Part shown: piece by piece, positions 1 through 64,000 of the stretch
Layout of the letters: every line of letters starts with the position of its first letter
Numbering within the stretch: the stretch's first letter is position 1
Program-made: the position numbers and the translations under genes
Notes under the pieces: model-generated
What the model was told of the DNA's origin: nothing
The model's database searches: none
The model's input: only the letters and a program-made list of their open reading frames with translations
NCBI GenBank assembly: GCA_028753945.1
Contig: JAPNXP010000002.1
Location: 5,456,001 to 5,520,000 of the forward strand
From: Hexactinellida sp. DTS-2022
Taxonomy: Eukaryota; Porifera; Hexactinellida
Direction of reading: 5' to 3'
DNA: 64,000 nt

Positions 1-278
1 ATAAAAAGTAAAAATAAGCCAAAAATTCCTTTTATAGTGTCTCAAAATATCACTGTATAATTTCTAATAGCACATCCATGGTTTGCTAATACAATGTCTC
101 AGAATCTCGCGCATATCATTCATGAATTAAATTCATATTAAAAAGTAAAAAGAAGCGAAAAATTTCCTTTTATAGTGTCTCAAAATATCACTGTATAATT
201 TCACATAGCACATCCATGGTGTATTTAGTGTATCACATAGGCGTCTCAAAATATCATGCAACAGAACTATACAATTGA
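1..278. repeat. Direct repeats upstream of K1 transposase
   Basis: A block of about 80 bp at 1-81 recurs almost unchanged at 138-220; both end in CACATCCATGG. The shorter motif GTGTCTCAAAATATCA occurs at about 36 and 174, with weaker versions near 91 and 243. The block abuts the K1 start codon. It could hold promoter or transposase-binding sites. A weak TATA-like TATAATTT lies near 195. The outer K1 end would lie before base 1, so the left terminal repeat is not seen. Confidence 0.6.
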
Positions 279-2843
279 ATGGCCAGTCGAGATACTCTGT
301 ATAGACCGCCTTCCAGTAGTGACAGCGACGACACGCCACCCGAAACCACCTGCTCACAGATGAGCCTGTCCAGTGTGGGGTCTCCGATGACACCGTCCCT
401 CAGCCAATCCTTAGGGGACTTCACATTCGCGACACCGCCGCCAATACAATCTCCGTCGCTGCGAAATTATAAACCGAGGAGGAAAAGATCCCGATTCTAC
501 GGAAATCAATTCTCAATGAAGAAAGGGCTCTCTGCGAAGAAGTTGAGAGTCGGAACAACAACGCCCGAAACAATACACGTTCCGCATAGCTCTAAAGACA
601 CCGCAGCATCGCGAAAGTTGGACTTCCCGGATCACTCATTTCTACCTGCGATTCAAAATATCAGGGTCCGGAGTTCTGAAGGAAAAGTTGAGGAAGTAGA
701 TGTTCTTCCAGTGACAGGTAATGTTATTCTAAATGTCGAGTCTTTTGTTTCAATTCTAGGTGAAGTAGCTGTGTGCAGGAATTGTCAACTTGGTACATTA
801 GAGTTGTATCAGAAACCATACCACCTGTCCTGTGCCACGCAGCTCATGTTCCGCTGTAAACAGTGTCTTACCACCCGAACATTTTGGAGCGTGAGCGGCT
901 ACTTCAGGTCAAGTATTGAGCTCGGAGAGAAGAAGATATCCAGATGCAATGATATTATGTACAGCAGTGTCTTGGGAGGTCGACTTTGTGGAATTGGAGA
1001 ACCCAACCTCCGTTTGTACCACGCCTGCATGAACTTGCCACCGCCACCAACAGGTCCCTCCTTCCAAAGAATACAGAAAGATCTGCTAATTGCTAGCGAG
1101 TATGTTGCCAACAATACCATGATGCAAGCGAAGATCGGGTTAGAAACAATCCTTGGCATCAATCCCCTAACCAACTGTGTGCACAGTGTGGTCTCCTATG
1201 ACGGCGCCTACCAGATCAGGTCGAAGAAAGGCGGAGGAGGTTACAGCCCGTACTGCTTCGCTGCAGCTATTTCAGTAGACACCGCGAAGGTAGTAGCTTA
1301 TGATGTAGCGTGCAACATCTGCAGACAGTGCAACATGTATGCCAGTAAATTGAGAGATAACGAGATCACAGAAGAAGAACATCACAACTGGCATATTGAA
1401 CACAAAATCACTTGTCCTGCCAAATATTCTGAGTACGCGTCCGTTCACTTAGAATCACTCTTAGCGCCTCTCGTAGTACAACAGGCATATGACCGAGGAA
1501 TAATATTCAGTGGGGTAGTTTCTGACGGGGACAATAAGACAGATGCAGCACTGAAGGATGCAGATATTTATAACAGCTTGGGATTTGACTTGGAGATCGG
1601 GAGACTGGAGTGTCTTAGTCATGTCCTAAAGAGGATGAAGACCAACCTGTGTAAGAAACAAGAAGTGGTGCTGAAAGATGCGAGAACTTCAAAGAAAGTC
1701 TATACTAAAGAGCTGATAAAGAAAGGCAAGAGTAAGAAAGAGGCTGCTAAATTACTATCAAAGGATTAGCAGGGAAGTCTACGAAGAGTTTCAAAGAGCA
1801 GGGAAAGTTGGAAGAGTTCTGAGACACCCGTTGAAATCAAACATCTTTCTGAAGCGATGTGCGGGCAGATAGCAAGCTATTATCGTCTTGCTGTACAACG
1901 GAACAAGGGAGACACCGACGCCATAATAAAGGCAGTGAAAGCTATACCTTACCACCTAGGGGCTAACGACATCAACGCAGTAGAATACCACCGATACTGC
2001 CCCTTTGAACAAGACAGCTGGTGCCAGTACCAATCGGCAATATTTGACAAGAAGCCTCCTCCCCACCATCCTAATTATCTATCTGAGGAGGCTGTAAACA
2101 TTGTGTTGGAACTCTATGAAGAATTCAAGCTGACCACACCGGAGTTCATAGACAAAATAAAATCTTCCCTGACTTCCAATAACAATGAAGCAATTCACAG
2201 CGTGCTCTTTGACATTGTACCAAAGAAAGAAAACAATGGCAATGAACTGATGAGATTGGGAGCTGCACTCTCTGTCATACTATTCAACGAGGGATATCAA
2301 GGAATCAAGAGAGTATTCGAGACATGCGGAATAACACCTGGGGACTATTTGTCGGAGACCTTTAGCAATCTTGATAAGGAGAGAATAGTTCGTAGTGCAA
2401 ATATCCTCCTTAGTCAACAGCGAAAGTTTGCCAAAAAGCAGCGAAGGGGAAAGAAAGTGAAGAGCCAGATTAGATGACATGGGTTAGGCTATGACTCCGG
2501 GAAGTACACATCAGCACAACCTGATTTAGAGACCGAAGCTGAAGATGTAACACCTGCCCCGACATCAAGCACAGCACCCCATACTGATGTAAACACAGAC
2601 AGTAATGAAGAAGACCGTCAATCTCCAATAACAACATTAGCTGAAGAAGAATCTGACATCTGTGAGATCTGTGGTTATACCGAGGATGAAGGTCTTGTAG
2701 GTATCGGACTCGGTATACCTTTGCCACCCGAAGATTTACTATGGGTACAATGCGAAGACTGTGCGAAGTGGTATCACCTCCTGTGCCTGGGAATGGAAAA
2801 GGAAGATCTGCCAGCAGGTGACTGGAGATGTGGTAAGTGTTAG
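279..2843 (+). pseudogene. K1 Kolobok-like DDE transposase with PHD finger, two in-frame stops
   Basis: One reading frame runs from the ATG at 279 to the TAG at 2841-2843 (854 codons). It is broken only by a TAG at 1767-1769 and a TGA at 2475-2477. The order of parts is a Ser/Pro-rich N-terminus, a CxxC...CxxC zinc ribbon, the catalytic Asp in VSYDGAY (D308), SDGDNK (D416/D418), CLSH (the CxxH motif, C445/H448), the probable catalytic Glu in NNNEAIH (E637), a basic tail, and a C4HC3-type PHD finger from about C795 to C854. This is the Mutator-like transposase domain layout. Paralogues at 23973-27069 and 43009-45480 share every landmark. Both stops could come from CAG or CGA by one C-to-T change, so the copy looks recently inactivated. 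It is Kolobok-like by analogy with K3, whose TTAA duplication is visible. Readthrough of the stops cannot be excluded. Confidence 0.85.
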
Positions 2844-3252
2844 TTCAGTATATGTATATGTTTAGTGTAGTATTGTAACAAAAAAAAACAAAAAAATTAT
2901 TATAAAACAAAAACACACACAAAAAATAACTAAAAATTGAAATTCATAAAAAAAAATACTTATATAAACCTTAGAATGTATTATTCAGTGTTTCTTCATT
3001 AGTATAGTCTAATTAGTTCCTAAATAATATAAACTTCTCCGTATTGTCAATCATTTCCTCCCTTTCACTTATCAGTTTATTTTTATCAATTTATTTATTC
3101 TTATATATATTCATGCTATTTTCTATAGATATTTATCTATTTCATTTATCCTATTATTCATTAGATTGTTGTATTTATATTCATTAAATTATTATAAATG
3201 TTAGTAACTACATTTTTCGTGTTTGTATTTGTGTACGTATGTCTTGTCTTTC
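2844..3252 (+). other. K1 3' untranslated-like AT-rich stretch
   Basis: Very AT-rich with A-runs near 2880-2950 and no ORF. I see no AATAAA between the stop codon and the ribozyme at 3253; the first clear one follows it, near 3713. Confidence 0.4.
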
Positions 3253-3310
3253 TCTAGGTATAGTTCTAATCTGAACTACTGATGAGACTTATGGAGAGTC
3301 GAAACCTAGA
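3253..3310 (+). ncRNA. Hammerhead ribozyme, type III topology, 3' of K1
   Basis: All parts of a hammerhead are present in order. Helix III is TCTAGG (3253-3258) with CCTAGA (3305-3310). U16.1 is T3259 paired with A3304. The cleavage nucleotide is A3260, giving triplet GUA with the cut after 3260. Helix I is TAGTTC/GAACTA (6 bp, 6-nt loop). The core CTGATGA is at 3279-3285. Helix II is GACT/AGTC (4 bp, 7-nt loop), followed by GAAA at 3301-3304. No core base deviates from the consensus. It lies about 410 bp after the K1 transposase stop and on the same strand. Activity is inferred, not shown. Confidence 0.88.
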
Positions 3311-3439
3311 AAATTTTATAATATTGCTTTTAAATAATTGAATACACCCTCTAGAAAACGTTAGAATTGATTTAAACATCAAAACAATTATTTAAAAATT
3401 TTTTATTTTTATATTTTTCAAATTATTTTGTTTTGACAG

Positions 3440-4320
3440 TCTAGACGTGCCAACATGTACACGCATTCCAAAAAAAGTTTGCTAGTATTTGATGATTTGA
3501 AAATTCTGCATTATTTAGATAGTACTGTTACATAACCTTCACCTAAAAACAACGCTTCAAATACTTCTATTGATGTGTTATAAGTATTTGAATCAAAAAA
3601 ATGCAAAATAATCATGAATAATTGCCTTGGTTTCACTTTACTGACTACAAATTTTCTCGTAAGCATGAAATTGCTGAATATTAAAGGTGAAGGTGTTACA
3701 CTAGTATATGTATAGAATAAATAAAGCTTAATCAGCACTTGAACTAGTGTGGTTAGTTTGAAAAAATGCCTACCGTAAATTCAGTCGGGTATAGGAATTT
3801 AATATTACGCAATATGGAACTATAATCAATCACTCGAGCGAATATTATTCGAATTCAATTTTGATTGCGGATTTATGTAGCTTATAGATATGGCTAAAAC
3901 TGATATATGTTTGGATTTGAAGGGGACGTTATTAGGGTTGCCAGATTTTCATAAGGCCAGACCCGGACAAAAAATTTATCTACACTATAAACCATATTTG
4001 TTGTTACTAACATATCTACCGTACATCTAAGGCATATTGTTAACAATGTATCAAAATGCTAACTACTATACATTGTGTTATTTAATTCTGAAACATAACA
4101 TAACATAATATTAACTAGTAACTAAGGAATGATAACCTATAACATTAGGAAAATATGAATTATTGTGCATATTGCTTCATAATAGTGCTAACTTCTCCAA
4201 ACCCGGACAAAATAGTTCCAAACCCGGACCCCGGACAAATGGCTCTAAACCCGGACTGTCCGGGTCAAACTCGGACGTCTGGCAACCCTAGACGTTATTA
4301 GTGAAGGTGTGGGTCGAGCC
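3440..4320 (-). mobile_element. B-family Kolobok-like element, left-truncated
   Basis: The right end is GGTGTGGGTCGAGCC followed by TTAA (4321-4324). The body matches, in reverse, parts of the complete element at 52458-53346. No matching left end is found, so the left limit is approximate. It carries a nested hAT MITE (3933-4290), and its insertion truncated the gene to its right. Confidence 0.7.
3933..4290. mobile_element. hAT-type MITE inside the B-family element
   Basis: Perfect terminal repeats TAGGGTTGCCAGA / TCTGGCAACCCTA enclose 358 bp. The 8-bp duplication GACGTTAT lies at 3925-3932 and 4291-4298. The inside is rich in CCCGGAC repeats and has no coding capacity. Confidence 0.85.
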
Positions 4321-4324
4321 TTAA

Positions 4325-4925
4325 GTCTAGAACCTAAAAGTTCTGCAGCTTCTTTTGGTAAATCTAAATCACGTACGAGATCATTTAATTCAAACTGATT
4401 AAATAATTGGGGAGACTTAGAACGAGATGATGTGACAGGAATAAAATAGTCATTTTCTCCACTTGATGAATCTGTTATTTCACAGTCATCAATTTCTGAG
4501 ATTACATGCAATTTACTGAATTCTGGGATAGGTACTTCAACAGAATGAGGAACAGGTCGAATTGCCGAAGGTAAATTTGGATAAATGATCAATGACTTGG
4601 TTTTTGCATTGAAACCAGAAATATTTGTCATACAAAAGTAACAGTCGTTAATGTGATTTTGAGGCTCTCTCCATACCATTGGAATGCCAAAACTTAGACT
4701 CTTTCTGATTCCTTTAGTCCATTGTCTCAGATTTTCTACACAAGATTGGCAGACTGTATGTGGAGCCCATGTTTTGTCCTGATCACCTAATCGCATACCA
4801 AAATATCCGAAATATGCTTTTTTAACAAAGTATGTTATAGACGTGGATTGTTTGGAAGTCATAAAACTACCACAAATATAACAAAATACGTCTGGATCAT
4901 TTCTACACCTTCTCCGATAGGCCAT
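4325..4925 (-). pseudogene. Cysteine-rich protein gene, 3'-truncated by a TTAA element
   Basis: The ATG at 4925 opens about 200 codons. They begin MAYRRRCRNDPDVFCYICG and have two Cys clusters (CYICG near residue 15, HTVCQSC near residue 58), then CYFC near residue 95. An acidic stretch follows, then LDLPKEAAELLGSRLK. The frame runs straight into the B-family terminal repeat at 4324, whose bases supply the last codons (LKARPTPSL). The true C-terminus is missing, and nothing in this window continues it. The layout resembles a recurrent invertebrate family of uncharacterised proteins, possibly derived from a mobile element; I cannot name it. No upstream TATA box is obvious. Confidence 0.6.
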
Positions 4926-5042
4926 ATTCTAATATAGTACTAATAAAATACAAAAAAGAACAAGATAACATAAATTATGAATTAATCCACCAACATTGGT
5001 TGAATGGATTGGAGATATTTGGCCTAATTCGAAATACACATA

Positions 5043-5224
5043 CAGTCAACTCCGCTCAATAGAGCCACCGATTAATCGGTTTCTCCGCATAATGGGGCCA
5101 AAGTTTCACCGGATTTAAGACAGAATTACAGTTTGGCTTACAATATTATCGGTAATCGGGTTCTCCGTATAATCTGGTCAAAACAACCTGAGGCCGAGGT
5201 GGCTCTATTAAGCGGAGTCGAAAG
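5043..5224. mobile_element. pogo/Tigger-like MITE
   Basis: The left end CAGTCAACTCCGCTCAATAG and the inverted right end ending in TTAAGCGGAGTCGAAAG match over about 24 bp. TA dinucleotides flank both sides (5041-5042, 5225-5226). The element is 182 bp and non-coding. Confidence 0.75.
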
Positions 5225-5480
5225 TACTCTTCGAATATGTTTACTTCTATAGGCAAAGGTAATATTAAATGAAAAAAATATAATATTCGTTAATTATCGA
5301 ATATAATTAGTCAATCATTTGTGATGAAACATGACGTACTACAGCAATTCTGATGATAAATTTGGAATCGACACACTCCGATCATCTAAAAATGACCACA
5401 AGATTGTAATCAGCAAATTTGACGCAGGGAAGTGTAATATTAGTGATAATAATTTTGCTTTCTACATTTACTTATTAGCA

Positions 5481-6002
5481 ATGAATAATAGTGAAATTTT
5501 TCTGGCGATGGAGGAGATGAGGCGGCGAATGGACGCTCAGGAAGAGGAGATGAGGAGGGGGAGGGACGCCCAGGACGAGGTAACCGCGAGGCTTCGAGGA
5601 CGCATCTTCCATTTAGAAGAGGAGGTGCGAGTAACTCGAGAGGAGGTGCTGGCGACAAGTGAAGAACTGCGTGTTTCCAGAATGAGGGAAGTGGAAGTGA
5701 ATAGACGCCTTCAGGAGACTGAGCGGCGTCTAGACGAAAGCTGGCGCTGGGAGCGCAGCTATCAGATAAGAGGGGAAAGGGCGGAGAACGCCGCCAGAAT
5801 ATGGGAAGCAAGAGTCCGTTCCCTTAGTCGATGGGAGGCCGAAGATTGCCGGCTACGAGAGCAGGAGTGGGTACTGAGGTGGATAGAAGAGCGGCTGCAT
5901 ATAGAGCAGAGATTGAGGAGCGGGAGCAATTTTGGAGATCGAGGGAAAGAGCGTGGCGGGAGTAAGAAATTACTTCTTGTAGTGGCGCAGTTGGCCTTTT
6001 AG
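5481..6002 (+). CDS. Coiled-coil protein, unknown function
   Basis: An open frame starts at 5331; the ATG at 5481 begins the clearly biased part (MNNSEIFLAMEEMRRRMDAQ). From there the protein is almost entirely Glu/Arg-rich heptad-like helix (repeats such as EEEMRRGRDAQ, RLQETERRLDESWRWERSYQ) with no Cys cluster or membrane segment. Base composition is far more GC-rich than its surroundings. A plausible splice donor, GGGA|GTAAGA, occurs near 5960, so the last residues may be intronic. It resembles in style the helical proteins encoded inside K2 (22217-22608, 28009-28324), but I see no direct sequence match. It may be an accessory gene of a transposon. Confidence 0.45.
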   Translation: MNNSEIFLAMEEMRRRMDAQEEEMRRGRDAQDEVTARLRGRIFHLEEEVRVTREEVLATSEELRVSRMREVEVNRRLQETERRLDESWRWERSYQIRGERAENAARIWEARVRSLSRWEAEDCRLREQEWVLRWIEERLHIEQRLRSGSNFGDRGKERGGSKKLLLVVAQLAF

Positions 6003-6117
6003 AGTAGTTGGCCTTTGAGAGTAGTTGGCCCTTTAGAGTAGTTGCCCTTTAGAGTAGTTGGCCTTATTATGTAGATTTGGCCTATTAGAGTGGATTGGCC
6101 TTATAGAGTTGGCCTCA
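5990..6117. repeat. Short tandem repeat, TAGAGTAGTTGGCCTTT unit
   Basis: About six imperfect copies of a 17-18 bp unit containing TTGGCC directly follow the coiled-coil ORF. Confidence 0.75.
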
Positions 6118-6617
6118 TATTTCGCGTTATATTGTATGGAATCTATGGATCAATGAATCACACAAATTGAAAGTAACATGCAATAATCAATGCAATCCAA
6201 TTGGGAATTCACTTGAAGTTATTCAATTTGATATGCATGAATGAAAGATTTTTTAGAACTAGGTTCAAAGGGGATCAATTATTTAGAGTAGTTTTTTCAA
6301 AATAATAGTGAATTTGGTTGAATGTCAATATTACAAAATAGAACAATGGTATTTATTTACTGACAAACTAAATATAAAAAGTATAATTATATACAGAGAC
6401 CTAAATTTGTAGTGATTGTTATTACATTGGAACACCGCGTTAGGGGCACTCGCGTATCGGGACACCCCTCTATGCGGGGCAGTCGGTTAAAATTGTTTTT
6501 TATTCATTAAAAATAACCCCGGGTATCGGGGCGCCATTCACTTATCGCTCACTCCACCGGAGATTATTTCTCTTGAGTAACATGCTTTTACTTTTGAGCA
6601 GCTTTTTATTCTTTGTA
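6118..6617. other. No gene seen
   Basis: AT-rich sequence without an ORF. A GC-rich patch at 6430-6540 contains an imperfect inverted repeat of CCCCG/CGGGG character. Confidence 0.4.
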
Positions 6618-6737
6618 ATGGCCGCTAAGCGTCCCCCACTCACGCTAGAGACTCGTGCTGAGGTAATCGTGGGAGTTTTTCAAAAAAAATTACGTGAATA
6701 TCATAGATTTGTGACTCCTAGTGTAGGTAAACTATAA
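6618..6737 (+). CDS. Possible small first exon
   Basis: ATG at 6618 opens 39 codons (MAAKRPPLTLETRAEVIVGV...). A good splice donor (TAG|GTAAAC) occurs at 6726/6727, just before the stop. A possible acceptor, CACAG, lies at 6794-6798, but it does not join in frame to the reverse transcriptase reading frame. The exon may belong to the decayed element downstream or be chance. Confidence 0.2.
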   Translation: MAAKRPPLTLETRAEVIVGVFQKKLREYHRFVTPSVGKL

Positions 6738-6814
6738 TGTGAAATTGTAATGTGTAGTACTGCTTAACCCTGCCTCTTGACCTATTCGACGAGCACAGAT
6801 GTGACCAGTGTGCC

Positions 6815-8900
6815 TTGGGTCTCAGTAGTATCGACCGATCAAGGATCCATATTGAGCAAAAACAACTCGAAGACAGAGCAAGCCAACAGCTTGAGATGGA
6901 ATCCCGCGCGCCCAAACCAGCACACAGACAAATATCTACGCCGCATCCTTTACCCGCCACGTGGCAGCACCTGTTGGCGCCTGTCTACGTGTTATACGAA
7001 GATTCTCCCTACACCGTCGAAGAGCCACTAACCGAAAGAATAGACGTTAGCAGGAAACAGCTTTCTCAGCGACGGCGGCGCCCCCGGCACCCAATAAGTC
7101 ACGGGATGCATACTCCTTCCTTCAAAACCACCAGCTCTTTCACACGCAGGAGACAAATCGATGCGGAACGACGACATTCAACCCCGCGTGCTTATAGCAT
7201 CGGAAGCCAAACGTGGCTCCTGGACACGGCGCAAATCCTCCAGGAGCTGATATCGTTTGGGATGCATTTCCAGAGTGACTCGGACTATCATTCTGCGACA
7301 CCCTTCCTCACGGATTGGAATCAAATTTTAGAATTAAGCAATCTGTTGCCTACGCCTACCGAAAAGATCGACCTTCCTACTAAAAACCTTGCGATGCAGC
7401 ATGAGCATAAGCGGCTCATCAAACAATTATCTGAAAGGATGCGCCTCGCAAATTTGGCATTGGTGGTGATAGATAAAGGCTCCGGCATGTGTCTGCTCCC
7501 AAAAGAACTCCTTCAGCAGCTGTACAGACTGTACATGGAGGCACACGAAGCCACACCCTGCTCCGCACAGATATACCTGGCTAGTCTCAACGCCCTCAAA
7601 TGCTCCCTCCTCAAAAAAGATTCAGATATTCCAGTGGGCAGCTGTGACGATAGAGTCCCAAAGCTCTATTTCCATATAAAAGCTCATAAAGTCCAGTTTA
7701 AAGATCTCCTCCACGACACCCGCAGCGAACACATTTTTTTTTAAATGATACCCCAGAGCACATGGCCACCCTTTTGCGGCCAATCATCAATCACTCTAAT
7801 ACTATGACGGCCCTCTGCTCTAAATATCTTCGCCGACAAATTACACCAATACTGGCAGACAATCAGTATCTTACACGAGACGTGTTCGACACACAGGCCC
7901 GGCTAGAACAATACGCCCGCCACAAACTATCTACACTGGGGACTTGGTAAATTTTACCCATCTACACCACACAAGGCCATCCTAGCGGCCTATCTCTATT
8001 ATTTCCATAGCGACAAGAAGTCCTATCAAATAATCTGCGGCCTACTCCGTTTTAATTACGCCACCGACGGAAAATTTATTTATTACCTCGGAGCAGTAGG
8101 CATCCCGATGGGCCTTCCACTTGCCGCGGAACTGGCACGGATCGTAACCTGCCATCTTGTCCTAAATTTTTACCACCTCCAGGCCGTATATTCACCATCT
8201 ACTTCGATGATATTGCCGCCACATTTCCCCTCGATGGTGAGCTGAGCGAGCTGCGCGGCATCTATGAAATCACGAAAACAGCCGATAATATCACTCAGGA
8301 CACCGATTGGCTGATTGCCCGCAGGGCCAGAATACCCCGCGTGCAGGCAGACCGGCCCCCTCAACCGTTCGACACGCGTACACTACATTTTTCCGAAAAA
8401 TTAATCAAACATGCCTTCATGGGTTCTGCACACAGAATTGCACGAATTTCGACCTATCCAGCCGATGCGTTTGAGCTTCTCCTCCGCGTCTACCTGCCTG
8501 CCTTGGTTGCCAGGGGCCAAGACGCCGAATATCTTGTATACTCATTTGTTGAAATTTGCTATTTCCCGGGACCATGCAAAGCCCCTAAGTCCTATCGACC
8601 CGTGCCCACGCTTACCATCAAATATTCTACACGTCGACCAACCTTCGCCAGCTTAAAAGCAAACACAAGGGCGGAATATCTACCGGAACGACGGCGATTC
8701 CACTATTCGACGCCCATTAGTAGCATCCAACGCAGTCGTCCATTTCGGAATCGAAATAAACTCCAGGGAAGAATGGGCATGCCTCCACTTCAGGCCCTAC
8801 GGTCATTTTCCTGCCCCTTCCCTAACCCCGAAACCCTGGCACCAACATCTTCCGGCATCCTGAACGATCCTCGTCGTGGCGGGACACGAGGCAGGGCAAG
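6815..8900 (+). pseudogene. Penelope-like reverse transcriptase, frameshifted remnant
   Basis: Pieces of a reverse transcriptase read in order across shifting frames. VPKLYFHIKAHK is near 7660-7695. LLRPIINHSNTMTALCSKYL is near 7770-7830, the PKxHK...RPI pattern of Penelope-like enzymes. KAILAAYLYYF follows near 7975. Motif B, GIPMGLPLAAELA, is at about 8099. The catalytic motif YFDDI is at 8200-8214. The 6815-7744 part opens with TTG, so no true start is seen. At least three frame changes and a stop at 7742 show it is dead. No GIY-YIG endonuclease is recognisable downstream. The 3' end is cut by a C-family remnant near 8917. Assignment to Penelope-like elements rather than another retroelement is moderate. 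Confidence 0.55.
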
Positions 8901-8916
8901 AATCACTCTATCCGAT

Positions 8917-9459
8917 GGTCACCTCAATTTAGGAATAATTGCTGTAATTTTTTTTATCAAAAGCCGCTATCTCAAAACTAACATTTTCAGAATTGCGGAA
9001 GAAGTCATTTTGTCAATTTTGGTCCTAGAATCAAAAACTCAACGGTTTCGGAGAGATCTCGTAGAGATACAACTTTTCAGTCCTGCGAATTACCCTAATA
9101 TGAATAGTTCATCGGTTTTTTGGATTTTGGATAAGGAAAATCTTCATTTGAAAATCGACATCACATAAAAGTATTTGAAATCCAGAAAAATGTAGATATT
9201 CAAAATTCCTGTACTCAAAAGTTATATTACATCCAGGTAAACACATTTTATCAATAATATTCTTGGTATTGTTTATCTTTTCTCATTGATCTATTCCGCA
9301 AAAATGGAAAAATTTAAAAAAAGATTTTTCCTTCTCTTAGTTTATTTGCCAATATTATTGTATTTTTGGCATCCTGAGGATGAAGTAAATCCGCTGTAAA
9401 AAAATTAATTCATTCGGGTGAATAGTTATGGTAGAAGTACTCTAGAGGATACCTGAACC
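8917..9459. mobile_element. C-family Kolobok-like MITE, truncated
   Basis: Matches the right three-quarters of the complete copy at 53600-54295. It ends in GGATACCTGAACC followed by TTAA (9460-9463). The left end is missing; the reverse transcriptase reading frame runs into it. Confidence 0.75.
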
Positions 9460-10540
9460 TTAAAGGTGTATTTCGAGGATATTTCGCAAAGAATTGATTT
9501 TACTTAAACCAAAGTGTGCTAAGACAAGCAAAACACTAAGTAAACACTATGCTCCTCCGCCTGGAGGCTAGTTCCTGTTGATGTGTGGCTCACTATTAAA
9601 TAAATGAAACAAATTTAAGTTAAACCAAAGTGTGCTAAGACAAGCAAAACACTAAGTAAACACTATGCACCTACGCCTGGACGCTAGTGCCTGTTGATGT
9701 GAGGCTCAATATTAAATAAATGAAACAAATTTAAGTTAAACCAAAGAGTGCTAAGACAATCAATACACCAGGTGAACACTCTACCCTTCCGCCTGGACGG
9801 TAGTGCCTGTTGATGTGAAGCTCAATATAAAATAAATAAACTAAATTTTAGTTAAACCAAAGTGGGCTAAGACATGCAATACACTAAGTAAACACTATGC
9901 TCCTCCGCCTGGATGGTAGTGCCTGATGATGTGTGGCTCAATATTAAATATAAAACAAATTTAAGTTAAACCAAAGTGTGCTAAGACAAGCAATACACCA
10001 GGTGAACACTCTGCTCCTCCGCCTGGACGGTAGTGCCATTTGATGTGTGGCTCAATATTAAATATAGAACAAATTTAAGTTAATCAAAGTGTGCTAAGAC
10101 AAGCAATACAACAGGTGAACACTATGCTCCTCCGCCTGGACTGTAGTGCCAGTGGATGTGTGGCTCAATATTAAATAAATGAAACAAATTTAAGTTAAAT
10201 TAAAGAGTGCTAAGACAAGCAATATACCAGGTGAACACTCTGCTCCTCCGCCTGGACGGTAGTGCCAGTTGATGTGTGGTCAATATTAAATATAGAATAA
10301 ATTTAAGTTAAACCAAGTGTGCTAAGACAAGCAATACACCAGGTGAACACTCTGCTCCTCCGTCTGAAGGCTAGTTCCTGTTGATGTGTGGCTCAATATT
10401 AAATAAATGAAACAAATTTAAGTTAAACCAAAGTGTGCTAAGACAAGCAAAACACTAAGTAAACACTATGCTCCTCCGCCTGGACGGTAGTGCCTGATGA
10501 TGTGTGGCTCAATATTAAATATAAAACAAATTTAAGTTAA

Positions 10541-11259
10541 GGTTAAATTACGGCAGATTTACCCAAAAAAACACATGAATTTAGTTTTGAAGGTTGGAGT
10601 TTGAATTTCACATATATGATGGAAGAGATTATAGCTATATCGAAACTGAAAACGAAATCTAATTATCTTCTATAAATTCGAAATTATTGGGCTTGCAGTA
10701 TTATGCTAATACAAAAGTCCCATAGGGGGATTTTTTCAGACTCCACCTGATAAGTGTGTAGTTTGCAAGATCATTATTTGCTAAAGACCTGTACTGTGTG
10801 ATCTATCAGAAAGATCATCGTTATGGGCGGTTGGTGAGTGGTTTAGAATTTTGATAAGATCTAAATAAAAAATATTGCGACCTTTTGAAACCAAAAAATG
10901 AATAAAAAGGTCATCTTTTCATGCGAAATTTGATAAAATGCTTGATAAAAAAAATTCCAAGTCATAATTCAAAAATGTAAACCGTCTACCTACTCCGTAC
11001 GCTTATAATCTTTAAATATTGATTCTGATGACAAACATTGATAATTGCATTGCCAAATTACCGCATAATATCGACCACCACTTTTGGAAATCGCCCTATG
11101 GGAGATTTGTATTAGCCAAATTTTGAAACCGACAAAAAATAAAAAGTATAATAGATAGGGACATTTTCTTTTTGGTTTATTGATTTGTATCGTATAGGTA
11201 TATATTTCTCACAATTACAGATTAATACAAGAACTTTCATTCACGTGGGGTAATTTAAC
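10541..11259 (+). mobile_element. A-family TTAA MITE, copy A1
   Basis: Starts GGTTAAATTACGGCAG after TTAA (10537-10540). Ends in GGGGTAATTTAAC, one base short, before TTAA (11260-11263). Non-coding, about 720 bp. Confidence 0.85.
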
Positions 11260-11263
11260 TTAA

Positions 11264-11600
11264 ATTTATTCTATATTTAATATTGACCACACATCAACTG
11301 GCACTACCGTCCAGGCGGAGGAGCAGAGTGTTCACCTGGTATATTGCTTGTCTTAGCACTCTTTAATTTAACTTAAATTTGTTTCATTTATTTAATATTG
11401 AGCCACACATCCACTGGCACTACAGTTCAGGCGGAGGATCATAGTGTTCACCTGTTGTATTGCTTGTCTTAGCACACTTTGATTAACTTAAATGTGTTCT
11501 ATATTTAATATTGAGCCACACATCAAATGGCACTACCGTCCAGGCGGAGGAGCAGAGTGTTCACCTGGTGTATTGCTTGTCTTAGCACACTTTGGTTTAA
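11264..11600 (-). repeat. Inverted patch of three satellite monomers
   Basis: Directly after A1 the satellite runs in the opposite orientation for about three monomers. It flips back at a head-to-head junction near 11600 (TTTGGTTTAAGGTTAAACC). Confidence 0.85.
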
Positions 11601-12985
11601 GGTTAAACCAAGTGTGCTAAGACAAGCAATACACCAGGTGAACACTCTGCTCCTCCGCCTGGAGGCTAGTTCCTGTTGATGTGTGGCTCAATATTAAATA
11701 AATGAAACAAATTTAAGTTAAACCAAAGTGTGCTAAGACAAGCAAAACACTAAGTAAACACTATTCTCCTCCGCCTGGACAGTAGTGCCTGATGATGTGT
11801 GGCTCAATATTAAATATAAAACAAATTTAAGTTAAACCAAAGTGTGCTAAGAAAAGCAATACACCAGGTGAACACTCTGCTCCTCCGCCTGGACGGTAGT
11901 GCCATTTGATGTGTGGCTCAATATTAAATATAGAACACATTTAAGTTAATCAAAGTGTGCTAAGACAAGCAATACAACAGGTGAACACTCTGCTCCTCCG
12001 CCTGGACGGTAGTTCCTGTTGATGTGTGGCTCACTATTAAATAAATGAAACAAATTTAAGTTAAACCAAAGTGTGCTAAGACAAGCAAAACACTAAGTAA
12101 ACACTATGCACCTACGCCTGGACGCTAGTGCCTGTTGATGTGAGGCTCAATATTAAATAAATGAAACAAATTTAAGTTAAACCAAAGAGTGCTAAGACAA
12201 TCAATACACCAGGTGAACACTCTACCCTTCCGCCTGGACGGTAGTGCCTGTTGATGTGAAGCTCAATATAAAATAAATAAACTAAATTTTAGTTAAACCA
12301 AAGTGGGCTAAGACATGCAATACACTAAGTAAACACTATGCTCCTCCGCCTGGATGGTAGTGCCTGATGATGTGTGGCTCAATATTAAATATAAAACAAA
12401 TTTAAGTTAAACAAAAGTGTGCTAAGACAAGCAATACACCAGGTGAACACTCTGCTCCTCCGCCTGGACGGTAGTGCCATTTGATGTGTGGCTCAATATT
12501 AAATATAGAACAAATTTAAGTTAATCAAAGTGTGCTAAGACAAGCAATACAACAGGTGAACACTATGCTCCTCCGCCTGGACTGTAGTGCCAGTGGATGT
12601 GTGGCTCAATATTAAATAAATGAAACAAATTTAAGTTAAATTAAAGAGTGCTAAGACAAGCAATATACCAGGTGAACACTCTGCTCCTCCGCCTGGACGG
12701 TAGTGCCAGTTGATGTGTGGCTCAATATTAAATAAATGAAACAAATTTAAGTTAAATTAAAGAGTGCTAAGACAAGCAATACACCAGGTGAACACTCTGC
12801 TCCTCCGTCTGAAGGCTAGTTCCTGTTGATGTGTGGCTCAATATTAAATAAATGAAACAAATTTAAGTTAAACCAAAGTGTGCTAAGACAAGCAAAACAC
12901 TAAGTAAACACTATGCTCCTCCGCCTGGACGGTAGTGCCTGATGATGTGTGGCTCAATATTAAATATAAAACAAATTTAAGTTAA

Positions 12986-13705
12986 GGTTAAATTACGGCA
13001 GATTCACCCAAAAAAACACATGAATTTAGTTTTGAAGGTTGGAGTTTGAATTTCACATATATGATGGAAGAGATTATAGCTATATCGAAACTGAAAACGA
13101 AATCTAATTATCTTCTATAAATTCGAAATTATTGGGCTTGCAGTATTATGCTAATACAAAAGTCCCATAGGGGGATTTTTTCAGACTCCACCTGATAAGT
13201 GTGTAGTTTGCAAGATCATTATTTGCTAAAGACCTGTACTGTGTGATCTATCAGAAAGATCATCGTTATGGGCGGTTGGTGAGTGGTTTAGAATTTTGAT
13301 AAGATCTAAATAAAAAATATTGCGACCTTTTGAAACCAAAAAATGAATAAAAAGGTCATCTTTTCATGCGAAATTTGATAAAATGCTTGATAAAAAAAAT
13401 TCCAAGTCATAATTCAAAAATGTAAACCGTCTACCTACTCCGTACGCTTATAATCTTTAAATATTGATTCTGATGACAAACATTGATAATTGCATTGCCA
13501 AATTACCGCATAATATCGACCACCACTTTTGGAAATCGCCCTATGGGAGATTTGTATTAGCCAAATTTTGAAACCGACAAAAAATAAAAAGTATAATAGA
13601 TAGGGACATTTTCTTTTTGGTTTATTGATTTGTATCGTATAGGTATATATTTCTCACAATTACAGATTAATACAAGAACTTTCATTCACGTGGGGTAATT
13701 TAACC
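12986..13705 (+). mobile_element. A-family TTAA MITE, copy A2
   Basis: A 720-bp copy flanked by TTAA at 12982-12985 and 13706-13709. Nearly identical to A1 and A3. It sits next to the same satellite monomer variant as A3, so it was amplified with the array. Confidence 0.9.
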
Positions 13706-15543
13706 TTAAACCAAAGTGTGCTAAGACAAGCAATACACCAGGTGAACACTCTGCTCCTCCGCCTGGACGGTAGTGCCATTTGATGTGTGGCTCAATATTA
13801 AATATAGAACACATTTAAGTTAATCAAAGTGTGCTAAGACAAGCAATACAACAGGTGAACACTATGATCCTCCGCCTGAACTGTAGTGCCAGTGGATGTG
13901 TGGCTCAATATTAAATAAATGAAACAAATTTAAGTTAAATTAAAGAGTGCTAAGACAAGCAATATACCAGGTGAACACTCTGCTCCTCCGCCTGGACGGT
14001 AGTGCCAGTTGATGTGTGGTCAATATTAAATATAGAATAAATTTAGGTTAAACCAAGTGTGCTAAGACAAGCAATACACCAGGTGAACACTCTGCTCCTC
14101 CGCCTGGAGGCTAGTTCCTGTTGATGTGTGGCTCAATATTAAATAAATGAAACAAATTTAAGTTTAACCAAAGTGTGCTAAGACAAGCAAAACACTAAGT
14201 AAACACTATTCTCCTCCGCCTGGACGGTAGTGCCTGATGATGTGTGGCTCAATATTAAATATAAAACAAATTTAAGTTAAACCAAAGTGTGCTAAGACAA
14301 GCAATACACCAGGTGAACACTCTGCTCCTCCGCCTGGACGGTAGTGCCATTTGATGTGTGGCTCAATATTAAATATAGAACACATTTAAGTTAATCAAAG
14401 TGTGCTAAGACAAGCAATACAACAGGTGAACACTATGATCCTCCGCCTGGACGGTAGTGCCATTTGATGTGTGGCTCAATATTAAATATAGAACACATTT
14501 AAGTTAATCAAAGTGTGCTAAGACAAGCAATACAACAGGTGAACACTCTGCTCCTCCGCCTGGACGGTAGTTCCTGTTGATGTGTGGCTCACTATTAAAT
14601 AAATGAAACAAATTTAAGTTAAACCAAAGTGTGCTAAGACAAGCAAAACACTAAGTAAACACTATGCACCTACGCCTGGACGCTAGTGCCTGTTGATGTG
14701 AGGCTCAATATTAAATAAATGAAACAAATTTAAGTTAAACCAAAGAGTGCTAAGACAATCAATACACCAGGTGAACACTCTACCCTTCCGCCTGGACGGT
14801 AGTGCCTGTTGATGTGAAGCTCAATATAAAATAAATAAACTAAATTTTAGTTAAACCAAAGTGGGCTAAGACATGCAATACACTAAGTAAACACTATGCT
14901 CCTCCGCCTGGATGGTAGTGCCTGATGATGTGTGGCTCAATATTAAATATAAAACAAATTTAAGTTAAACAAAAGTGTGCTAAGACAAGCAATACACCAG
15001 GTGAACACTCTGCTCCTCCGCCTGGACGGTAGTGCCATTTGATGTGTGGCTCAATATTAAATATAGAACAAATTTAAGTTAATCAAAGTGTGCTAAGACA
15101 AGCAATACAACAGGTGAACACTATGCTCCTCCGCCTGGACTGTAGTGCCAGTGGATGTGTGGCTCAATATTAAATAAATGAAACAAATTTAAGTTAAATT
15201 AAAGAGTGCTAAGACAAGCAATATACCAGGTGAACACTCTGCTCCTCCGCCTGGACGGTAGTGCCAGTTGATGTGTGGCTCAATATTAAATAAATGAAAC
15301 AAATTTAAGTTAAATTAAAGAGTGCTAAGACAAGCAATACACCAGGTGAACACTCTGCTCCTCCGTCTGAAGGCTAGTTCCTGTTGATGTGTGGCTCAAT
15401 ATTAAATAAATGAAACAAATTTAAGTTAAACCAAAGTGTGCTAAGACAAGCAAAACACTAAGTAAACACTATGCTCCTCCGCCTGGACGGTAGTGCCTGA
15501 TGATGTGTGGCTCAATATTAAATATAAAACAAATTTAAGTTAA

Positions 15544-16263
15544 GGTTAAATTACGGCAGATTCACCCAAAAAAACACATGAATTTAGTTTTGAAGGTTGG
15601 AGTTTGAATTTCACATATATGATGGAAGAGATTATAGCTATATCGAAACTGAAAACGAAATCTAATTATCTTCTATAAATTCGAAATTATTGGGCTTGCA
15701 GTATTATGCTAATACAAAAGTCCCATAGGGGGATTTTTTCAGACTCCACCTGATAAGTGTGTAGTTTGCAAGATCATTATTTGCTAAAGACCTGTACTGT
15801 GTGATCTATCAGAAAGATCATCGTTATGGGCGGTTGGTGAGTGGTTTAGAATTTTGATAAGATCTAAATAAAAAATATTGCGACCTTTTGAAACCAAAAA
15901 ATGAATAAAAAGGTCATCTTTTCATGCGAAATTTGATAAAATGCTTGATAAAAAAAATTCCAAGTCATAATTCAAAAATGTAAACCGTCTACCTACTCCG
16001 TACGCTTATAATCTTTAAATATTGATTCTGATGACAAACATTGATAATTGCATTGCCAAATTACCGCATAATATCGACCACCACTTTTGGAAATCGCCCT
16101 ATGGGAGATTTGTATTAGCCAAATTTTGAAACCGACAAAAAATAAAAAGTATAATAGATAGGGACATTTTCTTTTTGGTTTATTGATTTGTATCGTATAG
16201 GTATATATTTCTCACAATTACAGATTAATACAAGAACTTTCATTCACGTGGGGTAATTTAACC
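15544..16263 (+). mobile_element. A-family TTAA MITE, copy A3
   Basis: A 720-bp copy 2558 bp after A2. Flanked by TTAA at 15540-15543 and 16264-16267; the right TTAA is shared with the adjoining B element. Confidence 0.9.
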
Positions 16264-16267
16264 TTAA

Positions 16268-17147
16268 GGGTCGACCGGCATCATCACTAAATTGTTGATA
16301 TTGTAGACTTTGTATTATATACGATTTAACCTTAACTATACTGATGACAAATCCACCATCAGAATTGATTTCGAAAAATAATCATTCGAGTGATTGATTA
16401 AAGTTCCATATTACGTAATATTAAATTCCTATACCTGTATGAAAATATGTGCGCCCATTTTTCAAAAAAACTTAGAAAGATTAAGAGTTGATATTCATTA
16501 GATATTATCTATATATAAATACGAGAAAATGGAGCATCATTTGAAATCAATTCATAGGCATATTATTGTGCTATCACGTTTTAAAGTGAAACTTATCAAT
16601 TTCTCATGATTATTTTGCATTTTTCTGATTCAAACACTTACAACAAATTTTCAAATGCATGAGGAATATCAAAATGATGCTGCATCGCTTCATTTTTATA
16701 TAGGCAATATAACATAAGTTTGAAATCATAAAATACTTGAGAGAATTTTTTTGAAAATGGGCGCACGTTGGACTAGGTCGACTATTTATTGAAAATTATC
16801 TGTTTATTTATATTATAATAGAGTTTACTATATATATACACTTCATTCATTAGGAATATAATAATGTGGTCATATAACAATGTTAACTAAGTCTTATGCA
16901 ATGGTTTCTTTCTAATTTATGAAGTGATTTACCATAAAAATATTATCATTTCTCTATAATATGTGACGAATTCCCCCTCAAATTTTTATATTATGTCACT
17001 GGCGCATGGTTCTATATTTTCTAAAGTAATTATTATTCCCGGATAAAATTTCGCGTCAATATACCCAACCTCTAGACCATTCGAAATCTGAACTAATACC
17101 GAATTAATGATTATTTGGATGTTTGTTTTAATGATGCCGGTCGAGCC
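16268..17147 (+). mobile_element. B-family TTAA element
   Basis: Ends GGGTCGACCGGCATCAT and ATGATGCCGGTCGAGCC, 880 bp, with TTAA on both sides (16264-16267, 17148-17151). The empty site is visible at 13706-13709, where A2 joins the same satellite monomer directly. Non-coding; it contains the ATTTTGCATTTTTCTGATT motif. Confidence 0.9.
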
Positions 17148-17356
17148 TTAAACCAAAGTGTGCTAAGACAAGCAATACACCAGGTGAACACTCTGCTCCT
17201 CCGCCTGGACGGTAGTGCCATTTGATGTGTGGCTCAATATTAAATATAGAACACATTTAAGTTAATCAAAGTGTGCTAAGACAAGCAATACAACAGGTGA
17301 ACACTATGATCCTCCGCCTGAACTGTAGTGCCAGTGGATGTGTGGCTCAATATTAA

Positions 17357-18055
17357 GGTTCAGGTATACTCTAGAGCACTTCTACCAAAAATATTTACCT
17401 CATTTACTTGAAATTTTTACTGCGGATTTGAATCATCCTTCTATTTGCAAAAATGCAATAATATTTCAATGACAAGTAACTGGGAAATTTTAGGTTTTCA
17501 AATTTTACTCATTTGTGTAAGAGATTTTTTAGTAATAATGAACCTTACAATAGTAAATACTGTTTAAATGCGTTTATCTATATCTTGTTTATCCTGCATC
17601 GTCTGGGATTGTTCAAATTTAACATATTTTTAATTTTCTTGATTTTTACGTGATGTCAACTTTTTAATCGAAATTTTCCAATCCAAAATCCGCAAATCTC
17701 TGCAAATATTTCTAATTTAATAAATCGCAAACGATACAGGATGGATCTAGACGAGATCTATCCGAAACCGTTGAGATTTCGATTCTACGTGCAAAACTGA
17801 AAAAGTTTCTTATCTACACAAATCTGAAAATGTTAGTTTTGCGATAGCGGGTTTTGAAAAAAAAAATTTACATCAATTATTCCTAGATTGAGGTGACCAA
17901 AGTGTGTTAAACTGGAAAAATAATAGGAATTCTTCTTAGAAATCTCTTGAGAGTACTTATTGGTATCAATACAATCCAAAAATGCAATAAAAGAGAGATA
18001 GACTATGATTTGGATTTTATCTAAATTTTCGAATTTTGTAGAGTATACCTGAACC
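17357..18055 (-). mobile_element. C-family TTAA MITE, copy C1
   Basis: Ends GGTTCAGGTATACTCTAGAG and AGAGTATACCTGAACC, 699 bp, TTAA at 17353-17356 and 18056-18059. The empty site is present in the duplicated satellite near 13913. Confidence 0.9.
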
Positions 18056-19912
18056 TTAAATAAATGAAACAAATTTAAGTTAAATTAAAGAGTGCTAAGA
18101 CAAGCAATATACCAGGTGAACACTCTGCTCCTCCGCCTGGACGGTAGTGCCAGTTGATGTGTGGTCAATATTAAATATAGAATAAATTTAGGTTAAACCA
18201 AGTGTGCTAAGACAAGCAATACACCAGGTGAACACTCTGCTCCTCCGCCTGGAGGCTAGTTCCTGTTGATGTGTGGCTCAATATTAAATAAATGAAACAA
18301 ATTTAAGTTTAACCAAAGTGTGCTAAGACAAGCAAAACACTAAGTAAACACTATTCTCCTCCGCCTGGACGGTAGTGCCTGATGATGTGTGGCTCAATAT
18401 TAAATATAAAACAAATTTAAGTTAAACCAAAGTGTGCTAAGACAAGCAATACACCAGGTGAACACTCTGCTCCTCCGCCTGGACGGTAGTGCCATTTGAT
18501 GTGTGGCTCAATATTAAATATAGAACACATTTAAGTTAATCAAAGTGTGCTAAGACAAGCAATACAACAGGTGAACACTATGATCCTCCGCCTGGACTGT
18601 AGTGCCAGTGGATGTGTGGCTCAATATTAAATAAATGAAACAAATTTAATTTAAATTAAAGAGTGCCAAGACAAGCAATATACCAGGTGAACACTCTGCT
18701 CCTCCGCCTGGACGGTAGTGCCAGTTGATGTGTGGCTCAATATTAAATATAGAACAAGTTTAAGTTAATCAAAGTGTGCTAAGACAAGCAATACAACAGG
18801 TGAACACTCTGCTCCACCGCCTGGACGGTAGTGCCTGTTGATGTGTGGCTCAATATTATAAATAAAACAAATTTAAGTTAAACAACAGTGTGCTAAGACA
18901 AGCAAAACACTAAGTAAACACTATGCTCCTCCGCCTGGACTGTAGTGCCTGTTGATGTGTTGCTCAATATTAAATAAATGAAACAAATTTAAGTTAAACC
19001 AAAGTGTGCTAAGACAAGCAATACACCAGGTGAACACTCTGCTCCTCCGCCTGGACGGTAGTTCCTGTTGATGTGTGGCTCAATATTAAAAAATAAACTA
19101 AATTTTAGTTAAACCAAAGTGGGCTAAGACAAGCAATACCCTAAGTGCACACTATGCTCTTCCGCCTGGACGCTAGTTCCTGTTGATGTGTGGCTCAATA
19201 TTAAATAAATGAAACAAATTTAAGTTAAACCAAAGAGTGCTAAGACAAGCAATACACTAAGAAACACTCTGCTCCTCCCCAGGACGCTAGTTCCTGTTGA
19301 TGTGTGGCTCAATATTAAATAAATGAAACATATTTAAGTTAAACCAAAGAGTGCTAAGACAAGCAATACACTAAGTGAACACTCTGCTCCTCCCCTAGAC
19401 GTTAGTTCCTGTTGATGTGTGGCTCAATATTAAATAAATGAAACAAATTTAAGTTAAATCAAAGAGTGCTAGGACAAGTAATATACCAGGTGAACACTCT
19501 GCTCCTCCGCCTGGAAGGTAGTGCCAGTGGATGTGTGGCTCAATATTAAATAAATAAACTAAATTTTAGTTAAACCAAAGTGGGCTAAGACAAGCAATAC
19601 CCTAAGTGCACACTATGCTCCTCCGCCTGGACGCTAGTTCCTGTTGATGTGTGGCTCAATATTAAATAAATGAAACAAATTTAAGTTAAACCAAAGAGTG
19701 CTAAGACAAGCAATACACTAAGTAACACTCTGCACCTCCCCTGGACGCTAGTTCCTGTTGATGTGTGGCTCAATATTAAATAAATGAAATAAATTTAAGT
19801 TAAATTAAAGAGTGCTAAGACAAGCAATATACCAGGTGAACACTCTGCTCCTCCGCCTGGACGGTAGTGCCAGTTGATCTGTGGCTCAATATTAAATATA
19901 GAACAAATTTAA

Positions 19913-20628
19913 CGTTCAGGTATACTCTACAAAATTCGAAAATTTAGTTAAAATCCAAATCATTGTCTATCTCTCTTTTATTGCATTTTTGGATTGTGAG
20001 AGTACTCTTGAGAGTACTTATTATACCAATAAGTACTCTCAAGAGATTTCTAAGAAGAATTCCTATTATTTCTCCGTTTAACACACTTTGGTCACCTCAA
20101 TCTAGGAATAATTGATGTAAAAAGTTTTTTCAAAACACGCTATCTCAAAACTAACATTTTCAGATTTGTGTAGATAAGAAACTTTTTCAGTTTTGCACGT
20201 AGAATCGAAATCTCAACGGTTTCGGATAGATCTCGTCTAGATACATCCTGTATCGTTTGCGATCTATTAAATTAGAAATTGTTGCAGACCTTTGCGGTTT
20301 TGGATAGGAAAATTTCGATTAAAAAGTTGGCATAACGTAATATTCAAGAAAATTAAAAATAAATAAAATTGGAACAATCCCAGACGATAAAGGATAAACA
20401 AGATATAGGTAAACGCATTTAAACAGAATTTACTATTGCAAGGTTCATTATTACTAAAAAATCTCTTACACAAAAGAGTAAAATTTGAAACCGAAAATTT
20501 TCCCAGTTACTTGTTATTGAAATATTATTGCATTTTTGCAAATAGAAGGATGAATCAAATCCGCAGTAAAATTTCAAGTAAATGAGGTAAATATTTTTGG
20601 TAGAAGTGCATTACAGTATACATGAACC
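19913..20628 (+). mobile_element. C-family TTAA MITE, copy C2
   Basis: Ends CGTTCAGGTATACTCTAC and AGTATACATGAACC, 716 bp, TTAA at 19909-19912 and 20629-20632. Opposite orientation to C1. Confidence 0.85.
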
Positions 20629-21224
20629 TTAAGTTAAACCAAGTGTGCTAAGACAAGCAATACACCAGGTGAACACTCTGCTCCTCCGCCTGGACGGTAG
20701 TGCCATTTGATGTGTGGCTCAATATTAAATAAATGAAACAAATTTAAGTTAAACCAAAGAGTGCTAAGACAAGCAATACACTAAGTGAACAAACTGCTCC
20801 TCCGCCGAGAGGGTAGTGCCTGTTGATGTGTGGCTCAATATTCAATAAATGAAACAAATTTAAGTTAAACCAAAGAGTGCTAAGACAAGCAATACACTAA
20901 GTGAACAAACTGCTCCTCCGCCTAGAGGGTAGTGCCTGTTGATGTGTGGCTCAATATTCAATAAATATACTAAATTTTAGTTAAACCAAAGTGGGCTAAG
21001 ACAACCTACACCCTAAGTGCACACTATGCTCCTCCGCCTGGACGGTAGTTCCTGTTGATGTGTGGCTCAATATTAAATAAATGAAACAAATTTAAGTTAA
21101 ATCAAAGAGTGCAAGGACAAGTAATATACCAGGTGAACACTCTGCTCCTCCGCCTGGACGGTAGTGCCAGTGGATGTGTGGCTCAATATTAAATAAATGA
21201 AACAAATTTAAGGTTGCAGTATAC

Positions 21225-22110
21225 CTTCGAATTTCCGAAAAAAATCGATAAAATATCAATCCTAATCATTTTTGATTTTATTGCATTTTCGACCTCTATG
21301 GTTACTTCTAATCACTCTCATGAATTTTCTAGGTAAAATACAAATTTTATTTCAAGTTATAGACTATTATGTCACCGTCCCCTGAAGTTGAAGTACACGA
21401 TTGAACACTAAAAATCGAGAAAATATAAAACCCTAATCAATTTTGATTTTATTGCATTTCCGACATCTATGGTTACTTCTGATCACTCACACGAAATTTC
21501 TAGGTGAAATACAAATTAAATTTCAAGTTATTGACTCTTATGTGACCATCACTTTATGTTACAGTAACGATCGAACACTGAAAAAATTGAAAATATCAAC
21601 CCTAATCAATGTTGCTTATATTGCATTTTCCGAATCTATGTTTACCTCTGTGCACTCTCACGAAATAACTAGGTAAAATACAGATTGAATTTCAAGTTAT
21701 AGACCCTTATGTCACCATCACTCAGGTTGCTTGTACACGATTGAACACTGAAATAATACGATAAAATATCGAAACAAAATCAATTTAGATTATATTGCAT
21801 TTTCGGATTCTTATGTTTACCTCTGAGAACTCTAATGAATTTGCTAGGAAAATACAAATTATATTCCATAATACAGACACATTTGTCACAACCTTCACGT
21901 TGCAGTGTACGATCGATCACTAGAAATTCGATATAATATGAACCCTAATGAATTTGATAATATTGCATTTTTGGCTTCAATAATAACCTCTGAGCCTCTG
22001 TTGTAATTACTAGGAAAAATCAAGTTATATTTCAAGTTATATACACTTGTCAAACCCGCTTCAGAACTAAATCCTTTTGGTCTAAAGATAATATGCATAT
22101 TACAACTGGT
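21225..22110. repeat. Subterminal tandem repeat of about 170 bp in K2
   Basis: Five decaying copies begin near 21257, 21428, 21597, 21767 and 21940. Each has a version of TTTATTGCATTTTCGA, then GAACTCTC-like and TAGGTAAAATACAAATT-like blocks. A further degenerate copy lies near 22660-22830. They are possible transposase-binding repeats, by analogy with subterminal repeats of other DNA transposons. Confidence 0.75.
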
Positions 22111-22216
22111 CAATTATAAGGTATATCATATTATTTCACTCACATATTCCGTGTCTCCCCCTTCTTATTGCCTCCTCCTCCATTATTTCCTCCAACCTCC
22201 ACAACAATAATTCTCC

Positions 22217-22608
22217 TCAACAAGTGAGGAAGAATGTTATAATGGGGAGGGTTATGGCCCCTAGAAATTTCAAAAATTCAATTTTTCTTTCTAGGGCCAT
22301 AGCCCTCTCCTCGGACTTTTCCAGGTCCTCGCGGAGACCTGTCTCCCGGTTTTCGGAGGCCCTGGCTCGGGCCTCCTTCTTCTTGGAGACCTCCCACCAG
22401 TACAATGTAGTTCCTAAATTTATACAATTGTAAGATTTCAGTAAAGTAAATTATAATGTGTGAACTTACTCTTTGATGTCATCAAAGAAATGTGGAGCCG
22501 AGTCATTGACCGGCTCCAACTTATGCCATCAATCCCATCATATGCCGAAGGCGGCGGAGGCGGAGGACGTGTCAAGCTATCATAGCTAGGTGGTGCAGGA
22601 CGTGTCAT
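22217..22608 (-). CDS. Spliced 111-residue Pro-rich coiled-coil protein with C-terminal membrane segment
   Basis: Two exons on the minus strand fit exactly. Exon 1 (22608-22470) starts ATG and encodes a proline-rich N-terminus (MTRPAPPSYDSLTRPPPPPP). A 56-bp intron (22469-22414) runs from GTAAGT to AG. Exon 2 (22413-22217) encodes a charged helix (KKKEARARASENRETGLRED... SEERAMALERK) and ends in a hydrophobic segment, FLGAITLPIITFFLTC. The exons sum to 336 nt, 112 codons including the stop. The form is that of a tail-anchored membrane protein. It resembles in layout the plus-strand protein at 28009-28324. Function unknown; it lies inside K2 and is likely an accessory gene. Splicing is inferred from consensus sites and frame. 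Confidence 0.55.
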
Positions 22609-22639
22609 ATCTAATTTTGAAAACAGTATACTTACAATA

Positions 22640-23166
22640 TGGTTCCACTAACCAATAGATAATTTGAAAAAATATCATTTATCAACAATTTATGTTTTAT
22701 TGCATTTTTGAATAGGTTTTCCATTTGTGAGCACTCATAGTAGAAATTGGCTAAGTTGACTATTTGGTAACTTATAACTTATTTTCTGACCTTTACTTCA
22801 GAAAAATTCATTGGAGCATTCAAGTCACGCGAATAATGTTTCTGAGACCAATAAAGGAATTACAACTTATCCTTCATTGGGTCAAACAGAGTTATCGAAA
22901 TTGACTAGCTACAACACTTACGTAATCAAACACAATCCTTCTCGACAATTTCTTTTAAATTGGAAACTCAGAAACTTGTGACAATAAAAATATAATCGAT
23001 TTTCCCTCAATAGAAAAACTCCTTTATTGTGACTATGCCGTCTATGCGTATAAATCATATAAGTGTTATTATTATTCATATGCCACTATACTATAGTATA
23101 GTGGACTATTATTTACTACATACATTACTAATACTATTATTACTACAAATCTAACTATTATTATTA
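22640..23166. other. K2 spacer
   Basis: No gene seen. Contains a degenerate copy of the 170-bp subterminal repeat near 22660-22830, then AT-rich sequence. Confidence 0.4.
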
Positions 23167-23469
23167 TTATTGTTTACACATCTGGTGGAACTCCAGGGCC
23201 TCATCTTGCGGAAGTTGGGCATTACCTTCCCACATAGCGTGTGCGTGTCTTCTGCGAAGGTCATTGATATAAAATCTAGGGAGACGCTTACAACTTCTCG
23301 CATTTATCCTCCTCATCTTCCGTGCCGCGCGGAGAGCTTTTTGAATCCTCTGCTTTTCCCTTTGCAGAGACAATATAACATTTTGTAATATATTGCGTGT
23401 TCTTGTTGAAGGCGCCCTCCTCAAACAGCCATTCATATACAATATGTCGGTACGTATTGCGGATGTCAT
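23167..23469 (-). CDS. Small basic protein, divergent to the K2 transposase
   Basis: A 100-residue frame from ATG (23469), MTSAIRTDILYMNGCLRRAP, is rich in Arg and Lys (RAARKMRRINARSCKRLPRF). It has no Cys cluster or hydrophobic segment. A TATA box (TATAAATA, minus strand, 23535-23542) lies about 70 bp upstream. It is transcribed away from the transposase, with about 500 bp between the two start codons. The composition would suit a nucleic-acid-binding accessory protein, but that is inference; no family is recognised. Confidence 0.5.
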   Translation of the reverse strand: MTSAIRTDILYMNGCLRRAPSTRTRNILQNVILSLQREKQRIQKALRAARKMRRINARSCKRLPRFYINDLRRRHAHAMWEGNAQLPQDEALEFHQMCKQ

Positions 23470-23534
23470 AATACAAACAATTATTTATTATAATATAATA
23501 TTCCAAAAATCTACTGTTATTCAATAATTGAATC

Positions 23535-23542
23535 TATTTATA
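23535..23542 (-). promoter_or_regulatory. TATA box of the divergent basic-protein gene
   Basis: TATAAATA on the minus strand, 66 bp before the ATG at 23469. Confidence 0.6.
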
Positions 23543-23719
23543 CGTAATAACCCAACGAGTAAACTAAATTTTATGCATATAAAAGAATTAGTTAGTCGGT
23601 ATTCCTTCATCTGGTAAATTTACCTCTTCAATAACTAATTTAGATGTGAATTACCTACAATAATAATGGTTCCTTTCATGCTGTTTGTTTGTCAACTTTG
23701 ATGCACTGTTTATTATTTT

Positions 23720-23743
23720 GAAATCTGCGCATGCGCAGATTTC
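23720..23743. promoter_or_regulatory. NRF-1/EWG-type palindrome in a bidirectional promoter
   Basis: A perfect 24-bp palindrome centred on TGCGCATGCGCA lies between the two divergent TATA boxes. TGCGCATGCGCA is the classical NRF-1 site (erect wing in flies). It may drive both genes. Confidence 0.65.
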
Positions 23744-23854
23744 ATTATGCCATAATGATTCTATTCTTATCACTCAGACGCAATAAGTGCATCTATATTT
23801 GTAACGAATAAGATCACCCGCATTGCCATTATGACATTATAGCACTACTGTGTA

Positions 23855-23862
23855 TATAAATA
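23855..23862 (+). promoter_or_regulatory. TATA box of the K2 transposase
   Basis: TATAAATA 111 bp before the ATG at 23973. A start site about 30 bp downstream, near 23885, fits. The upstream in-frame GTG at 23850 lies before this box, so it is not the start. Confidence 0.65.
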
Positions 23863-24146
23863 ATACTTTCACTAAACTCAATTGTTATTCAAAACTTCGT
23901 TCTTATTGTTTGTTCTTTATTTCTTTTGTTTTTCAATTTATTTCTAATTTTTCTATTCTCTTGAATTTGGAAATGATTTCCCTAGAAGCCTGGAGAGGCT
24001 GTATTGGTGTGTGGACTGGAAGAGTGAGGCTGTCTTCCAAGACTAGTGCCCCGAAAATTGATATTTCACTGGGGCAGACATTGGATATTTTGTGGGGCAT
24101 ATCCACACTTCTGGTGCTCGCGGTTGTAATTGTTTTGTTGATTATT

Positions 24147-24173
24147 GGTGGTGTGGAGGAACACCCGGGACCT
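24147..24173 (+). other. 2A-like motif after a hydrophobic segment
   Basis: Codes for GGVEEHPGP, preceded by about 22 hydrophobic residues (LDILWGISTLLVLAVVIVLL). The ribosome-skipping consensus is D(V/I)ExNPGP; here Asp is Gly and Asn is His, and the rest matches. Skipping would release a 66-residue membrane leader from the transposase. Confidence 0.5.
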
Positions 24174-25265
24174 CCTCGAAAGGATCTCAGTTCGAGTTCT
24201 GAGGAGGAGATTGAGGTGCCTAAAGGTTTTGATTTTGGAGGATCTTCGGAAGGTAAATTTGTGTTTTCAGCTCCTATAACTCCCATAATAAAAACAGAAA
24301 AACGTAGAGTTGTTGTTGGCTCTAAAAAGCGTCCTCATAAATTCCGTGGACACATAAAGCGCGAAAAGGTGGCCTTAGCTCCTGAGTATGCTCCCCTTCC
24401 TACAAATAGCAGCCAAGCAAGTGTAACGGAGTCTCTTGATGTTCTTGAGCTATCCGCTAAGGTCCCCAGAATTTCTGTGGAGACCCAAAACGAGACCATA
24501 CCATTTTTGGATAGCCAAGAACATCAAGAAACTTCGTTATCTGAAAGTCAGCCTAAACTTACAACTGCCCAATCAAAAATCTCCCCAATCATTTTGCCAG
24601 ATCTTCCACTTGAGGAACTGGAGATTTTTGAGGTCGGAAAATCTAGGGGTCAAAAAATATATTTATGTAGGGTAGAAGGGAATGCACTTTTGAATATAGG
24701 AATTTTAGAGGGAGCACTAGATGTAATTTCAATGTGTAAGTTTTGTCGTAAAGGTCGGCTAACTTTCTATCGAACGTCTTATAATCATGGACTGGCCTTG
24801 CATTATTATATTGTTTGTGATCAATGTTTTTCAGCTACTCCTTTCTTTACTCTCCCTCAGAATAGTACCCCCCATTCTGACACAGATAATACAATAAAGT
24901 TTGGTCATATCTTGTTACAAATTTTGGGAGGTAGATTAGTGGGAATTGGTAAATCAGGACTTGATTTCGTAAATACTTTCATTGGTTTGCCATCAACTTT
25001 ATCTAATAGAGCATTTTACAAAGCTCAAGCATATTTATCTAAGGTTTCCACGGATGTAGCACAAGCAAGCTGTATGCGGGCAGCCTTAGAGTTGAGAGAA
25101 AACCACAATACGGCAGATTCAGAATTTTTAGAGGTTACTGTTTCTTATGACGGAGCCTATCAAAAAAGGGGGGGGAAAGCGGGCGGTGGATTCTCTAGAT
25201 ACTGCGTTGCTTGTGCTATATCCGTGGAAACTGAAAAAGTACTAAGCTATGAAATTGCCTGTAAT

Positions 25266-25449
25266 CAGTGTTTTTTTAAGGATTTGCTTAGAGGGCCCTG
25301 CCAACAATTAGAGGCCCTCACCCCAACAATTAGAGGCCCTCACTCTTCATTTCATGATATTGAGTACTTAGCACGTTAAAAATTAGAGGCCCATTCAGAA
25401 AAATTAGAGGACCATTTTGGGCCTCTAATTTGCCTTAAAAAAAACACTG
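25266..25449. mobile_element. hAT MITE in the K2 transposase, first insert
   Basis: Ends CAGTGTTTTTTTAAGG / CCTTAAAAAAAACACTG, 184 bp, duplication CCTGTAAT at 25258-25265 and 25450-25457. Internal GGGCCTCTAAT-type palindromes. Together with one duplication it adds 192 bp, keeping the frame but bringing stops. Confidence 0.95.
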
Positions 25450-26051
25450 CCTGTAATAGTTGCAAATTGTGTATTGAGAAGCAACAAGCTCTTAGGGACA
25501 AACTATTAGAATTATCTGAATATCAAATATGGAAAGAAATGCATGAATCTAGTTGCCAGGCCAAAGAATATGGCAAATATAGTTCAGTTGCGCTCGAATC
25601 TAAATTAGCACCAGTTATTTTTCGAAAGTCAATAGATCAAAAATTAATTTACTCCACAGTTATTGCGGATGGTGATGATAAAAGTATCAATATATTAGCT
25701 GAAAATAACATTTATGGGGAATTTAATATAACAATGAGGGAGGAATGTTTGAGCCATGTTCAGAAGCGTATACGAATACATTTAGTTGAAAAACAAAAAG
25801 AATTTATTGATTCTCAAAAGACACTATTGCAACACGAATTGGGGCAATGTAAAACAGAAGCGCAGAAAAGATCTGTTAGGGATCTATATCGGCCATCTAC
25901 ACTTAGGGATTTGAAAAAAGGGAGAGATATTTGGGGTGATAGTGAAGAATTAGGGGATAAATCTATTGAAATAAATCTTTTAGCTGATAATATAATTGAT
26001 AAAATAACATCACTTTATGGCTTTGTTGTAAAAAGTAGAATTGGTGGTAAT

Positions 26052-26242
26052 CAGTGTATTTTATAAGGAATAAAAAAATGTTTTTATTGTTTTCGTGGAA
26101 TAAAAAAATGGATTTTCGGTAGGAATGGAATCTTGAAATGGATATCAGACGATAAAAACTCACTAATCAAGGGAGTAAAAAAATGAAAATAGGAATAAAA
26201 AAATGGGCTAGGAATAAAAAAATGGCCTTATAATATACCCTG
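26052..26242. mobile_element. hAT MITE in the K2 transposase, second insert
   Basis: Ends CAGTGTATTTTATAAGG / CCTTATAATATACCCTG, 191 bp, duplication GTGGTAAT at 26044-26051 and 26243-26250. Adds 199 bp, shifting the frame by one. Contains repeated GGAATAAAAAAATG. Confidence 0.93.
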
Positions 26243-27284
26243 GTGGTAATCTAATTGAATTACGTGAAGCATTGTTGGGAATTGTTTATCATTTAGCTGC
26301 TAATGATGAGAATTGTCATGAAATGCATAAATATTGTGAGAAGGGTGTTGATTCATTTTGCATGTATCAGAAAGCGGTAGTTGTAGGAGATACCATTCCA
26401 AAACATCCCAAGTGCATCAGTTTAGCCTGTAGGGATCGTGTTTTAGAGATTTTAGCACCATATTTTGCGCTGTCATTTTTGGAAAAGGTTCAGAGTGGTA
26501 ATACCTCAAATTTGAATGAGAACCTTCATGGGATGATTTGGAACTGTATTAGTAAAACTAAGCCAATAGAATTGAGTTTGATGAAATTAGGTTGTCGTTT
26601 AGCAATTCTTCGTTTCAACGAGGGGATAGCTGGGATTCAAAAAATCATCGATATTTTAGGATTGAACGGTTATATTTCAATAGATAATTTAGTAAAAGAG
26701 TTCGATAATGAGAGAATTACAAATAGTTTAAGATGTGCAAATAATACTAAGCGTAGGTGGTCCCTAAAACAAGCAAAGCGCTCCCGGAAGCGTGGAGCTA
26801 CCTATAAGAGCGGGGCCTATTCCCAAACAGCAACTGTGCCACGGGATATGGACATAGAATGTAAAATATGTGGAGGGAGCGAAGACAGTGGGATATTGAA
26901 CAAGGCGGGTAGTAGTATTGGAAAAGATATTAGTGTAAGTGTAGCCTGGTTATGTTGTGATATCTGTGATGGTTGGCATCATAATAATTGTTTGAGGAGA
27001 ATGAATGTTGTAGCTGTAGATGTCGGAGAAGATGATTTGTGGATATGCCCCCTATGTAATTGTTGTTAGTCACTAAAACTTTTTATTTGTATGTTTATTA
27101 GTTATTATTTGTTATACAATTTATTATACCTAGTCTCAACCTATATGTATTGTAACTTTTGTTAGTTTTTTGTATGTTTGGAAGAAGCTAAACCTAATTC
27201 TACAACTTAGTTACATTACATTGCACCGGAATGTGTACGGAAACTATTAGTTATGTTAGTTATATTATTTATGTATCATGTATT

Positions 27285-27870
27285 GTTGAACAAAAAACTA
27301 AAAAAACTACAAAAAAATACACAAAAAACTAAAAAAAAACTACAAAAAAATAGACAAAAAACAAAAATACTACAAAAAAATACACAAAAAACAAAAAAAC
27401 TACACAAAAATACACAAAAAACAAAAAAACTACAAAAAAATACACAAAAAAGAAAAAAACTACACAAAAACTACACAAAAAACAGAAATACTACAAAAAA
27501 AATACACAAAAAACAAAAAAAACTACAAAAAATACACAAAAAAGAAAAAAAACTATAAAAAATACACAAAAAACACAAATACTACAAAAAACTACACAAA
27601 AAACAAAAATACTACAAAAAAACTACACAAAAAAACAAAAAAACTACAAAGAATACACAAAAAACAAAAATACTACAAAAAACTACACAAAAAACAAAAA
27701 AACTACACAAAAACTACACAAAAAACACATAAACTACACAAAAACAACACAAAAAACAAAAAAACTACAAAAAAACTACACAAAAAACAAAAATACTACA
27801 AAAAATACACAAAAAAGAAAAATACTACAAAAAAATACACAAAAAACAAATTCCACACAAAAAAATAGTG
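27285..27870. repeat. A-rich tandem repeat (ACAAAAAACTACAAAAAATAC type)
   Basis: Low-complexity repeats of 10-21 bp. Frames through them give Lys/Thr/Asn-rich nonsense and are not genes. The block following a CATTGCACCGGAATGTG marker is duplicated at 28380-28675. Confidence 0.9.
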
Positions 27871-28008
27871 AAAATTGCCTTGGAAATGATGGAATATTTC
27901 TTTCCTTTATAGAAATAGAAAAGATACACTCTGATCCAATAATTGAGACAATCGGTCACCATTTATTCTGTACAATAATGAAATGTTATACCCACTACAA
28001 CAATTAGC

Positions 28009-28324
28009 ATGTCTACTGCAATAATACTTCTTGAGGAGGCCGTGTACAACTATCGATGTCAGTTGTGGCTGTCCCGGCTCCAAGCCACCCAGTATAGAGG
28101 TAATTTCACTCAAAATAGCTATGGAGATTTCCTCTACACACTCATCATACTTTATATCTAGATCAGAGAGATCTCGCCATAAAAGAGAGGGATCAGGCGG
28201 GGAGGAGGCCCGGGAGCAGATCCGCACTATCCGGGAGGCTGCGATAGTCTTAGGGGTTAGCATCCCCCTGATCCTCCTGTATGTAGCAGGGGGATGCTAC
28301 CTCTGGACCTGGTGGCGGAGGTAA
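28009..28324 (+). CDS. Spliced 82-residue helical protein with C-terminal membrane segment
   Basis: Exon 1 (28009-28099) starts MSTAIILLEEAVYNYR and ends at donor AGAG|GTAATT. The acceptor after 28166 (ATCAG) gives exon 2 (28167-28324), in frame through EEAREQIRTIREAAIVLGV and the hydrophobic IPLILLYVAGGCYLW, ending TWWRR. The sum is 249 nt, 83 codons with the stop. The nearer acceptor after 28161 would shift the frame. This again is a short charged helix with a tail anchor. The gene lies in K2 and is duplicated at 28791-29035. Function unknown; probably an accessory protein of K2. Confidence 0.45.
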
Positions 28325-28790
28325 TTCCCCAAAAAGATGGCGATGGCGGTGGCGGTGGCGGTGGTGGTGACAAAAAACGAATAAACAACAACAAAAAATA
28401 CACAAAAAACAAAAATACTACAAAAAATTCTACCTAATTCTACAACAAAAAATTCTATCTAATTCTACAACCTAATTCTACCTAATTCAACAACTTAGTT
28501 ACATTACATTGCACCGGAATGTGTACGGAAACTATTAGTTATGTTATGTTATATTATTTATGTATTATGTATTGTAGAACAAAGAACAAAAAAAACTACA
28601 AAATAATACACAAAAAACAAAAATACTACAAAAAAATACACAAAAAACAAAAAAACTACAAAAAACTACACCAAAATATTTCTTTCCTTTATAGAAATAG
28701 GAAAGATACACTCTGATCCAATAATTGAGACAATCGGTCACCATTTATTCTGTACAATAATGAAATGTTATACCTACTACAACAATTGGC

Positions 28791-29035
28791 ATGACTACAG
28801 AAATAAAGGTCGAAGACCTCATACGTCTCGAGGAGGTCCTATATGATTTTCGGAAACGGGAGATGGTGTCCCGGCTCCAAGCCGTCACGTATAGAGGTAA
28901 TTTCACTCACTATAGCTATGGAGATTTCCTTTACACACTCATAATACTTTATATTTAGATCAGAGCGAGCAGGCCCGGAAAGAGCTCAGCAGCTTCCGGG
29001 AGGCTGCCATAGCCCTTGGGGTTAGCATCCCCTGA
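28791..29035 (+). pseudogene. Second copy of the small helical protein gene, lacking the anchor
   Basis: Exon 1 (28791-28896, MTTEIKVEDLIRLEEVLYDF) and exon 2 (from 28959, DQSEQARKELSSFREAAIAL) join in frame. The protein stops after GVSIP because the run of C at 29029-29032 is one base shorter than in the first copy. The membrane segment is lost. The whole block from 28495 is a diverged duplicate of 27206-28330. Confidence 0.45.
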
Positions 29036-29084
29036 TCCTCCTGTGTCTAGCAGGGGGATGCTACCTCTGGTGGCGGAGATAAAT

Positions 29085-29215
29085 CCTAAACAAGGAGGCG
29101 GTGGTGGCGGAGGCGGAAGGTGGCGGAGGCGGACGGTGGCGGAGGCGGAGGCGGACGGTGGCGGAGGCGGAGGCGGACGGTGGCGGAGGCGGAGGCGAAT
29201 GCCGAGATGGCAGTG
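29085..29215. repeat. GGCGGA trinucleotide-rich microsatellite
   Basis: Repeats of GGTGGCGGAGGCGGA. The Gly/Arg or Pro frames through it are not credible genes. Confidence 0.85.
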
Positions 29216-29239
29216 GCGTTGACCTCTATGCAATTTCAG

Positions 29240-29797
29240 TTTAGAAATATTTATGCATAGAATGTATGTTGCATTCTATATTATAATCAACTTCTTATTA
29301 GTTGTGAGGTTATAATTATTTATGGATACAATGTATTTTGTTCCTGGAAAGTATACTGCAGTGTTGTAGTCAGGCTAGGAAAATTTGATTTATTTGATTT
29401 TTTGGGAAATTATATTCATTGATTTGACTGAACATAACTCAAATTATATAATAGGTATTCAATTGAGAATTTCGCAGTAAGTATACTTTGTAATATTACG
29501 TTGAAATAACTACGATTGAAATAGGTTTCACCATTTTCAAATAGTAAATCAACTTTAAATCAATTGAATATTAATTTTGATTTTATTATAAAAAAGATTT
29601 TTTTACCATTACTGGCTATAGGTAGGGGTTACCACAAAAATTTCCACTTTCGGGTAATTAGCCACATATCGGTTTTATGTTATTTTTGGATAGAACAGCC
29701 TATGCCGCATATCAATTTCAAATTTCATAGCAAAATATTGAAAACTTTCATTGATATCGACTTTTTAGTGCCCTCCACCTGAGCCACTTCCTTGGGG
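29240..29797. other. K2 right non-coding part
   Basis: AT-rich, no gene. 29625-29790 matches 57755-57900 in the small K2-derived relative. Confidence 0.6.
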
Positions 29798-30163
29798 CAT
29801 GGGCGGAAAACTGGGGGGGGCAGGGGGGGCTGCCCCCCCAGATTTTATGTCTAAAAACTGGATTTTTGACAGTATTATGGAAGAGATTGACAGTATTATG
29901 GAAGAGTTTGTGGACAAGACAGTACAGAGAAAGAATATTTTTGGACCCAATGTGACATTATAATAAAAATGCATACTCCCAACATTTTGACTAATTCGTT
30001 TTTTTTTTTTTTTTCTGTTAACCACAATGCTTGCCAATTAATACTCGTGAATTATTTCGATAGATAAATACATTAAACACTAATAAAGAATATGAACTAC
30101 GGATAATTGACAGGACTCGCCCCCCCAGAATTTCAGGAATTTTTAGATAACTATCCGCCTATG
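29798..30163. mobile_element. hAT-type MITE in K2
   Basis: Ends CATGGGCGGA / TCCGCCTATG, 366 bp, 8-bp duplication CCTTGGGG at 29790-29797 and 30164-30171. Contains G- and T-runs. Confidence 0.8.
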
Positions 30164-30386
30164 CCTTGGGGGGTTATTCTTTCAAACCCCGCTACCTCGG
30201 AACAAACTTTTTGTCGTTTTGGGAGACACTTTTTGCCTCATATACAACCTAGAAACAAAATCTCAACGGTTTTGGACAGCTCTCAATTAGTTATATCATA
30301 TCAATGTAGAGATTTCATTAGTAACAGTTCTTTCTAATTTTATTAGATTTCTTAATCATAAAAAAAGTGATGTCCACTGTTATTGA

Positions 30387-31472
30387 CAGGCTTGCCGTGG
30401 ATATGGATATCCATGGAGATATCCACGGATATATCCATGGAGATCTCCATGGATGGATATCGAGTTTTTTTCATATCCATGGATATGGTGGATATCCATT
30501 TCAAATTTGACTTCGAAAATATTTCAAACCAGGGTACTAATAAATAAGTGTAAAAATTAAGTAGTCTTAGTTTTATTTACACTCCTAATTTATTTCAACT
30601 AATAAAATTATTTACTAGCCTTATTATTCTAAAATAAGGTGATTTTGACCTTTATTGACGTCAAAAAGGTCATTATAGTGACCAAATCGAATTTTTCTTT
30701 CACATTAGGAAAGCTTGCATGTCAAAGTATATTTAGGAATGCTAATACAACTACAAGAAATGTGGACTTGTTATATTTCCTGAGATTGACCTGTCTATCT
30801 CCTTAATTTTTTCACGTCACTCCTGAATTTTAATTGCTATGATTTTATTTTGCTTTTCGTTTATCCTACTTGCTATACTTTAGCTTATTGATTAACCATA
30901 GAATAGACAATGAAATTCCAAAAAATTTGGCGCGATGGACTCTTCAAAAAGCTAGGATTTGTTATCGAACGCAATAATCCAGGCACGTAGCTAGAGTATG
31001 TAATTCAGGTTGGCAAGTTTTTATATTGGGGGGGCAAGTGCAGGGATTCGGGGGGGGGGGGCAAGGGGGGGACGAATCACTCTATTTACTATAACGAACA
31101 CTTCCTAAATTCTCTTGGGAGGGGGGCGAGAAGTACTTTTGGAGGGGCAGTCGCCCCCCCCCTCGCCCCCCCGTAGCTACGTGCCTGCGATAATCTTTGC
31201 AGAAGCCATCAATAATGACCCAGAAAGAGATGTTTTGAGGATGATAGCGATATTGACGAAGTTTGATTATATAGTAGTACAAGATTTAGTTGATAAATAA
31301 TAAATATACGTAAATTAAAGGACCTAAATCTTCTGGATATTTTGTTGATATTAGGTGTTAGAAATATATCAATATTCAATGGATATCCATGGATATCCAT
31401 GGATATCCACAAAATATGGTCTGGATATGGATATGGATATGGATGCGATTTTTCATCTCCACGGCAAGCCTG
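30387..31472. mobile_element. hAT-type element with GGATATCC repeats at both ends
   Basis: Ends CAGGCTTGCCGTGGA / TCCACGGCAAGCCTG, 1086 bp, perfect duplication GTTATTGA at 30379-30386 and 31473-31480. Tandem GGATATCCATGG motifs occupy 30398-30500 and 31378-31445. No coding capacity. A second MITE is nested at 30980-31187. Confidence 0.9.
30980..31187. mobile_element. hAT-type MITE nested in 30387-31472
   Basis: Ends CAGGCACGTAGCTA / TAGCTACGTGCCTG, 208 bp. Flanks CAATAATC and CGATAATC differ at one base. G-run and C-run rich. Confidence 0.85.
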
Positions 31473-31780
31473 GTTATTGATGAAAAATTGGACTCATAAG
31501 TAGTCAAAAGAAGTTGTACATTCATATGATAGATTAGAAGCTTCTCTATGTAATACAACAGGAAACAAGTCTTAATCATTAAGAGGAAAAAACTTGTGTG
31601 TTCCAAAAAGTGTGTTCCAAAAAGTGTGTTTTTATAAAATTTAAAATTTAATCAGTGTTACCTAGGTCGAATATTATTGCATTTTTGCATATATCTCGCC
31701 CTAGGAATCTAAAACAAAAAAGATCTTTCTAATCTGCAAAAAACTGTAGAAAAAGTGCTTAAAGGTATATGCAACCTTAA

Positions 31781-33549
31781 CTTAAATTTGTTCCATTTAT
31801 TTAATATTGAGCCACACATCAACAGGCACTACCGTCCAGGGGAGGAGCAGAGTGTTCACCTGGTGTATTGATTGTCTTAGCACTCTTTGGTTTAACTTAA
31901 ATTAGTTTCATTTATTTAATATTGAGCCACACATCAACAGGAACTAGCGTCCAGGGGAGCAGCAGAGTGTTCACTTAGTGTATTGCTTGTCTTAGCACTC
32001 TTTGGTTTAACTGTAGACTGCCTAACTGATACACGTTGTGTCAGGAGGGAAACATGTCGATCTAATCATTCAAATTCGAGAAAATTCGAATTTAGACATC
32101 GTTTTTTATTCTCAATCGATTTCAATCAAAAAATCAAAATTTTCCGAATTTGTTATGATGACGTAGCATAAAAGTGAACTGCTCCACTTGCCTACCACTT
32201 GCTTTTGTAGATAAGAAATTTTAAAATCTCCCGTGGGAATACCCCAAAGAAGATATTAGACTAATCTTATCTGTTTTAGGATATTAGGGTTGACTAATAT
32301 AGAGTTGTGACAGATATAACTCAAAAATATGTATATTTTCGTAATCCATGGTTCATCAAGTACAGATTTATCATTTTTATGAAAATGACGTAACTTTAGT
32401 TTCCTGATGCAGAATTGTTCAAATTTTGATATCTGATAACTAATAAGATAGTCGTATTTGTTCCTGTTTAGAAACAAAGGATTACTTATATATTAACGGC
32501 GTTATATCGATTGAAAGAGAAAGTATGTGTCATCACTTTTTGTCTAAATCCTCGAATAAATCTTTTCAAAAATTTCGTAATATTAATATATTATTGTGCT
32601 CTTGTTGTATTTCAAATTTATAGGTTCTACATATTATATACAAAGAAGTACAGGTTAAGATATTTTCCTGAAATCACACCGGCAGTCAACGGTTAAATTA
32701 AAAAATTTTTATATTTAATATTGAGCCACACATCAACAGGCACTACTGTCCAGGCGGAGGAGCACAATTTTCACTTAGTGTATTGCTTGTATTAGCACAG
32801 TTTGGTTTACCTTAAATATCGTTTTATATTTAATATTGAGCCACACATCAACTGGCACTACCGTCCAAGCGGAGGAGCAGAGTGTTCACCTGGTGTATTG
32901 CTTGTCTTAGCATTCTTTGGTTTAACTTAAATTTGTTTTATATTTAATCAAGTTCGCTCAGTGGGGACGGAGAGCCTTAACTTAAATTTGTTTTATATTT
33001 AATAGTGGCACTCATCAACAGGCACTACCGTCCAGGCGGTGGAGCATAGTGTTCACTTAGTGTATTGCTTGTCTTAGCCCACTTTGGTTTAACTAAAATT
33101 TGTTCTATATTTAATATTTAGCTACACATCCACTGGCACTACCGTCCAGGCGGAGGAGCAGAGTGTTCACCTGGTATATTACTTGTCCTAGCACTCTTTG
33201 ATTTAACTTAAATTTGTTTCATTTATTTAATATTGAGCCACACATCAACAGGAACTAGCGGCTAGGGGAGGAGCAGAGTGTTCTCTTAGTGTATTGCTTG
33301 TCTTAGCCCTCTTTGGTTTAACTTAAATTTGTTTCATTTATTTAATATTGAGCAACACATCAACAGGCACTACCGTCCAGGCGGAGGAGCATAGTGTTAC
33401 TTAGTGTTTTGCTTGTCTTAGCACACTTTGGTTTAACTTAAATTTGTTTTATATATAATATTGAGCCACACATCAACAGGCACTACCGTCCAGGCGGAGG
33501 AGCAGAGTGTTCACCTGGTGTATTGCTTGTCTTAGCTCACTTGGTTTAA
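31781..33549 (-). repeat. Satellite array, right arm, opposite orientation
   Basis: About nine or ten monomers of the 9504-21211 satellite, all on the minus strand, interrupted by D1. A short foreign scrap lies at 32948-32982. Confidence 0.92.
32011..32692. mobile_element. D-family TTAA MITE, copy D1
   Basis: Ends CTGTAGACTGCC / GGCAGTCAACGG, 682 bp, TTAA at 32007-32010 and 32693-32696. Non-coding. Confidence 0.85.
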
Positions 33550-34269
33550 GGTTAAATTACCCCACGTGAATGAAAGTTCTTGTATTAATCTGTAATTGTG
33601 AGAAATATATACCTATACGATACAAATCAATAAACCAAAAAGAAAATGTCCCTATCTATTATACTTTTTATTTTTTGTCGGTTTCAAAATTTGGCTAATA
33701 AAAATCTCCCATAGGGCGATTTCCAAAAGTGGTGGTCGATATTATGCGGTAATTTGGCAATGCAATTATCAATGTTTGTCATCAGAATCAGTATTTAAAG
33801 ATTATAAGCGTACGGAGTAGGTAGACGGTTTACATTTTTGAATTATGACTCGGAATTTTTTTTATCAAGCATTTTATCAAATTTCGCATGAAAAGATTAC
33901 CTTTTTATTCATTTTTTGGTTTCAAAAGGTCGCTATATTTTTTATTTAGATCTTATCAAAATTCTAAACCACTCACCAACCGCCCATAACGATGATCTTT
34001 CTGATAGATCACACAGTACAGGTCTTTATCAAATAATGATCTTGCAAACTACACACTTGTCAGGTGGAGTCTGAAAAAATCCCCCTATGGGACTTTTGTA
34101 TTAGCATAATACTGCAAGCCCAATAATTTCGAATTTATAGAAGATAATTAGATTTCGTTTTCAGTTTCGATATAGCTATAATGACTTCCATCATATATGT
34201 GAAATTCAAACTCCCACCATCAAAACTAAATTCATGTGTTTTTTTGGGTGAATCTGCCGTAATTTAACC
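33550..34269 (-). mobile_element. A-family TTAA MITE, copy A4
   Basis: A 720-bp copy in reverse orientation at the end of the right satellite arm. TTAA at 33546-33549 and 34270-34273. Confidence 0.9.
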
Positions 34270-34328
34270 TTAACTTAACCCCTATTATGACGAAATTTTA
34301 CAAAAAAGTACTAAAACGGACAAAGTGA

Positions 34329-34668
34329 GTTTGCGCCAACATTCGCCCAGAAGTTTATATACCAGACATCATGTTAAATCCTCTTCTCTCGTATAGTTTA
34401 TGAGTAGATCTGTGATTTGTCGGGTTGTATAAGCTTTTCGATGCATTCTTCACATTTTATGAACTAATCGTGACGAAATTCCATGAAAATACAAAAAAAG
34501 AGGGGGTTTTCGTCCGATTTTTTTTTTAAACATAAAAAAAAAATACTTATAAATTTGATAGAGCATATTCAACCCGACAAATCACAGATCTATTCATGAA
34601 CTATACGATAGAATAACATTCAACTTGATATCTTGTATATACACTTCTGTGGGAATGTTGGCGCAAAC
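34329..34668. repeat. Foldback palindrome
   Basis: GTTTGCGCCAACATTC at the left and GGAATGTTGGCGCAAAC at the right begin imperfect inverted arms of about 130 bp, with an A/T-run centre near 34490-34550. Confidence 0.75.
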
Positions 34669-36061
34669 CCTCTAGGGTATAGGAATTTAACATTACGAAA
34701 TCTAAAAAATCAATTTTCAAAAAAAGTTTTTGTAAAATGGAATTTCAATGGTTGTTTCATTATATACTATGTATAAGTGTTCTACAGTAAAACAATGGAT
34801 AAGCTGAGACCATATTTATTTGCTGATATTGATTAGCCTTAAGTTTCCTGGCTCCAAATGTGATTTTTGGCATATAGGGGTAACCAATGGCACCCGTCAA
34901 CAATTTGAGGTTCTCACTAAAAATTTATCACACCTCGACAAGTTATGACGCCATTGTCACACTTCGAGAACTCTGAAAAGTCACTTAATCGTAACATAAT
35001 TCCGCACTCTAAAATATAAAAATCTGAAAATTTAATAGAACATGCACATTAATAATGCGGACAGTTTGGTTACAGCAGATTGCCAATATGCTTTCTCATT
35101 ATCGCATAAAAGCGACCTAGAAAGGAAAAAAATGCGACCTAGCAAGCGAGGTGCCCTTGTCCATATAGATGTACTGTAGCACCAATTTATATAGATACTA
35201 GCGCGCTTCGCGGCAGAAACTAACCACACACCAAACGCTTCGCGGTTTGTGTATAGTTTATACACTTCTGACAATGATTATAAAGCGTGAATAGGCCTAA
35301 CGGTATCCGGATAGGGAGTACAACAAATTATAATGGTAAATTATTATTGATTCATCATAATTACTTTTGATTCATAAGAAGTATCTAGGAAGGGATTTCT
35401 AAGAATAACTGCACTTTTAAAAATTTAAATTTCAAAATGTAACTAAATATATATAGAATTTCTAAAAATGGCTTCTAATTGACCGTAACATAGTCTAATA
35501 GGCTATAATCTTTTTTAGAAGCACTTCCCAACTTCTAACGAGTTGTTGTATAAGATATTGAGTTACTTAGAAACCTATCCAACTTGCGATAACAATGAAT
35601 TTATTATTTTTCCTCGATTTTCTTACAGTTTTCGATTTAAAGTCCACATTTCTTCAATTTATTGGGAAATTTCACACAATCTGTTCCTATATTCAATCCA
35701 AAAAAATAAATTACTCATTCTACTTCCTATTTTTTTAAGATATAGTTATGTTATTGACAATGCAGTTGAGTTTGTCGCGATAACTCAATACATTTCATCA
35801 AAAATAGGCTTCTGAATCAATTTTTATTATTCTTTGATTGAAGCTTTTGAAAATTACGCGTTTATTTAGTTCTAATGTCTCAATAGTCACTTAATATCAT
35901 TCCAATTCGATTCCAAAGTGTCTTAGTATTCCCCCGCAATACAGTCTGTCTGATAATTATTTACAATCACTAGAATTTTTATCAATTGATTTTTTAGTTT
36001 TGCTACTTACTGTAGTAATAATATTTATCACTCGAGCACATAAATGGCACATCATTTGGGG
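34669..36061. other. No gene seen
   Basis: AT-rich and unassigned. The patch 35195-35240 (GCGCGCTTCGCGG) is GC-rich. ORFs here are short and lack coding signs. Confidence 0.4.
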
Positions 36062-36930
36062 TAATTTAAGAACGATATCTGAATTTTTGAAAGCAATCCC
36101 TTGTGAACTTTATAAGATAAAATTCGGGATATGTCTAAGAAACTATAATTGAGTAATTGAAGGCTGAAGTTATTTGAATGTGAAATGTTTATGTGCTATT
36201 AAATTTGTCCGTATTACAACCGGATTTAATTTCAATATACTAGATAACACAATGTGACAAAAAAATTTCCTGGCTATCAGTAGAAATATCCTAATTCCTT
36301 ATACTCTAAAAGGATAGAATCTTGAGATAACAACATCAGGACTTTGATTTTACTCAATGAAACAAATTTCTTAATTCACAAATCTACAATAAAAAATCAC
36401 TGGTATTATCAACTTTTTTTCCCATTAATTAGAAATATCATAGTGCAACATGATTATAATGTCTCTGTACTAAAGCAATTCAAAAGTATAACAGCCTCAT
36501 CAAAAGTGAGACATTTCGGTAAATTTATTAATGTCATTGTCAACATGACAAAAGCAAAGTTAGAAGAGAAGAAAAGTGGTTTTGAATGCTTTACATGTGT
36601 AAGGAATTAGGAAATATCACTTGCAACCCAGGAACGAAATTTTTTTAATATTTTGTCACATTGTGTAATTTTCATAATACTTATATAGTAAATATGAATT
36701 GAAACTTCATAGTAAACAAACGACTTGATTAAATCAAATTCTATGCAAGTTTGTGTCATATTAATGGAGTCCGCTTTCTTTTGGGACATCATTATCAGCG
36801 ATTAAATCATGTCTAACGTAGTCATTAAAGCTCTAATATGCATAATATGTCTACACTATTTGGGATCCAGTTTGAATACACTAATTTATACGTATGACAA
36901 TTGAGTTGAATTATATAATATAGTCAATTA
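36062..36930 (+). repeat. Dispersed repeat R, uninterrupted copy
   Basis: 36062-36240 matches 41863-42040, and 36660-36825 matches 42040-42190. 36827-36930 matches 53385-53490. It acts as the empty site for the composite at 42193-53384. No convincing gene. Confidence 0.75.
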
Positions 36931-37063
36931 ATTAAACTTCTGATAATGGATAATTAGAAAAAAATATAAATTAGTTACTATTTATGCTTCGAATTGTCGG
37001 ACTTCACCACATGTTATTATAATTCTTAAATTTTTTGGAGAGAATACAATTAGATACAGTTAA

Positions 37064-37744
37064 CCGTAGACTGCCGGGCTGATATTCCGGAAAATATTAT
37101 TCACTGCAGTTCATTGTATTTTATTTTTAGAAAATAGTAATTTGAAATCCAGCATGAGCACATTATTATACAATCATGACACAATTTTTGAAAAGATTTC
37201 ATCTATGATTTTGACAAAAAGTGGTGAGACATACTTTTTCTTCAAATCTATATACCCCCCTCACCATATAAGTAATCCTTTGTTTCTAAACATTTACAAA
37301 TACGACTATATTCTATTTTGTCAGATTTCAAATTTCGAACAATTCTGCCTCTGTAAAAGAAAGATACGAAATTTTATAAAAATTACCAAATATGTCTTTG
37401 ATGAACCATGGATTACGAAAAAATACAGATATTTGAGTTATATCTATCACAACACTCTATTTGCCTTTACCAAAATATCCTAATTGTTAATATTTAGTCT
37501 AATAACTTCTTACGGGTATTTCCACGCTGTAATTTTAACATTTCGAACATACTAAAGTAAGTGGCAGGCATGTGGAGCAGTACACGATTATGCTACGTCA
37601 TCGTAACAATTTCTGAAATTTTTGATTTTTTGATTAAAATCTAAAGAAAGCACAAAACAATGTCTAAATCCGAATTTTCACTAAATTTGAATATTTTGAT
37701 CAACCTGTTTCCCAGCTGACACAACGTGTATCAGTTAGGCAGTC
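37064..37744. mobile_element. D-family TTAA MITE, copy D2
   Basis: Starts CCGTAGACTGCCGGGC after TTAA (37060-37063). Ends ATCAGTTAGGCAGTC before TTAA (37745-37748). 681 bp, with the end slightly eroded. Confidence 0.8.
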
Positions 37745-38073
37745 TTAATGAAATCTTTTTAAAAACATGGTAAATATAGGTGATTCATGGTCCAATATGG
37801 TCAGAAAGATTGTTCGAGCATTTTTCAGGCTAAAAAAAGCATAGTAAGTGAACAATCTAAAATGTTACTATATGCCTATATGCTTTTCAATCATTTCTAC
37901 ACAATATCAACTTCAGGAAAATATTTAAGCGTTGTATTATTTGAAATACAGGCTGAATTTAGTATTTCAAAAAATTTAGATAATGGAAACGTGATGCATT
38001 AAATTCAATAGGTATAAAAATACTTTGATACAAACTTAGGATAAGACCATATAGTAGCGGCTTGCTTACTTAA

Positions 38074-38260
38074 GGTTAAATTACGGCAGATTCACGCAAA
38101 AAGACAAATAAATTTCGTTTTGAAGTTAGGTCTTTTGATTTTCATATATATGATGGAAGACGTTATAGCTAGTTCCAAACTGAAAACGAAATCAAATTAA
38201 CTTCTAAATTTCGATTTATGGGGCATCCAGTTTTCTGCTAATACAAAAGCCCAATAGGGG
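38074..38260 (+). mobile_element. A-family MITE fragment
   Basis: Left 187 bp of family A after TTAA (38070-38073), cut by the hAT element that starts at 38261. Confidence 0.8.
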
Positions 38261-38920
38261 CAGTGGCGGCGCCAGCCTCCTAAAAGTGGGGTGGACACGG
38301 GAGCGGAACTACCTTAATTTGTGGGTTGTGGAAAAAAAATTTCCCCCTATAGATTAGCGGAAAATGTCCATCTTCTAGCTGTAATGTAAATTTAGACTTA
38401 TTTCCAAGCCCTAATAAAATCAAATTTCGCTTATTAATAATAAATTAGTGCAACCATTATTTAATACATCTTGTTACTGTGCCGACTATACTTTTGTAAA
38501 GTGGCCCAGTATTGAAATTACTGCCTTTATTATTATTTCTCCGTTGACGGTGCCCTGGCCACACCTTTATACATTGTGGGCTGAAACTTGGCATGTAGGT
38601 GCGGAATGACCGTTTAATTTGCACTTGGGGATACGATTTTGTTCAAAGAATTTTAACACCAATTTAATCCAATTATGGCTTATAGCTAATTAAATTTGAG
38701 GGTTGTCCCAGTATGGATTAGCAGGTTGCATCTAATTAGTATAAAATGATTTTCTATCAATTGTTAGTGTGCATTATATAATCCCTAACAGAGGCTGTTT
38801 GGTCGAGAGTCTATTCAAACAACAAATCAATCAGTTATTCGTTTTCCATCAGTTATTCCAATCGGTTATTTTTATATACAATACATATCTAGTATATATA
38901 GTGAATGAATGGCATTAAAT

Positions 38921-39572
38921 CAAGGTTGCAACCGAATAGTTGACCGAATAGTTGCTTGCCGATTAGCTAAGAATCAGTTGCTTACCCAAATTCAGGTTTA
39001 ATGTTTTTTTTATGATGCCTGATGTATTTAGCTCATCAAATAAAAGAATTTGGCTAACATGATGATAATATTTTTCTGATATGATATTAGTATTCGGTTG
39101 CCAAATAGTATTAATCGGTTGACCCAATAGTACAATTTGTCAACCGAATACTAGCATACCGTATTGCCTTGAATAGTAGCCGGGGCGATTATTGTTTTTT
39201 AGGCTTTTTTCTGACCAATAATTTTTGTGACTTTTCGAGAATATCACATGTTGATACAAATTATTTAGTAATAGTTGGTTGGTAATCGTATTGCCATTAA
39301 AATTCAATAAGTATATTTACTCCGGGCAGTGGTAGTAAAATGTTATTTGCCATTTGGGGGGCGATTATTCAAGGGGGGCGATTATTCGAGGGGGGGGGGG
39401 CTACTATTCAAGGAAATACGGTATGTTCAACACAAAATCATTATCATGTGAAGCAAACACTTGTATTTGTAGACAAAGATTCATATGCGGTCCAAAATGA
39501 CAAATAATACTGGGTTTCGGTAATCGACCGATTCATATCTAATCGGAAAGCAACTATTCGGTTGCAACCTTG
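38921..39572. mobile_element. hAT-type MITE nested in 38261-41206
   Basis: Ends CAAGGTTGCAACCGAATAGT / ACTATTCGGTTGCAACCTTG, 652 bp, perfect duplication CATTAAAT at 38913-38920 and 39573-39580. Confidence 0.92.
39158..39422. mobile_element. Small inverted-repeat MITE nested in 38921-39572
   Basis: Ends ACCGTATTGCCTTGAATAGT / ACTATTCAAGGAAATACGGT enclose 265 bp with GGGGCGATTATT repeats. Probable TA duplication. Related scraps occur near 41300 and 49005. Confidence 0.7.
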
Positions 39573-39837
39573 CATTAAATTCAAGATGGTTTAAGATGGA
39601 AACAAACTTCCAATTAGTAATTACCAATTGTTCCTTGTAGCTCGTTGCCACTTGACAAATGTATCATAACATCCTGACGTGTGGTGACATGGCGAAAAAA
39701 TCATTAATTGCAGTTGTGTCGACAGCATTTTTAATCAGTAGCCCCAAAAGATAATTCCTCAAAAATAATTTGGATTTTTACCTACAAACTCAGAACATCA
39801 ATTAATAGATAATGGGACAACAAATAATTATGTTATG

Positions 39838-40961
39838 GGTGTCCACGCATGGAAATATTTCGGAAATCACCTTAAAAACTTGACATAATCCGATTTTTCT
39901 TTTTTGGGCCTAGCAATTCAAAACGACAATATCTAACATTCGTACATGGTTTTGAGACTTTTACAAACGTATTTTCTTAGTTATGATCTATTTTGGACAG
40001 CGGTTCACTGGTTTCACCACTTAGATCGATCCAAGTACTCTATATCTCAACAATGGTATGAATGGTGGTATCATTACTCTATCCAAGCAATAACTGACGA
40101 AAATAATTAACAATTGAGGCCTCTGATCCCCTGGCTCAGGAAAAGTTACATTCGCTCGTTAGTTTATTCCACTAAACCTTACATGTTACCTATTATTTAA
40201 GACAAAGTTTGACTCTCTAGCTAAAATACTTTCCGAGTTACAGCAAGGTATGTGAATATGGAACTAAATGACGTGCTATTATTATGTAACACTAAATGAG
40301 ATTTTAGTGTAAACAAAATTCTAAAAGAAATTTGAGTAGTTATCAATGCGATGTTAATGCCTATATAGTTTGTAGTAGCTACTAGCATGGGGGCAATGAA
40401 CAGCATTTTTTAATCTAGTGTTTACTTTCAATATTGTGGCAATGACTATTCGGAATTTTCTTGAATGCAGAAAATTCCGACTAGTCATCGCTTCAGTATT
40501 GAAAGTAAACATCATATCAAAAAATGCTGTTCATCGCCCCCATGCTCGTACTTAGTACTAACTATATAGGCATTAACATCGCATTGATAACTGCCCAAAT
40601 TTCTTTTAGAACTTTGTTTACAGTAAAATCTCAATTAGTGTTACATAATAATAGCACGTCATTTAGTTCCATATTCACATACCTTGCTGTAACTCGGAAA
40701 GTATTTTAGCTAGAGAGTCAAACTTTGTCTTAAATAATAGGTAACATGTAAGGGTTTAGTGGAATAAACTAACGAGCGAATGTAACTTTTCCTGAGCCAG
40801 GGGATCAGAGGCCTCAATTGTTAATTATTTTCGTCAGTTATTGCTTGGATAGAGTAATGATACCACCATTCATACCATTGTTGAGATATAGAGTACTTGG
40901 ATCGATCTAAGTGGTGATTGAGTTGAATTATATTAATCGTAGACTCCTGTGCGTGGACACC
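39838..40961. mobile_element. Inverted-repeat element carrying the large foldback
   Basis: Ends GGTGTCCACGCA / TGCGTGGACACC with GTTATG on both sides (39832-39837, 40962-40967). 1124 bp. Superfamily unknown. Confidence 0.65.
40014..40917. repeat. Large foldback palindrome, family F copy 1
   Basis: Arms of about 440 bp start TCACCACTTAGATCGATCCA and end TTGGATCGATCTAAGTGGTG. They meet at a short centre near 40440-40490 (TTCGGAATTTTC...AAAATTCCGA). The mirrored 61-residue frames at 40221-40406 and 40524-40709 are artefacts of the palindrome. Confidence 0.92.
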
Positions 40962-41206
40962 GTTATGTTGGAAATAGATCGAATTAATATAGAATGCGAA
41001 AACAAAGGGTAATTGAACGATAGTGTAATAAATACATAAGTGTAAATAGTTAAAAACAAATAATATATCTTGAGATGCAATATTTTCACAGAATTCCTAA
41101 GCATAACAAATGTGGTAAATCAAATTTAGGCTATCTAGAAAATCTAACCAATTGGTAAGGTGGGGTGGACAAGTCCACCCCAGTCCACCCCGTGGCGCCG
41201 CCACTG

Positions 41207-41862
41207 GTGGAAACCATTAGAACCGCCCTAAATATTATATTCTGGATTTTTCACAAAAGTTCATGATAATTTTGACCCACGAAAACAATAAGCGCCGGGA
41301 GCATATTCGGGCAAATACGGTATTCTTATAGTGTTTTTTGAACTGATCGGACACTACGAATCTTAAATTTCAAATTTTACCCTAAGCGATGCTTGTTTAA
41401 GGGTGCTTAGGGTGAAAAATGTATTAGCGGTATGGGTGGTTTTAGCGTCTTTATAGATATTGAAGTGTAATTCTCCAATCTGCTTTGTAATTGCATAACT
41501 AAACTTAAAATGTATACAGCATATCTAAGTCCAAACTATTTTTCGAGTAGCATTAAATTCTTTAGGAAATGCCTCCCCATAGGGGTAATACTGTTTTATT
41601 AGATTTCACTGAATTAATTCCTGTAAATTATATTCGATATAGCTCCAAAAATTTGTATGATTGATCAGTACCATTAGCACTACATTTGCTTAGCTCACCA
41701 GACGCCTATCCCAAGTTTAACCAATTCTTAACTTACGAATCCTAAAATTCGTCAAAAAAGAGGCCAGAAAGTGGTATTTTTGCTCCTTGCTTGGTCTCTA
41801 CTCAGACACTAGTCGTTAGTTTGCTTCAATGAGCTTGCAAAATGATCATTATACTATTAGGA
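41207..41862. other. No gene seen
   Basis: AT-rich; one scrap (GCGCCGGGAGCATATTCGGG, near 41292) resembles 49010-49060. Confidence 0.4.
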
Positions 41863-42188
41863 ACTATATCTGAATTTTTGAAAGCAATCCATTATGAACT
41901 TTATTAGATAAAATTCGGGATATGTCAAAAAAACTACAATTGAGTTATTGAAGGCTGAAGTTTTTTGATTGTGAAATGCATATGTCAACTAATTTGTCCG
42001 TATTACAACCGGATTTAGTTTAAATATACTAGATAAGTTTCATACTATATACTAAATATGTATTGAAACATCATAGTAAACAAACTACTTGATTAAATCG
42101 AATTATATGCAAGTTTCTGTCATATTGATGGAGTCCGCTTTCTTTTGGGACATCATTATCAGTGATTAAATAATGGCTTACGTTGTGA
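41863..42188 (+). repeat. Repeat R, left half, ending at the K3 insertion
   Basis: Collinear with 36062-36240 and then 36660-36825, ending exactly at the TTAA (42189-42192) where K3 starts. Confidence 0.8.
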
Positions 42189-42794
42189 TTAAGGAAGCTG
42201 AACGCGAAATCCTATTAGGTACTATGGGTAGTTTCTACAGTTTTATTCAATTAATGTTAAATCACTATAAACATAAAATCTATGACCCTAACTAAGATAT
42301 TTAGTACTTGAGAGCATTTCTGAGAATTCTATTTTTGGCATGCTATAAGAAAATGTGTGCATTGGCTTCCCATTGACGTAATACAATAGAATCAAAACCT
42401 TTCGAGGAATTCCAGCAAAAACTGTTGGGGCGTAAGTTCTAAAAATTATACTGTATATTCATCATCACTAGCAATAGAAAATTGACCTTGACTGGAACTG
42501 TAGCGCACTTACTTTCCATTCTGGAATTATTTATGCCCTGTTTTGTCAAAATGGGGTCAAATTTGGACAATTTTGCCTTGAAACGAGTTAAATATACAGG
42601 AAGAAATTGTTGGATCTCTACAATCAAGGTCAAATTTATTAGTTATAGTGTATAGAAGGATATCTGAAAGTTTTAACTAATTCCACTCATTAAGTTTTGA
42701 CATAAAACCTCCCAAAGTCTAAAAAACCGTGTTTTGAGAAACAAGCGTTCAAAGTTTTTTCGATTAATCTCAGCAAATATACATACAAATCTAT

Positions 42795-42851
42795 TGGTGT
42801 TTCATCCCGGTAAGGACTCATCAGTTAAGCTACCATTCGCTTAATACACCA
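42795..42851 (-). ncRNA. Hammerhead ribozyme, type III topology, 3' of K3 transposase
   Basis: On the minus strand in order: helix III TGGTG/CACCA; U16.1 (42846) paired with A15.1 (42800); cleavage nucleotide A at 42845 (triplet GUA); helix I TTAAGC/GCTTAA (6 bp, 8-nt loop); core CTGATGA (42824-42818); helix II GTCC/GGAT (4 bp, its core-proximal pair a G-U wobble, 6-nt loop); GAAA (42803-42800). It lies about 160 bp after the transposase stop and on the same strand. The layout is the same as at 3253-3310, but the loops and stems differ in sequence. Confidence 0.85.
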
Positions 42852-42941
42852 CCTATGTTTTGAGAGATTTGCATAAAAAAATCAATCAAAAGGCGTGATA
42901 ATCAAAGTTCAGGACAAGTGTCCGTCATGGTGATTATCAAA

Positions 42942-42992
42942 TGATCTACCAAGCATCAAAAAAAAATGAAAAAATGCTTTAAAAGGGTAGAT
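42942..42992 (-). other. Stem-loop just after the K3 stop codon
   Basis: GATCTACC and AAGCAT at 42943-42957 pair with ATGCTT and GGTAGATC at 42974-42991 around an A-rich loop. Start lies 17 nt past the stop. Confidence 0.6.
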
Positions 42993-43008
42993 CACTGTGC
43001 ATAACTTT

Positions 43009-45480
43009 TCATGAACAGTTATAACATCTATAATCAATGGTACTCACGTCCTGGTCATCATCTAATTCCGTGCAGCACTGGTGGAACCAGCGGTCACAGT
43101 CGTCACATCCTACCCATTGGACCGTTGCTTTCCCATAGATTGTTCGGTGTGTTTGTGGCGGTGGTTGACGTCTTTCACAGATGTCGCAAACCCCATCGGA
43201 ACTTCCACTAGCTGTGGAAACATCTGATTCGTTGGAGGACTCGGAGGTGTCAGCTGGGATCAGGCGGCGTTTGACTCCCTTTCCTCGGGTCGATGGTGAT
43301 TTTCCCCTGCCTCTGCCTCGCGCTCGAGATCTAGTAGGAATCGTCTTGGGTGGTCTCGGGGTAACTTCTGAACCGAAAGAGCTTGACTTATAACTGCGTC
43401 CACCTTCAGCTCGGAGTAGGTCTCGTTCTCGGCGTTCTCTCATCAATCTTTGTCTGCGTGTCCGGCGATCGATGTTCTTCTTGCGGGTGTCAGTAAGATG
43501 CTGTCTCCTGGTTTCCACCCGTGAGCAAAGCGACCTAAAAGATGAATAGGAAGGATTTAGATTTAGTTCGGACAACAAACCATATAGACTCAGTTCGCCG
43601 TCATTGCAGATGGTAACAGCGATTGATGTACTGATTCGCACGCTTTGAGGCGAGATGTATTTCGATTTTGGACAAAAGTTCCAGATCATGTTATGGAGAG
43701 ACTCGTTCGCGTTTTGAGTCATTCCTAATGTCAGGTGTTTACAGAACTCTTCAGTGGCAAAAGTGGCGAATACTTCTCTAACTTTTGAGATATCTTGCGA
43801 GGTATAGTTAGTAGTCTTCGCAGGTATTGGTTGGGAAGCAGTAGAAGTATTTCTCCATCTGCACCAAGATTCAGCAGGGCAGGTGTCGTGTTTTCCGCTT
43901 ACGTGGGACAAAAGGATATCAAGTCCATTAGCCATTTGTGAAGGTGTTTTTCCACGGTGCTGTAGGATCACTGTCGAGAAGTTGGAGGATATGTATTCAG
44001 CTTTAGGCTCGGGTAACTTGTGTTGGATATAACTTTGGGCCTTTGTGTTTTTCTTTATCTTGCAAAGGGATTTCTTGAGGCGTTTGGACACGTGCGCAAG
44101 ACATTCCTCTTTGTGTATGGGTACTAGTGGATAGGGATCCATGGTAACGACTTGATGGTATGACTTGGAATCCCCGTCTCCAATGAAGGTGGAATAACAG
44201 AGCTGGTGTTTAGCAACTGATCGATTCCAAATAAGCTTGGCTGCGTGCGGTTCCATTGCCTGACTCGATCCGCTGAAGTTCTTGAAGCAGTTGTGCTTGT
44301 GGCTTTCGTACCACCGTTGGTAGACCTCTGGATTTTCCTGTTGGCGTTTACTGCTCCATCGATTGCACTTCTCACAGATACGATTTAGGAGTGCGTAATC
44401 GAGAACTTTCTTGCTGGTGGCAGAGATTGCAGAACCGAAACCCAAGTTGGAATAGAATCCGCGCGTCTTCCAAGAACTGTCGAAACTGACTGCTATGTTG
44501 ATGCAATTAGGTACTGCAGATGGTATTGCGGCGACCTTGAAGTGAAGTTCTTTAGCGGCAGCGTCCATACTGCTTTGGCAAGCGAATTCCACAGTGCGCT
44601 CGATCTTATCCAAATAACGTGGTGGCATGTGAGCAAGTGGAGGCGGCATGTCAAAGATCGTGGCAAATTTGTGAAGATCACGCCATGAGAATCCAGAACA
44701 ATGAACGGCGAACACAGATCTCATAGTGACTTGGTTCATTGCTCGGGGAGACTCCTGAACATTCACAAAGCTCGACTGAGGAGGTACATCCATGGGCTTA
44801 GAAGAAGGGAATTCTGCGTATAGTTGGTGGCAGGTATCGCATTTGATGGAGTAGGTTGTTTGCCATCCGTGAGTATAATCTGATTCATAAATCGATAGAG
44901 GGGAGGAGCAATTATTACATCTCAGTTTCCCAATTGCTTCACCGAGAATCCCAATATCGAGAATGCGCATTCCTGTTGGTTTTGCAGCGCGTTTTGTCGT
45001 TATGCAACCTTCTGGAGTCCTGAACTCAACGTGGCGTTTCTTAGATGGCTGTGGAGTTGTAAAATGAGTGCAGTATCCTCGTTTCTGGAGTCTGAACGCT
45101 GGATGTTTGCGCTTTAGAGGTGTTGTTTGAATTGAAGACTGGGAGGAGCTGAGTAGTGGGGATTTGGATCGGAATTGGTTGCCGTGGAATTTCCTTCCCT
45201 TTTTGGGACGTCCGCTAGGTTTCATGGTGGGAGTATAGGACGTTTCGGCGAAGAATATTGATGGTTGGGAAGAAGAAACGTCTAGGCTCGCCATCGGAGA
45301 GGTTAGTGCAGGAGTAGTGGACTGGGAGGAGACGGGAGAATAGATTGGGGAGGACAGAGGAATCTCGATGTCGGAGTGGGAGGAGCGTTCATGTTCGGTG
45401 CAACTATCACCGTGCTCCCACATGCGGTTAGGTTCCTCTGAACCTTCGCTTTCTGAGGAAGAAGAATAGGCCGAAGCCAT
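43009..45480 (-). CDS. K3 Kolobok-like DDE transposase with PHD finger, intact
   Basis: A single 823-residue frame from ATG at 45480. It has a Ser-rich N-terminus, a basic KPSGRPKKGRK segment, a zinc ribbon (C188, C191, C214, C217), and the catalytic set D334 (VSFDSSW), D435/D437 (GDGDSK), CxxH C460/H463 (CLAH) and E593 (ANESLHNM). An Arg-rich stretch is followed by a complete C4HC3 PHD finger (C765, C768, C792, C795, H800, C803, C819, C822). The enzyme should cut and paste the element at TTAA. The DDE-with-CxxH fold belongs to the Mutator clan; the TTAA duplication points to Kolobok rather than piggyBac. A TATA box lies about 100 bp upstream. No frame break is seen, so this is the best candidate for an active source copy. 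Confidence 0.9.
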   Translation of the reverse strand: MASAYSSSSESEGSEEPNRMWEHGDSCTEHERSSHSDIEIPLSSPIYSPVSSQSTTPALTSPMASLDVSSSQPSIFFAETSYTPTMKPSGRPKKGRKFHGNQFRSKSPLLSSSQSSIQTTPLKRKHPAFRLQKRGYCTHFTTPQPSKKRHVEFRTPEGCITTKRAAKPTGMRILDIGILGEAIGKLRCNNCSSPLSIYESDYTHGWQTTYSIKCDTCHQLYAEFPSSKPMDVPPQSSFVNVQESPRAMNQVTMRSVFAVHCSGFSWRDLHKFATIFDMPPPLAHMPPRYLDKIERTVEFACQSSMDAAAKELHFKVAAIPSAVPNCINIAVSFDSSWKTRGFYSNLGFGSAISATSKKVLDYALLNRICEKCNRWSSKRQQENPEVYQRWYESHKHNCFKNFSGSSQAMEPHAAKLIWNRSVAKHQLCYSTFIGDGDSKSYHQVVTMDPYPLVPIHKEECLAHVSKRLKKSLCKIKKNTKAQSYIQHKLPEPKAEYISSNFSTVILQHRGKTPSQMANGLDILLSHVSGKHDTCPAESWCRWRNTSTASQPIPAKTTNYTSQDISKVREVFATFATEEFCKHLTLGMTQNANESLHNMIWNFCPKSKYISPQSVRISTSIAVTICNDGELSLYGLLSELNLNPSYSSFRSLCSRVETRRQHLTDTRKKNIDRRTRRQRLMRERRERDLLRAEGGRSYKSSSFGSEVTPRPPKTIPTRSRARGRGRGKSPSTRGKGVKRRLIPADTSESSNESDVSTASGSSDGVCDICERRQPPPQTHRTIYGKATVQWVGCDDCDRWFHQCCTELDDDQDVSTIDYRCYNCS

Positions 45481-45577
45481 GCTAGTGATCTAATAATCTA
45501 AATAGAAGAAAGAATACACAATGGAGTTGGAAGGAAATAAAGTTAGCAATTGAAACGAGATATTCCAATAATCCTGG

Positions 45578-45585
45578 TATTTATA
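45578..45585 (-). promoter_or_regulatory. TATA box of K3 transposase
   Basis: TATAAATA within the palindrome GGTATTTATACC (45576-45587), about 98 bp before the ATG. Confidence 0.65.
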
Positions 45586-45774
45586 CCTTTCAATCAAACT
45601 CTACACCGGTGAAAACCTGTTTGTAGATTTGTATACTAATAATAGAAATCCAGTTTGACAACCGCAAACACCATTTCACATTACAATGTTGAAAACAGTA
45701 TCGTAGGAAAGTATCAAGGTACGTGATGTAATCACTTGATTAGATAATTGGCAAAATTTTGGATAAAAAGATTT

Positions 45775-45845
45775 GTTAGGACTGGGGTTCGAACCCGGGC
45801 TGCCCGCTCTCCTGGCCAGTTCGCTACCCAAACGTCCACCAAGAC
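45775..45845 (-). ncRNA. tRNA-like sequence in K3
   Basis: 71 nt with an A-box-like TGGACGTTTGGG, a helix at the anticodon-arm position and a strong B box (GGTTCGAACCC). The acceptor and D stems are poor, so it is tRNA-derived rather than a working tRNA. It lies about 300 bp upstream of the transposase start, on the same strand. Conserved at 52149-52219, and replaced by another tRNA-like at the same place in 49571-50823. Confidence 0.6.
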
Positions 45846-46125
45846 TTAAAATATATAATAATCCGATTCTGATACTTGAATGCTATATATATATAATGAA
45901 ATTTTTTTTAAACCATAGAATATTGTAAAATATCTCCATATTTGGTCATTTCAATAAAAATGACGTCACTAAATGGCCTCAGGGAAGTTCCTAGAAATCT
46001 GATTTTTGGAAAATTACACTTCTAGGTTAAAATTATGCTATTGAACTACAACATGGAGGCATAAACTCGATTTCCATTGTTAACATTAAATTCACCATAT
46101 TTTCGCGTTCAGCATCCTTAACCAA

Positions 46126-46725
46126 AGAGGGGCCTTAATAATTTTTAAAATTTTTTAGAATGTCGCCATTTTGTGATTTTGTAGCCTTTTGGGTATGGAA
46201 TAAATCCCTATTTAGTATTCCTATCATAAAATTACTAGAAAGTAGGAAGAAAATGAAATTTAAGATATTTGAATTTTTTTCATTTTACCATAAATTGTTA
46301 ATGTCACAATGAAATGGCGCATAAACAGCTTAACCACAATTCTCAGATTCTCAAAAGTGGTTCCATTGGACTCGCAATGGTTGATTACCCCATATACAAC
46401 CCATATAATAACAATAGGAGACAGTTACTTCACTAAATCGTACGAATTCACAAATCGGAACAGAATATTTTTTGAATCGGAACTCCTCTGTTCCGATTAG
46501 CGAGGGTGTACTATATTTCGATTTCATTTTAATGGCCGAATCGGAGATCAAGATGAGTTTGTGTATAGAGAGCAGCGGGCTGGATAATTTCGCCTTCGGG
46601 ACAGATCAGGCCCGCTTGCCGTGGGTTGTCGACTCCTGGAAACTTTAAAGTTCGTAATGTATATTCGTTTACATGATCCTATTACTGAGCTCCAATATCA
46701 CTACTTCCAATTGTTGTTATGTTAG
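46126..46725. other. Composite middle, left part
   Basis: No gene seen. 46545-46640 is relatively GC-rich (GGGCTGGATAATTTCGCCTT) and precedes the ORF at 46726. Confidence 0.4.
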
Positions 46726-46983
46726 ATGGCAACTAGAAATTTTTCGGCGTCCGCCGCTCCCATGTACGAGCCTCTGCGTCTATTCACCACCTCAACAGCT
46801 GTGCCTGGTGTCTTCACCACGACAGGTCACACAAAATTATTTTACACCATGAGTGACCATGTCACTGACCAGGGGCAGCTGGTGCGAATTATTCTGGGCT
46901 TCGGGGCCCTGAGGTTTGGGGTAACCGTAACCCGGGATCGGAGCCCCCAACGCCCAACGGCCACCATCCCATGTAACAGGTAA
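46726..46983 (+). CDS. Possible exon of unknown gene
   Basis: ATG at 46726 opens 85 codons (MATRNFSASAAPMYEPLRLF...), GC-richer than its surroundings. A strong donor, AACAG|GTAAAT, sits at 46979/46980 and a plausible acceptor, TTTCTGATTTCAG, ends at 47120. Joining them gives a stop almost at once, so the product would stay about 85 residues. No domain is recognised. It may be a remnant carried within the composite. Confidence 0.3.
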   Translation: MATRNFSASAAPMYEPLRLFTTSTAVPGVFTTTGHTKLFYTMSDHVTDQGQLVRIILGFGALRFGVTVTRDRSPQRPTATIPCNR

Positions 46984-47120
46984 ATATTTATACTATTATA
47001 ACAATTATTATGTGTTTTGTATGCGCCTCATACGTTGCCAAGTTACCTAGCAAGCGTAGCGCGCTAGTTACCATAGTTCATTATTAGATTGCTCTTTTTT
47101 TGGTGGCTTTCTGATTTCAG

Positions 47121-49172
47121 CTAGAAATTTTCACAAACGAACATAGGAGTTCGTCTCCCTTAATCAAACTTCTGAAATGCATAGAAGGACTGAATGATTT
47201 AATTATTTCAATGAAATCATATTATTATTATTGGGTATTATTGAAACACGATTTTCAATATCGATTATTTTGAGTATTATTCTAAACTTTGATTATACTC
47301 TTGCTTGACACCTCTCAGAGGGCCGATGTGAGTTATATTTTACGATAAACTTTTCAATTTTTTCATTTGTTGATCAAGAGGAGCTTTCCATTTTAGTATT
47401 CCTGCAGCGCCTCGAAAGGGTGGCAAGATAAGAAGGTTAGCAACTACCGATACTTGTTCTCATTTTATCTTTTACGCTCACAAATATTACTATAGTCAGG
47501 GTTAGTTATTTTACTCTCAGGTGACCGAAAATATTGTGTTTATATTTCAAAGACTTCCCAATAAGGAAGTGGACTATCCCATTGGGACCAGAGGGTTAGT
47601 TCAAAATACACCAGTGTTCATAATGAGCGACTCTGATTATAATTGAAGTGACGGTTTGTTCCTTTTAAAAAATCTAAAATTACCACTCTTCCGACCATGT
47701 TTCGTTATTTATGCAGCAAAATTATCCTGCCTCCATAATATAAATTTAGTATCACTTAGTCTGCACACTGCAATTTTATTTTTTGTGCATGTCATTTTGG
47801 TAAAGATATAGTGGACGTAGTAATTAACTAGCTAAACAAGGTATTAAATTAGAATATACCAAAGCGTTTGGGCAACAGTTAAATTTAATGAGTATTCAGT
47901 CAGGGGGTCGCGTAATATCAATTCGCATTTTGATCAAAATTTCCTTGCTAACAGCGAATTTGCTATTGATGAAGGGAATTAAATTAAACTATTTTGGAAC
48001 TGAAAGTAACTTCCAAATAACATAACTTATTAATTAATTAATTAAGCGAACTCAATTGTACGCGTACGTCTCAATTAACCCAGGTAAATTATAATTGGAC
48101 CTGATAACCTATTAACTCTTTAGATTCTTCCACAGCCCTCCCCAACCTAAATCAAAAAAGGGTAATTGATTGTATTTATAATATAATTCTCCAGTCTTCT
48201 ACATATATTTTCTTGATTGTGTTAGCACTTAGCAGGATATAGAATTTGACACGGCTAAATTATAAATATCTTATATATTAAATCGCGAGGGTTTTTTGTT
48301 TGTTTGTTCGGAATTGATTGAGGAACATGTAAAACCACATACTTGAAATTTGGCAGAGGGGGGGGTGAATAGTTTATCTGGGAACATGTTCTAATATCTA
48401 AGAAAAATATTCATATCTTCTCTCCCTAAAGATGAGAAAAACTTTAGCCAATTAAATTCGAGGGTTTTCCAGTATGGATTAGCAGCTAGCATTCAATTAG
48501 TTAAAAGGATTTAGTGTCTCTATCGATTGTTAAGGAGTGTAAAACATTTTCTTCGCGTTTTGGGCTTGCAAATACTATTTTGATGTTTTTTACAAGTGTT
48601 TGGTTAAAGAAATTTCAGGGTTTTGAGTTCACGTATTTTGCTACCTATAGGTATCATTTGTAATTGATTTCTATTTACCCATCTTTTAAATAATCTTTTA
48701 GTCACGAGAGAACTTTTCAAAGATTACCTAAGTACATTTTAATTCACAAAAAAATTTGAAGCTTTGCAGCTTGCAGGAATTTAGACACTATGAGATTTTT
48801 GTTTAAGCAAATTGCGTTTCTTAATTATTTGAGCTTCACTATAATTTAATCGACTATTACTCAACATTTTTAATACACTTCTATATACATTTCCAATTGT
48901 GTACAAAACTATTCATTTACTTTTGTATGATTAAATTTGTGAAATTATGAAAATATACATTTAACATAAAAAACAACAAGCAACTAAGACAGATATTCTC
49001 TAAACCGTATTTCCCCGAAAAAGCACCTGGGCTTAAAAAAGCGCCGGCTGTATAAAAATGGTATCTGTATGTTAAAATTTATTCCCAATAAATGATAACT
49101 GCAATTGAATTGTTGTGATTTAGGGAATTATAGGATGTTTAATCTCGCTGGGTACCAATTGATTTCACCTAA
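47121..49172. other. Composite middle, right part
   Basis: No gene seen. 48440-48540 is a diverged copy of 38680-38770 (TCCAGTATGGATTAGCAG), and a scrap at 49005-49060 resembles 41290-41330. Confidence 0.5.
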
Positions 49173-49570
49173 GGATGCTGAACGCGAAATCCTATTAGGT
49201 ACTATGGGTAGTTTCTACAGTTTTATTAAATTAATGTTAAATCACTAAAAACATAAGATCTATGACCCTAACTAAGATATTTAGTACTTGAGTGCATTTC
49301 TGAGAATTCTATTTTTGGCATTCTATAAGAAAATGTGTGCATTGGCTTCCCATTGACGTAATACAATAGAATCAAAACTTTTCGAGCAATTCCAATGAAA
49401 CTGTTAGGGCGTAAGTTCTAAAAATTATATTGTATATTCATCATTACTAGGAATAAAAAATTGACCTCGACTGGAACTGTAGCGCACTGACATTCTATTC
49501 TGGAATTATCTACACCTTGTTTTGTCAAAATAGGGTCAAATTTTGACAATTTTACCTTGAAAATAGTTTC

Positions 49571-50823
49571 GGATGCTTGCTTCGGAATTCTGAGGAATTT
49601 ATCAACAAAGTGAAATTTCGAGATTAGTGTGAAATATATTACAACTATATCATGGAATTATCCTGGAATTGAAAATTTTCAAAAATAAGTACTCCATTCC
49701 CTACAGGGGGCATTTTAGTGACGTCATTATTGATGTTTTGGCAATTAAATGAATATATATATACATTTTTTCATATTTATTGACATTTATTTACGTGTTT
49801 TATATTCTATATCCCATTTATATGGAATATAATACATTTTATATTATTTAGAAGTACCAGTAGTTCAGTTGGTAGCATATCGGAACAGTATACAAGTGTT
49901 CCTGGGTTCGATGCCCAAACCTGGCTTATCTTTTTGTCAATCAACTATAATATGATAAACCCATAAGCTTTATTCATATAATCTTATACAGTATGGACTA
50001 TATATATTTAACCAAAGGTAAACAGACATGTATAATGACAACAATAACAATTTCAGATAATTATTTTATTACATTTTGCTTTAAAATGTGTCCCAAAAGA
50101 ACGTGGACTGCTATAAACTCTTCCAATTCATGCCAAAAACTACATATTATTCAAAATACAATGTTAAAAACTATCTTCGAGTATTATATTAGTCTATACT
50201 AAGGATACTATTACATAATACACATTTGATTCGTGCATATTAGCTAGAATATTTCCGATAATCTTTAACTTTAATTTACTCAAAACGGGATTTATTGACA
50301 AACGATGGATTGTTTAATGTTGAAGTACTGAAGCAAACATTCCAAAAATACCAGGCTTATATATATATGGTATAAACTTTATTTTGCAAGCACTTTGGAC
50401 ATAATGAACAATTGGTGTATGTGCTACATGGGGAAGAAGGTGAAAAATGTCAATTTTTGACCTTTTTTGACAATTTCTGTTGCATCAAATAAAAGAATAT
50501 GTTCTAAACATTTTTTAAGTCTGAAGTGCTTGCATAATTTAGTACTTGTAGTAATGATTAATCACTGTAATTCTTGGAGTTACACCTATCATATTTCAAG
50601 TAGAAAGAATTCAGTCAATTCTGATGCTACAGTGTTACTGACATGGGAAGCCAAAGTTCAAGTTATTCAATAGCATGCCAAAAATAGATCTAAGCAAGTT
50701 TTTGAAGTTTGCTTATAATCTTAGTTGGTGAATTACAATTTATGTTTCACCACTAACAATTCACTTTTCACATTATTGGTGAAACTACCCATACCCCTAA
50801 AACACTTTTCGAAGCAAGCATCC
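49571..50823. mobile_element. TTAA MITE related to K3, nested in the deleted copy
   Basis: Ends GGATGCTTGCTTCGGAA / TTTTCGAAGCAAGCATCC, 1253 bp, TTTC on the left (decayed) and TTAA on the right (50824-50827). The empty site is intact in K3 near 42588. Its right interior (50635-50700) resembles the K3 left interior in reverse, so it is a distant K3 relative. Carries a tRNA-like sequence. Confidence 0.8.
49854..49925 (+). ncRNA. tRNA-like sequence in the nested K3 relative
   Basis: 72 nt with A box (TAGTTCAGTTGGTAGC), a 6-bp stem GGAACA/TGTTCC at the anticodon arm, and B box (GGGTTCGATGCCC). Acceptor pairing is incomplete, so it is probably not a functional tRNA. Confidence 0.6.
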
Positions 50824-51024
50824 TTAAATAAACAGGAAGAAATTGTTGGATCTTCACAATCAAGGTCAAATTTATTAGTTATAGTGTATAGAAGGATATC
50901 TGAAAGTTTTAACTAATTTCGCTCTATAACCTTTGACATAAAATCTCCCAAAGTCTGAAAAACCGTGTTTTGAGAAACAAGCGTTCAAAGTTTCTTTGAT
51001 TATTCCCAGTCATTATACATGCAA

Positions 51025-51070
51025 ATCGCTTGTTTTTCCATCCTAGTAGGTACTCATCTGAGTCGTTGAA
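51025..51070 (-). pseudogene. Decayed hammerhead ribozyme
   Basis: Aligns with 42795-42851, but the core has degraded (CAGATGAG for CTGATGA region, GGAAAAAC after helix II) and helix I is lost. Unlikely to cleave. Confidence 0.6.
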
Positions 51071-51833
51071 TGACTCGGAGGTATCATGCAACGATCATGC
51101 GGCGTTTAACTTCCTTTCCAATGCGTGCTGGTAAATTCTCTGCCTCCCCCCTCCCTACAGTCGGGATCTGGTTGGCATCGTCGTGGGTGGTCTAGGGGTA
51201 AACTTCTAAGCCACAGTAGGTTTGGGGATATAACTGCTACCTCCCTTCATCCAGGAGAAGGTCTCGTTCTACCCGTCCACTCTATCAGTCTTTATCGGAG
51301 TGTCCGACTATGGATGTTCTTCTTGCTAGAGCCTCAAAGCGTTGTCCAATAGTCTCAACGTGGCATTTCTTGAATTGTAGTAGAATATATATCGGTTTCA
51401 ATATCTCCGTGAATTGACTTTGAACGAATGTTGCTTACACCTGAGAGGTGTCGTTTCAATTGAAGAATGTGAGGAACTGATTAGGGGGATGTGCATCGTT
51501 TGCCATCAAATGTCTGGGTCTTTTTGGAAACTCCTACAAGGAAGGAGGATAGGAAGATTCGTGGAAGAAGATATTCGCTTGAGAAGAAAAATGTCTATGC
51601 TCGAAGGGGAGTTGTTAGTCAAGAAGTGGGCTGTGAAGATACGGGTGAGAGGCTCGGGGAAAACACGGGTGAAAGGATCAGGAAGACATGGGTGAAAGAA
51701 TCGGGGAAGACTGATGAACCTCGATGTCGGGATGATAGGAGTGTTCATCAAACTATGTGCAACTATCACAATGTGCCCACATTCGGTTGGGTTCCTGAGA
51801 ATTGTCTCTTGCTGAGTAATAAGCCGAAGACAT
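51062..51833 (-). pseudogene. Deleted remnant of the K3 transposase
   Basis: 51062-51358 corresponds to the C-terminal coding region 43215-43510 of K3, and 51359-51833 to its N-terminal 45027-45480. The catalytic core between them is gone. Many frameshifts remain. The small plus-strand frames over this span are shadows. Confidence 0.8.
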
Positions 51834-52148
51834 ATGCTAATAATCTAATGATCTACATATGTTTTTTGGAGAAATATTACACAATATTGTTGTAAAAGAA
51901 ATATCTAGGTTTGAAGTCGAAATGTGAAATTCCTATAATCCTGGAATTTATATTTTTCAAACTATTGCTCGAGCCTAGTTGTTTGATGATTTGTACACTA
52001 ATAATCATAATTAATATGCAGTTTGACAACCGCAAAAATGTTTACCCAATACAATGTTGTAAACAGTATCGCCGGAAGTATCAAGATATGAGCAAGTGAT
52101 GTAATCACTTGATAAGCTAATTGACAAAAAAATAGGATAAAAAGAATT

Positions 52149-52219
52149 GGTAGGACTGGGGTTCGAACCCGGGCTGCGCGCTCGCCTGGCCAGTTCGCTA
52201 CCCAAACGTCCACCAGGAC
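52149..52219 (-). ncRNA. tRNA-like sequence in the K3-derived copy
   Basis: Nearly identical to 45775-45845; the B box is conserved while the neighbouring transposase has decayed. Confidence 0.6.
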
Positions 52220-52457
52220 TTAAAATTTATAATAATCTGGTTCTGATACTTGAATGCTATATATATATGAGGAAAACTTTATAAAAGTATAAAATATTGT
52301 AAAAAATCTCCATATTTGGTCATTTCAATAAAAATGACGTCACTAAATAGCCTCAGGGAAGGTCCTAGAAATGTGATTTTTGGAAAATTGCACTTCTAGG
52401 TTAAAATTATGTTCTTGAACTACAACATAGCAGCATAAACTCGTTTTCCATTGTTAA

Positions 52458-53346
52458 GGCTCGACCCACACCTTCAGAACTATTAGTCCCTTCAGATCCA
52501 AACTTATATCAGATTTAGCCATATCTATGCTGATAATAAATCCGCAATCGAAATTGAATTCGAACAATATTCGCTCGAATGATTGTGTATAGTTCCATAT
52601 TACGTAATATTAAATTCCTATACCTGACCTAAAATATGTGCGCCGTACTAAAAAAAAATTCACAGAAGTTTAAGTGTTGATTATTCCTTGTTTATTCAAT
52701 ACATATACATAGCTAAGCTGCAGACTATTAGTTGATCGTTTCATAAGCTTACTAATATTTTTCAATGTGTCAAAGTCAAAACAAGCTATTTGAATGATGA
52801 TTATTGCATTTTTCTGATTTAAAGAATTACAACAATTTGAAAAAGTATCATAATCGTCTAATTATAGTTTGCAGCTTAGCTATGCATATGTATTGAATAA
52901 ACAAGGAATAATCAACACTTAAACTTTTGTGAATTTTTATTTATCACGGCGCATGTTGGGCTGGGTTTGTACTTTGTTGAAGAATATCTGTTTATTTATA
53001 TTGTAATACTATTTTCCTATATATATACACTTCATTCAGTAGGAATCTTATATAGTGGTTATATAACAATGTTAACTAAGTATTATGCATTGGTTTTATC
53101 TTAAGTTATGTAGTATTCAGCAATACAAATTAGATAATTCCGCTATAAATTATGACGAAATCCCCCCCAATTTTTGTATTACGTCAGTGGCGCAAAGTGG
53201 CGCAAGTTGGTATATTTCCTAAAGTATTTGGAATTTCTTGATGAAAATTTCTGTGAATATACCCCATCTATAGAGCATGCGGAATATGCAATAATGTACA
53301 TTTAATCAATGGTCTGGGCCTCCGTCCTGAAGGTGTGGGTCGAGCC
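52458..53346. mobile_element. B-family TTAA element
   Basis: Ends GGCTCGACCCACACCTTCA / TGAAGGTGTGGGTCGAGCC, 889 bp, TTAA at 52454-52457 and 53347-53350. The empty site is seen in K3 near 46079 (TTGTTAACATTAAA). Confidence 0.92.
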
Positions 53347-53388
53347 TTAACATAAAATTCACCATATTTTCGCGTACAGCATCCTTAA

Positions 53389-53560
53389 TGCTCTAATATG
53401 TATAATAAGTCTATACTAGTTGGGATACAGTATGAATATACTAATATATATGACAATTGAGTTGAATAATATAATATAGTCAATTTATGTGTTGATGATG
53501 CATACAAAAATTAAATAAATATGCAGATGAGAATTTCTAGCCCATTATCAACTGGTTTTG
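53389..53560 (+). repeat. Repeat R, right half
   Basis: Resumes the sequence of 36831-36930 directly after the TTAA at 53385-53388. Confidence 0.75.
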
Positions 53561-53599
53561 GCAATATATGCTAATCACTGAGATATTTGTGCATATTAA

Positions 53600-54295
53600 G
53601 GTTCAGGTATACTCTACAAATTTCGAATATTTAGATAAAATCCAAATCATTGTCTATTTCTCTTTTATTGCATTTTGGGATTGTATTGATACCAATGAGT
53701 ACTCTCAAGAGATTTCTAGGAAAGATTCCTATTATTTTTCCAGTTTGACACACTTAGGTCACCTCAATTTAGGAATAATTGCTGTAAATTTTTTTTAAAA
53801 GCCGCTATCTCAAAACTAACATTTTCCGAATTGCGGAAGAAGTAATTTTGTCAATTTTGGTCGTAAAATCAAAAACTCAATGGTTTCGGAGAGATCTCGT
53901 AAAGATACAACTTTTCAGTGGTGTAATTTAACCTAATATGAATAGTTCATCTGTTTCTTGGATTTGGATAAGGAAAATCTTCATTTGAAAATCGACATCA
54001 CATAAAAGTATTTGAAATCCAGAAAAATGTAGATATTCACTATTCCTGTACTCAAAAGTTATATTACATCCAGCTAAACACATTTTATCAATAATATTCT
54101 TGGTATTGTTTATCTTTTCTGATTGATCTATTCCGCAAAAATGGTAAAATTTAAAAAAAGTTTTTTCCTCTATTAGTTTATATGCCAATATTATTGTATT
54201 TTTGGCATCCTGAGGATGAAGTAAATCCGCTGTAAAAAAATTAATTCATTCGGGTAAATACTTATGGTAGAAGTACTCTAGAGGATACCTGAACC
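53600..54295 (+). mobile_element. C-family TTAA MITE, copy C3
   Basis: Ends GGTTCAGGTATACTCTAC / GAGGATACCTGAACC, 696 bp, TTAA at 53596-53599 and 54296-54299. Confidence 0.9.
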
Positions 54296-54299
54296 TTAA

Positions 54300-54772
54300 T
54301 GTTAGTTTATATACATAAAGTATATAAGTGCAAGATAAGTTACATATAAAACCAAGGAATGTCAATTGAGATAATAAAAAAGCTACATCATCAACAATGA
54401 CATCACAAAATTGACATTTTGAAGACTTTGTAGAATATTTTTTCAAAAAAATTCACTTCTCACATAATTTGATGATATATTAGCTTCATTTCACAGAATA
54501 AACTCGCATTTCAATTTTGTCACTAAAAGACCAAAAATCTCACCCCAAGCATCCTTAAGGTCATACAATGATGGATTTTCGACACACGAGAACCCCCAAT
54601 TATTATTTCGTTTTTAGACATTAACAAATAACAGTATTATCACAATTCTCTAAAATGAAATTTTTGAATTAGATATTGATAGTTTCAAAATAGCCTAATA
54701 GTGAATCCTTACTAGTCAATAAAAATTCTAGCTATCCACTCTATTTGGCGCAAGTTTTATTATAGTGCAAGT
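54300..54772. other. No gene seen
   Basis: AT-rich spacer; CCAAGCATCCTTAAGG near 54545 may be a relic of a K3-type end. Confidence 0.4.
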
Positions 54773-54776
54773 TTAA

Positions 54777-55450
54777 TCGTAGACTGCCGGAGAGATTTTC
54801 AGGAAAATAGAAAACCCTGTTGTTCTTTGTATTTAATATTTAGAACCTAGATATTTGAAATCCAACAAGAGCACAATAATAAATCAACTTACTAGAATTT
54901 TTAAAAAGATTTTCTCTAGGATTTTGACAAAAAGTGATGATACATACATTATCTTTGAATCTTTTTAACGCCGTTGACATGCAAGTAATCCTTTGTTTCT
55001 AAATTTGAACAATCACGACTTTCTTGTTAGTCATCATATCTCAAAATTTGAACAAACCCTCCTCAGTAAACGAAAGTTACATCATATCGACTAATCTGTT
55101 TATGATCAACCATGGATTACGAAAAAATACATATATTTGAGTTATAACTATCACAACACTATATTAGCCAAACCAAATATCCTAAATAGTTAATCTTTAG
55201 TCCAATATCTTCTTACGGGTATTTCCACGTTGTAATTTTAACATTCGAAAATACGAAAGGAAGTGGCAAGCAAGTGGAGCTGGACACGATTATGCTACCT
55301 CATCATAACAATTTCTGAAATTTTTGATTTTTGAATAAAATCGATAAAGAGTACAAAACAATGTCTAAATCCGAATTTTCACGAAATTTTAATAATTCAC
55401 TCTACCTGTTCTCCACCTGACACAACGTGTATCAGTTAGGCAGTCTACAG
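54777..55450. mobile_element. D-family TTAA MITE, copy D3
   Basis: Ends TCGTAGACTGCCGG / GGCAGTCTACAG, 674 bp, TTAA at 54773-54776 and 55451-55454. Confidence 0.88.
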
Positions 55451-55454
55451 TTAA

Positions 55455-55863
55455 CTCTACTACATTAGTGCAAGGGATTTCGCCACACAGAATTTTCGAG
55501 CCCGATTTGATACGTTTTTTCTATAGATTTTTAAATAATCACTCGATTTTATCAGAAATTTGGCATTATATAACTGTTAAATCTAAATTTGGTATTAAAG
55601 TTGAAAATCTACACCTCGAAATCCCAAAAACAACTTACAAGGATATTTTTGAGGAATAACTTTGTTCTCTACGACTTATACTTTTTGAGATACACATAAG
55701 AATACAAAGGTCACTCCCCGGAAATTCTAACGGAATGTATTTCTATTAAATGACGGTGTTTTTGAACATTGGTGACGTGAAAAAGGTAAAAAAAAATGTC
55801 CGAATCACAATTTCTTTGGATTTGGATAGATAGGATGTCAGACAATAGCTAGGAGAGGTTAAA
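55455..55863. other. No gene seen
   Basis: AT-rich; the 63-codon frame at 55468 has no coding signature. Confidence 0.4.
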
Positions 55864-56061
55864 GTTAAATTACCCCATGTGAATGAAATTTCTGGTTTTT
55901 AATCTGTAATTGAGAGAAATAGATCCCCATACGATACAAAGCAATAAACAAAAAAGAAAATGTCTATATCTATTATACTTTATATTTTTTGTCGGTTTCA
56001 AAATTTGGCTAATATAATCTCCCAAAGTGCGATTTCCAAAAGTGGTGGTCGTTATTATCTA
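55864..56061 (-). mobile_element. A-family MITE fragment
   Basis: About 200 bp of one end (GTTAAATTACCCCATGTG), broken off at a TACG palindrome. Confidence 0.75.
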
Positions 56062-56068
56062 AGTTGAT

Positions 56069-56148
56069 TGATACGCGTATTGCGTATAATACGTATAATA
56101 CGTATTATACGTAATACGCTATATATTTATACGTATTATACGCTAAAT
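56069..56148. repeat. TACGTATTATAC palindromic repeat
   Basis: Interleaved copies of GCGTAT, ATACGTAT and TATACG form overlapping palindromes over 80 bp. It supplied the hAT target. Confidence 0.8.
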
Positions 56149-57280
56149 CAGTGGTCCTCAAACTTTTCACAGCCCGTACCACTTCATCAAATATTAGGGT
56201 CTCCGCGTACCACCATAATGATCGATATTTAAATACACCCCTGAAAACGACGTACAGCAAATCGTACTAAAGTACAATTCCATTGTATTTAATAACATTT
56301 AAATTTTGATGCATTTTTAAAGTACACTAACCAGCTAGAAGTATTTGAACAATTGGAATTTGAATGCAGACACAATAGTCGTCTGGTAACTTATTAACGG
56401 CTGTTTAAACTACTCTGAAATGACTATAAATATCTTGCTATATTTGTAAAGTAAAAAATATTTTGAATTCACGTCATTTTAGTCAATATTGATGAAGTAG
56501 CATTAGATTATCTGCCACTTGCCACTTGTGGCACAAGTGGCACAATTGGGAATGTGGCTGTAATTCAGTAGAAAATAAACCTATTGGTTTGAAATTATGC
56601 ACCTAGAGTAATTCGACCATGTGGAATTCAAATCTGCAATCAGAACTTCTATATTCTCATTCCATCTTGGTGATCGGAAATTATATATTTAATTAGCTAA
56701 TTATATAGTTAATGAGTTTGACACCTCCATATTCATATAAATTCAAAAAATTTGCTATTTTATCATACTTTACATATCGTTTATGTAAATAGCAGTGTTG
56801 ATAAATCTACCAATGCTCTTATGCTGCTAGAAGCTTGAATGTATAAATACAAATTATTGCTGTTCAAATATTTATGTCCGGTTAGTGTATAATGATCTAC
56901 CCCCTCTCAAGGGCGTAGCTAGGAGAAAGTCTCTGCGCGGCTAAATGAACAACAGCGAGCGTAGCGAGCGACCTAAGGGGGTTTGGGGAGTATACCCCCA
57001 GGATTTTTTTGCAGAGTTAATGTTAACTACTAATCTACATGCAGGAAGCATAGTTTGCTAACTAAAACAAAATCCAATTGATTTAGAAAGTGTAGTCTAG
57101 CAACATTAGAGAATTGAAGATATTGACGGTGTTGAATAATATCAACAATAAACTGCCAACAATTCAAATGGCTGAAAAAAAGTCTTTCCCCCCTCCCCTG
57201 ACTCCTCCTCCCTCCGCGTACCACTAGAAAGGAGCTCGCGTACCACCAGTGGTACGCGTACCACAGTTTGAGAACCACTG
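56149..57280. mobile_element. Non-autonomous hAT element
   Basis: Ends CAGTGGTCCTCAAACTTTTC / CACAGTTTGAGAACCACTG, 1132 bp, perfect duplication CGCTAAAT at 56141-56148 and 57281-57288. No transposase; GTACCACC repeats lie at both ends. Confidence 0.95.
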
Positions 57281-57730
57281 CGCTAAATCAATGATCAACC
57301 AGGGATGTTTTCGAATTAAATGCAGTAGTAAATTTATTAAGGTTCAGGTATACTCTACATAATCCCAAAATTTCGATAAAATCCCAAATATTGTAAATCT
57401 CGTTTTTATTGCATTTTCGGATTGTATTGACACCAATGTGTACTCTCAAGAGATTTCTAAGAGAAATTCCTATTATTCTTCCAGTTTGACACACTTTGGT
57501 CACCTCAATCTAGGTATTATTGATGTAAATTAAGGTTCAGGTATACTCTACAAAATCCCAAAATTTCGATAAACCCCAAACTATGGTAAATATCGTTTTT
57601 ATTGCATTTTCGGATTGTGTGGATACCCATGTGGACTTTGACGAAATTTCAAAGAAAAATTCCAATTATTTCTCCAGTTTGACTCACTTCGAGTTTTGAA
57701 AGAAATATTTGGGTTCTGGTTTTGGTTGCC

Positions 57731-58187
57731 GGTTGCAGTATACCATGGAAACTTGATAATTTCGGGACATTGCCACATATCGGTTTTATCTTATATTTGG
57801 ATAGAACAGCATATATCGCATCTTAATTTCAAATATTATGGAAGAATATTGAAAACCCTCAATGATACAGACTTTTAGTGTCCTCTACCTAAGCCACTGC
57901 CATAGGGGACACTTTTTTTCAAACCTCGCTATCTCCAAACACAATTATTGCCATTGCGGAAGTCAGATTATGACTCATATACCACCTAGAAACAAAATCT
58001 CAACGGTTTTGGACAGATCTCAATTAGTTCTATCATATGAGTGCAGCGATTTCATTTTTAACTTTTATTTTTATTTTTATTTAATTTATTGATGATGAAA
58101 AAAGTGATGTCCACATTTATTGATGAAAAATTTGACTCATACGTGATTAAAAGAATTCTTGCACTCATATGATAGTTTAGGAGTTTC
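57731..58187 (+). mobile_element. K2-derived short element
   Basis: Starts GGTTGCAGTATACC, the K2 end, and continues as sequence like K2 29635-30340. The right end is lost at the A5 insertion. Confidence 0.65.
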
Positions 58188-58191
58188 TTAA

Positions 58192-58911
58192 GGTTAAATT
58201 ACCCCACGGGAATGAAATCTCTTGTATTAATCTGTAATTGTTAGAAATAGATCAAGGTACGATACAAAGCAATAAACAAAAAAGAAAATGTCTCAATATA
58301 TTATACTTTTTATTTTTTGTCGGTTTCAATATTTGGCTAATACAAATCTCCCATAGGGCGATTTCAAAAAGTGGTGGTCGATATTATAGTGTAATTTGGC
58401 AATGCGGCCATCAATGTTTGTTATCAGAATCAATATTGAAAGATTATAAGCGTACGGAGTTGGTAGTCGGTTTACATTTTTGAATTATGACTCTGAAATT
58501 ATTTTTCAAACATTTTATCAAATATCTCATAAAAAACATGACCTTTTTAATGATTTCTTTAGTTCAAAAGGTCGCAACTTTTTTTATTTAGGTCAAATCA
58601 AAATTATAAACCAGTCACCTACAGCATATAACGATGATCTATGTGATATATCGCACATAATATGTCTTTAGCTAATAATGATCTTGAGATCGACACACTT
58701 ATCAGGTGGAGTCTGAAGAAATCCCCCTATGGGACTTTTGTATTACCATAAAACTGCACGCCCCATAAAATCGAATTTATTCAAAATAATTCGATTTCGT
58801 TTTCAGTTTCGATATAGCTATAATGTCTTCTATTATATATGTGAAAATTAAACATCTTACTTCAAAACGAAATTTATGTGTTTTTTTACATGAATCTGCC
58901 GTAATTTAACC
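58192..58911 (-). mobile_element. A-family TTAA MITE, copy A5
   Basis: 720 bp, more diverged than A1-A4. TTAA at 58188-58191 and 58912-58915. Confidence 0.88.
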
Positions 58912-59667
58912 TTAATGCAATGCAGCAACAATCTACTCCTAATCATTAGCAGGTAAAAACCTATCCGTTCCGCAAAATACGATTTTCTAGAAAAAATATT
59001 TTTCACTGAGTCACCTAGATCGAATATTATTGCATTTTTGCCGGTTAGAAGATGAAGTAAATCCGCTGTAAAAAATTTAATTAATTCGGGTAAATAGTTT
59101 TGGTAGAAGTGCTCTAGAGTATACCTGAACCTTAATTTTTCAAAAGCCTCTATCTCAAAACCAACATTTTCAGTTTTGTGTAATAGGTCATTTTGTCAAT
59201 TTTGGTCGTAGAATCAAAAACTCAACGGTTTCGGAGAGATCTCTTAGAGATACAACTTTTCAGTGCTGCGATTTAGCCTAATATGAATAGTTCATCTGTT
59301 TTTTTGATTTTGGATAAGGAAATCTTCATTTGAAAATAGACATCACATAAAAGTATTTGAAATCCAGAAAAATCCAGATATTCACAATTCCTGCACTCAA
59401 AAGATTTATTACATCCAGCTAAACACATTCAATCAATAATATTATTGGTCTTGTTCATCTTTGCTGATTGATCTTCTACCCAATAGTGGTAAAATTAAAA
59501 AAAAGATTTTTCCTCTCTTAGTATATTATGCCAATATTATTGTATTTTTGGCATCCTGAAGAAGAAGTATATACGCTGTAAAAAATTGAGTTAAATTGGG
59601 TAAATACTTTTGGTAGAAGTGCTCTAGAGTATACCTGAACCTTAAGTACCAATAATGATTTACAATA

Positions 59668-60415
59668 CAGGTATCCCTCTTTTTACGCGGTAGATGCGTT
59701 CCTTGAAAAGCCCGCGTAAAACGAAATCGCGTAAAAAAAACGGTATATTCTCATAGTAACACATATTAAAACAATAGATGCGTTTCCAAAAATTATCAAC
59801 ATCGAATAAAATTTTAAATACCTAGTGTTTAAACACTCAAACCTCCAACATCCGGACCTCTCAGATAGCCAAGGTTTACGTGTGTATGTTAATCCCATGG
59901 GAATTCCCATGGGATTTCCAATATGGGATTTGAATGGAAATTATTTTAACCTATGGGAATCCTGAAAGAAACCAACTTGTGAGAATATTTTGGAATTCCC
60001 ACAGAAAGGGAATTGTGTTGTGAAGGGAATTAAAATTCCCTTCACACCGCAACCCTACACCTTCGGGTACCTCCCACAACCGGGTATATTTAGTGTGTAT
60101 AGTGAAGCAAATATGTATTCATTTGACCAATAATATATTTGGATGAACTACCTATATGACAAATACATATCGCTAACTATCTACTATCCCTAAATAATCA
60201 TTTTTTGTTTTTTTGGAAATGTAGAATCGCTTGGTTTCGACTAAATATTAAATATTATCTAAATCTCCATAAAAAAGAGAATTAATTGTATGAAAATCAT
60301 AGATAAACCGCGTAAAACGAGTTGAGGATCGCGTAAAAAAAGTTTTGGTTATAAAAAATTGTTCCGCGTAAACGAAAACGCGTAAAAAAAAACCGCGTAA
60401 AACGAGGTATTACTG
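59668..60415. mobile_element. pogo/Tigger-like non-autonomous element
   Basis: Ends CAGGTATCCCTCTTTTTACG / CGTAAAACGAGGTATTACTG, 748 bp, TA on both sides. TTACGCG repeats lie at both ends; an inner palindrome, ATCCCATGGGAATTCCCATG, starts near 59893. Confidence 0.75.
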
Positions 60416-60515
60416 TACTCACTATGAGTCTATGACTTTTAACTATTATAATCGATCATTTCATAGTAATCCTCAAACTAATTACTGAAACTAAACTAAA
60501 TGTCGAACCTAAAAA

Positions 60516-61312
60516 TTAGTCTGAATCTGGGGAAGAATCATGACAATCCTCTAAATCCGAGCTGAAATTTGGCTCCTCACACCATTCATGAACTTTGTAG
60601 TAAGATGATCTGTCGAGCTCACGTCTTAACTTCAAATTCATCTTGACCCACATTAGCTTTTCAGCTCTACAACTAATTAATTTATTCCTTTTTTATTACA
60701 AATATCTCCATACATTTTGTGTGCTCGTTCTGCTCCACTTTGATTAACAGTTTGTGAACAAAGCCTTTTAGTAGTCTCTGCAAACAGGGTGTTCTGGTTC
60801 CGAATTGACTCCACCATATATGTGGAAACATCTGTTTTGCTGCTTTAGTTGCAAAAGGGGTTCCAAAAGGTCCATTAGATGCTTTATATTGCTCAAATTG
60901 ATTCAATGCCTCTATTTGATCTTCTAGATTGGGATATATTTGGGCAATAATCAACTGTAAATCTTCGATAATTTCGTGAGGTGCCTCGTTAAGTTCCGAG
61001 CGAAATTCTGGATCAAGAGCGTACGCAGCTGCATGAGCAGGAGAATGAAAATACATCCACCTATCCCTCACAATTTCAACAATGTCTCTCTTTCGCTGGA
61101 CAGTGATAAATGCAGTGACTGGTAGTGATTCTAATGTATTCACCATCCGACGCATCTTTCCATATATCTTAGACATTAAAGGCCCGCCGCTGTCTGCTAT
61201 ACGGAGCATTGAATATATTGGTTCAAGATAGTTTAGAATTTCTGAAAGATGATTCCAATGGGAATCATCTTTAAGGCGTCCGACCTTCTGGAATAGGCTA
61301 CTGAACGCCTAA
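60516..61312 (-). pseudogene. hAT transposase C-terminal half, frameshifted
   Basis: Reads from about 61312 through HWNHLSEILNYLEPIYSMLR, MYFHSPAHAAAYALDPEF and WWSQFGTRTPCLQRL. It then switches frame near 60760 and continues as NQSGAERAHKMYGDICNKK and RNKLISCRAEKLMWVKMNLK to a stop at 60516. These are the landmarks of the hAT dimerisation region: Trp-rich WWSQFG, SGAER and RNKL. The N-terminal half, with the zinc finger and first catalytic residues, is absent. It may belong to a source of one of the hAT MITEs here, but no matching ends flank it. Confidence 0.8.
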
Positions 61313-61373
61313 TTTTTTATGTTAAAATCCACTAGATTATTCTATTAGCTATATATTCAAAACAAAGATGGCT

Positions 61374-61872
61374 CTCTAGCTCATATAGTTTCCAAGTTAC
61401 AGCAAGGTATGTGAATATGGAACTAAATGACGAATCATTGTATTTAACATTATTTGAGAATTTTCTATTCACTTTCATTTCCAGGAAATTGGGTTGTTAT
61501 CAATGCGATGTTAGTGCCAATATAGTTAGTACTACCTAGCTACCTATACGTAATAAAGCGTTTTAATTGATATCTTGTTTACTTTCAATACAGCACCAAT
61601 GACTTTCTGGAATTTTTTTCAAAGGTGAGAAATTCCAACTTATCATCCCGACAGTGTTGAAAGTAAACACGCAATCAATTAAAACGCTCTATTACGTATA
61701 GGTATCTAGTTAGTACTAACTATATTGGCACTAAAGTCGCATTGATAACTACTCAATTTTCCAGGAAATGAAAGTGAATAGAAAATTCTCAAATAATGTT
61801 AAATACAATGATTCGTCACTTAGTTCCATATTCACATACCTTGCTGTAACTTGGAAACTATATGAGCTAGAG
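61374..61872. repeat. Foldback palindrome, family F copy 2
   Basis: Arms of about 245 bp start CTCTAGCTCATATAG and end CTATATGAGCTAGAG. Outer parts match 40200-40400 of copy 1 (CAGCAAGGTATGTGAATATG). Meets the hAT fragment at 61873. Confidence 0.88.
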
Positions 61873-62136
61873 CAGTGGTTCCCAACCTTTTTTCGTCATT
61901 CGCCCAATTTTACCAAATTAGTTTACAAATCGCCCCCTTAGTTCTAATTGAGACATTTTTACTGGTTTAATACTATATTGTAACATTATTAAATTAATAT
62001 GCTAGGGTTATTCAGTCATAATATAAAGTCTCCGCAGTCAATGAGATGGCTGTGCTTGATGTTGCCTACATAAGTTTTCCACATCAGGCTTAAATTTTGT
62101 CAAAGCTAAACGTAGATCACCACCAGATGTTACGTT
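61873..62136 (+). mobile_element. hAT element, left-end fragment
   Basis: Starts CAGTGGTTCCCAACCTTTTT with a downstream TCGCCCCC repeat; no right end, cut off at an A-family fragment. Confidence 0.65.
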
Positions 62137-62620
62137 AATAGCTAAAGACATATTCTGTGCGATATATCACATAGATCATCGTTATGAGCGGTTGGTGGCC
62201 GGTTTAGAATTTTGATAAGATCTAAATAAAAAATATTGCGACCTTTTGAAACCAAAAAATGAATAAAAAGGTCATATTTTTATGCGAAATTTGATAAAAT
62301 GTTTGATAAAAAAATTCCAAGTCATAATTCAAAAATGTAAACCGTCTACCAACCCCGTACGCTCATAATCTTCAAATATTGATTCTGATAACAAACATTG
62401 ATGGCCGCATTGCCAAATTACCGCATAATATCTACCACCACTTTTGGAAATCGCCCTATGGGAGATTTGTATTAGCCAAATCTTGAAACCGACAAAAAAT
62501 AAAAAGTATAATAGATAAGGACATTTTCTTTTTGGTTTATTGCTTTGTATCGTATAGGTATCTATTTCTTACAATTACAGATTAATACAAGAACTTTCAT
62601 TCACGTGGAGTAATTTAACG
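62137..62620 (+). mobile_element. A-family MITE fragment
   Basis: Right two-thirds of family A, ending GTGGAGTAATTTAACG; left end missing. Confidence 0.8.
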
Positions 62621-64000
62621 CTAACTACGAGTACTATTTTGCTAATGGCTACAAAATCACCAAAAAATTTAATTTCGTCTATAGACGCTTGATTTAGCCC
62701 CCAAGGATATGCAAAGGTCAAACGTACAATATCTCGACTAATTTGACCTCTATAAGTCGATATTTGGGGTGCTGAGTGCACTTTTTCAGTGGTTCAGCAC
62801 ATTTAGATGGATTGTTTGCTGTAACTGACATGATATTTGGTGATTTTCGGTGAATATACTTAGCCCATTTGATAGTCTGTGGTAAAACACCAAAATTTTC
62901 TAAAAAAATCATATAGAAAGAGAAAATTCGCAAAGTTAAGGCACATTATCAATCCTTGGGGTCCTATATAACACACCCCCTCTGAATACATTTCTCAGAC
63001 TCCCGTACACCTAGAATTAAAATTACTAGTGAAAAAGGCTCGCAATACACGACTTCCTCTGCGTCCCTAATACATTTTGTGACCCTCAGACGCCCTGTTT
63101 TTTCAAATGACCATATATGGGCATGGAATGTGCCACATTTTGATGATTCAGCAATTTGTATCTCATAAACTAGAGAAAGCAGAACTTTGCTCTAATCGAT
63201 TATTCCCATCAATATATCATGCATATATCATTGGAATAACAAATTGGACTATTTTCCAAATAGTTACCATGCTAAGAATCCCATGCCCAAATATGGAGGT
63301 GTCATGTGACCATCACAAACCATCGATCATGAAAATCAGAGTTGTGCAAGAGCTTAGCTCTTACTTGCTAACACTATCAGTAATCGTTTTCGAGGAATAT
63401 GAACTGCTTCAATTTTCTTCAAACTATTTTCTGTCAGAAGTATTGGAGGTTTGTGCCACTATTGTGTCCTTCGAATCCCTCTTCTCCACATAAATATTTT
63501 CTAATACCGTCTGTGGAAAACAGACGGTATTAGAAAATATCTCTGTAATTATTTATCATATCAACTTGAAATTTCTGGGAGAAGTAGTTTATATCTATAT
63601 ATCTATATATCGTTCAGAGCGTTTCCATACTTTTTTCTATTTTCGCAAAGTTGTATTGCCACATTTCTCAAAAATAGGGAAATTCCATCTAAAAATTGAC
63701 CTAAATTTTTGAATTCCTTATAAATTTATAAATTTCGATAATATTGGGGATTTTAACGTATACCCAATTTGAATGCATATTGATTTGACTAGTAATGAAG
63801 TAAAAACAAAGTGTTTCAAGTTATCGTGATTTTCTACTAGAAATATCTATGGCTTATATTACATAGCAACGCTATATATGTTTTCATTGAATATAGGCAA
63901 GTTTAAGAATGAAATCAATGATGTTAGTTATTTTTCAAATACTCTATAGTAAGGTAAAGGAACTGATATACTAATTGAATTGACATCGTTAATAGTTTTG
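62621..64000. other. No convincing gene
   Basis: The 128-codon frame at 63107-63493 (MTIYGHGMCHILMIQQFVSH) has no recognised domain and ends just before a hairpin. I do not support it as a gene. Confidence 0.4.
63494..63540. repeat. Perfect 20-bp hairpin
   Basis: ATATTTTCTAATACCGTCTG and its exact reverse complement around a 7-nt loop. Confidence 0.9.

Follow-up and report, generated by a model that had tools for sequence, protein, structure and literature searches.

A type III hammerhead ribozyme behind a Kolobok-type transposase gene is apparently kept by selection and probably helps to shape the transposase message

The 64,000-nt stretch of the Hexactinellida sp. DTS-2022 genome analysed here (the window) contains a transposon, K3, whose transposase gene is followed, in its 3' UTR and on the same strand, by a compact type III hammerhead ribozyme. 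Judged from sequence comparisons, the maintenance of this ribozyme by selection is well supported, and it probably helps to shape the transposase message. A second hammerhead, belonging to another element of the window (K1), occupies the same place. The positions of the features discussed below are listed in Table 1.

Table 1. Features of elements K3 and K1 in the window
Feature	Position	Strand	Basis or remark
K3: TTAA target site and 17-nt terminal inverted repeat GGAAGCTGAACGCGAAA	42189..42209	+	
K3: first AATAAA past the stop codon	42635..42640	-	155 nt downstream of the ribozyme
K3: type III hammerhead ribozyme	42795..42851	-	fold, descriptor scan, covariation
K3: predicted cleavage site, triplet GUA	between A 42845 and U 42844	-	sequence and fold
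K3: predicted 3' UTR hairpin 2, conserved	42896..42939	-	four copies aligned
K3: predicted 3' UTR hairpin 1, conserved, with U-rich loop	42940..42996	-	four copies aligned
K3: transposase ORF, 823 aa, PF20700 and C-terminal PHD finger	43009..45480	-	Pfam; D, D, CxxH and E motifs by eye
K3: TTAA target site and 17-nt terminal inverted repeat GGATGCTGAACGCGAAA	46101..46121	-	
K1: transposase region in several frames (ORFs 279-1769 and 1857-2477, PHD-like part to 2843)	279..2843	+	
K1: hammerhead, topology as in K3, other helix sequences	3253..3310	+	descriptor scan, copy comparison

By its sequence, K3 is a Kolobok-type DNA transposon. The element is 3.93 kb long, is bordered by a 4-bp TTAA target site duplication (42189-42192 and 46118-46121) and has 17-nt inverted repeats (GGAWGCTGAACGCGAAA) with 5'-GG...CC termini, i.e. 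of the RR...YY form. The duplication was also found around copy L011 (contig C15), which matches K3 at 99.4% identity over 3.9 kb between TTAA ends of its own and carries the same ribozyme, its transposase match being divided between two frames. The only Pfam domains of the K3 ORF are PF20700 (E 1.3e-53; named Mutator-like in Pfam) and a PHD finger scoring slightly under the Pfam cut-off; the reverse transcriptase expected of a Penelope-like element is absent. A string search located SFDSSWK, GDGDSK, CLAH and NANESLHN, in which the catalytic residues of a DDE transposase with C/DxxH were assigned by eye. The assignment to Kolobok follows from the TTAA duplications and 5'-RR termini, as described for this superfamily in passages of PMC9587614, and K3 also shares the DDE transposase with CxxH, which is listed with these two features in passages of PMC9587614 and PMC6004289. 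The word "ribozyme" does not occur in the main text of either Kolobok paper. In the genome searched (112.4 Mb, 18 contigs), contig C11 is rich in transposons and holds 29 of the 55 K3-like transposase matches, though it makes up 14% of the assembly. The window itself contains a degenerate K3-like copy (49170-53388), with insertions and a deletion running through ribozyme and transposase, and, beside K3, an inverted repeat of 288 nt (93%) arranged around a 7-nt centre (40174-40756). Searches of viral contigs by protein and by one DNA pattern gave no relative, while a protein search listed 43 homologous proteins, the best of them 83% identical.

The K3 motif has the CUGANGA (here CUGAUGA) and GAAA core amid three helices, with helix III open, as in a type III hammerhead. 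Helices III (UGGUGU/ACACCA) and I (UUAAGC/GCUUAA) are each of 6 bp, helix II (GUCC/GGAU) is of 4 bp including one G.U pair (a fifth pair, U.G, is added by the folding program), and the GUA triplet is of the cleavable NUH kind. The motif begins 158 nt past the transposase stop, which places the predicted cut 164 nt past it. The hammerhead is the minimum free energy fold of the isolated motif, and also when 50, 150 or 300 nt are added on each side (up to 657 nt in all), its fold energy by itself being unremarkable (z = -1.5; 13 of 200 shuffles were equally good). A covariance-model score, which the original prediction had proposed as a check, gave a match to Rfam Hammerhead_3 (RF00008), at 19.3 bits and thus under the gathering score of 48.5, so that the motif lies below the curated family and would not be called by Rfam. 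At gathering score Rfam had no match in the 64-kb window; at E up to 10, Hammerhead_3 was reported for K3 only when 1 kb was supplied. Scanned on both strands with a descriptor, the window yielded exactly two type III motifs, those of K3 and K1, and no type I hammerhead, while 12 of 300 first-order resampled windows contained one type III motif and none of the 300 more than one. From sequence, then, the case that the K3 motif is better than chance rests on the core with its three helices, and further on conservation and covariation. Taken with the modelled fold, these data confirm a complete type III hammerhead that is predicted to be self-cleaving. Type III hammerheads with a loop I-loop II pseudoknot have been described in passages of PMC3088659; the K3 motif differs from them in scoring below Rfam gathering and in lying in the transposase 3' UTR of a DNA transposon. 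The proposal of a hammerhead in an intact element was borne out, as the motif, the TTAA ends and the open transposase ORF are all present. The stated likeness to K1 holds as well: both ribozymes share topology and GUA triplet and lie on the transposase strand 3' of the stop, with differing helix sequences and similar sizes of helices III/I/II (6/6/4 in K3, 7/6/4 in K1).

The main evidence for selection comes from diverged copies. The transposases of K3 and L009 are identical at 532 of 817 amino acids (65%), and agreement at four-fold sites (35/143, 0.245) is at chance level, meaning that synonymous sites are saturated; the ribozymes nevertheless agree at 54 of 57 positions (0.947). By segment, identity is 0.646 in the CDS and 0.771 between stop and ribozyme, and the high conservation drops at the ribozyme 3' end, with 0.552 in the first 100 nt after it, then 0.460 and 0.485. 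In the pair K3/L038 the ribozyme (50/57) likewise exceeds its flanks (0.666). Ribozyme identity was matched by none of 391 non-overlapping 57-nt 3' UTR windows in either pair. The L037 fragment, in which 56 of 57 ribozyme positions are kept, is uninformative on selection because 16 of 391 other windows reach that identity. A 29-base K3 pattern with up to 3 mismatches occurs at 8 places in the genome (3 exact; the reversed pattern at none), and inspection covered these except C11:5218636 and C11:7805670. Some of the similarity could stem from elements having swapped their 3' UTRs, as in the K1/P-type case described below.

Changes in related sequences tend to preserve the structure. In six K3-type rows, 89.9% of cells are paired, compared with 84.5% in shuffles and 29-40% in slid structures, and two-sided changes occur at four pairs. 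When ten broken relatives are included (17 rows; the dispersed-repeat hammerheads L013, L050 and L051 are kept in the structure counts as ribozyme relatives), the value is 74.9% against 68.7% in shuffles, paired cells amounting to 93% in helix I, 90% in helix II, 82% in the loop-loop pairs and 42% in helix III, the last because the ribozyme-only relatives have lost this helix. Two-sided changes affect pairs 10-25, 11-24 and 35-48 and the loop-loop pair 20-41, which is UA in 7 rows, GC in 6, CG in 2 and unpaired in 2. Covariation at this pair and the complementarity GGUA/UACC point to a predicted contact between loops I and II. The observed covariation score and number of cells changed on both sides were reached by 0 of 500 shuffles in both the 6-row and the 17-row set, fractions that are not probabilities since the rows are kin to each other; a tally of the pairs in which any two-sided change occurs shows no excess (reached by 118 and 148 of 500 shuffles). 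Helix III provided no informative paired change in the six K3-type rows. The compensatory changes anticipated by the original prediction are thus seen in helices I and II and in the loop pair, but not at the base of helix II in L009, where a U.U mismatch stands uncompensated. Helix II of L009 did not form natively in any of 3 contexts folded, nor did helix III of L038 in either of 2, which may mean a weak or decayed ribozyme in both copies.

A parallel case is provided by K1, for which the window copy and nine other places were compared. Five of the ten (K1, L029, L030, L033 and L036) pass the descriptor with an unchanged core, L031 and L057 retain the ribozyme with one damaging change each, and it is absent from L032, L034 and L035 within the stretches fetched. 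In L033, GUA has become GUC, still a cleavable triplet. Ribozyme identity is 56/58 for K1/L030, 55/58 for K1/L031 and 56/58 for K1/L036, with flanks at 0.651, 0.666 and 0.608, respectively; none of 690 other windows reaches it in any of these pairs (binomial odds 8e-9, 3e-7 and 2e-10). L029, L033 and L057 are too similar to K1 overall to be informative on selection (111, 39 and 170 of 690 windows reach ribozyme identity). Covariation in 12 K1-type rows was reached by 32 of 500 shuffles, as the helices hardly vary. The original suggestion of selection is therefore upheld in both lineages, by K3/L009 (54/57 in the ribozyme, 65% in the CDS, 46-55% downstream) and by K1/L030 and K1/L036 (flanks of 65% and 61%).

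The K1 3' UTR, from 2849 or 2861 to 3336 and including the ribozyme, recurs with about 81% identity at five loci (L058-L062) on contigs C16, C14, C11 and C1, where the DNA directly upstream is common to the five and differs from K1. The ribozyme core is unchanged in four of them (L058-L061) and has one change in L062. At the only one read further upstream (L068/L058), ORFs broken in several frames encode THAP and TNP-like RNase H domains, the latter being linked to P elements. In the single copy read, the element sharing the K1 3' UTR thus carries a P-type transposase with a K1-like 3' UTR and ribozyme behind it, which suggests transfer of a 3' UTR cassette between Kolobok and P-type elements, two superfamilies of transposons. 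A further repeat family carries the K1-type hammerhead together with 33-45 nt of GU-rich upstream sequence (L063, intact; L064, damaged); among the five matching repeats that are neither K1 nor P-type (L063-L067), only L063 passes the descriptor.

The K3 ribozyme has relatives outside transposase genes. It is 75% identical over 53 nt to the ribozyme carried by a roughly 220-nt dispersed repeat, which ends about 25 nt past this K3-related hammerhead (L050, L051 and L013:6450-6690; 40 matches on 13 of 18 contigs). Because K1 and K3 helix sequences differ, K3 resembles the dispersed-repeat ribozyme and the K1 ribozyme recurs in another element, sequence comparison supports at least two recruitments of a hammerhead by Kolobok lineages, followed by its retention by selection, and the repeated recruitment named in the original prediction agrees with this. 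Ten ribozyme-only relatives, 81-87% similar to the K3 ribozyme, keep helices I and II, and all ten are without helix III and a cleavable triplet. The two read upstream (L040 and L048) showed no similarity to the K3 transposase in about 1.5 kb and share a repeat beginning about 340 nt ahead of the ribozyme core; they are, from sequence, short derivatives without a transposase, and as such would not need a ribozyme-shaped mRNA. The ten matches start sharply at the cleavage site (query 36-37), but the idea that this is a trace of cleaved RNA was dropped, as in L040 the K3 sequence seems to run on upstream, the 5' arm of helix III being lost (by eye). In the wider genome at least 64 hammerheads score above Rfam gathering, among 68 places listed that do not include the K3 ribozyme. 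Three loci fetched (L054, L055 and L056) belong to another hammerhead family (GUGGUC...), and L055 has two hammerheads 315 nt apart in a retrozyme-like arrangement; type III retrozyme-like elements would be unusual in an animal-like genome.

The ribozyme is not, on sequence evidence, a general Kolobok component. Among the 20 larger loci (L009-L028), a K3-type ribozyme lies in the UTR only in L009 (by alignment) and L011, and 14 have no sense-strand hammerhead, including L010, an open 807-aa relative with 66% identity. L012-L015 have a hammerhead farther from the transposase (1.7-2.1 kb behind it), which was dropped as a candidate Kolobok part because it belongs to the dispersed repeat. No hammerhead was found at any of 16 more distant K1-like transposase places (L069-L084; 1.7 kb around and past the expected stop), a scan that a strongly changed ribozyme would escape and in which the protein end is not clearly in view for L073, L077, L079, L082, L083 and L084. 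The original view of the ribozyme as a working part of these transposons is partly supported, selection being seen in the K3 and K1 lineages and the ribozyme being missing from these more distant places. K3 copies lacking the motif, which that prediction had named as counter-evidence, do exist in part: besides L010 and the ten relatives without helix III, the second K3-like copy in the window is, like L045, a ribozyme wreck.

The layout of the 3' UTR bears on the possible function. The K3 stretch between stop and ribozyme is free of AATAAA, of ATTAAA and of the four variants looked for, and in L009 AATAAA occurs only 3' of the ribozyme. The order of poly(A) signals varies among copies, as L038 has AATAAA 22 nt 5' of the ribozyme and another 3' of it, and K1 has ATTAAA (3183) 70 nt 5' and AATAAA 3'; L037 has neither hexamer in the available stretch. 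The two predicted hairpins between stop and ribozyme keep most of their pairs in four copies, and 3 of 38 predicted pairs change on both sides while staying paired, the covariation term being small (-0.69 of -28.3 kcal/mol).

The reading that we prefer, and whose chances we judge to be about even, is that the transposase mRNA carries the K3 ribozyme as a selected part acting in cis, whose cut makes the 3' end of the message. The transcript would fold into the hammerhead and cut itself between 42845 and 42844, parting the coding message from the remaining transcript, including the first poly(A) signal. The product would be a transposase mRNA with a ribozyme-made 3' end, bearing a 2',3'-cyclic phosphate and no poly(A) tail, and expression would thereby become independent of host 3' processing and bounded in amount. 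We infer that such cleavage takes place in the animal and that the cut serves as the working 3' end, which the two hairpins may back or protect. The reading draws on the absence of a hexamer before the K3 ribozyme, on the hairpins and on conservation ending at the ribozyme 3' end. It also agrees with a sense-strand hammerhead that is intact and folds natively in long context, with an identity peak on the ribozyme where four-fold sites are saturated, with paired changes whose score no shuffle reaches and a pairing that collapses in slid structures, with the cleavable GUC of L033, with hexamers placed exclusively after the ribozyme in K3 and L009, and with the breakage of helix III and cleavage triplet in all ten ribozyme-only relatives, of which L040 and L048 have no K3-type transposase. 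Against it stand the hexamers preceding the ribozyme in L038 and K1, the helices that do not form in L009 (with its U.U) and L038, the open L010 without a hammerhead, and the number of pairs with any two-sided change, which is not above shuffles.

The same anatomy, with a cut between the stop and the first AATAAA in K3, would also suit a brake, in which most of the transposase mRNA, deprived of its poly(A) tail, becomes unstable and transposition stays low enough to be survivable for the host, an uncut minority being the working message. Hammerheads inserted in a 3' UTR lower expression, and the ribozyme is lost in ribozyme-only relatives, both in line with a brake; yet it would give a copy no advantage over a ribozyme-less mutant, while the ribozyme has been held beyond synonymous saturation, and it leaves the conserved hairpins just upstream unexplained, so we regard it as unlikely, though a serious competitor. 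The K1 ATTAAA and GU-rich stretch just before the ribozyme (33-45 nt of which are kept in L063 and L064) and the AATAAA ahead of the L038 ribozyme would fit a role in termination, the ribozyme behind a poly(A) site cutting nascent RNA so that transcription stops before the element end and host DNA; the hexamer-free stretch of K3 makes this improbable. It is very improbable that the motif is a DNA-level site resembling a hammerhead (e.g. for subterminal transposase binding) or the inert remnant of a hammerhead repeat that inserted there: the ribozyme-only relatives stay similar without helix III and the dispersed repeat carries a related ribozyme, but two-sided changes affect helices and loop pair, K1 has the same catalytic core in the same place with other helix sequences, and conservation falls at the ribozyme 3' end. 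Least probable of all are the release of a useful RNA from downstream of the cut and a role in marking elements copied via circular RNA like retrozymes; Rfam-grade hammerheads do exist in this genome, including the pair in L055, but K3 has a single ribozyme and the sequence after it is not conserved.

Among known systems, the Clec2 genes of mammals come close, with a discontinuous hammerhead in their 3' UTR: according to passages of PMC6155905 this hammerhead too is a type III ribozyme behind a coding region, with a proposed effect on polyadenylation, but it belongs to a host gene and has a helix I of 150-1500 nt, whereas K3 carries a compact 57-nt motif in a transposon. Mobile elements with hammerheads include retrozymes and metazoan hammerhead retroelements, which PMC7229834 and PMC4918200 describe as non-autonomous, with dimeric or tandem hammerheads and spread through RNA. 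K3, a coding TTAA element with its own transposase and one ribozyme, differs from these and lacks the two or more hammerheads in non-coding repeats by which retrozymes are recognised. Penelope-like elements and Terminons also combine mobility with hammerheads, but are, from passages of PMC7229834 and PMC6155905, retrotransposons with minimal type I variants. In the open full-text literature, which leaves most subscription papers and preprints outside, no paper combined a hammerhead ribozyme with Kolobok, and titles and abstract openings of the papers listed contained no report of a hammerhead in a DNA transposon.

In the parts of the literature seen, hammerheads in mobile elements have so far been tied to kinds that are copied through RNA (retrozymes, Penelope-like elements). 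In the present case, an apparently selected hammerhead lies in the 3' UTR of a transposase whose substrate is DNA, and a second one, unlike in sequence, is found in the corresponding position both in another lineage and in an additional element. The K3 ribozyme offers a concrete short RNA with which the effects of genomic hammerheads on mRNA (3'-end formation, dosage and termination) may be tested, and in the K1/P-type case a non-coding RNA cassette would have crossed from one transposon superfamily to another. It is possible, although on balance we doubt it, that some cut-and-paste transposons end their transposase mRNA by a ribozyme and not by polyadenylation, using a portable 3' UTR cassette of stabilising hairpins and hammerhead that would have been acquired at least twice by Kolobok lineages and shared with a P-type element.
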